This document shows positions 1-34,262 of a stretch of 34,262 nucleotides of DNA, piece after piece (the first letter of the stretch is position 1; every line of letters begins with the position of its first letter). The notes beneath the pieces are model-generated. The model was given only the letters and a program-made list of their open reading frames with translations. It made no database searches and had not been told where the DNA came from. The DNA comes from a virus: IMG/VR virus record IMGVR_UViG_3300028590_000062, positions 1-34,262 of that record. The stretch is one strand, 5' to 3'. Position numbers and translations under genes: made by a program.

Positions 1-1
1 A

Positions 2-427
2 ATTAACCCCCCTATATCCCCCCAACCCTCTCGGCGCGGTTCGCGCATTCCTGCCGATTTCGTCCCGGATTTGAATTTGGCCGTGAGCATGGGTCTGGCC
101 CCTTCCCAAGCCAAATCTGAATCCGACAAGTTCCGAGACTATTGGGCGGCGAAGGCCGGGAAGGACGCCGCCAAGACCGATTGGCCCGCGACGTGGCGAA
201 ACTGGGTTCGGGGAGCCGTTGAGCGCCTTCCCCAGCCAAACCAGCCCCAACAAATCGATTGGCAACGGCGGTTGGACTATTTCGCAGATACCGGCACATG
301 GTCCCCGGCATGGGGTCCGAAACCAGGAGAGCTAGGATGCAAGGTTCCGCAAAATCTCAATGGACGATCCGCAACGGTTATCTCGTTGCCGAACGGTTCG
401 GCTACGACATTAGCCTTGAGCGGCTGA
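2..427 (+). CDS. Replication-type protein, C-terminal part (5' truncated by window edge)
   Basis: The frame is open from base 2 with no convincing start, so the gene begins outside the window. TTG at 71 is possible but has no ribosome binding site. The visible part reads like the C-terminal region of phage replication proteins of the DUF1376/Rep-O-like kind: a segment ending in KFRDYWAAKAGKDA, then DWPATWRNWVR, and a tail with WGPKPGELGC. I recognise this from family knowledge; the N-terminal domain that would settle the function is absent. SSB follows shortly downstream, which fits a replication role. Its last 90 bases overlap the next gene in another frame. Confidence 0.7.
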   Translation: MNPPISPQPSRRGSRIPADFVPDLNLAVSMGLAPSQAKSESDKFRDYWAAKAGKDAAKTDWPATWRNWVRGAVERLPQPNQPQQIDWQRRLDYFADTGTWSPAWGPKPGELGCKVPQNLNGRSATVISLPNGSATTLALSG

Positions 428-573
428 GTGATCCGCACCTCATGGCCCACATGGCCGAAAAGACTTGGTGCGATATGGACGAACTGAAGGCGATGGCCGA
501 ACTGGCAAAGTCCGTATCAAGCTTCAATTCCGCAGATGACGACGATTACGACATGGGAGGGGCGAATGATTAG
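337..573 (+). CDS. Small acidic-tailed protein, unknown
   Basis: A 78-aa protein. ATG 337 is chosen over the upstream TTG at 259 because AGGAG at 325-329 sits 7 bases before it. The C-terminus is strongly acidic (SADDDDYDMGG). No family is recognised. It overlaps the preceding gene by about 90 bases and the next by 8. It lies between a replication protein and SSB, so a replication accessory role is possible, but this is inference only. Confidence 0.65.
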   Translation: MQGSAKSQWTIRNGYLVAERFGYDISLERLSDPHLMAHMAEKTWCDMDELKAMAELAKSVSSFNSADDDDYDMGGAND

Positions 574-727
574 CGAGAGCATGAAATCCCGCATCAAATT
601 CAAATGGCGAACCGGGTTTTACGACACCATGGATTTAGCCAACCACTTCAAGATTTCGGAAGCCCAGATTTACAACCTAATCGGCAGAGCAAAGCTGCCA
701 ACCATCGGAGAGAAGAAGAATGCTTAA
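566..727 (+). CDS. Small helix-turn-helix protein
   Basis: A 53-aa protein starting at ATG 566, with GGGAGG at 555-560. Residues about 20-40 (DLANHFKISEAQIYNLIGRA) have the spacing of a helix-turn-helix: a helix, a turn at KIS, then a recognition helix. It is probably a small DNA-binding protein, but its target is unknown. It overlaps the preceding stop by 8 bases and the ssb start by 8 bases, so the three are probably translated together. Confidence 0.65.
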   Translation: MISESMKSRIKFKWRTGFYDTMDLANHFKISEAQIYNLIGRAKLPTIGEKKNA

Positions 728-1151
728 CCGCTGCGAATTTATCGGAAACCTCGGAAATGACCCTGAAGTTCGGAATACCAATTCCGGTTCGAAGATTGTC
801 GGCCTGTCCATCGGCGTTACTGAGAAATGGAAGGATCGGAACTCTGGCGAGCAGAAAGAAAAGACCGAGTGGGTTCGGTGCCAGATTTTCAATGAAGGGC
901 TTGCTGGTGTCGCTGAAAAATACCTGAAGAAGGGCAGCAAGGTTTACATTTCGGGCTCCATGCAAACCCGCAAGTGGCAGGACCAGAGCGGACAGGATCG
1001 CTACTCGACTGAAATTATCCTAAGCGGGTTTGATGCAAAGCTCGTGCTGCTGGATGGGCCTGCGGTCAATCGGAATGAACTAAATCGACCTGCTCCCAAG
1101 CCTGCCGCCGCCGATCCATTCGATGGGCTTAGCGACGACATTCCATTTTAA
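720..1151 (+). CDS. ssb: Single-stranded DNA-binding protein
   Basis: A 143-aa OB-fold SSB that coats single-stranded DNA during phage replication and recombination. The N-terminus (MLNRCEFIGNLGNDPEVR) and the core (KTEWVRCQIFNEGLAGVAEKY, then KGSKVYISGSM) are typical of bacterial and phage SSB, about residues 1-110. A short Pro/Ala linker follows, and the C-terminal tail ends DGLSDDIPF, the usual acidic tip that recruits partner proteins. Length is slightly below that of E. coli SSB. ATG 720 is preceded by GGAG at 707-710. Confidence 0.95.
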   Translation: MLNRCEFIGNLGNDPEVRNTNSGSKIVGLSIGVTEKWKDRNSGEQKEKTEWVRCQIFNEGLAGVAEKYLKKGSKVYISGSMQTRKWQDQSGQDRYSTEIILSGFDAKLVLLDGPAVNRNELNRPAPKPAAADPFDGLSDDIPF

Positions 1152-1156
1152 CGGTA

Positions 1157-1186
1157 TTGACACCCACAATTCCGTTCTGGTACGGT
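1157..1186 (+). promoter_or_regulatory. Possible sigma70-type promoter upstream of the zinc-finger/HNH gene
   Basis: A perfect TTGACA (1157-1162) is followed after 18 bases by TACGGT (1181-1186), a weak -10 match at 3 of 6. It lies in the 41-base gap after ssb and directly before ATG 1193. The -10 is so close to the start codon that the transcript would be almost leaderless. Confidence 0.35.
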
Positions 1187-1192
1187 TGAGGC

Positions 1193-1663
1193 ATGGAACA
1201 CACATGCCGGCTCTGCGGAGCAACAAAGCCAGATAGTGAGTTTTACGTCTCTGACAAAGCGCGATGCAAGGAATGCGTCAAAGCGGCTGTCAGAGACAAT
1301 AGGAATAGGAGAGCAGAGCAATATAGGGAGTATGACCGGAAGCGCTTCCAGGAGGACCCTAGGGTAAGAGAGAGGCATAAGCGCTACCAGTCAACGGAGG
1401 CTGGCAAGGCTAGCTTAAGAGCAGCTAGAGCCAAGTATCCTTCATGGAAGAAGGCGGCGACAACCATTCTGAACAACGCCGTTCGGGATGGGAAAATAGA
1501 GAAGCCACAATTTTGTTCAGCTTGCGGGAAAGAACACCACAGGATTCATGGGCATCACGAGGATTACACGAAGCCATTAGACGTTATCTGGCTTTGTCCA
1601 AAGTGCCATCGTGACCGCCATTATCCTTCCATTCCCAAGCCTAACCAACAACGAGAGGAGTGA
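1193..1663 (+). CDS. Zinc-finger / HNH-like nuclease
   Basis: A 156-aa protein with two metal-binding parts. Residues 5-28 hold a CxxC...CxxC knuckle (CRLCG then CKEC). A basic Arg/Lys-rich linker follows. Residues about 107-143 contain CSACG, then HRIHGHHEDYTKPLDVIWLC and PKCHRDRH, the His/Cys layout of phage HNH (His-Me finger) proteins. It could be a free-standing homing endonuclease or a zinc-stabilised DNA-binding protein. Codon use is more AT-rich than in the head genes. It follows a 41-base gap with a possible promoter. Confidence 0.75.
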   Translation: MEHTCRLCGATKPDSEFYVSDKARCKECVKAAVRDNRNRRAEQYREYDRKRFQEDPRVRERHKRYQSTEAGKASLRAARAKYPSWKKAATTILNNAVRDGKIEKPQFCSACGKEHHRIHGHHEDYTKPLDVIWLCPKCHRDRHYPSIPKPNQQREE

Positions 1664-1667
1664 GACA

Positions 1668-1865
1668 ATGAACAACACGCAGAAGCTGATTATCAAAGCC
1701 GGTGTCCGCAACCTTAAGGAGTTCGGGTATCCATCCGTCGATGATACCAACATTCTTACCGATGCCGTTTACGCAGAGTTCTTCCGGTCAATGCTGAAGG
1801 ACAACATGGGACAGGGTGTGGATGCGGACCTTAAGGCCATCGAGGCCATGCTCCCGCCTAAGTAA
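1668..1865 (+). CDS. Small hypothetical protein
   Basis: A 65-aa protein. ATG 1668 is chosen over an upstream in-frame ATG at 1611 because GAGAGGAG (1653-1660) lies 7 bases before it and the upstream extension overlaps the HNH gene. The protein is mostly helical and of mixed charge. The segment MLKDNMGQGVDADLKAIEAM recalls short phage proteins, but I cannot name a family. Confidence 0.7.
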   Translation: MNNTQKLIIKAGVRNLKEFGYPSVDDTNILTDAVYAEFFRSMLKDNMGQGVDADLKAIEAMLPPK

Positions 1866-1895
1866 CCCACCCACAACAATACATTGGAGGAAGAG

Positions 1896-2162
1896 ATGAC
1901 AGAGAAGACAGAACACACGCTAAATTGGTACGAGGCGAGATGTTCAGATCAGTGGGAACGTTTCAGCGCGGATAGCGTGTTTGGGTCGTATGAGGCTTTG
2001 GAGTGGTCGAACGGAGGGTTCGGCGGGACATTCGCTCCCGTAGCGGAAGGGGTGAGAGGAATTGAGTTTAGTGCTGCCTCGCTAGAGCATGCAAAGGAAA
2101 TCTGCGAGCGGGACTATTCTATGCGAATTTCCGAATTGCTGCGGATAGAGGCCCGTTCATGA
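1896..2162 (+). CDS. Small hypothetical protein
   Basis: An 88-aa protein starting at ATG 1896, with GGAGG at 1886-1890, a better start than TTG 1884. It is acidic and rich in Trp and Glu, with one Cys in each half. No family is recognised. Its stop overlaps the ATG of the lipoprotein gene (ATGA at 2159-2162), so the two are probably translationally coupled. Confidence 0.65.
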   Translation: MTEKTEHTLNWYEARCSDQWERFSADSVFGSYEALEWSNGGFGGTFAPVAEGVRGIEFSAASLEHAKEICERDYSMRISELLRIEARS

Positions 2163-2479
2163 ACCGCCTTCTCATCCTCCTCACCATTCCTGCACTAGCC
2201 GGATGCGACCTGTCGGACATTCTGAACCCCGGAGCATCATCGAGAGCAGCTTACGAGTATAGGGCCTCGATAACTTCGCCACCATCGACCATTCAAAACC
2301 CCCTACAATCAACAGAGAGCCCCGTACAGCCAGTTTCACCGCCAGAACCTACCACAGTAGCAGAGATAGAGCCTATAGCCGTTCCTGAGCCTGTGCATGT
2401 GCCGCCTGAGCCGCCGAAGTGCCAGCCGGTGTATGCCATCTATAAATGCACCGAGACAGGAGAGGTTGTGTGGCTTTGA
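2159..2479 (+). CDS. Proline-rich prolipoprotein
   Basis: A 106-aa protein with a short signal peptide: MNRLLIL at the N-terminus, a hydrophobic core, and lipobox ALAGC with the lipid-attachment Cys at residue 16 (type II signal peptide). The mature part is almost entirely Pro/Glu/Val/Ser with repeated PEP-like runs, then a short end with two Cys (KCQPVYAIYKC). It should be exported and anchored in a membrane, with an extended periplasmic stalk. It sits among early genes, far from the lysis cassette, which argues against a spanin and fits a superinfection-exclusion or envelope-modifying role. That role is inference. Confidence 0.75.
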   Translation: MNRLLILLTIPALAGCDLSDILNPGASSRAAYEYRASITSPPSTIQNPLQSTESPVQPVSPPEPTTVAEIEPIAVPEPVHVPPEPPKCQPVYAIYKCTETGEVVWL

Positions 2480-2712
2480 AAATTCATGATGTGGATGAGT
2501 ACCGTCGCGTAATGGATGCAGCGATTGCGGCCTATGAAGCAAACACTCCAGCGTCTTATCGGTATTCTGCAACGGCTTTGATGAAGGCAGTTGAGGCGGC
2601 ATTGGGCGAGTTTGACGCCGAGAAGTCAAGCTTCGACGCGGGATGGGCGTGGGCAAAGAAGATGCTTAAGCCCTCGGACCTAGACTACAACGATAGTGAC
2701 GGTGTGAAATGA
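2470..2712 (+). CDS. Small hypothetical protein
   Basis: An 80-aa protein. GTG 2470 is preferred over ATG 2446 because AGGAG (2458-2462) lies 7 bases before it, while 2446 has no ribosome binding site. The sequence is helical and Ala-rich (AIAAYEANTP, ALMKAVEAALGEF) with a Trp-containing segment near the end. No family is recognised. It overlaps the lipoprotein by 10 bases and the next ORF by an ATGA. Confidence 0.6.
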   Translation: MALKIHDVDEYRRVMDAAIAAYEANTPASYRYSATALMKAVEAALGEFDAEKSSFDAGWAWAKKMLKPSDLDYNDSDGVK

Positions 2713-2825
2713 GCAGCTACAACTACACCAGCCATCGCTCCAGCACTGTCTACACTCAAAAGCAGCGCCGGATTATAGACGTAACCCATCGTAAGTTCCA
2801 CATAAGCCAACTGGTGCGGAAATGA
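2709..2825 (+). CDS. Very small basic protein (38 aa)
   Basis: A 38-aa ORF starting MSSYNYTSHRSST and ending HISQLVRK. Its ATG overlaps the previous stop and its stop overlaps the next ATG (ATGA at both ends). It fills a stretch that would otherwise be a 110-base gap in a gapless run. That exact fit is the main evidence that it is translated. It is basic, with no recognised domain. Confidence 0.55.
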   Translation: MSSYNYTSHRSSTVYTQKQRRIIDVTHRKFHISQLVRK

Positions 2826-3052
2826 GTGAATGGCAACCGATTGAAACGGCACCGCATGATGAGCCGTTCATAGGCGTGCGGATAGAAGAAGGAAGAGCGC
2901 CGTCATGGTGGCTAATTCGCGGCCTTCAGCTTCGATATGATGGCGAAGATGACCTACTTGGGAAGGGCTTTAGGTGGAATGCTATGGGCGGAATGTACAA
3001 CGTCACTCTGACGCATTGGCAACCACTTCCGGCCCCTCCAAAGCAAACCTAA
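2822..3052 (+). CDS. DUF551 family protein
   Basis: A 76-aa protein with the DUF551 hallmarks: WQPIETAP at the N-terminus and THWQPLPAPP at the C-terminus. The family is common in phages and prophages of Gram-negative bacteria and has no established function. A second member is encoded on the opposite arm (28975-29232). The start at 2822 overlaps the preceding stop. Confidence 0.85.
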   Translation: MSEWQPIETAPHDEPFIGVRIEEGRAPSWWLIRGLQLRYDGEDDLLGKGFRWNAMGGMYNVTLTHWQPLPAPPKQT

Positions 3053-3073
3053 TACAAGGATAAGGGGAATAGG

Positions 3074-3373
3074 ATGAGTGACCTGATTGAGATCAGCGAA
3101 CGGCTTCGTAAAATAAGCCAGCAAAAAGGCATCGGGTACAGGGAAGCGGTGTTCAGTGTGTATGCGCACCTAGAAAAAAACCAGATGTATGTAGACTTTG
3201 CTCAAGCATCCGATGCTTTAGAAGCCCGCGACAAGACCATTGCGGAGTTGGTGGGTATATTGCGAATGGTTAGCGACCTCTCAGCATTCAACCATGAATA
3301 TGAAAGCTACCTGGTGCCGTTGAATGCGATAGTTGCCGTTGACACCGCCCTATCCCAAGCAATCAAAGGATAA
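3074..3373 (+). CDS. Small hypothetical protein
   Basis: A 99-aa mostly helical protein. The middle (ASDALEARDKTIAELVGIL) looks like a short coiled coil of the kind found in Ead/Ea22-like phage proteins. A related stretch, ALEAKDRMIEQLCEAL, occurs in the gene at 5184-5579, so the two may be distant paralogues. AAGGGGAATAGG precedes ATG 3074. Function unknown. Confidence 0.7.
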   Translation: MSDLIEISERLRKISQQKGIGYREAVFSVYAHLEKNQMYVDFAQASDALEARDKTIAELVGILRMVSDLSAFNHEYESYLVPLNAIVAVDTALSQAIKG

Positions 3374-3379
3374 GGCAGA

Positions 3380-3565
3380 ATGAGCAGTCAGCGAGAATAC
3401 CGCAAATGGAGGGCGAAGGTAGAATCCGAGCATGGATATCAGGGCGTAACGTTCAGATTGATGGTAAAATCTGGGAAAGTGGTAAACGCAGAGGCTTGGA
3501 GTTCCATTAATTATCTTGGCTCGTGGCCTCCCCCGCCCCTATCCCACACAATCACAGAAGGGTAA
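3380..3565 (+). CDS. Small hypothetical protein
   Basis: A 61-aa basic protein with an ATG 6 bases after the previous stop, preceded by GGATAAGG. It ends in a proline run (WPPPPLSHTITEG). No domain is recognised. The proline run coincides with one copy of the recurring gene-end DNA motif described in the findings. Confidence 0.6.
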   Translation: MSSQREYRKWRAKVESEHGYQGVTFRLMVKSGKVVNAEAWSSINYLGSWPPPPLSHTITEG

Positions 3566-3569
3566 CGAG

Positions 3570-3878
3570 ATGAGCAAGCCTGATGATATGCCGGATGATA
3601 TTTGGGCGGCGGCCGAGGACCCTTCGCTGGCAGCATTCGACGCCAGCGTTGATCTGTATGAAACGGGCATGGAAAACGCCAATATCCAGCTTATCATTGC
3701 CCAAGCTATCCTTGATGAGCGCGTGAGATGCGCTAGGATCGCTGAGGAATTTGCACCCAATGATCAGTGCTTTCCATACTATCACGTTAATGACGTCGCA
3801 AATACGTCAGCGGTAATTGGCCAGAACCGCGCGTCTAAGTCCATCTCCCAAGCCATTCGTAACGGCAGGATAACATAG
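3570..3878 (+). CDS. Small hypothetical protein
   Basis: A 102-aa protein starting at ATG 3570, preceded by AAGGGTAACGAG. The in-frame ORF extends upstream to 3516 but that part overlaps the previous gene. The N-terminus is acidic (MSKPDDMPDDIWAAAED); the rest is helical (QLIIAQAILDERVRCARIAEEF). The layout DxxxDERxRCxxIAE resembles small proteins common in phages of Rhizobiales, but the function is unknown. Confidence 0.7.
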   Translation: MSKPDDMPDDIWAAAEDPSLAAFDASVDLYETGMENANIQLIIAQAILDERVRCARIAEEFAPNDQCFPYYHVNDVANTSAVIGQNRASKSISQAIRNGRIT

Positions 3879-4127
3879 ATGAGCGAACTGAGGGAAAGGC
3901 TTGAGGAAATGTTTGCCGGTCGGCTCTGTGCCGCTGACGCCGAGCAGATGGTGATGGATGGGTTTGAGAAGTACGTCAAACTATTCCATGAAGGCGACAG
4001 AAGCGATTCGACAATGCGCCGACTTCGTGTGTATAATGAGGCAAGGGCTAATAAAAACGACATGAGAAAAGAAGCGGACGCAATAGCTTACGCGCTTTCC
4101 TTCATTCCAAAGCCAAACAAGGAATAG
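3879..4127 (+). CDS. Small hypothetical protein
   Basis: An 82-aa charged helical protein whose ATG directly follows the previous stop. A ribosome binding site like AGGATAAC lies inside the upstream gene. It ends FIPKPNKE, one of several early proteins with a PKP-like tail. No family is recognised. It is the last gene before the 276-base gap at 4128-4403. Confidence 0.7.
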   Translation: MSELRERLEEMFAGRLCAADAEQMVMDGFEKYVKLFHEGDRSDSTMRRLRVYNEARANKNDMRKEADAIAYALSFIPKPNKE

Positions 4128-4403
4128 AACATAGAGTTTGAGGGCAGTACGGATAGGACGTACATAGACACGGCACTGACCATGCCAGCCGAGCGTTGAC
4201 CAGCACTGATGACAGAAAGCTGGCGAGCATGGAGCAGGTATCAAGCCCTGCCCCTCAAAACCAATCGCACCGAGCCTCCCTCCCTCGGTAAATCCACTTC
4301 TGATCGGTACGGTGGGCGAGTAGACCGATCAATTAATTCAAAATGGGTGTTTACAATCGATCCGATCTGGTGTTTACTCATACTCAGGAAACGGAGAGAG
4401 CAA
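4128..4403 (+). other. Intergenic gap with a hairpin and a promoter
   Basis: A 276-base stretch inside an otherwise gapless early region. An in-frame extension of the downstream gene reaches back to ATG 4209, but it has no ribosome binding site and a non-natural composition, so I leave it out. The gap holds a 6-bp hairpin, ACCGAG (4269-4274) with CTCGGT (4284-4289) and a 9-base pyrimidine loop, without a T tract. The promoter at 4350-4378 is listed separately. Confidence 0.5.
4350..4378 (+). promoter_or_regulatory. Sigma70-like promoter with a 9-bp direct repeat
   Basis: TTTACA (4350-4355, 5 of 6) and TTTACT (4373-4378, 4 of 6) are 17 bases apart, about 25 bases before ATG 4404. Both boxes lie in copies of the direct repeat GGTGTTTAC (4346-4354 and 4369-4377), 23 bp apart, which could be a tandem operator. 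The AT-rich flank contains AATTAATT at 4331-4338. Confidence 0.45.
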
Positions 4404-4559
4404 ATGTACAAGATCGAAGGCACCAAGGTTCTGGAACTGGTCACTAGCGTTCACCTCGACAACAAGACCAAGTTCCAGAAGTGGGTTTTGGTTGGCAGCT
4501 TCAGCAGCGTCGATGAGGCCCAAAAAATGAAGACCATGTTTGAAGCGATGGGGGCATAA
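4404..4559 (+). CDS. Very small hypothetical protein (51 aa)
   Basis: A 51-aa protein starting at ATG 4404, with GGAGAG at 4393-4398. It contains KVLELVTSVHLDNKTKFQKW and a segment SVDEAQKMKTMFEAMGA. A small alpha/beta protein is plausible; no family is recognised. It is the first gene after the promoter at 4350-4378. Its 3' end forms one arm of a perfect hairpin that also contains the next start codon. Confidence 0.65.
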   Translation: MYKIEGTKVLELVTSVHLDNKTKFQKWVLVGSFSSVDEAQKMKTMFEAMGA

Positions 4560-4567
4560 GCCCCCAT
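4548..4567 (+). promoter_or_regulatory. Perfect 8-bp hairpin over a stop/start junction
   Basis: ATGGGGGC (4548-4555) pairs with GCCCCCAT (4560-4567) around the loop ATAA. The stop TAA (4557-4559) lies in the loop and the first bases of the next ATG (4566-4568) in the 3' arm. No T tract follows, so it is not an ordinary terminator. It probably couples or restrains translation of the downstream gene. Confidence 0.5.
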
Positions 4568-4757
4568 GATTGATGAAAAGAGGGTTGAGGCGATTGCCAA
4601 GACTTACTGCGATAGTTCTGATGGTGATGCATGGGAGGTTCAAACGGCATCGTATCGAAAGCAGATCAGGAGGATTGTTAGATACATTCTCGCTTTGAAT
4701 GAGAAGATGGACGAAATAGCGCGTAAAAAGGGTTCAGATAATGAAAACAGCAAATGA
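4566..4757 (+). CDS. Small hypothetical protein
   Basis: A 63-aa charged helical protein. ATG 4566 has no recognisable ribosome binding site (CCCCC precedes it) and lies in the hairpin at 4548-4567, so translation probably depends on ribosomes ending at 4559. The segment RIVRYILALNEKMDEIARKK is a likely amphipathic helix. It overlaps the next gene by 17 bases. Confidence 0.6.
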   Translation: MIDEKRVEAIAKTYCDSSDGDAWEVQTASYRKQIRRIVRYILALNEKMDEIARKKGSDNENSK

Positions 4758-4962
4758 TTTCTTTGTGGCTTTCCAGTTCCTTCTTGATGAGTTTAAGGAA
4801 GACGGCGTATCGCTTCCTGAGTTTGAGGAGTGGGTCGAGGAGGCATTCCAAGAATGGAGGATCGAGTCTTATCCTAGCCACATAATCATGGCAGACGAAG
4901 AGACAGATAATGCCATTCTTGCCCATATGAGAAGTGTGGCGAACTTGGGGGATAAAGGTTGA
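4741..4962 (+). CDS. Small acidic hypothetical protein
   Basis: A 73-aa acidic protein rich in Phe and Glu (FEEWVEEAFQEW). ATG 4741 lies inside the preceding gene and its stop overlaps the next TTG start. Strong acidity and small size recall phage proteins that mimic DNA or inhibit host enzymes, but there is no direct evidence for that here. Confidence 0.6.
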   Translation: MKTANDFFVAFQFLLDEFKEDGVSLPEFEEWVEEAFQEWRIESYPSHIIMADEETDNAILAHMRSVANLGDKG

Positions 4963-5171
4963 ATAAGTGCGATAAGTGCGGTTTCCTGCACTACCGTACC
5001 GACCCATGCAGAGTGAAGAAAGTTGAGGCTCAAGCGCAGCAGCCTTCACTTCCTCTATCCACTCCCAAGCCGGACAGAAACAAAAGCAGGCACAGACCGG
5101 GTTACTTCACCGAATATATGCGCAAGTATCGCGCCCGTTCCAAAGCCTCTAAATCCAATCAAATAATCTAA
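4959..5171 (+). CDS. Small zinc-knuckle basic protein
   Basis: A 70-aa protein from TTG 4959, which overlaps the previous stop (TTGA). The N-terminus carries CDKCGFLHYRTDPC, an arrangement CxxC...C that suggests a small metal knuckle. The rest is basic and disordered, with Pro, Lys and Arg (STPKPDRNKSRHRPG). Nucleic-acid binding is plausible. The start codon is the least certain point. Confidence 0.6.
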   Translation: MNKCDKCGFLHYRTDPCRVKKVEAQAQQPSLPLSTPKPDRNKSRHRPGYFTEYMRKYRARSKASKSNQII

Positions 5172-5183
5172 CGGAGAGGAAAC

Positions 5184-5579
5184 ATGAGCTTGCTGCGCTT
5201 GCCGAGCGACTACGGGAAAAGAACCGTAAAGGATGAAAATAGAGAATTGATTGAGACTTTAAGAGCGTTTGCAGCCGATAGGGAGTGGGCATGCCCAACT
5301 CAAACCCTTCGTGATGCAGCAGCCGCATTGGAAGCTAAAGATAGGATGATTGAACAGCTCTGTGAGGCTCTAACTCCCTTTGCGGCATCAGCGGATTGGC
5401 CATTGAGTGGTATCGAAGATGATAGGCCGGTTCACTGTAGGGTTTATCCTAAAATTCGAACAAATGATGACCATTGGGTCGCGGGTTTTGGATACAGCGT
5501 CGGAGAATTCATAAAAGCGAAGGAAGCATTATCTAACTCCAAACCCCAACCCACTAACCTAACAGGGAATGACGAATGA
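5184..5579 (+). CDS. Ead/Ea22-like hypothetical protein
   Basis: A 131-aa protein with a strong ribosome binding site (CGGAGAGG) before ATG 5184. A central helix AAALEAKDRMIEQLCEALTPF resembles phage Ead/Ea22-type proteins. The C-terminal part contains DDHWVAGFGYSVGEFIKAKEAL, a pattern common at the end of short phage proteins that finish with an FxxAxEAL-like motif. Function unknown. Confidence 0.7.
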   Translation: MSLLRLPSDYGKRTVKDENRELIETLRAFAADREWACPTQTLRDAAAALEAKDRMIEQLCEALTPFAASADWPLSGIEDDRPVHCRVYPKIRTNDDHWVAGFGYSVGEFIKAKEALSNSKPQPTNLTGNDE

Positions 5580-5707
5580 GTGAGCCTGTAGTGATAGCAT
5601 GGGAGTGCAAGGACTTTGCCGATGGATGGATTAGGTTTACTAATCTAACTGCCGCCTTATCGTATCAGTACGAGACGGGATGCATCATGAGGCCAGTTTG
5701 GAAATGA
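5576..5707 (+). CDS. Very small hypothetical protein (43 aa)
   Basis: A 43-aa ORF starting MSEPVVIAWECKDF, overlapping its neighbours at both ends through ATGA (5576-5579 and 5704-5707). A ribosome binding site AGGG lies at about 5564. Only this ORF makes the gene run continuous. No family is recognised. Confidence 0.55.
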   Translation: MSEPVVIAWECKDFADGWIRFTNLTAALSYQYETGCIMRPVWK

Positions 5708-5943
5708 TAGAACAGATGCCAATTGACTGCGAAACCTGTGGCGGCGGAGGAACTGCGCAGAGCAAATGGAATGGAGAGGACATTGTTTGCCCTGAATGCA
5801 ATGGTAAGGGCTGGCTTGTCATGGAAATTCAAGAGATTAGTCCTGACGACCTCAGGGCTATATGGGGCGCCTATGCTGATCTCAGCGAGGGTAATATGGA
5901 TACCGCACGGACCACGCTCCAACTCCCTCCAAAGCCAATCTAA
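5704..5943 (+). CDS. DnaJ-type zinc-finger protein
   Basis: A 79-aa protein. Residues about 9-37 have CETCGGGG and CPECNGKGW, one CxxCxGxG pair of the type found in the cysteine-rich region of DnaJ. It should bind one zinc. The rest is acidic, ending LPPKPI. There is no J domain, so this is not a co-chaperone; protein or RNA contact is possible. ATG 5704 overlaps the previous stop. Confidence 0.7.
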   Translation: MIEQMPIDCETCGGGGTAQSKWNGEDIVCPECNGKGWLVMEIQEISPDDLRAIWGAYADLSEGNMDTARTTLQLPPKPI

Positions 5944-5956
5944 GAGGAGAGGACTA

Positions 5957-6073
5957 ATGATCTGGTTCGACGTTATGGTGTTTGCATCCTGTGCCTGTAT
6001 GATCTTCATCACCGCAGCCGCCATTGCTGAAGTGACTGGTGCTAACATTCCAGTAGTGACGCCGACTTGCTAA
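5957..6073 (+). CDS. Single-span membrane peptide (38 aa)
   Basis: A 38-aa ORF with a strong ribosome binding site (AAGAGGAGAGG) before ATG 5957. Residues about 3-27 (start WFDVMVFASC, then CMIFITAAAIAEV) form one hydrophobic segment, so it is probably an inner-membrane peptide. The longer in-frame ORF reaching back to 5723 overlaps the zinc-finger gene and is not used. It is the last early gene before the late promoter, which overlaps its stop. Confidence 0.6.
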   Translation: MIWFDVMVFASCACMIFITAAAIAEVTGANIPVVTPTC

Positions 6074-6095
6074 CAAAGGCCATAACCCGTATCAT
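6067..6095 (+). promoter_or_regulatory. Probable late promoter for the virion module
   Basis: TTGCTA (6067-6072, 4 of 6) and TATCAT (6090-6095, 5 of 6) with the ideal spacing of 17. The predicted start of transcription is at about 6101-6103, where the hairpin over the first ribosome binding site begins. It lies at the boundary between early genes and the first virion-module gene. Confidence 0.5.
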
Positions 6096-6100
6096 CTCCC

Positions 6101-6123
6101 CATCTCTAAGCGTCGGAGAGATG
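6101..6123 (+). promoter_or_regulatory. Hairpin covering the ribosome binding site of the first late gene
   Basis: CATCTCT (6101-6107) is perfectly complementary to AGAGATG (6117-6123), with a 9-base loop. The Shine-Dalgarno GGAGAG (6115-6120) falls partly in the 3' arm and ATG 6125 follows immediately. If transcription starts near 6101, the mRNA would begin with this stem, which would limit or time translation. Confidence 0.45.
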
Positions 6124-6124
6124 A

Positions 6125-6724
6125 ATGGCCAGCCCCGTAGAACTATCCTTGGGCAAGCGGGGCACTTCGGTTCCCGTTTCCGAAGATGATCCAGTCCCAA
6201 TCATACAGCCTCTAGACCTCATGACAGACGGCGGGGATGGCCCTAACAGGCGTCTCCGCGTCGATGTTGGCCAGACCGGCTTCTTTGCAGGCAGAGAGTT
6301 CCGCACCTTCTACGAGTTCACCACAGACACGGTGTTCAAGGTTGTTGTGCCGATAAACACCATCCTATGGTTTCTTGGCATTAACCTCTTGTCTGGGGAG
6401 GCCAGGCTAGAGACTGTAGCTGGGGGAACAGAAGGCGGTACATTCTCAACCATCCTCCCAATATTCGGACGCAACAACATGTCCGAGCGACCTGAGCCAT
6501 TCTATACGCCTCAAGTCGTCATATCGGCAGGCGGCACACATACAGGCGGTACGATCCTGGACGTCCTTCGCAACAAGACAAGCGACAATGCAAACTTCGC
6601 TGGCGCAGTAGGCGTGAACTCAAGCGATGAGCGCGGTGTTGCAGCAGCCACATACTATTTCAGGCTTACAGTGACTGGAACAACAAGCGGTACGCTGAAA
6701 GTGAATTGGGAAGAGCGTCCATAG
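6125..6724 (+). CDS. Virion-module protein of unknown function (199 aa)
   Basis: A 199-aa beta-rich protein with many Thr and Gly and no signal peptide. Motifs include DVGQTGFFAGREFRTFYEF, GTFSTILPIFGRNNMSERP and a C-terminal YYFRLTVTGTTSG followed by WEERP. Homologues that I recall stand near terminase or tail genes of other podoviruses, so a virion-associated (decoration or fibre) role is likely but unproven. It is the first gene after the putative late promoter. It shares its first residues and length with the gene at 10649-11248. Confidence 0.7.
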   Translation: MASPVELSLGKRGTSVPVSEDDPVPIIQPLDLMTDGGDGPNRRLRVDVGQTGFFAGREFRTFYEFTTDTVFKVVVPINTILWFLGINLLSGEARLETVAGGTEGGTFSTILPIFGRNNMSERPEPFYTPQVVISAGGTHTGGTILDVLRNKTSDNANFAGAVGVNSSDERGVAAATYYFRLTVTGTTSGTLKVNWEERP

Positions 6725-6802
6725 GGCTTGAAACAGTTAAGCCAAATGCGTAGTATCGACCATCATCAGCGACCAAGCTAATGGCAGTCGGGAAGGTACA
6801 GC

Positions 6803-7084
6803 GTGTCACATAAAATAGAGGCAGAGAATCTTACACGTCGCGGCGCAGGTCGCCCCAAGGGTTCTCCTAACAAGGTTACGAAAGCAGCCAAGGAAGCGAT
6901 TGCGGAAGCCGCAGAAAAGCTAGGCGGCGTCGATAGGCTCGTTACATGGGCTCAGGAGGCCCCAGAGAACGAAAAAGCCTTTTGGGCTACCATCTATCCA
7001 AAGCTCATTCCTGTGACCCTTGCGGGCGATCAGGAGAACCCTATCCGAGTTGCAACTATCCAACTGGTCGGCCCTGACGAGTGA
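6803..7084 (+). CDS. terS: Terminase small subunit
   Basis: A 93-aa protein from GTG 6803, with GGGAAGG upstream. It should recognise phage DNA and load the large terminase. The N-terminal part RRGAGRPKGSPNKVTKAAKEAI is typical of short small-terminase proteins of podoviruses, and a helical segment (VDRLVTWAQEAPENEKAFWA) follows. It is shorter than P22 gp3. Position directly before terL, with an overlapping stop and start, supports the call. Confidence 0.75.
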   Translation: MSHKIEAENLTRRGAGRPKGSPNKVTKAAKEAIAEAAEKLGGVDRLVTWAQEAPENEKAFWATIYPKLIPVTLAGDQENPIRVATIQLVGPDE

Positions 7085-8382
7085 AGGTCCAAGTCAAAAT
7101 GCCTCCGAAGCTAATCCCGGTGTTTCTGGGAGAGGCGCGTTATCGTGGGGCATATGGCGGACGTGGCTCAGCCAAGACCAGATCATTCGCCAAGATGACA
7201 GCCGTTCGTGGCTATCAGTGGGGAATGGCAGGGCTGGAAGGACAAATCCTCTGCGCTCGTGAGTATATGAACTCGCTGGACGAATCCTCGCTGGAAGAGG
7301 TTAAGGCTGCAATCGCAAGCGAGCCATTCCTAGCGGAATATTACGAGGTCGGTGAAAAGTACGTTCGGTCCAACGATGGACGCATTCGATATGTGTTCTC
7401 CGGCCTGCGTCAGAACCTCGACAGCATCAAGTCCAAAGCCCGCATTCTTCTGTGTTGGGTTGATGAAGCCGAGCCAGTCTCAGAAGCGGCATGGCAAAAG
7501 CTGGTCCCGACTGTTCGTGAAGACAACTCCGAGATTTGGGTAACGTGGAACCCTGAGCGAAAGAACAGCGACACACACAAGCGCTTTCGTCTCGATCCGC
7601 CAAAAGATTCCAAAATCATCGAACTGAACTGGCAGGACAATCCATGGTTTCCAGAGGTGCTTAACCAGGAGCGCTTGGAAGACCTCAGGGCGCGTCCGGA
7701 CCAATACAACCATGTTTGGGAGGGCGAGTTCGTGACAGTCGTTGAAGGCGCCTATTACGCAAAGGCTTTGGTCGAAGCCAAATCAGCCGGTCGCATCTCC
7801 AACGTAGCCAAAGACCCGCTGATGACCGTAAGGGCCTTCTGGGATATCGGCGGCACTGGTGCAAAGGCCGATGCGTGTTCGATCTGGATTGCGCAGTTCA
7901 TCGGCAGGGAAATCCGTGTCCTCGACTATTATGAGGCTTCTGGACAACCTTTGGCTGTGCACGTTCAATGGATGCGTGATAATGGTTGGAGTAAAGCGCT
8001 TTGTGTGTTACCTCACGATGGCGCTACAAACGACAAGGTGTATGACGTATCTTACGACAGCGCCTTGAGAGATGCGGGGTTTGAAACAGAAGTGGTTCCG
8101 AACCAGGGCAAAGGTGCAGCCAAGATGCGGATTGAGTCCGCCCGCCGCCTATTTCCCAGCGTCTGGTTCAATGCCTCAACCACCGAAGCAGGCCGCGAAG
8201 CCCTCGGCTGGTATCATGAGAAGCGCTCCACAGATGACCGCAACATTGGTCTTGGCCCGGAGCACGATTGGTCAAGCCATGGCGCCGATGCGTTTGGCCT
8301 GATGTGCGTTGCGTATGAAGAGCCGCGTCAGAAGCGTGAAGGTAAGCGACCTGTCGCCGTTGCTGGGGGCTGGATGGGGTGA
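7081..8382 (+). CDS. terL: Terminase large subunit (ATPase and nuclease)
   Basis: A 433-aa DNA-packaging motor that pumps DNA through the portal and cuts the concatemer. The ATPase domain has Walker A GGRGSAKT (residues 26-33) and Walker B ILLCWVDEAE (122-131) with the catalytic Glu, then a coupling-type motif VTWNPE. The RNase H-like nuclease domain begins near residue 250 with FWDIGG (Asp255) and Asp264, and ends with WSSHGADAFG, which provides the last acidic residue. The type is Terminase_3/PBSX-like. GTG 7081 overlaps the terS stop; all key residues are present. Confidence 0.95.
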   Translation: MKVQVKMPPKLIPVFLGEARYRGAYGGRGSAKTRSFAKMTAVRGYQWGMAGLEGQILCAREYMNSLDESSLEEVKAAIASEPFLAEYYEVGEKYVRSNDGRIRYVFSGLRQNLDSIKSKARILLCWVDEAEPVSEAAWQKLVPTVREDNSEIWVTWNPERKNSDTHKRFRLDPPKDSKIIELNWQDNPWFPEVLNQERLEDLRARPDQYNHVWEGEFVTVVEGAYYAKALVEAKSAGRISNVAKDPLMTVRAFWDIGGTGAKADACSIWIAQFIGREIRVLDYYEASGQPLAVHVQWMRDNGWSKALCVLPHDGATNDKVYDVSYDSALRDAGFETEVVPNQGKGAAKMRIESARRLFPSVWFNASTTEAGREALGWYHEKRSTDDRNIGLGPEHDWSSHGADAFGLMCVAYEEPRQKREGKRPVAVAGGWMG

Positions 8383-8588
8383 TGCTTGATCCGGACGACA
8401 TAGAGCGTCTATTCACCACCCAATGGACGCGCCAGCTTGGCACAACGGTCGGGAATGGATATGAGCGCCTGAAGTTCATCCGCACCAAGGCTCGACAGCT
8501 AACGGATCACTTCAACACAACCGGCTGGCCAGAAACCGAAGAAGAGGTTCTGCCATACATTCAAAGGACGATTGAACGCTATGGATAA
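8382..8588 (+). CDS. Small hypothetical protein between terminase and portal
   Basis: A 68-aa protein. ATG 8382 (TGATG overlap with the terL stop) is preferred to GTG 8379. It is helical with TTGWPETEEEVLPYIQRT in its C-terminal half. No family is recognised. Position between terL and portal suggests a packaging or portal accessory role. It overlaps the portal start by 8 bases. Confidence 0.65.
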   Translation: MLDPDDIERLFTTQWTRQLGTTVGNGYERLKFIRTKARQLTDHFNTTGWPETEEEVLPYIQRTIERYG

Positions 8589-10656
8589 AGAGCCAAAGAA
8601 GAAGCCCCGCCGCGATGATGATCTGCTCTCACGCGCCCGGAAGTGCTTTGATAGGGCTGAAGAGCATGAGCAGGATAATCGCCTGTCCTATCGCGCTGAT
8701 ACGCTCTTTGTCCGTGCAAGGGATCAGTGGCCAGAAGCCATTCGCCGCCAGCGTGAGCAGGAAGGGCGCCCCTGCCTAACGATTGATAAGCTTGGCCCTG
8801 TCGTTCGTCAGGTCGTCAACGATGCGCGTCAGAACAAGCCATCGATCAAGGTTCACCCGGTTGATAGTCACGGCGATCCTGAAACTGCTGAAATCATCAA
8901 TGGCCTGATCAGGAACATCGAATATACCAGCAATGCTGACGTAGCTTATGACACGGCTGTTGAGTGTGCGACTGGTGGCGGCTTCGGTTATATCCGTGTC
9001 GGGATCGGCTATGCCTATGATGACACGTTTGACCTAGATATCACGATTGATCGCGTTGCCAATCCTCTGAGCGTCTATGGTGATCCCAATTCCACCGCTG
9101 CTGATAGTTCGGACTGGAATGACGCCTTTGTCGTGGACCGTCTGAGCAAGGAAGAATTCAAGCGCCAGTATCCCAAGGCCGTTGTAACTGATTGGGACAG
9201 CGATGCGTGGACTGAGGTAACAGGCGACTGGTTGAATGAGGATGGCGTTCTCGTGGCCGAATGGTGGACACGTGAACCCTCCGAAAAGACACTGGTCAAA
9301 ACCACGGATGGACGCACCTTCGATGAGAAGCAGCTCACCGAGGATGAGGATATCGCCCTTGCCTTGGAAACGGGCCTGATCACGCTTGCGGTTGATGAGC
9401 TAGGCCAGCCCATTCGTCGTGTGGTGAAGTGCTTCAAGGTCATGCAGCGCATCATGACGGGTGCTGAAGTCCTCTCCGAGCGTGAATGGCCCGGTAAGTA
9501 CATTCCCATCAGCCCGGTATATGGCGATGAATTCTGGATCGATGGCAAGCGCTACCTTCGCAGCCTGATCAACGGGGCCAAGGACGCCCAGCAGATGTTG
9601 AACTTCTGGCGCACGAGCGGAACCGAACTGGTTGCCCTTGCGCCGCGTGTCCCATTCATTGGTGAAGAGGGTGCATTCGACGTTGATATCGAGCGCTGGA
9701 ATACGGCTAACACGAAGTCTCATCCGTTCCTTGAATTCACTAAGGGCAAGCAACCTCCACTGCGTCAGCCGTTGGATGGTGGCGCGGCGGCAGGAGCGTT
9801 GCAGGAGGCGCTAAACGCGTCGGACGATATCAAGTCCATTACCGGCATTTACGATGCGTCCTTGGGCGCCAGAAGCAATGAAACGAGTGGTCGGGCAATC
9901 ATGGCTCGCCAGCGTGAGGGTGATGTTTCCACCTTCCATTTCATCGACAACCTGTCTCGCGCCATTCGGCACACAGGGCGGATCATTATCGACCTCATTC
10001 CCCATGTTTACGACGCTCCCCGCATTATCCGCGTGATCGGTGAGGATGGATCGCAGACGGCACAGAAGATCAACCAGCCGACGCCGGTCATGGATGAGGA
10101 TGGAAAGCCGAAAGTTGATGAATTTGGCCAAGCCGTCATGGCTCTGCACGATCTTACCGCAGGCAAGTATGATCTGACGGTTTCGACCGGTCCGAGCTAT
10201 ACGACGCAAAGGCAGGAAACCGCTGACCAGATGATGCAGCTTATTCAAGCCTATCCGGCAGCGGCTCCACTTGTTGGCGATATCCTGGTGAAGTCCCTCG
10301 ACTGGCAGGGCGCTGATGAGATTGCAGAGCGCATCAAACGCATGATCCCCCCGCAGGCTCTTGGCGAGCAGGGCATTCCGCCTCAGGTCCAGCAACTTAT
10401 CGAGGCAGGGAAGGCAGAGATTACGCGCCTTACCGCAGAGAACCAGCAGCTTCAGCAGGGTGTGGCCGTCGATATCGCCAAGGCAGAGGCGGACAAGGCT
10501 TCAAAGATGGCCAAGATTGCCGCTGATGAAGAGATGGTCATGATGGAAATCGCCAGCCGTGAGCGCATCGCGCAGGCTGAGATTGAGAGTAGGGAGCGCA
10601 TTGCCCTGCTCAACGCAGCCTCGCGCCAGCCTACCGTAGGAGAGTTCAATGCCTAG
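8581..10656 (+). CDS. Portal protein (P22 type)
   Basis: A 691-aa protein that forms the dodecameric ring for DNA entry and exit and nucleates capsid assembly. It is close in length to P22 gp1 (725 aa). Recognisable features are the N-terminal RARDQWPEAIRRQREQEGRP then LTIDKLGPVVRQVVNDARQN, NPLSVYGDP, and GIYDASLGARSNETSGRAI, typical of the P22-portal family. The C-terminal 100 residues form a long helix rich in Ala, Glu and Gln, matching the P22 portal barrel. ATG 8581 is chosen over TTG 8572, where AGGA lies too close. Confidence 0.93.
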   Translation: MDKEPKKKPRRDDDLLSRARKCFDRAEEHEQDNRLSYRADTLFVRARDQWPEAIRRQREQEGRPCLTIDKLGPVVRQVVNDARQNKPSIKVHPVDSHGDPETAEIINGLIRNIEYTSNADVAYDTAVECATGGGFGYIRVGIGYAYDDTFDLDITIDRVANPLSVYGDPNSTAADSSDWNDAFVVDRLSKEEFKRQYPKAVVTDWDSDAWTEVTGDWLNEDGVLVAEWWTREPSEKTLVKTTDGRTFDEKQLTEDEDIALALETGLITLAVDELGQPIRRVVKCFKVMQRIMTGAEVLSEREWPGKYIPISPVYGDEFWIDGKRYLRSLINGAKDAQQMLNFWRTSGTELVALAPRVPFIGEEGAFDVDIERWNTANTKSHPFLEFTKGKQPPLRQPLDGGAAAGALQEALNASDDIKSITGIYDASLGARSNETSGRAIMARQREGDVSTFHFIDNLSRAIRHTGRIIIDLIPHVYDAPRIIRVIGEDGSQTAQKINQPTPVMDEDGKPKVDEFGQAVMALHDLTAGKYDLTVSTGPSYTTQRQETADQMMQLIQAYPAAAPLVGDILVKSLDWQGADEIAERIKRMIPPQALGEQGIPPQVQQLIEAGKAEITRLTAENQQLQQGVAVDIAKAEADKASKMAKIAADEEMVMMEIASRERIAQAEIESRERIALLNAASRQPTVGEFNA

Positions 10657-11248
10657 TCCAGTCGAAATTAAAGGTGCAACTGGCGCGAACCTGAATCTTA
10701 CGGAAGACGGCGAAGTCTGGACGACAGAGACAGAGCGAGAGCATAATGTGCGAGCCTCTTATGTCCTTACTGGCATTCAGGCCAGCACATGGGCCGTTCT
10801 GATAGACCTGTCAGATACGACTAACTTCCCCCACGACAATACCGGGCGTATCGATATTTCTCAGATTTCCATGCAGGTGGATCGCGGGTCCAACTCCGTT
10901 GGTCTTATGCAAATCGGAGTAGTGACCCGCGTAGATGGGGTGAATGGTGATGTATCGACCTTTGGCGCCCTTCGATTTGAAAACAATAGCGACACACACG
11001 TTGTTCGCGATGTGAACCTTTCTCCGAGCCAGATCAAATGCGGAGTGGCGGACGGAATCACGTCTTCCATGATCACAAACGCAGCGATTCTTAACGACAC
11101 GGGTCTTCAAACAGACGTTGCTCTAGGTAGTCCGCGAGGTGCTGCAACGGTCAACCCATCTGTAGGAGATATTGTTATCAAGTTTACGCACACATCGGGA
11201 GGCGCATGGACTGGCGCAGCCGGTGTTCTGTATCATTCGCACGAGTAA
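10649..11248 (+). CDS. Virion-module protein of unknown function (199 aa, second copy type)
   Basis: A 199-aa beta-rich protein with no signal or membrane segment. It starts MPSPVEIKGATGANLNLTED and ends GVLYHSHE. Position between portal and scaffold is where podoviruses often carry head decoration proteins. It has the same length and the same SPVE start as the product of 6125-6724, but I see no convincing similarity further on. Its ATG overlaps the portal stop by 8 bases. Confidence 0.7.
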   Translation: MPSPVEIKGATGANLNLTEDGEVWTTETEREHNVRASYVLTGIQASTWAVLIDLSDTTNFPHDNTGRIDISQISMQVDRGSNSVGLMQIGVVTRVDGVNGDVSTFGALRFENNSDTHVVRDVNLSPSQIKCGVADGITSSMITNAAILNDTGLQTDVALGSPRGAATVNPSVGDIVIKFTHTSGGAWTGAAGVLYHSHE

Positions 11249-11277
11249 CCGCACCAACCTAAGAGGAGTGCACAAGC

Positions 11278-12198
11278 ATGGCCGACGAAGTAGCCCCGCT
11301 TCCCGAACTGGAAACCCCAACAATCGCAGAAGCAGCGCTTGAGCCGGAAGTCGTAACCCCAACCGACGATGAAGCCAAAGATGACGGCCCAAAGGACGTT
11401 GGCGTCGAAGATGACGAGAATCTTGAACCCGTTGCTGAAATCGAATATGTAACGTTAGAACGGAACGGTAAGTCTTATCAGGTTCCCAAGGAGCTTGAAG
11501 GTGAATTCCTCATGCAGGGGGATTACACCAAGAAAACCCAGACCGTAGCCGAGCGGGCCAAGGCACTTGACGAGCGCGAACAGCAGCTAGCCAAACAAGC
11601 CGAAGTCAGTGAGGCCGAACTAGATGCAAGGGCGACCTTGCGAAGCGTTGCCGCAGAGCTTGCGGAGTATCAGAAGCTCACCCAAGCCGATTGGGACTAC
11701 CATGAAAACCAAGACCCGCTAGGAGTGCGAAAGCATGAGCGGAGAATGGCGTTTCTACAGCAACAGAAAGCGGAACTGGAAGGCACTATCCGCACCGCAG
11801 AGACTCAGCGGACTGAGAAATCGCAGCAAGACTTTGCCAAGCGAGTTCAGGAAACCCTTGAGGCTGCTTCGACTATCATCCCTGGCATTACCGCCGAAAC
11901 ACGCGGGCCTGCTATTGATAAGCTGGTTAACTTCGCAAACTCCGAGGGCATCCCGGAACAAGTGCTGAAGGATAACTGGAGCCCAATGCTCCTTAAGCTT
12001 CTCCATAAGGCCAGTATCGGCGCGCAAGCCATCGCAAAGCAGTCTGCGCCTAAACCTGTTCTAAAGCAGCCTATAGCACCTCTCGCGACTGTCAAATCCG
12101 GGTCTAGCCCGGAGGTATCAAAGTCACTCGCTGACTTGGCCGACAGTAACGACATGAGCGCCTATATCGCGGCCCGAAAAGCAGGCAAGACGCGTTAA
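11278..12198 (+). CDS. Scaffolding protein
   Basis: A 306-aa protein directly before the coat gene, where P22-like phages place scaffold. The first 55 residues are highly acidic and disordered, followed by a short fold (VTLERNGKSYQVPKEL, then LMQGDYTKKTQ) and a long charged coiled coil (residues about 90-200, e.g. ERAKALDEREQQLAKQAEV). The C-terminal end is basic (YIAARKAGKTR), like the coat-binding tail of P22 gp8. Such proteins guide procapsid assembly and leave before packaging. A good ribosome binding site (AAGAGGAG) precedes ATG 11278. Confidence 0.85.
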   Translation: MADEVAPLPELETPTIAEAALEPEVVTPTDDEAKDDGPKDVGVEDDENLEPVAEIEYVTLERNGKSYQVPKELEGEFLMQGDYTKKTQTVAERAKALDEREQQLAKQAEVSEAELDARATLRSVAAELAEYQKLTQADWDYHENQDPLGVRKHERRMAFLQQQKAELEGTIRTAETQRTEKSQQDFAKRVQETLEAASTIIPGITAETRGPAIDKLVNFANSEGIPEQVLKDNWSPMLLKLLHKASIGAQAIAKQSAPKPVLKQPIAPLATVKSGSSPEVSKSLADLADSNDMSAYIAARKAGKTR

Positions 12199-12213
12199 CA
12201 AGGAAAGTCCTAA

Positions 12214-13440
12214 ATGGCAAATACTACACTTACCGCGAGCATTATCGCCGCTGAAGCTATCTCGATCCTCGACAACAACCTCGTGATGGGCAATCAGGTC
12301 TTCCGTGGTTACGAAGACGAGTTCGACAAGAACATCAACGGCTACAAGGTTGGCGATACCATCACCATCCGCAAGCCGACTGATTTTCAGGTCACTGACG
12401 GCGCCGTTATGGCTGTTCAGGATGCTGTCGAAGGCTCCACGACCATTCAGGTCAACAAGCGCAAGCACGTTGCCTTCAAGTTCACCTCGCAGGACCTCAC
12501 CCTCAAGATCGGTGATCTGTCCGAGCGCATCATCAAGCCTGCCATGGTGCAGCTTGCCAATCAGGTCGATCTTGATCTGATGAACCTCTATAAGGACGTA
12601 CCGAATTGGGTTGGCACTCCGGGCCAGACGGTGAATTCGTTTGCCGACTATGCCCTTGCTCCCCAGCGCCTTGACGAAGGTGCGGTTCCGTTCGATGGCC
12701 GCTCTTCGGTTCTCTCCCCTGCCGACTATTGGGGCATGGTTGGTTCTCAGACCTCGCTCTACATCAACGGTGTGAACCGTGAGGCATACCGTGACGGCTC
12801 GCTGGGCATGATCGGCGGTGTTGACACCTACATGAGCCAGAACGTCCCTGCCCATACGACTGGTTCGGATATCACCGGCACGGTCAACCAGTCTGTTGTG
12901 ACTTCCACGATCACCTATGCGGCGGTCAAGGACACGAACCAGCAGACCATTACGGTGGCTTCGCTTAACGTCAATCCTGGCGACGTGTTTACCATTGGCG
13001 CTCTCGGTGCTGGCGTCTATGACGTTAACCCTGTGACCAAGGCTCAGACCTCGTATCTGAAGCAGTTCACGGTGGTTTCCTATAGCTCCAACACTCTGGT
13101 CTTCTCCCCGGCCCTGATCTGGACCGGCGCGAACCAGACTGGCGCTGTGGTTGGCGTCACCGACCTCAACACCCTGGCTATTACCGGTGTTGGTTCGAAT
13201 TCGACCTCCTACCGTCAGAACATGGCCTTCCGCAAGAATGCCTTTGCTCTGGTCATGAAGCCGCTGGTTGCTCCTCCGGGTGCTGTCGAAGTCGCTCGCA
13301 AGTCGTACAAGGGCCTCAACGTTCGTGTGATCCCTGTCTATGATGGCGTGAACGACGAAAGCGCTTATAGACTTGATATCCTTTATGGCGTGAAAACGAT
13401 TGACCCACGACAGGCAGTCCGCTTCAGTGGTTCGGCATAA
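12214..13440 (+). CDS. Major capsid protein (P22 coat type)
   Basis: A 408-aa HK97-fold coat protein of the P22 gp5 kind (430 aa in P22). The start MANTTLTASIIAAEAISILDN is typical of this family, followed by GYEDEFDKNINGYKVGDTI and the segment ITIRKPTDF, then KHVAFKFTSQDLTL. The C-terminus DILYGVKTIDPRQAVRF also matches. Codon use is strongly biased towards C-ending codons, as expected for the most abundant virion protein. This bias also leaves the antisense strand open for over 1.3 kb. Confidence 0.95.
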   Translation: MANTTLTASIIAAEAISILDNNLVMGNQVFRGYEDEFDKNINGYKVGDTITIRKPTDFQVTDGAVMAVQDAVEGSTTIQVNKRKHVAFKFTSQDLTLKIGDLSERIIKPAMVQLANQVDLDLMNLYKDVPNWVGTPGQTVNSFADYALAPQRLDEGAVPFDGRSSVLSPADYWGMVGSQTSLYINGVNREAYRDGSLGMIGGVDTYMSQNVPAHTTGSDITGTVNQSVVTSTITYAAVKDTNQQTITVASLNVNPGDVFTIGALGAGVYDVNPVTKAQTSYLKQFTVVSYSSNTLVFSPALIWTGANQTGAVVGVTDLNTLAITGVGSNSTSYRQNMAFRKNAFALVMKPLVAPPGAVEVARKSYKGLNVRVIPVYDGVNDESAYRLDILYGVKTIDPRQAVRFSGSA

Positions 13441-13444
13441 AGCC

Positions 13445-13621
13445 ATGAAGAGGAAGTTTACACTGTCCATTCCTAAGCCGGTTGTTCCAACTCTGACGAA
13501 TAATCAGGTTCTGGCCATCCGCAATAGTGGGCAATCCGCATCCTTCCTCGCTACCAAATACGGTGTCCCGGCTGAAGTTATCCGGGGCATCCAATCCCTC
13601 AAAACGCACACTACTCTTTGA
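13445..13621 (+). CDS. Small basic protein with HTH-like segment
   Basis: A 58-aa basic protein starting at ATG 13445, 4 bases after the coat stop. Residues about 20-45 (VLAIRNSGQSASFLATKYG then VPAEVIRGI) look like a resolvase-type helix-turn-helix (sequence that selects sites in DNA). No family is assigned. It could be a small regulator or a minor head protein. Confidence 0.6.
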   Translation: MKRKFTLSIPKPVVPTLTNNQVLAIRNSGQSASFLATKYGVPAEVIRGIQSLKTHTTL

Positions 13622-13633
13622 AAGGTAGCCATC

Positions 13634-13852
13634 ATGGCAAAAAAGCAGCTTTCTGACGGTGGTCCTGACGGCACGGTTCTCGGGCAGGCCTCCACTGACA
13701 AGATCGGTTTCTACGGAACCTCTACGCCCATCGCCAAGCGCACGAACACCCTTGCAGCGGCGCTTACCGCTGGTACGACCACCCCGGCCAATATCGCGGC
13801 TGCTGTGGTTGAAATTCAGGCCACGCTTGTTGCTCTTGGGCTGAACTCGTAA
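13634..13852 (+). CDS. Head fibre-type small protein
   Basis: A 72-aa protein with a motif seen in small head-fibre or decoration proteins of podoviruses: SDGGPDGTVLGQASTDKIGFYG, split as SDGGPDGTVLGQ and STDKIGFYG, followed by an Ala/Thr-rich helix. It stands just behind the coat gene. It probably decorates the capsid, an assignment based on motif and position. A ribosome binding site GAAAGG precedes ATG 13634. Confidence 0.65.
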   Translation: MAKKQLSDGGPDGTVLGQASTDKIGFYGTSTPIAKRTNTLAAALTAGTTTPANIAAAVVEIQATLVALGLNS

Positions 13853-14497
13853 ATGCTGGTTTGCGTGGGCATTCCAACTATAGACGGTAAGGTTCACGCG
13901 AACACTCTCGACTCCCTGCTTGCAGATACTCTCAGAGGTCACATGCAGGGAGTTCATTTCCTCGTTAAAAGCGAGATGGGTTGTTCTCTCATCGGGGCAG
14001 CAAGGAATAAGCTGGTGAAGTGGTTTCTTGAGACTGAGAATGCTCAGAGCCTGATCTTCATCGACAGCGATATTAGCTGGTCGGGTGGAACGCTCACTGC
14101 CCTTGCTCAGCGCCCCCAAGACGTCATCGGCGCGACATATCGACAGAAGTCCGATGATGTGAAGTTTCACGTTCGCGGCCTCCCTGAGCAGGTTGATGAC
14201 CTGATGCGGGTAGAAGGCCTTCCGGGCGGATTTATCAAGATAAATCGCAGTGTGTTTGATCGCATGGATAATGCAGAGCCATACACGACCGATCAGGGCG
14301 AGGAGATGCGCAATTGGTTCCCTACCCATGTGGTTGATGGGAGCCTATGGGGAGAGGATTACGGCTTCTGTCGTCTATGGCGAGAAGCAGGAGGCGATGT
14401 GTTTCTAGACCCGGCTATTCAGCTTCGGCACCATGACGGGTTCAGGGCCTATACTGGCGACCCGCTGGAGTGGATCAAGGAGCAGGTCAATGGTTGA
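13853..14497 (+). CDS. Glycosyltransferase-like protein (GT-A)
   Basis: A 214-aa protein starting directly after the preceding stop. The N-terminus has the Rossmann-like start MLVCVGIPTIDGK and the GT-A metal motif is DSD (71-73) in LIFIDSDISW. A later LPGGFIKINRSVFD and EDYGFCRLWREAGGDVFLDP also resemble small phage GT-A enzymes. It would transfer a sugar from a nucleotide-sugar; the acceptor is unknown. Inserted among head genes and overlapping a methyltransferase by 8 bases, so the two may modify the same target. Confidence 0.75.
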   Translation: MLVCVGIPTIDGKVHANTLDSLLADTLRGHMQGVHFLVKSEMGCSLIGAARNKLVKWFLETENAQSLIFIDSDISWSGGTLTALAQRPQDVIGATYRQKSDDVKFHVRGLPEQVDDLMRVEGLPGGFIKINRSVFDRMDNAEPYTTDQGEEMRNWFPTHVVDGSLWGEDYGFCRLWREAGGDVFLDPAIQLRHHDGFRAYTGDPLEWIKEQVNG

Positions 14498-15020
14498 AAT
14501 CCTGCTGGGTTGCGGCTCGAACAAGACCAAGAAGCTTTATCTGGATGGTGACAATCAGTGGCACGATCTGGTGACGCTGGATTTTGCCAACACGCACAAG
14601 CCTGACACAGTACATGATCTAGCCGTTCTGCCCCTTCCATACCCTGACGATTATGCCTCCGAAATTCATGCATATGACGTGATGGAGCATATCGGGCAGC
14701 AAGGGGATTGGCGTTTCTTCTTTGACCAATGGTCGGATATCTGGCGCATCCTGAAGGATGGCGGCTTGTTCTTCGGCATCTCGCCTCACCACACCTCGCC
14801 ATGGGCTTGGGGCGATCCGGGGCATACGCGCATCGTTGGCGCTGAACAGCTAACCTACCTTTCCCAGCCCAATTACGATCAGGTCGGCAAAACACCGATG
14901 ACGGATTACCGCTTCTGCTATGAGGCGGATTTCGATCTTGTCCATTCGTATGTCACGGACAATGGGCAGTACATCTACATCCTGAAGGCCATCAAGCCTT
15001 CTCGTATCAAGCGAGGCTAG
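14490..15020 (+). CDS. SAM-dependent methyltransferase-like protein
   Basis: A 176-aa protein starting at ATG 14490; the in-frame extension to 14433 overlaps the glycosyltransferase. It has the class I SAM-binding start EILLGCGSNKTKK (GxG-type loop), an acidic residue after strand 2 (VTLDFANT), and DVMEHIGQ where class I enzymes have motif II or III. It is shorter than typical class I methyltransferases. C-terminal part has a WAWGDPGHTRI segment. Substrate unknown; sugar or protein methylation is plausible given the neighbour. Confidence 0.75.
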   Translation: MVEILLGCGSNKTKKLYLDGDNQWHDLVTLDFANTHKPDTVHDLAVLPLPYPDDYASEIHAYDVMEHIGQQGDWRFFFDQWSDIWRILKDGGLFFGISPHHTSPWAWGDPGHTRIVGAEQLTYLSQPNYDQVGKTPMTDYRFCYEADFDLVHSYVTDNGQYIYILKAIKPSRIKRG

Positions 15021-15022
15021 CC

Positions 15023-15676
15023 ATGGCACTGGACAATTACAGCGATCTTCAGGCCTCCGCTGTTGACTGGATGGAACGCGCTGGGCAGTCAGGCAGGGCT
15101 CCTGATTGGATCAAGCTTGCAGAGGCCAAGCTAAACCGTAAGCTCGGCGCCGTTGAGGTTGAGGCTACCTTGAGTAGCGTAGCATCGTCCCGCCTCATCG
15201 ATATTTCCTCGCTCTCCATGGTTGAGCCGATTGCGCTGTTCATCTCTCCTCCAAGCGAAGATGAGCGGGAAATCCAGCCACAGGCGAATGGCACTTATCC
15301 GCTTGCGGAAGTCACTGAGGCTCAACCGCGCATCTACTCTATTGTCGGGAGCGATATTCAGTTCGACCGCATCGTTGATCAGGTCTATCCCTTCCGTTTC
15401 GTCTATCGAGAGCGCTTTGCCCTGTCGGATAGTGTGCCGACCAATTGGCTGCTCACCAACCATCCTGACGTGTATCTGGCCGCAACCCTGATGTGGGGTG
15501 CAGGGTATAATCAGGACTGGCAGAATGGGCCTGTCTGGAAGGCGATGCTGGATGAAGCTATTCCGGAAATTCAGCACACCATTTCGAAGAACAAGCGCGG
15601 CATGCTTCGGGTTGATCGAGCCATTACGATGGTCAATCGGCGTTGGTTCTATGGCAATACGGACTGGATTCTCTGA
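15023..15676 (+). CDS. Head-tail adaptor protein (P22 gp4 / SU10 adaptor type)
   Basis: A 217-aa mainly helical protein. The start MALDNYSDLQASAVDWMER and the pair PTNWLLTNHPDVYLAATLMW are hallmarks of the podovirus adaptor family that binds under the portal and forms the platform for the tail. Size is somewhat larger than P22 gp4 (166 aa). Position after the head genes fits. The stop overlaps the HNH start (TGATG). Confidence 0.85.
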   Translation: MALDNYSDLQASAVDWMERAGQSGRAPDWIKLAEAKLNRKLGAVEVEATLSSVASSRLIDISSLSMVEPIALFISPPSEDEREIQPQANGTYPLAEVTEAQPRIYSIVGSDIQFDRIVDQVYPFRFVYRERFALSDSVPTNWLLTNHPDVYLAATLMWGAGYNQDWQNGPVWKAMLDEAIPEIQHTISKNKRGMLRVDRAITMVNRRWFYGNTDWIL

Positions 15677-16263
15677 TGGGCAAAGCACTCAACCTAGTAG
15701 GGCAGCGCTTTGGAAGCCTTGTGGTCATCAAGCTTGCGGAGACTGGGAAGCGAAGGAAGTGGCTTTGCAAGTGTGATTGTGGGGGCGAGAGTGCGCCAAC
15801 CACTGAAAATCTACGGTCTGGCAATAGCAAAGCTTGCGGCGGCTGTAGGCCCCCATCAAATTCGGGATTTAAACACGGCGCAAACCCTGCCGGTGCGCCA
15901 AGCCCTACATATAGATCGTGGTGCTCAATGAAGTATCGCGTGCGGCACAAACCTGAATATGCGGGCATTGATATAGACGCTACATGGCTTGTCGATTTTG
16001 CTGCATTCCTAGCGGATATGGGAGAGCGCCCGGCTGGCAAGACGATTGATCGGATTGACAATTCAAAGGGCTATTTCAAAGAAAATTGTCGATGGGCGAC
16101 GCCTGTCGAACAAACTCGAAATCGCCGCGTCACTAAATATTTCACTATAGGCGGTGAGACGCTTGCTGCCGGAGCGTGGGCAGAGAGATCAGGGCTCACA
16201 TATGGTGCCGCAATTCATCGCCTTGAAAAATATGGCTCGCTGAGTTTGCCACATGCAATTTAG
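15676..16263 (+). CDS. HNH-like homing endonuclease candidate
   Basis: A 195-aa protein with a zinc-ribbon region (WLCKCDCGGES and KACGGC, residues about 32-57) and a C-terminal nuclease-like motif TIDRIDNSKGYFKENCRWA followed by TPVEQTRNRR. That motif is typical of HNH/AP2-type phage endonucleases that spread by homing. It interrupts two tail genes and overlaps both, by 1 base upstream and 11 bases downstream. Codon use is more AT-rich than its neighbours. Activity cannot be judged from sequence. Confidence 0.75.
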   Translation: MGKALNLVGQRFGSLVVIKLAETGKRRKWLCKCDCGGESAPTTENLRSGNSKACGGCRPPSNSGFKHGANPAGAPSPTYRSWCSMKYRVRHKPEYAGIDIDATWLVDFAAFLADMGERPAGKTIDRIDNSKGYFKENCRWATPVEQTRNRRVTKYFTIGGETLAAGAWAERSGLTYGAAIHRLEKYGSLSLPHAI

Positions 16264-17707
16264 TTTTGGACCTTTCGCCCCAGATAGAGGGGTAATGACC
16301 CCCGGCATCCTCCGGACGGCTAACAACGTCCTGCCGATCCCTGATGGCTATGGACCAGCCCCGACTATGGTCCTGCCGGGTGGTGGCGATGCCCTGCCTG
16401 ATGCTCCGAGAGGGATGGTCACTGCCGTCAAGCGCGATGGCACAACGCAGGTCTTTGCCTTCACCTCGTCAGCCCTCTATTCCCTCGCAGCGGATTATAC
16501 GTTCCTTGAACTGGAAACGGGCTACACCTGCACTCCGGGCGACGATTGGTCGGCTGTCCAGTTCGGTGATTACCTGCTCTATACCAACACCACGGATGGG
16601 CTATGGGCCTACAATATCGAGTTGGGTGGTGCTGCTACCTATATCGCAGACGCGGGCGACCCTCGGCAGCTATTCGTCAATGCCAACATGGTCTTCGCTC
16701 TCGACTGTAAGGACAATTCGGGCAATCGGAATAACCGCCTGATCCGTAATTCAGACTTCAACGATCACACCGACTGGAAGAATGGCTCTTCCGATCAGCA
16801 GCCCCTTGAGAGCGGCGCGGAGTTGATTGCCGGGGTTCGCCTCAAGAACGGCGCGGCTATCGTCTTCCAGCGCGAAAGCATGCGCATGATCCAGTTCGGG
16901 AATGCCGGTGGTGGTGCTCTATACTCGCTTCAGGAGATCGCTGACGGGCGTGGCTCAGTTGGAGCCCGTTCGGTCATTGGCTTTGACGGCGTGGTCTACT
17001 CGCTTTCGACAAACGGGTTCTGGCAGTTCTCGTCTGGTGGTCTCGTTCCCATCGGTGACGGCTTCATTGACAAGACGTGGCTGAACCAAATCCCGGCGCT
17101 GGAACTAAAGGACGTTCAGGCCTCTATCGATCCATTCCGCAAGATCGTGCTTTGGCTCCATCCTGCGTCTGACGTGGTGCTTGGTTACAATTGGGCGCCG
17201 AGTGTGACTAATCGCTGGTTCACATGGACAAGTACGGCAACATACCTGACTCGTTTGGCTACTGCTGGTTATACGTGGGACGCGGCTGGCGCTATCTGGG
17301 CCACATGGGATGATATGCCCGAAATCGCCTTCGATGATCGTTTTTGGCAGGGCGGCGAGCAGTTCCTTGGCGCTCTCGACAATAACTACATGCTCAACAC
17401 CTATTCCGGTCCGAACGCAGCAGCGACGATCCGTACTTCAATTCAGCCAAGCCCCGTTTCAGGGATGATTACGTGGGCAACGAGTATGGATGATTGCCCG
17501 ACCTCGACACTGACGCTTGGTGTATCGGATAGCCTGTCAGATGCCATTACGCAGAAGAGCCCTGAGAGCAAGGTAGCGTCTGGACGTACTCCTTTGAGAG
17601 GGCGCGGCAAGAACATCGACTTCGAATGGAATGCGCCAGCCGGTGCTACTTGGTCCTATGCGTTCGGCGTTGACATGATCGTCGCAGCTACCGGAGGTCC
17701 GCGATGA
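16253..17707 (+). CDS. Packaged DNA stabilisation protein (P22 gp10-like)
   Basis: A 484-aa beta-rich protein starting at ATG 16253. It fits the podovirus tail hub family related to P22 gp10 (472 aa): N-terminal FGPFAPDRGVM then NNVLPIPDGY, several blade-like segments (VQFGDYLLYTNTTDGLWAY, SVIGFDGVVYSLSTNGFWQF), and length. gp10 seals the tail channel after DNA packaging. The HNH gene between it and the adaptor gene interrupts a conserved gene order. Confidence 0.8.
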   Translation: MQFSFGPFAPDRGVMTPGILRTANNVLPIPDGYGPAPTMVLPGGGDALPDAPRGMVTAVKRDGTTQVFAFTSSALYSLAADYTFLELETGYTCTPGDDWSAVQFGDYLLYTNTTDGLWAYNIELGGAATYIADAGDPRQLFVNANMVFALDCKDNSGNRNNRLIRNSDFNDHTDWKNGSSDQQPLESGAELIAGVRLKNGAAIVFQRESMRMIQFGNAGGGALYSLQEIADGRGSVGARSVIGFDGVVYSLSTNGFWQFSSGGLVPIGDGFIDKTWLNQIPALELKDVQASIDPFRKIVLWLHPASDVVLGYNWAPSVTNRWFTWTSTATYLTRLATAGYTWDAAGAIWATWDDMPEIAFDDRFWQGGEQFLGALDNNYMLNTYSGPNAAATIRTSIQPSPVSGMITWATSMDDCPTSTLTLGVSDSLSDAITQKSPESKVASGRTPLRGRGKNIDFEWNAPAGATWSYAFGVDMIVAATGGPR

Positions 17708-17797
17708 CGTATACCGTCCAAGGCGGTAATCTCCAGACCCGCTACACCTAGCTCAGTCACAACCATTCTGGACGCATCGCAGTCAGGCGCTATCGTC
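17704..17797 (+). other. Out-of-phase 5' part of the frameshifted gene
   Basis: ATG 17704 overlaps the previous stop (ATGA) like its neighbours, but the frame ends after 15 codons at TAG 17749-17751 (MTYTVQGGNLQTRYT). Frame 2 is open from 17708 and reads SSVTTILDASQSGAIVVAIY before joining the next ORF. Removing one base near 17749 gives one continuous 114-aa protein. This region is therefore read as the missing start of the gene annotated from 17798. Confidence 0.6.
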
Positions 17798-18049
17798 GTG
17801 GCTATCTATGCTTGCGAGATTGCAGGCGCCACGCCAACGCTATCGATTGATCGCTATGATGGGACCACGGCGACATACGTGCGGCCAACCAAGGCGCTGA
17901 CTGCCTTGCAGGAGATTGAGAAGAACGTCCTGCTCGTCATGAAGACAGGCGAACTGCTCCGCGCAACGGCGAGTGCTGGTAATCAGGTCGATATCATCGT
18001 GACGTATATTCCTGGCGATAAGACGGCCAAGGGCGGCGCGTTCTCATGA
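17798..18049 (+). CDS. Small virion-module protein, probably frameshifted at its start
   Basis: The open frame begins at GTG 17798 (83 aa) but has no good ribosome binding site, and the coding-like reading extends upstream in the same frame to about 17750. A one-base indel relative to the ATG at 17704 explains both facts; see the preceding entry. The intact protein would be about 114 aa, with a beta-rich centre (TLSIDRYDGTTATYVRP) and a helix (ALQEIEKNVLLVMK). No family is recognised. A sequencing error is as likely as a mutation or a recoding event. Confidence 0.6.
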   Translation: MAIYACEIAGATPTLSIDRYDGTTATYVRPTKALTALQEIEKNVLLVMKTGELLRATASAGNQVDIIVTYIPGDKTAKGGAFS

Positions 18050-18468
18050 TCCTCAAGCCCATCCCCATTGACCGGATCACAAGCGAATGGGACAGCCTAA
18101 CTGCCTCACTTTATCCGGCATTGCGGCAAGACCCAACCTTCAACGTCCAAAGCCTCTATGACCGCCTGATGATCGGATATGCATGGATTATCGAGGCTAC
18201 GGAAGGCGCTGAGGGCTATTGGGTCATTTCCCTAGATATGGATGGGGACGACCTCGTTGCGTGGACTACAGCCCTCGTAGGGCGGATTGAAGGCGGTCCA
18301 AAGCAGAGACTTAAGGCAATGCGCGAGGGCGTCGAGTACATCGAAGGCATTTTGCGGAAAGCCGGGGTAGCTGCACATAGGATTTGTGGCAGACAGGGGT
18401 GGAGTATGATATTACCACACTACCTGCCCTATGACGGTGCGAAAAACGGAATTGAACGGAGGCTCTGA
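18046..18468 (+). CDS. GNAT-fold-like internal virion protein (T7 gp13-type)
   Basis: A 140-aa protein overlapping its neighbours by ATGA (18046) and TGATG (18468). The end (GILRKAGVAAHRICGRQGW then SMILPHYLPYDG) recalls T7 gp13-type proteins, and the pattern of strands and helices suggests a GNAT fold without a clear acetyl-CoA loop. It sits before the ejection proteins. The relationship is from recall and may be wrong; a plain hypothetical call is safe. Confidence 0.55.
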   Translation: MILKPIPIDRITSEWDSLTASLYPALRQDPTFNVQSLYDRLMIGYAWIIEATEGAEGYWVISLDMDGDDLVAWTTALVGRIEGGPKQRLKAMREGVEYIEGILRKAGVAAHRICGRQGWSMILPHYLPYDGAKNGIERRL

Positions 18469-19172
18469 TGGGCGGCACAACGACTAACACCACCTCTAGC
18501 GCCCCGTCCAATCCGGGCATGCAGGCAGCGGCCTCTACTATCGGAAACCTGCTCAATACGCAGACGAATGCCGGGGTGAACCCATATACTGGAAGCCTCG
18601 CTCCTGACCTTTCCAGCGCGACCATGGCGGGCGTCAATAGCCTCACGGGCAATCCGAACAATGCAGCATACGGCGCTGGAATTACGAACGCTATCAATCA
18701 GCAAGCGGACATTGCAGCGGGTAACTTCGGGGCTGACCCAACGCGAACGCGGCTGATTGATGATGTTTCCACCAATACGAATGCCATCCTTCAGGGCTCG
18801 GGGCGCTTCGGCTCTGGTTCGCATGAAGATGCTTTGATCAATGATGTTGGCGGGGCACTCGCTCAGTACGATTACGGACGTCAACAGCAGGCCATTCAGA
18901 ATCTTCCCGGACTTTATCAGGCAAGCATGCTCCCCGCCTCTGCACAGCTTCAGGGCGGTCAAATCCTCGATGCTCAGGCATTGGCAAAGGCTCAGGAAGC
19001 AGAGCGCCTGTTCGACGCGACGGCAAACCGGGGCTGGAATACGCTCCAAAGGGCTGGGTCAATTTTCAGCGGCACTGCTCCGGCTAGTGGCACAACCACG
19101 ACGCAGACGACAAGTCAACCATGGTGGAGTGCGCCCCTCGGTATCGCGTCTGGTATCGCAAGTTTCCTGTGA
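18468..19172 (+). CDS. Ejection-type protein (short)
   Basis: A 234-aa protein, low-complexity and rich in Gly, Ala, Asn and Gln. It starts MGGTTTNTTSSAPSNPG and ends with a hydrophobic segment APLGIASGIASFL. Gly/Ala/Gln-rich proteins of this size stand just downstream of the tail hub in P22-like phages (gp7, gp16, gp20) and are delivered into the host with the DNA. No enzymatic motif is visible. A ribosome binding site ACGGAGG precedes ATG 18468. Confidence 0.65.
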   Translation: MGGTTTNTTSSAPSNPGMQAAASTIGNLLNTQTNAGVNPYTGSLAPDLSSATMAGVNSLTGNPNNAAYGAGITNAINQQADIAAGNFGADPTRTRLIDDVSTNTNAILQGSGRFGSGSHEDALINDVGGALAQYDYGRQQQAIQNLPGLYQASMLPASAQLQGGQILDAQALAKAQEAERLFDATANRGWNTLQRAGSIFSGTAPASGTTTTQTTSQPWWSAPLGIASGIASFL

Positions 19173-19179
19173 GGCATAA

Positions 19180-20256
19180 ATGGCAACTCCGTTTCCCCAA
19201 AGCCGTGGTTTCCTCCCCTTCGATAACCCCGTCAGTCAGTGGGTAGAGCCGCGCCGCAATGCGTTGATGGGGCTTAGCGCGGGCTTCCTGTCGGGCGATC
19301 CCTCGCGAGCCTTCAGCGGCGCCATGCAAGGGGCTCAGCTTGATCAGCAGTACATGCAGGATCAGCAGGCATTTGCCCAACAGGCCGAAGAAACGAACGC
19401 CACCAAGGAATGGCTTCGTCAGCGAGGCCGCGAAGACCTTATCCCGCTCGTGGATGCAGGGCAGGGCACATTCGCGCTTCAGGAAGCAACTAAGGTTGCC
19501 GATCCCGGTGCTGGCCTAATGAGTGTTGGCGGAAGCCTCTACAACCCCGCTGATGGCTCTTGGATTACGCCCCCTGCCGGTTCTGGTAATGATCCCCGAG
19601 TTAGCCTTAGCGGACAGTGGGGATTTGACGAAACCACGCAGCAGCCGGTTTACCTTCAGCCTTCAGATAGTGGTGCGATGGTTCAGGCAACTACCCCTCC
19701 AGGTGTTCGCCTCCTCGGCCCATATGACTTGAACGCAGAGCGGGCGGCAGGCTCTACTTTCGGCAAGGGAACGGGTAGTGCTCAGTTTGACCTTCCCGCA
19801 GCCGCTCTGACCACCCAGCAGACGCTGCAAGCCATCCAGTCGGTGCGCGATCAGTCGAAGGGCATGGAAGAGCAGTTCGGAAACATCCTGGGTGTTCCCC
19901 AGCAGATGCTTCCGACAATGCCGCAGTCTGAGCGCGCCAATTTCCAGATTGAGACTAATCGCCTGATTAATCGCACCTTCCTTGAGGCGCGTGAAGTGCT
20001 TCGTGGCGGGGGACAGATTACCGACTTTGAAAGCCGCAAGGCAGAAGGCGCTATTTCGAACCTTGAAGAGGCAATGGCCAGAGGTGACAAGGCGCTGTTT
20101 GAAAAGTCGCTTACGGAGCTTGAGCAGGCGGTGTCCGATGGCTACGCCAAGCTTCAGGCGCAGGCTGGTGCCATCGGTGGATACGGCCAAGCACCTCGTC
20201 CCCAGCAGAATAGCGGCACTACCTCTAGCGGCGTTCCTTGGAGCATTGGGCAGTAA
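19180..20256 (+). CDS. Ejection-type protein
   Basis: A 358-aa protein. The N-terminal half is Gly/Gln/Asp-rich (SGDPSRAFSGAMQGAQLDQQ); the C-terminal half is a helical domain (about residues 200-330, e.g. RTFLEAREVLRGGGQITDFE, a pattern typical of phage DNA-transfer or internal virion proteins). The C-terminus carries GYGQAPRPQQ and ends PWSIGQ. A related APRPQQ motif occurs in the cell-wall hydrolase at 22646-24142. It probably enters the cell at infection; this is inferred from position and composition. Confidence 0.65.
   Translation: MATPFPQSRGFLPFDNPVSQWVEPRRNALMGLSAGFLSGDPSRAFSGAMQGAQLDQQYMQDQQAFAQQAEETNATKEWLRQRGREDLIPLVDAGQGTFALQEATKVADPGAGLMSVGGSLYNPADGSWITPPAGSGNDPRVSLSGQWGFDETTQQPVYLQPSDSGAMVQATTPPGVRLLGPYDLNAERAAGSTFGKGTGSAQFDLPAAALTTQQTLQAIQSVRDQSKGMEEQFGNILGVPQQMLPTMPQSERANFQIETNRLINRTFLEAREVLRGGGQITDFESRKAEGAISNLEEAMARGDKALFEKSLTELEQAVSDGYAKLQAQAGAIGGYGQAPRPQQNSGTTSSGVPWSIGQ
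20194..20208 (+). repeat. 15-bp repeat, copy 1
   Basis: CCTCGTCCCCAGCAG at 20194-20208 recurs exactly at 23975-23989. Both copies encode part of the peptide APRPQQ near the ends of two virion proteins. Confidence 0.6.
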
Positions 20257-22410
20257 ATGGCAAAACTCACAATCGGCAATCAGACTGTAACGGTTGGCGA
20301 TGAGTTTCTTCGCATGTCCCCCGAACAGCAGCAGGCAACGGTGGACGAGATTGCTGCCAGCATTGGCGTGTCCGCTCCTCAAGAAGACCCGCTAGCCGCT
20401 GCCTCTCGCATGAGCCAGTTCGGTCCTGGTACTGACACTGCCGCCCCTGCGCTTCCCGTTCAGCAGCCGGGGCGCCCTGATATTCTCGGCTCCACAGCAG
20501 CAACGCTTGGTGGCATCGTCAATTCGATCCCGATTCTTGGCCCTATGTCCCAAGCCGTGTCGGATAATCTGGTTGGTGTTGGTGCACAGCTAACGGGCGG
20601 AGACTATGAAGAGGCCCGCAACGCAGCAATCAAGCGTCGTCAGGAACTCGCCGCAGCCAACCCCATCGCAAACATCGCTGGCAATGTCGGCGGTGCAATC
20701 GGTTCATTCGGGGCACTAGGAGCCACACAGCAGGGCGCACAGGCCCTTGGCATGACTGGCCCCACAGTTCAGCGCATCGTCAATTCGGGTCTCTCTACGC
20801 TAGGCCTGACGACTGCGGACAATATGGTGCGCGGGCAGGCTCCAACGGAGGCGCTTGGTAACGCTGTGCTGCCCACGGGCATTGCAGCCGCTATCCCTGC
20901 CGTTGGTGCTGGAACTCGTGCTGTAGCGCAGGCGGTTGGCGAGCGCGTTGCACCAATCATGCAATCTGTCACGGACCCCGTGTCCGAGGCTGCTAGACGT
21001 GTAGGGGTGGCAGTGACCCGAGATGTGGCAGCGAATCCCCAAGCTGTCATGAGTGCCGCTGATGAGGCTGTAGCGCGTCAATCTGGCCTGCCTCTTGTGA
21101 ACATCGATAGGGGCGGCGAAACGACCCGCGCCCTTGCTCGTTCCGTAGCCAATCAGTCGCCGGAAGCCCGCGCCGCTATTCAGCGAACGGTTGAGGATCG
21201 GTTTACCACTCAGGCCCCCCGAGCCATCGACTTTATAAAGCGCCTTGTTGGCGGGAATGTCGATGACATTGCATTCCAGTCAGGACTACAGCAGGCGGCG
21301 CGGCGGGCGAATGATCCGGCCTATAAAGCCGCTTATAATGCACCGCAGGCTCGTGCTGTGTGGACGCCTGAGATTCGGAACCTCATGCAGGCCGATCCAT
21401 TCCGTACCGCTATCCAGCAGGCAGAGAGCACGGCTAAGAACGCAGCGGCGGTAACAGGTGGTAAATCTGTTATCAATCCATTTGTGTTCCTGGATGATGG
21501 CTCTGTAACCCTGCGCACCATGCCCGATGGTTCTCGCGCTCTTCCCAACCTGCAATTTTGGGACGTTGTGCAGCGTAACCTTCGCCGCCAATCCGAAGTG
21601 GCAGCGCGTCAGGGCGACAATCTCCTTGCAAGCCAGATTGGCGATATGCGCCGTCAACTCAACATGGCCCTCGATACCGCTGTGCCGCAGTTCCAGCAGG
21701 CCCGTCAGGGTGCGGCCATGTTCTTCGGAGCAGAGGATGCGCTAGATGCTGGTAAGGTATTTGCTAATCAGCCTCGCGCTATCCCGGAAGCACGGCAAGC
21801 CTACAATGCCTTCAACGAGGCAGAGAAGCAGGCTTTCGCCACCGGCTACGCATCGGAAATCATCGACAAGGTGAAGGCGGCTAGTGATCGGCGCAACATC
21901 ATCCAACAGATGTTCGGATCCCCAGCCGCTCGCGAGATGAATGAACTGGTCTTTGGTCGCGCCAAAGCTCAGCAGCTAGAAGCCTTTGTGAAGGTCGAAG
22001 CGCTGGCAGATCAGCTTCGCGGCGCTATGGGGAATTCGACAACCGCCCGGCAGCTTATGGAGCTTGGTATTGGTGGCGGTGCTGGCTTTGCCCTATCCGG
22101 TGATTGGATGGGCGCTCTGACTGGTGCGGCGCTCGCCAAGGGTGGCCGCTATCTAGGCGAGAAGGTTGACGCCAAGGTTATGCAGGAAGTTGCAAAGCTG
22201 TTGACAACTGACAACCCTCAAGCGCTTCAGAAGGCAGTTTACAACGCCTCTCTAAGCCCTAAGTGGATGGCGGCTCTTGACCAGCTTAGCGATATGCTTG
22301 CGCCTGTGTCGCGTGGCCTTGCTCAGCAGACCAGCGGCAATGAAGTGACTAACAATAACGCTCAGCCACTTCGCATCACCGTCAACGGCGCTGGATCATA
22401 CGGGAATTAA
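20257..22410 (+). CDS. Large ejection / internal virion protein
   Basis: A 717-aa protein starting right after the previous stop. The N-terminus has a short beta-rich module (LTIGNQTVTVGDEF) followed by an acidic stretch; long Ala-rich helices dominate residues 60-700. Hydrophobic Gly/Ala segments (ELGIGGGAGFALSGDWMGAL) could insert into membranes, as expected of a protein forming a trans-envelope channel. The C-terminus is PLRITVNGAGSYGN. Size and position match large P22-type or T7-type ejection proteins. No lytic or protease motif is seen. Confidence 0.65.
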   Translation: MAKLTIGNQTVTVGDEFLRMSPEQQQATVDEIAASIGVSAPQEDPLAAASRMSQFGPGTDTAAPALPVQQPGRPDILGSTAATLGGIVNSIPILGPMSQAVSDNLVGVGAQLTGGDYEEARNAAIKRRQELAAANPIANIAGNVGGAIGSFGALGATQQGAQALGMTGPTVQRIVNSGLSTLGLTTADNMVRGQAPTEALGNAVLPTGIAAAIPAVGAGTRAVAQAVGERVAPIMQSVTDPVSEAARRVGVAVTRDVAANPQAVMSAADEAVARQSGLPLVNIDRGGETTRALARSVANQSPEARAAIQRTVEDRFTTQAPRAIDFIKRLVGGNVDDIAFQSGLQQAARRANDPAYKAAYNAPQARAVWTPEIRNLMQADPFRTAIQQAESTAKNAAAVTGGKSVINPFVFLDDGSVTLRTMPDGSRALPNLQFWDVVQRNLRRQSEVAARQGDNLLASQIGDMRRQLNMALDTAVPQFQQARQGAAMFFGAEDALDAGKVFANQPRAIPEARQAYNAFNEAEKQAFATGYASEIIDKVKAASDRRNIIQQMFGSPAAREMNELVFGRAKAQQLEAFVKVEALADQLRGAMGNSTTARQLMELGIGGGAGFALSGDWMGALTGAALAKGGRYLGEKVDAKVMQEVAKLLTTDNPQALQKAVYNASLSPKWMAALDQLSDMLAPVSRGLAQQTSGNEVTNNNAQPLRITVNGAGSYGN

Positions 22411-22592
22411 GGAAGGGCTTTGAAGTACGCCATGAAGCCAAACGCAATGCCAAGAGCAATCACACCGATCCACCATTCCATGCCTCTACCGGCAATCTGC
22501 CAGTCTTTCGGCGGATGGTCCTTGATGGGCGTAGCACTATCGTATGGGTTCGGCCCGTGGTCACTCGGCAAGCGGATATGCAGTTTGGTCAT
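22407..22592 (-). CDS. Small membrane protein, antisense inside the late operon
   Basis: A 61-aa protein on the opposite strand. ATG 22592 has a good ribosome binding site (GAGGGAAG); a longer frame to 22646 has none. It begins MTKLHIRLPSDHGPNPYDS and has one C-terminal membrane segment (MEWWIGVIALGIAFGFMAYF). Its stop shares TTAA (22407-22410) with the stop of the ejection gene. The 235-base space it fills has no convincing + strand gene: the + ORF at 22420-22656 lacks a ribosome binding site. A promoter is not obvious. Confidence 0.65.
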   Translation of the reverse strand: MTKLHIRLPSDHGPNPYDSATPIKDHPPKDWQIAGRGMEWWIGVIALGIAFGFMAYFKALP

Positions 22593-22645
22593 TTCTTCCC
22601 TCATCCTTCGTAACCGGAATATCGCCCTAGCTTGGGAAAACGTCA

Positions 22646-24142
22646 ATGGCTACTGAACTAACTCCGTACCAGCGAGACATTCTCATCCGCACCGCCCTTG
22701 GTGAAGCTAGGGGCGAAGGCGTTGAAGGTATGGCCGATGTTATCCAAGTCATCCTGAACCGGGCTAACTCTGGCGACTTCCCCGCCGATCCCGCCGCCGC
22801 CGCTCTTCAGCCGAATGAATTTAGCGCCTGGAACCCCGTAGGTAGAGGCGGCAACAACCCTAGCCAGTTCTCTACGGACTCCGACACCTACAAGCGCGGC
22901 GAGCGAGCCCTTGACCTTGTTCTGAGCGGCACTCGCCCTGACTATACGGGCGGCGCTCTATTCTACAAGACGCCATCGGTCAAGTCGCCCTTCCACGATA
23001 GCCAGAACAAATTCGGCACCATCGAGCGCAATGGCCATCTGTACTATCCGACTCGGCCTGTCCCTCCCGGCGAAATCCCGAATGTCGTTGCCAGCCTTCA
23101 GGACACAACTCCTCCTCCGCGTGTAGCTCCGAACCCTGCGACCATCTCGCCCGACCTATCCCTCATGCGCAATCCGCTTCAGAGTGTGGAGGCGCAGAGG
23201 GCGCAGGTTACGCCACTTCCGCCGCCTTTGCCCCAGCGTCGGCCTTCAGCGCCCGATATCGTCACGCCTTCCATGGCCGCAGTAAACGCACAGCGTGGAA
23301 ATGTGAATGCAACTCGCGCTGTCGATATGATAGCAGCAACGCAGAACCCCGTCACACCTCGTCTTACAGCAGACGGCAGCAATATCTATTCGTACCATAT
23401 CCCGGACATGACGCCGACAACGGTAACGGGTGGGCTAGGTTCTCTCACGCCTTCCCCGGCTCGTGTTCGTCTGCCGGAGCTTCCGCCGTCTAATATCGGA
23501 CAGCCGCCAACTACTCGCGTTGTGCAGTCGGTTCCCTTCAATTCCAGTTCAATGCCATCGCCTACGCCTGCTCAAATCAATGATGCAGCGCGTAGGGCCT
23601 CGCTTACGGCCACACAGAGCAACGTAGAGCGCGCAATTCCGCGTGTTCCTACTGCCCTAGAGGCAGCAGCGAGAACGGCCCCTATCGGCTCTTCAGCGCA
23701 AAATATTGCCTCCCAACGCGCAGAGCAGCTATCACAGCGCCCTACTGCTCCGTACCGCCTCCCAGCAGGTCCAATCGGACTAACGCCAAATACGAACGGC
23801 GTAAGGCTCAATCAGCCGCCAATTCAGGTTGTGCCGTCGCCTATGTCTGCGGTGCCGTTGCCGCGCGCTAGGCCGAATTACACGCCCGTACGTGCTCCGC
23901 AGCCAATGCCGAGAATGGTCGCTCAGGCGTCTCCGTTGCGGGTTGTGGTGAATGGCGCCAATTCCTATTCCGCGCCTCGTCCCCAGCAGGTAACGCCGGT
24001 TCAAGCGTTGATAGCTCAGGGCATGTCTCCATCCCAAGCCTATAACGCCCTCACCCAACGCGCTCCAACGCTAGAGGATAGAATTACCGGACGCACAGGG
24101 CTTTCAAGCTCTGGGGCCTCTGCATATAGCATTTCCGGCTGA
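22646..24142 (+). CDS. SleB-type cell-wall hydrolase with long proline-rich tail
   Basis: A 498-aa protein. Residues about 8-150 are a cell wall hydrolase of the SleB/Hydrolase_2 type: ILIRTALGEARGEGVEGMAD with a catalytic-type Glu in GEARGEG (about residue 20), then VILNRANSGDFP and GALFYKTP. It should cut peptidoglycan. Residues 150-498 are mostly disordered, rich in Pro, Ala, Thr, Arg, Gln, and contain PLRVVVNGANSY followed by APRPQQ. It lies between ejection proteins and the tail fibre, so it is probably a virion-associated lysin used during entry rather than the main endolysin. Confidence 0.75.
   Translation: MATELTPYQRDILIRTALGEARGEGVEGMADVIQVILNRANSGDFPADPAAAALQPNEFSAWNPVGRGGNNPSQFSTDSDTYKRGERALDLVLSGTRPDYTGGALFYKTPSVKSPFHDSQNKFGTIERNGHLYYPTRPVPPGEIPNVVASLQDTTPPPRVAPNPATISPDLSLMRNPLQSVEAQRAQVTPLPPPLPQRRPSAPDIVTPSMAAVNAQRGNVNATRAVDMIAATQNPVTPRLTADGSNIYSYHIPDMTPTTVTGGLGSLTPSPARVRLPELPPSNIGQPPTTRVVQSVPFNSSSMPSPTPAQINDAARRASLTATQSNVERAIPRVPTALEAAARTAPIGSSAQNIASQRAEQLSQRPTAPYRLPAGPIGLTPNTNGVRLNQPPIQVVPSPMSAVPLPRARPNYTPVRAPQPMPRMVAQASPLRVVVNGANSYSAPRPQQVTPVQALIAQGMSPSQAYNALTQRAPTLEDRITGRTGLSSSGASAYSISG
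23975..23989 (+). repeat. 15-bp repeat, copy 2
   Basis: The second exact copy of CCTCGTCCCCAGCAG, in the 3' part of the hydrolase gene, encoding part of the peptide APRPQQ. See copy 1 at 20194-20208. Confidence 0.6.
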
Positions 24143-24182
24143 TAGATGTTAACGATGAACACATGCCAAACGGTGGTTGAAA

Positions 24183-25385
24183 ATGACTGAAATTACCGGC
24201 CTCTCAACGACCGACTCCAGCAATACCGAAGTCACGGGCGAAAGCATCGACGGCGCCATTGCGAATATGGGCCGGATGGATAACACGCTCCAAGCTATTC
24301 TTGGTTTGCTGGCGCGTTCGATCCGTACCAATGTTCTGCGCTTCCTCGATAATACGGACGATACCAAGCGCGTTGCTCTGGACCTTTCCGGCCTCCCGAC
24401 TGCAACCACCCGCACATGGACCGCCCCCTACTACAGCGGCACACTAGGCCTCGTCAGTGATATCAGGGGGTATGTCTATGGTCTAACCATGACAACCAAC
24501 GTGTCAGACCCGGCAAATGATGTCGATATTGCGTCTGGTTTGGCTGTAGACACAACCGGAGCCCGCACTCTTGTACAGATCAGTGCCTTGACCAAAAGGG
24601 CCGATGCTTCTTGGGCAGTTGGGACCGGGAATGGATGGCTCGATACGGGAGCAATAGGCAACAACCGATACGCAATATATGAGATCGGGCGCACAGATGG
24701 AACGATTGTTGATTCCATCATTTCGTTGTCATTCTCTTCCCCAACTTTGCCTGCGAATTACACCTATTTTCAGCTAATTGGGGAAATTACCCGCATTGGC
24801 GGGGTTAACAGCACCCCTCTTTGGTATGGGTCGGCTACGGGTGCAGATCGCAGGCTCACTCAATCACGCGGAGGCTATGCGGAAGAATATATTAGCCGCA
24901 TAGATTTCGGCAACGGGGCCGGAGCATCAGCTCCTTTTGCAAATCTCGATGTCTACAGAGACATAACATTGAAGTTCTACGTACTTCCAGCAACCGATGG
25001 AGCGGTGCTTGGGATTAGAACTTCAACAAACAACGGCTCAAGCTATGACAGCGGTGGCTCTGATTATAATTATCAGAGCATTGTGAGTTCGGGCGGAACG
25101 GTTTCAGCCGCTTCAGGACCCGCAGCACAATGGAACCTTGGCGGATCGGTTGGGAGCGCATCCGGGCGTGGAATCTGGGGAACCATCACGATACATAATT
25201 TCAATAAGGCCACCGTCGCCTATGGGGAAGGGTCAATCGGTTTTGTTTCGAACGCTGGTGTGTTCACCTCGGTTCCGGTCAACGGCGGGCGCGCGGGAAC
25301 TACAGCTAGAAACGCAATCCAATTGCTTTTCAGTTCTGGTAACATTGCCAGCGGCTATGTTGTGCTTTCAGGTGTGCGAGGCTAA
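24183..25385 (+). CDS. Tail fibre or spike protein
   Basis: A 400-aa protein from ATG 24183 (TTG 24177 is an alternative). It is beta-rich with Ser, Thr, Gly and Asn. The N-terminal part may be the virion-binding end (MTEITGLSTTDSSNTEV). The C-terminal part (NAGVFTSVPVNGGRAG, then YVVLSGVRG) resembles carbohydrate-binding tips of phage fibres. Role: contact with the host surface. The ribosome binding site is weak. Confidence 0.65.
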   Translation: MTEITGLSTTDSSNTEVTGESIDGAIANMGRMDNTLQAILGLLARSIRTNVLRFLDNTDDTKRVALDLSGLPTATTRTWTAPYYSGTLGLVSDIRGYVYGLTMTTNVSDPANDVDIASGLAVDTTGARTLVQISALTKRADASWAVGTGNGWLDTGAIGNNRYAIYEIGRTDGTIVDSIISLSFSSPTLPANYTYFQLIGEITRIGGVNSTPLWYGSATGADRRLTQSRGGYAEEYISRIDFGNGAGASAPFANLDVYRDITLKFYVLPATDGAVLGIRTSTNNGSSYDSGGSDYNYQSIVSSGGTVSAASGPAAQWNLGGSVGSASGRGIWGTITIHNFNKATVAYGEGSIGFVSNAGVFTSVPVNGGRAGTTARNAIQLLFSSGNIASGYVVLSGVRG

Positions 25386-26519
25386 ATGAGAAAAATCTGG
25401 TTCTATAACGGTAATGACGTTGTTCCCGGTCAAATCGGCGGCGACTTAGGTTATGCTCTTGGAGAAAACCCGTCATTTCTAAGTCGCAAGGACAAGATCG
25501 CGCCGCGCAGCCTCTACTCAATCCCTGGATCAGATAATCAGGGCAAGCGGTTATGCTCTCCGGTAGTGGTCGGTGATGAAATCTATCTCTACTATGAGGG
25601 ATTCGACGGAACCCGCTGGCAGACATTTCTCGAAATCTACGGCAAGGATATGGGGCTGCGCTATCGGAGCATGGCGCCAATTATCCCTCATACGGCACTT
25701 CCTGGTTCCCATTCGCTTCAACGGCCTAGTGTTCTTTATGAACCCGACGATACCGCCGCACCGTTCAAAATGGTTCTCTCTCGCGGCATCAGCTCTATGG
25801 ACCCGACGCAGTTCGTGGTTACAACATCGACCGATGGCTTTGTCTGGGCTACGCCAGTCGCGGCGTTTGGCATAACTGAACCATGGGAAGGCACAATGAT
25901 CGTGTCATCTGGTTCGCTCGTGAATGATAATGGTACATACCGCCTGTTCTATTCAGGAAAGTCAGGGAACCCCCTGCGGTGGCGCTCTGCGGTAGCCTCC
26001 AATGCATCATTCAGCCCCACCGGCTGGGCTAAATCTGCCCCTGTCCTCGCGGGTAAATCATCGGCTGTCAGCCCAATTGCGGTGAACACCAGCCCATCCA
26101 ACAAGCAAGTCAGTGTTGTGAACGCAAGCGCATTTGACATTGGGGCTCCTGTCCTAGTCGGGAACGGCATCACCTCGTGTGAATGGAACGTAATTCAGAG
26201 TAAGAGTGGGAATGTCTTAACAATGGAGCGGCCATTCCTTGGTGGGTACCCAGCCGGCACAGGGGTGTGTGCGCAAATTCACTCGGGGTCTGTCGATATC
26301 ACTCAGGCATGGAAAGAAGGTGAGAAGTGGTGCGCAGTGTTTACCTGCTTCGAGTTCTTCCTCAATCTCGGCTTTGAAACTTCGGGGTATGCTGAGACCG
26401 ATGATCTCAATTCGGGATTTATCATCAAACCATCCGCATGGCCTCTCCCGATGATCAACAAATATGCGTCATGGGATCGGACATCCGCCGAAAACCTGAA
26501 GTTTGTCGAAGTTCCATGA
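25386..26519 (+). CDS. Five-bladed propeller protein, glycosidase-like (GH43/GH32-type)
   Basis: A 377-aa protein directly after the fibre gene stop. It shows repeating blade segments: GDEIYLYYEGFDGTRW, RPSVLYEPDDTAAPFKMVL, and GSLVNDNGTYRLFYSGKSG. This pattern is characteristic of five-bladed propeller glycosidases and related sugar-binding proteins (GH32, GH43, GH68, GH130 clan types). Three acidic catalytic residues would be needed; candidates exist but I cannot place them reliably. In context it is probably a receptor-binding protein or capsule/exopolysaccharide depolymerase. Confidence 0.6.
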   Translation: MRKIWFYNGNDVVPGQIGGDLGYALGENPSFLSRKDKIAPRSLYSIPGSDNQGKRLCSPVVVGDEIYLYYEGFDGTRWQTFLEIYGKDMGLRYRSMAPIIPHTALPGSHSLQRPSVLYEPDDTAAPFKMVLSRGISSMDPTQFVVTTSTDGFVWATPVAAFGITEPWEGTMIVSSGSLVNDNGTYRLFYSGKSGNPLRWRSAVASNASFSPTGWAKSAPVLAGKSSAVSPIAVNTSPSNKQVSVVNASAFDIGAPVLVGNGITSCEWNVIQSKSGNVLTMERPFLGGYPAGTGVCAQIHSGSVDITQAWKEGEKWCAVFTCFEFFLNLGFETSGYAETDDLNSGFIIKPSAWPLPMINKYASWDRTSAENLKFVEVP

Positions 26520-26534
26520 CCCTAGGAGAGATAG

Positions 26535-27311
26535 ATGGCAGGCGTATTCGACGTAGCTAGATCGTTACAGGCCGGGAAGCTTGATCAGGATCAGGTGGAC
26601 TCTCTGAATGCGATCTTGTCGGCTTGGGAGAAGTATGGAGACGGCGATAACCGTAAACTCGCGTATTGCCTCGCCACGACCCAGCACGAATGCAACTTCC
26701 GGCCTATTGTCGAGAACCTGACCTATACCAGCGCGGCCCGCATTCATCAGGTGTGGCCATCCCGCTTCCCTACTGTGGACAGCGCCAAGCCATTCGTCAA
26801 GAACGCTCAGAAGCTCGCCAATGAAGTATATGGCGGTCGCATGGGTAACGATGAAAAGAACGATGGGTATACGTATAGGGGGCGTGGATTTGTCCAGCTT
26901 ACGGGCTACGCCAATTACGAGAAATTCAACAAGCTGATTGGCGAATCCCTCTCCGCCCATCCCGATCTGGCCAAGCGCCCCGAATACGCTGCCCGCATTC
27001 TCATTGTCGGGCTCATGAAGGGCATGTTCACCGGCAAAAAGCTTTCGGACTACATCAACGCGACCAAGACTGATTATATCAACGCCAGAGCGACCGTAAA
27101 CGGCGATGTGAAGGCCAATGGTGCAAAGATAGCCGGATATGCCGAGAAGTTCGAAACGGCCCTAGAATCGGCTCCTAAGCCATCTATCGTTATCACAAAG
27201 CCAGTTCCGCCCCTTGCGGAGCCCGTCAAGCCAGTTATCGTGCCTATGCCTACTCCTGCCCCATCTTTGTGGGATCGCCTCTCCTCGTGGCTCCGTGCCC
27301 GTTTTGCATAA
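26535..27311 (+). CDS. Endolysin (GH19 type)
   Basis: A 258-aa peptidoglycan hydrolase of the GH19 (chitinase class I-like) type. Residues 51-60 contain HECNFRPIVE with the catalytic-type Glu52 and a second Glu at 60; residues 114-128 hold YRGRGFVQLTGYANY, the family signature. There is no signal peptide, so holin is needed for access to the wall. Residues about 213-243 are a proline-rich linker and residues 244-258 a short Trp/Arg amphipathic helix. ATG 26535 has GGAGAG upstream. It leads the lysis cassette. Confidence 0.9.
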   Translation: MAGVFDVARSLQAGKLDQDQVDSLNAILSAWEKYGDGDNRKLAYCLATTQHECNFRPIVENLTYTSAARIHQVWPSRFPTVDSAKPFVKNAQKLANEVYGGRMGNDEKNDGYTYRGRGFVQLTGYANYEKFNKLIGESLSAHPDLAKRPEYAARILIVGLMKGMFTGKKLSDYINATKTDYINARATVNGDVKANGAKIAGYAEKFETALESAPKPSIVITKPVPPLAEPVKPVIVPMPTPAPSLWDRLSSWLRARFA

Positions 27312-27323
27312 AGGACTGACACT

Positions 27324-27503
27324 ATGAATCTCGGTACTATTCAGCAGCTTGTTCGTATCGTTCTCTACTCCGCTGGTGGCGTCTTCTTCGGCTCCGGTGT
27401 GGCCGATGGCGATCTCTTCCAGCAGGTGCTTGGCGCGTCTGGCGCTATCGTGGCATTTTTCTGGTGGCTCGTGTTTGAGCGCAATCGCCTCGAAAGCAAA
27501 TGA
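27324..27503 (+). CDS. Holin-like small membrane protein
   Basis: A 59-aa protein with two hydrophobic segments (RIVLYSAGGVFFGSGVA and VLGASGAIVAFFWWLVF) joined by a short loop. The ribosome binding site AAAGGA precedes ATG 27324. Two spans, short length and position between endolysin and spanin fit a class II-like holin that opens the inner membrane. The C-terminus is basic. The stop overlaps the next ATG (ATGA at 27500-27503). Confidence 0.75.
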   Translation: MNLGTIQQLVRIVLYSAGGVFFGSGVADGDLFQQVLGASGAIVAFFWWLVFERNRLESK

Positions 27504-27724
27504 AGCTCTCAATCATCCTAGCCCTGCTCAAGGTTGTGACAGCCGTTATGTCCTATCTTGAGCGGGAGCGCTGGAAAGCCGAAGGAAGGGCAGAGGTCAA
27601 TGCAGAAGCACAGAAGGCCCACGATGAACGGGTTGCTCAAGCTAACGCTGCTCGTGCCGATGCTGATGAGCTTAGCAGCCTGCACGTCGCTACGGACCCC
27701 AGGAACCGCGACAATCTACGTTAG
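27500..27724 (+). CDS. Rz: Inner-membrane spanin (Rz-like)
   Basis: A 74-aa protein with an N-terminal membrane anchor (MKLSIILALLKVVTAVMSY) followed by a long charged coiled coil (ERERWKAEGRAEVNAEAQKA onward). This is the i-spanin layout: anchored in the inner membrane and reaching across the periplasm to contact Rz1, to fuse inner and outer membranes at lysis. Shorter than lambda Rz (153 aa). Rz1 lies inside and beyond its 3' part in another frame. Confidence 0.8.
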   Translation: MKLSIILALLKVVTAVMSYLERERWKAEGRAEVNAEAQKAHDERVAQANAARADADELSSLHVATDPRNRDNLR

Positions 27725-27833
27725 CGACTTCTGCGACATAGCAAAGCCGATAACCTATAGTGCCTCCCTCGATACGCCGGAAACGGTGAAAGAGATCATT
27801 GCTCACAATGCCGCTTTGGATGCGGTTTGCTAA
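27624..27833 (+). CDS. Rz1: Outer-membrane spanin lipoprotein (Rz1-like)
   Basis: A 69-aa lipoprotein. ATG 27624 (AGAAGG upstream) overlaps Rz in another frame. The N-terminus is MNGLLKLTLLVPMLMSLAAC, with lipobox SLAAC. The mature part has IYVSDFCDIAKPI and DTPETVKEIIAHN; this type of C-terminus recurs in Rhizobiales phage spanins as I recall. It should be exported and anchored in the outer membrane, binding Rz. The overlapping-gene arrangement is as in lambda Rz/Rz1, with an extended 3' end. Confidence 0.85.
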   Translation: MNGLLKLTLLVPMLMSLAACTSLRTPGTATIYVSDFCDIAKPITYSASLDTPETVKEIIAHNAALDAVC

Positions 27834-27835
27834 AA

Positions 27836-28168
27836 ATGGCGGTTCGAGTGAACAGTACGGCCTTTGAATTCGTTGCAGCCCTAGGGATCAAAGCGACGTA
27901 CCTTATCTTCTCAACCGTAGCTGCGATTATTGCCGTGCTCCTAGATCGAAAGCGCTATACGTGGTTCACAGCCATCCTTGCCATCATTGCAGGGGCGCTA
28001 GTCGCTATCCTTGCCACTGACCCAATCGTGTCGGTTCTAAACCTGCCAGAGAACGCCGCACACGGTATTGCAGGGGTTCTTGGGATCACCGGACGGAACC
28101 TGGTAGTCTGGATGAACAAGGCCTCAGAGAACCCCCTGAAGGCTTGGAACGAATGGCGGAAGAAGTAG
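27836..28168 (+). CDS. Holin-like membrane protein, three spans
   Basis: A 110-aa protein from ATG 27836 (TTG 27827 possible). It has three hydrophobic segments at about residues 20-36, 43-60 and 77-93, and a basic C-terminus (KAWNEWRKK), as in many holins. It follows the spanin genes. There are therefore two holin-like proteins in the cassette; the second may be the main holin or a regulator. The ribosome binding site is poor, so translation may depend on the preceding gene. Confidence 0.65.
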   Translation: MAVRVNSTAFEFVAALGIKATYLIFSTVAAIIAVLLDRKRYTWFTAILAIIAGALVAILATDPIVSVLNLPENAAHGIAGVLGITGRNLVVWMNKASENPLKAWNEWRKK

Positions 28169-28632
28169 ACGCTTCCAACTTTGGGGCTCTTGAGCAGCGC
28201 GTTGCCGGTCTGGAGCGCGCTGTTACTACATTGGCCGATGAGATACGCGGTCGCTCTCAAATCCCATGGGGCGCCGTCTCTGCCTGTCTCGTAGCCTTAG
28301 GCCTGGTAATGGCCTTCGCTGTGTGGGGCTTTAATGCCTATATCGGAGGAACCCAGCAATCCATCCTCCTGGTACAACAGGCTACATCAGAGCGTATGGA
28401 TAGGTTCGAGGCGGCGCTGATGAAAGTACAGGATGGGGTTGTGCCTCGTGGCGAGCATGAGGAGCGTTGGAGAAGCCTTGAGAGTGGAGACATAAATCTA
28501 CAGCGCCAGATTGAGCAGATCAGGGCCGAACTTGGCTCCAGCTTTAGTCTCAACGATGCGCTACAGTCCATTTCAGAGCGCATCGCTCGGTTGGAAGAAC
28601 TTAGGCTTCAGCAGACCGTTCCAAAGCCTTAG
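28153..28632 (+). CDS. Membrane-anchored coiled-coil protein
   Basis: A 159-aa protein starting at ATG 28153 (TTG 28144 alternative). A short N-terminal helix (ALEQRVAGLERAVTTLADE) leads to one membrane segment at about residues 40-60, followed by a coiled coil to residue 150. Topology resembles an antiholin or lysis regulator, but no family is recognised. It overlaps the previous gene by 16 bases and ends tail to tail with the - strand gene, overlapping it by 32 bases. Confidence 0.6.
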   Translation: MAEEVDASNFGALEQRVAGLERAVTTLADEIRGRSQIPWGAVSACLVALGLVMAFAVWGFNAYIGGTQQSILLVQQATSERMDRFEAALMKVQDGVVPRGEHEERWRSLESGDINLQRQIEQIRAELGSSFSLNDALQSISERIARLEELRLQQTVPKP

Positions 28633-28933
28633 CCCGCTTCTCCAGCGCCACAATAGCCTCCAATGCTTCCCTAGCGATCTTCTCGCGTTGGAACTGTCCA
28701 AGGCTTCTGCATCTATCGGCCTCGTCAGATACGAATAGCTTGGCTCGTTCCGTTTCATCGAACCAGTCAGGACGATACTCTGACATGACCCGATAACGCA
28801 CAACGGTCAGGTCGCCTTCAGGAAGCCTCATGGTCTCGCGTTCAATAATCTTACCGCCGCCACTCACCTTCGTCTCTCCTTCATTCAGCGCACAGAGCGC
28901 CATGAGCATGTGTAGAACTGTGTTTGTTTGCAT
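28601..28933 (-). CDS. Small hypothetical protein
   Basis: A 110-aa charged protein, last gene of the - strand arm. Strong ribosome binding site AGAGGAG before ATG 28933. The start MQTNTVLHMLMALCALNEGE may be a short amphipathic helix and the C-terminus is a long helix (REKIAREALEAIVALEKRAK). No family recognised. The 3' end overlaps the convergent + strand gene by 32 bases. The 41 bases upstream of its start hold a clear copy of the gene-end motif. Confidence 0.65.
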   Translation of the reverse strand: MQTNTVLHMLMALCALNEGETKVSGGGKIIERETMRLPEGDLTVVRYRVMSEYRPDWFDETERAKLFVSDEADRCRSLGQFQREKIAREALEAIVALEKRAKALERSAEA

Positions 28934-28960
28934 CTATATCTCCTCTGGTTAGGGAAGAGA

Positions 28961-28974
28961 TTAGGCTTGGGAAG
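28961..28974 (-). repeat. Gene-boundary motif, clearest - strand copy
   Basis: Read on the - strand this is CTTCCCAAGCCTAA, and its 13 bases TTCCCAAGCCTAA also occur at 1632-1644 on the + strand. Each lies upstream of a strong ribosome binding site (here AGAGGAG). See the findings for the other copies. Confidence 0.5.
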
Positions 28975-29232
28975 TTAAGAATCCGTGTCTGGCAGGGGCA
29001 TCCAGTGAGTTGGGTCCCAATCATCGTGCCCATACCAACCATAACCATCAGAAGCCACTTCGGACTCGTCTTTCCACACCGTAACTTCCTTCCAACCAGA
29101 GCCACCAAGAGAGTAACGCTTAACTCTCTGTCCGCGTGAGCTAGTTATGGACACCTTGCCAATAACCCGGTCGAGCCCCAGGATACGGGTATCATCTGTC
29201 GGGGCCGTTTCAATCGGTTGCCACTCGTTCAT
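28975..29232 (-). CDS. DUF551 family protein (second copy)
   Basis: An 85-aa protein starting at ATG 29232, after AGAGGTAGAG. WQPIETAPTDDTRIL at the N-terminus and DDWDPTHWMPLP at the C-terminus identify DUF551. The ORF extends upstream to 29352, but that part overlaps the 29-aa ORF and has no ribosome binding site. Paralogue of 2822-3052 on the other arm. Function unknown. Confidence 0.85.
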   Translation of the reverse strand: MNEWQPIETAPTDDTRILGLDRVIGKVSITSSRGQRVKRYSLGGSGWKEVTVWKDESEVASDGYGWYGHDDWDPTHWMPLPDTDS

Positions 29233-29234
29233 CT

Positions 29235-29324
29235 CTACCTCTGTAATTCGTTTATCCCTATAACCACCAATGCAATGATGAAGAGGAGGATTAGGGAGGG
29301 TGGGCGGAAGGTTAGGCGGCTCAT
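29235..29324 (-). CDS. Very small membrane peptide (29 aa)
   Basis: A 29-aa ORF: a short basic start (MSRLTFRPPS), one hydrophobic segment (LILLFIIALVVIGI) and a short polar end. Its ATG overlaps the previous stop (ATGA) and GAGGCGAAGGA lies before it. A single-span peptide with a positive N-terminus fits an inner-membrane location. The overlap and composition support the gene, but its small size leaves doubt. Confidence 0.5.
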   Translation of the reverse strand: MSRLTFRPPSLILLFIIALVVIGINELQR

Positions 29325-29533
29325 TCCTTCGCCTCATACATCTCTGGAACACGAGCGAAGTCAGAAGCCTCGTGTACGAACAAGCAGAATACCTTCAGGC
29401 TGGAGCCGTAGCCGTCTGCTGATCCTTTTGCGTATAGTTTTGCCAAGGTCTCGGTTTCAAAGGCCTCCAGCGGCTCGCTATAGCCCTCAGAGTGCCCATC
29501 CCGACAAACCACAAACACCATCTTGTCACTCAT
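29321..29533 (-). CDS. Small hypothetical protein
   Basis: A 70-aa protein with a near-perfect ribosome binding site GGAGGTGATGA before ATG 29533. It begins MSDKMVFVVCRDGHSEGYS with a compact alpha/beta look and two Cys. No family recognised. Overlaps with its neighbours at both ends by ATGA, so it belongs to a translationally coupled chain. Confidence 0.7.
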   Translation of the reverse strand: MSDKMVFVVCRDGHSEGYSEPLEAFETETLAKLYAKGSADGYGSSLKVFCLFVHEASDFARVPEMYEAKE

Positions 29534-29697
29534 TTCATCACCTCCATCCTAACCGCTCTCTTATCGTCAGGTCGGAATACATCGATACTAACAACAGTGC
29601 GTGGTTGCTGCTTTCTGTCGGCCTGATCGATGCGGATCAGAAGTCTGTCGCGAAGGCTGAATGCATTTCGGATTAGCGTGTTCGCAGCTTTCATCAT
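29530..29697 (-). CDS. Very small basic protein (55 aa)
   Basis: A 55-aa basic protein: starts MMKAANTLIRNAFSLRDRLL and ends with an Asp/Arg-rich part. The stop overlaps the start of the next gene and the ATG overlaps the previous stop. An in-frame TAA lies 27 bases upstream, so it cannot begin much earlier. High Arg content suggests nucleic-acid binding; the family is unknown. Confidence 0.55.
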   Translation of the reverse strand: MMKAANTLIRNAFSLRDRLLIRIDQADRKQQPRTVVSIDVFRPDDKRAVRMEVMK

Positions 29698-29768
29698 TGC
29701 AGCATCCAGCGGGGTTTTGATTTACGTAGGGCTTGGGATAGAAGGGTTAGGAGCCAGCTAACGGTCAT
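29694..29768 (-). CDS. Very small basic peptide (24 aa)
   Basis: A 24-aa ORF, MTVSWLLTLLSQAL then RKSKPRWMLQ, with ATGA overlaps at both ends (29768 and 29694). It is amphipathic and basic. It fits precisely in the gap between two genes, which otherwise would be 67 bases in a chain of overlapping genes. Confidence is limited because nothing else supports it. Confidence 0.4.
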   Translation of the reverse strand: MTVSWLLTLLSQALRKSKPRWMLQ

Positions 29769-29989
29769 GTGTGCGTCCTCTTAACTTCTGGCGCGGCCAC
29801 AACGGTTGTCGTTTGCCCAAGGATAGACCGGAGGCTGAATAGCTGAGATGCTTGGGTGGTCATTTCCTCAACCGGCCAGCCTAGGAGGCTAAACAGTTTT
29901 AAGCGCTGATCCTCACTGATATCCCTAAAGAACCAAAGCTTGATCCGCTCTGCATCTGCTTCTCGAACGAGCCTGATCGGTGCACTCAT
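29765..29989 (-). CDS. Small hypothetical protein
   Basis: A 74-aa protein starting at ATG 29989 with GGATGGAGAA before it. The ORF continues upstream to 30001 but without a ribosome binding site. Mostly helical (EDQRLKLFSLLGWPVEEM), ending with a Val-rich stretch and a basic tail. No family is recognised. Overlap with the upstream gene is an ATGA. Confidence 0.65.
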   Translation of the reverse strand: MSAPIRLVREADAERIKLWFFRDISEDQRLKLFSLLGWPVEEMTTQASQLFSLRSILGQTTTVVAAPEVKRTHT

Positions 29990-30309
29990 TTCTCCATCCA
30001 TCCCTTTTGCACGAGAACCATATTCGGCAGTAGTTCAACGATCTCATAATTACCGTTCGGAACGCACCACCACGGATGCCCCTTCCATCTCTTGGCGAAC
30101 TCTTCAGCGGCATCACTTGTCTCCCATGTTTTAACGTCTGCCGGGATCAGTCCCTCCTTAAAGCTGGCGCTCGTTGCCTCTACCCATCCTTCCCTCTCGA
30201 TGGTAGCCCAGAAGCGTTCTCCCTCTTTGGTCATAACTCTGTTGGGAACATCGGCCCCGGTTAGCGCTTCCTTGCTGTCCACGATGACGGCGTATCGGGT
30301 ATCACTCAT
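29986..30309 (-). CDS. Hypothetical protein
   Basis: A 107-aa protein. The second ATG (30309) is chosen over ATG 30315 because GGAG lies 7 bases before it. It has an alternating alpha/beta look: RYAVIVDSKEAL at the start, then a Trp-rich middle (FAKRWKGHPWWCVPNGNYE) and an end VLVQKGWMEK. No family is recognised. Stop overlaps the next start. Confidence 0.65.
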   Translation of the reverse strand: MSDTRYAVIVDSKEALTGADVPNRVMTKEGERFWATIEREGWVEATSASFKEGLIPADVKTWETSDAAEEFAKRWKGHPWWCVPNGNYEIVELLPNMVLVQKGWMEK

Positions 30310-30354
30310 TCCCATTCTCCTACTGTGATGTTGTGGTAGAGGGCTGGGGAATGG

Positions 30355-30720
30355 TTAGGGGGTTTCATCGCGTTCTATCCTAACCAATGCGCCGTCCGTA
30401 AATTTGGCATTATACTCGAACCACTCCCCGTCAAAGTTAGGACCGCTGTTGCCATAAAAGTTGAACATGCCGTGCAGATTAAGATCATCCCAGCGGCGAT
30501 TAACTTTACGAATGCTACCCATCATGCCCAGAATTCCCTCATCGTTTGGATATGGACGTTCTTCCTTCGGCACGGTTTCGTAATCGCCGCGTTCGATTTC
30601 AAGGCGCCCGTTTTCGGTTATACGGATCGTCGTCATATCGCAGTCAAAGTCTTTGCTCTGGTATTCGATGTCAGGCAAGCCATGAACTTTGTCGATCTTA
30701 ACGTAATCGAACATGCCCAT
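30355..30720 (-). CDS. Conserved phage protein of the MGMFDYV type
   Basis: A 121-aa protein starting at ATG 30720 after a GA-rich ribosome binding site. The N-terminus MGMFDYVKIDKVHGLPD is typical of a widespread phage protein family of unknown function, in which MFDYV is followed by an acidic, aromatic-rich beta domain (here DFDCDMTTIRITENGRLEIE). It ends FNFYGNSGPNFDGEWFEY. A shorter start at 30714 is possible. Confidence 0.75.
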   Translation of the reverse strand: MGMFDYVKIDKVHGLPDIEYQSKDFDCDMTTIRITENGRLEIERGDYETVPKEERPYPNDEGILGMMGSIRKVNRRWDDLNLHGMFNFYGNSGPNFDGEWFEYNAKFTDGALVRIERDETP

Positions 30721-30742
30721 CTCTGTCTCTCTTCCTCTATCC

Positions 30743-30916
30743 CTAAGTGTGGGGATTGGTTTGTTTTGGCTGGGGAATGGAAGGTTTGCGACGATCAAGA
30801 TATTCCCGAATTGCCAGAACCGTCACGGCTGATACAGTCCGATTATCTCGCGCCGCCTCCAAAGCCAAATCATGCTTAAGATCGACTGGTAGGCGAAGGT
30901 CTAGGCGGGCTGTCAT
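30743..30916 (-). CDS. Arc-type ribbon-helix-helix protein (57 aa)
   Basis: A 57-aa protein fitting the ribbon-helix-helix fold: a short beta strand (ARLDLRLP), helix A (DLKHDLALEAARDN), turn and helix B (SAVTVLAIREYLDRR). This is the layout of Arc/CopG-type repressors, which bind DNA as dimers of dimers. The last 15 residues are a proline-rich tail (PSIPQPKQTNP). ATG 30916 overlaps the previous stop. It may regulate this arm; operator not known. Confidence 0.75.
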   Translation of the reverse strand: MTARLDLRLPVDLKHDLALEAARDNRTVSAVTVLAIREYLDRRKPSIPQPKQTNPHT

Positions 30917-31272
30917 TGAGATTCCAGAGCGTCAAGAGCCTTGAAAACGTGCTCTTTAACATCGTTCTCTTCGCCATACGTGCCCTTAGTCAGGCGGGCG
31001 CGCAGAACATCGGCCTCGACCTCTTCAGGCTTCCACTGGCCCTCAAGGCCATAGCACGAGCAATGCGATCCATGCACCTCGTACAGCCTGCCTCCGCGCT
31101 CGAACAAAACAAAGGCATCGCCTTCGTAACAAGCTTGGGTATAGGAGGCTACTAGAATGTTGGCCCCATCCAGGTACGAAGCGTTGATCGCAAACTCACC
31201 AACTACGGCGTCCTTTCCGATCTGGTTTTTGTAGTTCGCCTTAGCAAAATCGTTCAGGTAAATCGGGTCCAT
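30913..31272 (-). CDS. Hypothetical protein with HGSHCSCYG motif
   Basis: A 119-aa protein. ATG 31272 is preferred over ATG 31284 because GGAG lies 7 bases before it. The motif EVHGSHCSCYGLEGQW is one I associate with a small phage protein family of unknown function; the closely spaced His and Cys could bind metal. The protein looks alpha/beta. It begins a new - strand unit after the 588-base stretch at 31273-31860. Confidence 0.7.
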   Translation of the reverse strand: MDPIYLNDFAKANYKNQIGKDAVVGEFAINASYLDGANILVASYTQACYEGDAFVLFERGGRLYEVHGSHCSCYGLEGQWKPEEVEADVLRARLTKGTYGEENDVKEHVFKALDALESQ

Positions 31273-31492
31273 GATTATCTCCATTGATACCGTACAATGT
31301 CACACACAGGCCCTTAATACAAGCGGTTATGTTGCATGGGATTATGACAAAAGGAAAAGGCCCCGCCTTGTGAGCGAAGCCTTGACTTTAGAGCGGTATT
31401 TCCCTCATTATGAGGCTGTCGGCACACGATTTACGGTCGTTACCGACTACCACCGGTTCCTTGGCGGGATTTCCACCGGTAGCGCTTACTGA
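31271..31492 (+). CDS. Possible small protein on the opposite strand
   Basis: A 73-aa + strand ORF. It has no ribosome binding site before ATG 31271, which overlaps the start of the opposite gene head to head. The sequence looks moderately protein-like (ALTLERYFPHYEAVGTRF then TVVTDYHRFLGG), and the motif that marks gene ends elsewhere occurs after it in the same direction (31555-31567). I count it as an uncertain gene. Confidence 0.3.
   Translation: MIISIDTVQCHTQALNTSGYVAWDYDKRKRPRLVSEALTLERYFPHYEAVGTRFTVVTDYHRFLGGISTGSAY
31382..31411 (+). promoter_or_regulatory. Possible + strand promoter
   Basis: TTGACT (31382-31387, 5 of 6) and CATTAT (31406-31411, 4 of 6) are separated by 18 bases. It would transcribe rightwards through the inverted repeat at 31490-31519 and the structured region at 31649-31778, against the neighbouring genes. 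Confidence 0.35.
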
Positions 31493-31519
31493 AACTAGCA
31501 TTCGATCTCGAAGGTTTCA
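31490..31519. repeat. Inverted repeat (30 bp)
   Basis: TGAAAC (31490-31495) and GTTTCA (31514-31519) flank an inner inverted repeat TTCG/CGAA (31501-31504 and 31509-31512). It could be an operator for a dimeric regulator or an RNA hairpin. The direct repeat CCACCGGT (31450-31457, 31473-31480) lies just to the left. Confidence 0.4.
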
Positions 31520-31648
31520 AGTGCGTTAGAAAAGTCCCCCAACGGGTTCGCTAGCTCCCTCCAAAGCAAGCAAAAACAAATCTGCGGGCAATGGTTCTCT
31601 TTCTATCCCGTGACCTTGGCGCGAGAAATCGTGTAGGCGCAAAAGCTG

Positions 31649-31778
31649 GGTATGGGGATAAGCTCCTGTACTTGGGGTTCAGGGCCTAAATGCTGGACCG
31701 GGGACTTGTGAATGTACGCTGCCGTAAGGCACCTGTTAGCTACAGGCTTGGTTGATTGGGGATAGCCCGGTCCATACC
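31649..31778 (+). ncRNA. Candidate structured RNA with nested stems
   Basis: Four perfect stems nest in one orientation. The outermost is GGTAT (31649-31653) with ATACC (31774-31778), extendable by GG/CC at the cost of the next stem. Next is GGACCGGG (31695-31702) with CCCGGTCC (31766-31773). Inside are two abutting hairpins: TGCC-GTAA-GGCA (31720-31731), whose loop is a GNRA-type tetraloop when read on the + strand, and CCTGT-TAGCT-ACAGG (31732-31746). The region holds no convincing ORF. It has no T tract, tRNA T-loop or known ribozyme core that I recognise. An A-rich Shine-Dalgarno (AAGGAG 31788-31793) and a 21-codon ORF (31799-31864) follow. Confidence 0.4.
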
Positions 31779-31860
31779 AAGGGGGAAAAGGAGAAGCTAT
31801 GCCTTCATTCCCCAGCCCCTACTCTCCCAACACCCAACCCAGCAGTAGCAATAGACACTG

Positions 31861-32160
31861 TTAGGATGCTACCAGCCTCAATCCATTCCCAAGATCGAGA
31901 TTGTCCACATCCAGAGCCGCACGAGCCATGTTGATGACATTCTGGTGCTGACCTATCTGGGTATTGATTGAGGCCATTTCCTGAGCCTCTGCGGCCTCTA
32001 GACGGGCCTTCTCTCGGGCATAGAACTCCTCCCTCGTTTTCTTCTGTCCCTCTAGCCTCTGACGCTCTGAAACGGCCTGATCGTGACGGCTGGTGAGGAA
32101 GTTGCCAAACTCAGTATCGGGCGGCACGGCTGGTTCTGTAACTGGTTTGCGAGTTGTCAT
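31861..32160 (-). CDS. Coiled-coil hypothetical protein
   Basis: A 99-aa protein starting at ATG 32160, with AGAGGAATTGAG upstream; the longer frame to 32253 overlaps gcrA. Residues about 28-85 form a charged coiled coil (SERQRLEGQKKTREEFYARE onward). The end DLGNGLRLVAS is hydrophobic. No family is recognised. It is the last gene before the 588-base stretch and may be transcribed from a separate promoter at 32185-32210. Confidence 0.65.
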   Translation of the reverse strand: MTTRKPVTEPAVPPDTEFGNFLTSRHDQAVSERQRLEGQKKTREEFYAREKARLEAAEAQEMASINTQIGQHQNVINMARAALDVDNLDLGNGLRLVAS

Positions 32161-32184
32161 CTCAATTCCTCTCATATGTATCGA

Positions 32185-32210
32185 ATTATAAGCCCGTATA
32201 GCGTCGTATA
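32185..32210 (-). promoter_or_regulatory. -10-like promoter region with 10-bp-phased TATA repeats
   Basis: On the - strand a perfect TATAAT lies 25 bases before ATG 32160 (plus coordinates 32185-32190). Two further TATACG copies (32195-32200, 32205-32210) follow at exact 10-bp spacing. No good -35 is found at the normal distance, so activation by a regulator would be needed. It overlaps no coding sequence, lying in the 53-base gap after gcrA. Confidence 0.4.
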
Positions 32211-32213
32211 AGG

Positions 32214-32789
32214 TCACGTGCGCGGGTGGGATAGGTGGTTGTGAGTCTGGCAATACCTGCCATCGGCATCGACAGGCAGGGCACAGAAGTGGTAAGGTGA
32301 ATCAATCCCAACTGGCCAAGAGCATTGACCCTTTTGCAGGTCCACAAGGCTAACAGGCTGACTTCCCTCTAAAGCCTCCCAAGCCTTAGAGCGCTGGAAC
32401 CGATAGTCGGGCTTCATGCTAGGCCCATCAATCGAAGCCCTGCGTTCAACTACCTTCTCAATCACAACATAAGGCTTTGGAGGTTTACGCTTGCGAACTG
32501 GTCCAGATGATTTAGAGCGGCTGAGTGACCCATCCATTTCCCTATGCCTCTTGGCTTTGCTTTCAGTGCGTTCCTTTAGTCTGCGAGCCCTTTCGGTAGC
32601 TCTGTAGTAAGCATGTCCATTCGGATGAGCACCTAGATTGAGACGATTGGCCTTTCCGATGACCGCGTTCTTCTTCCCTGGTATTCCGAGTGCATCCGCT
32701 ATTTGCAGTGCCGAGTATCCAATGGCCCACATTTCCCTCAGCTTGTCGATGCGTCCCGGAGATTCCCAGTCTACGATCTTAGGGTTCAT
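32214..32789 (-). CDS. gcrA: GcrA-family cell-cycle regulator
   Basis: A 191-aa protein of the GcrA family. Residues 7-52 hold the family DNA-binding part: a DWESPGRIDKLREMW start, GYSALQIADALGI, then NAVIGKANRLNL. The C-terminal end has QCSWPVG, FCALPV and GRYCQTH, the conserved Cys/His region of the family. GcrA in alphaproteobacteria binds sigma70 RNA polymerase and activates promoters with methylated GANTC; a phage copy may redirect host or phage transcription. ATG 32789 (AGAGAGGA upstream) is chosen over an extended frame. The middle 60-130 is basic and disordered. Confidence 0.85.
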   Translation of the reverse strand: MNPKIVDWESPGRIDKLREMWAIGYSALQIADALGIPGKKNAVIGKANRLNLGAHPNGHAYYRATERARRLKERTESKAKRHREMDGSLSRSKSSGPVRKRKPPKPYVVIEKVVERRASIDGPSMKPDYRFQRSKAWEALEGSQPVSLVDLQKGQCSWPVGIDSPYHFCALPVDADGRYCQTHNHLSHPRT

Positions 32790-33178
32790 TCCTCTCTCTT
32801 CCTCCATCCTCTGGACTGTTTGGGGAAGGGCCTTGAGGCCCACTTGTGATCCTTTGGCTTAGGAATGGGGTTCTTAGTCCGCCTCCTCGTCTCTGGATCA
32901 AGATTGCGACGAATTCTTTTGGCCTTAGCCGCCTTGGGTGTATCGACCTTACGTGTTTTCCAAGAATGGCACAGAGGGCAGACAGCGCGGCAATTCTCTA
33001 GGCTGTTATCTCCGCCCTCACTGGCTAAGATGAAATGATCGTACTCCACCTTCACCAGTTTGGCCCCACACCGATCATCCCAAGGTCGGTTGTAAAAAGG
33101 CCCAGATGCCTCACAAAGCCCTTCGGAGCGCTCTAGGGCCAGCCTCTTGGTTTTCTGGGTGAACTCCTTACGGGGCAA
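32786..33178 (-). CDS. HNH endonuclease-type protein
   Basis: A 130-aa protein starting at TTG 33178 (AGGTGG about 6 bases before it). Residues about 41-70 carry the HNH fold motif: VEYDHFILASEGGDNSLENC followed by CPLCHSW, with a Cys pair (CEASG..., CGAK) before it. This is the compact HNH layout of phage nucleases near packaging or recombination genes. The C-terminus is basic with PIPKPK. It overlaps both neighbours, so it is well embedded in the operon. Activity unknown. Confidence 0.8.
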   Translation of the reverse strand: MPRKEFTQKTKRLALERSEGLCEASGPFYNRPWDDRCGAKLVKVEYDHFILASEGGDNSLENCRAVCPLCHSWKTRKVDTPKAAKAKRIRRNLDPETRRRTKNPIPKPKDHKWASRPFPKQSRGWRKREE

Positions 33179-33515
33179 TCTCCACCACCTCTACGCCCGC
33201 CCTACGGGCTTTGCGGACCATATCAGCAGTTCCGCGACCTCCGGGAAAGGCAATGACCAGATCGGGCTTGCCTTCCTCCAGCATCCGCTTGTTGCGAGCA
33301 GGGCCAGCGAACGCGCCTTGGTTTTCCCAATCGGCCTGAAACTCCAAATCCGGAACACCATTCAGACACGCCCAGCCATGGGCCAAATCGTCAGCCCCAT
33401 TAGCCCCGCCCTGAATAATTAGACTGATGCCCATGCTATCGTGCAGCTTATTCATCACCACGCCAAAGCGGTCGGCATCTCGGTAATTTCTACCGCCGCA
33501 AACAAGAACCCTCAT
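33168..33515 (-). CDS. SLOG/YspA-like protein (DUF2493)
   Basis: A 115-aa Rossmann-like protein. Motifs: RVLVCGGRNYRD at residues 2-13, IIQGGANGADDLA at 33-45, FAGPARNKRML at 69-79 and IAFPGGRGTADMV at 88-100. These match the YspA/SLOG family (related to DprA/LOG proteins), which is thought to bind nucleotides. No specific phage role is established. Start ATG 33515 overlaps the NinB stop; ribosome binding site GGAGAGG. Confidence 0.85.
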   Translation of the reverse strand: MRVLVCGGRNYRDADRFGVVMNKLHDSMGISLIIQGGANGADDLAHGWACLNGVPDLEFQADWENQGAFAGPARNKRMLEEGKPDLVIAFPGGRGTADMVRKARRAGVEVVEIAP

Positions 33516-33943
33516 TTCATCCTCTCCAGAAATTCGCCAAACCCCGCTGCTTCAGTCTCTCGCAACTCCACGCCATTTGCCACACAGAACGCAATCGTGT
33601 ATTCAATGAGGGACGTGGCGCGGGACTTGTTCATGCGGGATGTGCTTTCCCGGATGGAGACAAATTCACCCTCCAATCCTGGGATAACTTCACCGCCATT
33701 GCTGGTTGCTACGGAGTGAGCGCTGACCACAAGCGCCTTCCACTCCCCAGCATTACGAACCTTCCCCGCCCACTTCATTCCCGATTTGGCTAGATCGCCA
33801 CACAGAGAATGAAACAACCGGTTCTGTGGCATTGAGCGCTTAGGCTCCGAGATATCCACGATCCAATCTGCTGGCGCGTTCGATACCGCAGCAATCGCAT
33901 TGGAACGAATAAGCGTAGACCTCAAAACGAACGTCTGGGTCAT
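33512..33943 (-). CDS. ninB: NinB recombination protein
   Basis: A 143-aa protein of the NinB (lambda Orf) family, a recombination mediator that binds single-stranded DNA and replaces host RecFOR. Family features: EPKRSMPQNRLFHSLCGDLA, KWAGK, WKALVVSAHSVA, and PGLEGEFVSIRESTSRMNKS followed by TSLIEYTIAFC. Length is as in lambda (146 aa). The stop overlaps the SLOG gene (ATGA). The start at 33943 overlaps the previous gene. Confidence 0.92.
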   Translation of the reverse strand: MTQTFVLRSTLIRSNAIAAVSNAPADWIVDISEPKRSMPQNRLFHSLCGDLAKSGMKWAGKVRNAGEWKALVVSAHSVATSNGGEVIPGLEGEFVSIRESTSRMNKSRATSLIEYTIAFCVANGVELRETEAAGFGEFLERMK

Positions 33944-34107
33944 CGGATTGTCCGAAGCTCTTCGATCAGTGCTAAGGCAGCTTCCTTGGTCGGCAGCAAG
34001 CCTCGCTCCTCAGACCAGAACGGCCACCACCAACGCTTGACCTCAACGGCCCACATGAAGGTGTAGCACCAGTCCCGGTTCACTCGATATTGGGTCTTGA
34101 ACATCAT
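33940..34107 (-). CDS. Small Trp-rich protein (55 aa)
   Basis: A 55-aa protein with many Trp: MMFKTQYRVNRDWCY, then a segment VEVKRWWWPFWSEER and a helix PTKEAALALIEEL. It overlaps ninB by ATGA and the upstream gene by 4 bases. No family is recognised. It probably belongs to the recombination/replication cluster. There are two adjacent ATGs; the first (34107) overlaps the upstream stop. Confidence 0.6.
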   Translation of the reverse strand: MMFKTQYRVNRDWCYTFMWAVEVKRWWWPFWSEERGLLPTKEAALALIEELRTIR

Positions 34108-34262
34108 TGCTCCAATCCTGAGAAGTCAGGCGTAGCTATCCGCACCTTCTGTGCCTCATAAGCAGCCTGCAACGTAATCTTGTCATCCTGAGACAGATCG
34201 GATTTCCAGATGATAGCAAACGCCGCCTGAGCCTCACCAAGCGTCTTTGCGCTCGTTAGGCT
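34104..34262 (-). CDS. C-terminal part of an unidentified protein (cut by window edge)
   Basis: The last 52 residues of a gene entering from the right edge. The visible end (TLGEAQAAFAIIWKSDLSQD then QAAYEAQKVRIATPDFSGLE) is helical and acidic. Such tails occur on single-strand annealing or Erf/RecT-like proteins next to NinB, but this match is weak. No catalytic motif is visible. Confidence 0.45.
   Translation of the reverse strand, partial: SLTSAKTLGEAQAAFAIIWKSDLSQDDKITLQAAYEAQKVRIATPDFSGLEQ

Follow-up and report, generated by a model that had tools for sequence, protein, structure and literature searches.

A probable stand-alone structured RNA in a gene-free gap of a phage genome

Genomic setting

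The window, i.e. the whole stretch of DNA analysed here, represents a single IMG/VR virus record of 34,262 bases, in which the portal, scaffold and coat genes are located on the + strand and a leftward gene set lies further to the right (Table 1). The host of this phage probably belongs to the alphaproteobacteria; relatives of the terminase in named genomes are found mostly in Alphaproteobacteria. Within the leftward set, the GcrA-like gene at 32214-32843 (-) matches Pfam GcrA with an E value of 2.5e-17 and is related to a cell-cycle regulator of alphaproteobacteria. The product of the gene at 30913-31284 (-) is widespread in phages (113 records) and matches PHROG 21421, which carries the label 'integrase'; as this product comprises 123 aa and has no Pfam match, the label looks like a misannotation. 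In the NinB gene (33512-33943), 130-nt windows at 33640-33830 have clearly better folds than shuffled sequences on either strand, with z values reaching -4.6 on the - strand and -3.8 on the + strand. The right arm also contains three exact copies of CATTCCCCAGCC, at 30342-30353 (-), 30768-30779 (-) and 31806-31817 (+), and with one mismatch allowed this motif has five matches in the window, compared with 0.26 expected.

The largest gene-free gap of the window, 31285-31860, is non-coding in all six frames according to a codon model that scores most neighbouring genes as positive in one frame. An initial annotation, made from the sequence of the window, had placed a candidate structured RNA in the largest gene-free stretch, and its site does lie within this gap.

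Table 1. Coordinates of the features in and around the gene-free gap of the window
Feature	Position	Strand	Remarks
Leftward gene set	right of ~29.7 kb	-	members include NinB, a YspA-related SLOG protein, an HNH nuclease and a GcrA-like protein
Fast-evolving protein of the leftward set	end at 31861	-	next protein starts 31284
Intrinsic-terminator-like hairpin of the leftward operon	31351..31383	-	separate from the RNA
Conserved non-coding RNA region	31563..31801	+	detectable homology with G487, from DNA similarity
Core fold, multi-branched RNA	31596..31803	+	MFE -82.3
P1 outer stem	31596..31602 / 31788-31794, also 31606-31608 / 31782-31784	+	from the window MFE fold
P2 hairpin CCT-TGG-CGCGA-GAAA-TCGTG-T-AGG	31614..31637	+	GAAA tetraloop in both phages
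P3 hairpin, 12 bp	31646-31657 / 31664-31675	+	strongest helix; in single-sequence folds of both phages
P4 hairpin, 7 bp, GGTTCAG/CTGGACC	31676..31699	+	conserved loop GGCCTAAATG
P6 hairpin TGCC-GTAA-GGCA	31720..31731	+	GNRA loop in the window, TTCG loop in G487
P7 hairpin CCTGT-TAGCT-ACAGG	31732..31746	+	G487 version CTGCT-TAGTC-AGCAG
P8 hairpin CTTGGT/ACCAAG	31747..31781	+	inner extension GATTGGG/CCCGGTC in the window only
Purine-rich 3' tail GGGGAAAAGGAG plus CTATG (SD-like sequence, start codon)	31782..31801	+	near identical in G487
Short ORF MPSFPSPYSPNTQPSSSNRHC	31799..31864	+	probably not a gene

A homologue in a second phage

Searching the records of coat-protein relatives by DNA similarity yielded a single match, the record IMGVR_UViG_2844454524_000003 (G487), a distantly related phage which carries a homologue of the window RNA. 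Positions 31563-31754 of the window align with G487 8242-8429 (about 190 nt, 71% identical, E 2e-18), with an additional 18-nt piece, and the reverse query with the G487 sequence (nhmmer/blastn) matches window 31562-31801. In both phages the homology stops at an SD-like sequence followed by an ATG (AAGGAG/AAGGGA, CTATG; 31788-31801 in the window).

Beyond the RNA region, DNA-level matches between the two phages are confined to three stretches of structural genes. The position of the RNA also differs, as in G487 it precedes the structural genes and has a repressor-like HTH gene nearby, and in the window it follows the structural genes. Both its sequence and its structure have been preserved amid early genes that have no detectable similarity at the DNA level; this suggests that its function may be of use to unrelated early regions. 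The mismatches between the two sequences lack 3-periodicity, the alignment gaps measure 1, 2, 3, 7 and 17 nt, and stops occur in all six frames of 31563-31801; together with the result of the codon model, this indicates that the RNA is non-coding.

Fold and covariation

Within limits set by the homology with G487 (31596-31803), the + strand folds better than shuffled sequences (z -2.51, 2 of 200 shuffles as good). The limits proposed initially, 31649-31778, proved wrong, since there the + fold is no better than shuffles (z -0.57, 65 of 200 as good); the comparison with shuffles that the initial annotation had suggested as a check is thus negative at its own limits and positive at the homology-based ones.

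Forty of the 41 modelled pairs, which were drawn from P1, P3, P4, P6, P7 and P8 in the alignment of the window with G487, hold in both sequences. Twelve pairs differ between the phages; 11 of these still pair, six of them via double changes. As a control, sliding the partners by 1-3 columns left 0-1 double changes. Under random substitution on the same sides, about 5.6 of the 12 changed pairs would be expected to be kept, and 11 would be reached with a probability of 0.0016, a value that is optimistic because one alignment served for both the choice of helices and the counting of changes.

P3, which had been overlooked initially although at 31646-31675 it forms the strongest helix, shows three double and three one-sided changes with every pair kept, and P7 shows three double compensatory changes and is present in the separate folds of both phages. 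P4 has two one-sided changes, pairing being kept in both (probability 0.85 and 0.95), and the arrangement of P3 and P4 in series was recovered in independent single-sequence folds of both phages. The pairing probability of P2 is 0.99 in the window and 0.53 in G487; that of P6, which is formed in the window fold and has lost its outermost pair in G487, is 1.0 and 0.28, respectively. P1 is invariant in the two phages, hence untested by covariation, and is absent from the single-sequence core fold of G487; since the comparative evidence consists of two sequences only, both P1 and P8 rest on invariant pairs. Comparison of the two phages shows in this way a predicted multi-branched + strand RNA in which P2, P3, P4, P6 and P7 are kept.

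All sequence segments named in the initial annotation are present, i.e. GGACCGGG at 31695-31702 and CCCGGTCC at 31766-31773, TGCC-GTAA-GGCA, CCTGT-TAGCT-ACAGG, GGTATGG at 31649-31655 and CCATACC at 31772-31778, as well as AAGGAG followed by ATG at 31799. The two abutting hairpins described there are the conserved P6 and P7. The 8-bp stem GGACCGGG/CCCGGTCC that was thought to enclose them is not conserved and has a pairing probability of 0.04 in the window; its GGACC pairs inside P4 instead, and the CCCGGTCC arm belongs to the inner extension of P8, a stretch that lacks its 17-nt core in G487. The outermost pairing GGTATGG/CCATACC has a probability of 0.00 in the window, and the proposed competition between it and the 8-bp stem is unsupported.

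Alternative pairing of the 3' segment

The competition that is conserved is that of CCTTGG and CTTGGT for ACCAAGG. ACCAAGG (31776-31782) is complementary to CTTGGT (31747-31752), forming P8, and, as CCAAGG (31777-31782), to CCTTGG (31614-31619), and all three segments are invariant between the window and G487. P8 is predicted with a probability of 0.95 in the window and 0.06 in G487, where the 17-nt gap removes most of the inner extension; for the pairing CCTTGG/CCAAGG the values are reversed (0.04 in the window, 0.92 in G487). The two CUUGG copies (31615-31619 and 31747-31751) might compete for the single CCAAG (31777-31781), and the 3' tail might be held in two different ways, or one of the two pairings may be the actual helix. 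It is conceivable, albeit quite unlikely, that this represents a new family of two-state phage RNAs in which a pair of CUUGG segments and one CCAAG switch the purine-rich tail and thereby control phage development; if true, such control could concern, for example, the choice between lysis and lysogeny or the activity of the leftward operon at the level of expression.

Strand assignment

The consensus fold over 31562-31803 differs from column shuffles by z -7.19 on the + strand and z -2.52 on the - strand. Where only one side of a pair has changed in P3 or P4, the result is a wobble change on the + strand and an A-C mismatch on the - strand, and the tetraloops GAAA, GUAA and UUCG exist on the + strand only, with a swap in P6 from GUAA in the window to UUCG in G487. 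The consensus z, the G-U wobbles, the tetraloop swap and the + strand fold at 31596-31803 assign the RNA to the + strand, and the structured RNA proposed initially is in this respect supported by the G487 homologue and its compensatory changes.

A structured transcript on the - strand, such as a 3' untranslated region of the leftward operon reaching up to the terminator at 31383-31351, appears very improbable. The neighbouring genes are all on the - strand, the better z at the initial limits is that of the - strand (-2.45), and in both phages a terminator-like hairpin on the - strand is found about 180 nt beyond the RNA. However, the - strand retains canonical pairing for just 32 and 34 of the 41 pairs, and the observed changes are of the kind that keep G-U on the + strand and break pairing on the - strand. 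We had considered a minus-strand RNA on account of neighbour gene orientation and fold z, and dropped this hypothesis once the G487 homologue was found. Even less probable is a conserved DNA element, such as a replication origin or an array of binding sites, rather than an RNA. Such an element would agree with the non-coding nature of the region and its location near replication and recombination genes (NinB, HNH), but the strand-specific wobble pairs, double changes and tetraloop swaps point to RNA and not to duplex DNA.

Proposed nature and function

We propose that the product of the conserved region is probably a non-coding structured RNA, read from the + strand and about 200-240 nt long, which stands alone and represents an undescribed family of phage regulatory RNAs; in the two sequences the region is non-coding and compensatory changes keep the fold. 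Its transcription would run rightward, opposing the leftward operon. The working part is probably the folded RNA with its conserved unpaired stretches, namely CUUUCUAUCC, the P4 loop GCCUnAAUG, UUAG and the tail GGGGGAAAAGG, which would pair with a target RNA or bind a protein. The main gaps in this argument are the small number of members (two) and the expression signals, as no + strand terminator was found for the RNA and no convincing + strand promoter, a single 9/12 match at 31382-31411 being at about shuffle level.

The end of the homology at an SD-like sequence and ATG in both phages raises the question whether the RNA is a cis-acting leader, similar to a riboswitch or attenuator, that controls translation from the ATG at 31799. 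In such a leader, the ribosome-binding site would be masked or freed through the pairing of the AAGGAG region in P1 and the competition of the CUUGG copies. The SD-like sequence is indeed located inside the 3' strand of P1, and ACCAAGG has two mutually exclusive conserved pairings; what the RNA has in common with known cis-regulatory leaders is a conserved fold that has alternative pairings and leads up to an SD-like sequence and ATG. It differs from them in that the downstream gene is not conserved: the ORFs following the ATG comprise 21 and 24 codons in the window and G487 and are unrelated, no + strand gene with a coding signal was detected downstream of the RNA in either phage, and the window ORF is antisense to a stretch that represents - strand protein sequence in the related locus L028 (see below). 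We therefore consider a leader unlikely. The initial annotation had suggested 'a small RNA or leader switch', of which the small RNA is the better half.

Location opposite a leftward gene is a feature shared with the lambda OOP RNA, which is likewise phage-encoded, lies opposite an early operon and points towards the 3' end of an oppositely oriented gene. OOP itself is short, forms a simple hairpin and overlaps with its target. By analogy, an unstructured + strand extension of the window RNA might overlap the 3' end of a leftward gene and promote its decay, the target being the gene at 31861-32161 in the window and the repressor-like gene, which is further off, in G487. In both phages the RNA faces the 3' end of a - strand gene, and a terminator before that gene was not seen. 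However, the facing genes are unrelated between the two phages, and the window RNA has at least five hairpins, a conserved part located outside genes and no visible terminator; antisense pairing needs no such heavily folded structure. We regard this explanation as distinctly improbable, and a stand-alone regulatory RNA, which we rank above both the cis-acting leader and the OOP-like antisense RNA, as the most likely reading. Regulatory antisense RNAs of phages have been reviewed (PMC12197685), and OOP is treated in PMC5869508.

Comparison with known RNA families

The initial impression that the RNA does not resemble tRNA or tmRNA was confirmed, as ARAGORN detected no tRNA or tmRNA genes in the window and Rfam gave no match. 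With Rfam 15, the whole window has no match at gathering scores, and at relaxed thresholds the regions of the window and of G487 gave chance-level matches only. Among phages or prophages, GOLLD and ROOL are also found. With these RNAs and OLE the window RNA shares a multi-branched, phage-borne, non-coding structure of unknown function, but its length of about 200-240 nt contrasts with roughly 600 nt or more, and no Rfam model for GOLLD, ROOL or OLE matched the window or G487 regions. GOLLD, ROOL and OLE have been described as large structured RNAs of phages and bacteria (PMC12286853).

A local string, CUAAAUGCUGGACCGGGGA, resembles the P7/P3 strand of the Tetrahymena group I intron. We rejected a group I intron, as its helices would compete with the covarying P4 and P7, no match to Rfam Intron_gpI was obtained and the RNA is located between genes. 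With respect to the context of a retron or of an IscB or TnpB guide RNA, the large ORFs identified are structural or lysis genes, some large ORFs have no family match, and the nearest HNH gene encodes 130 aa only. Beyond a few coliphage examples, phage non-coding RNAs are poorly catalogued; the RNA described here shows real covariation, can be assigned to one strand and is well delimited, and can thus be cloned, probed and deleted.

Searches for further members

No further member was revealed in Rfam or by DNA searches of 50,697 phage records and 72,556 plasmids, and there was no relevant match in 17 named genomes or in 397 genomes sampled from a single alphaproteobacterial order, which were searched with each of two queries. 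The covariance model of the window and G487 pair scored 237 and 208 bits on its own pair and did not exceed about 14 bits anywhere else in 2.7 Mb of related loci; even a model based on two sequences thus sets the RNA cleanly apart from the rest of the sequence searched. Applied to 396 genomes from one family, 385 genomes of the class and about 96 phage records, this model found G487 only. As the genome samples contained no known positive, these genome negatives are weak. A search with the pattern TAGGGGCTNRGGAATGA returned three other contigs with no visible relation, and the gene-free stretches of other relatives were rejected, consisting of tRNA-like fragments and unrelated sequence.

The closest relative is the record G001, whose locus L028 was found through the GcrA-like gene. 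G001 is collinear with the window in most genes, yet it does not contain the RNA (cmsearch finds nothing), which marks the RNA as an accessory element. We had considered L028 as a homologue because of a gene-free stretch of similar length in the same slot, a weak alignment and two shared copies of CGCCAAGG, and rejected it as the sequence differs: nhmmer with the window sequence gave only a 63-nt coding-derived match in L028, and a pattern search based on CGCCAAGG returned only L028 itself and matches that are coding by context.

The gene-free stretch of L028 in the same slot (2745-3290, about 540 nt) is non-coding by the codon model, has a better fold than shuffled sequences (z -2.6 and -2.0 on the two strands) and contains CCTTGGCG twice on the strand matching the RNA; it may represent a different RNA, or a relative diverged past recognition. 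Window 31802-31864 and L028 2689-2751 are 86% identical over 63 bp. In L028 these 63 bp encode, in frame, the C-terminus of the gene that lies upstream of the gap; in the window they are located just beyond the stop of the gene 31861-32161, in another frame, so that this window gene looks frameshifted. The window and G001 also share islands of 45-121 bp with 96-100% identity (2709-2829, 3032-3090, 3210-3254, 30303-30350 and 30726-30780), separated by diverged sequence; these islands may represent conserved promoters or sequences at recombination boundaries.
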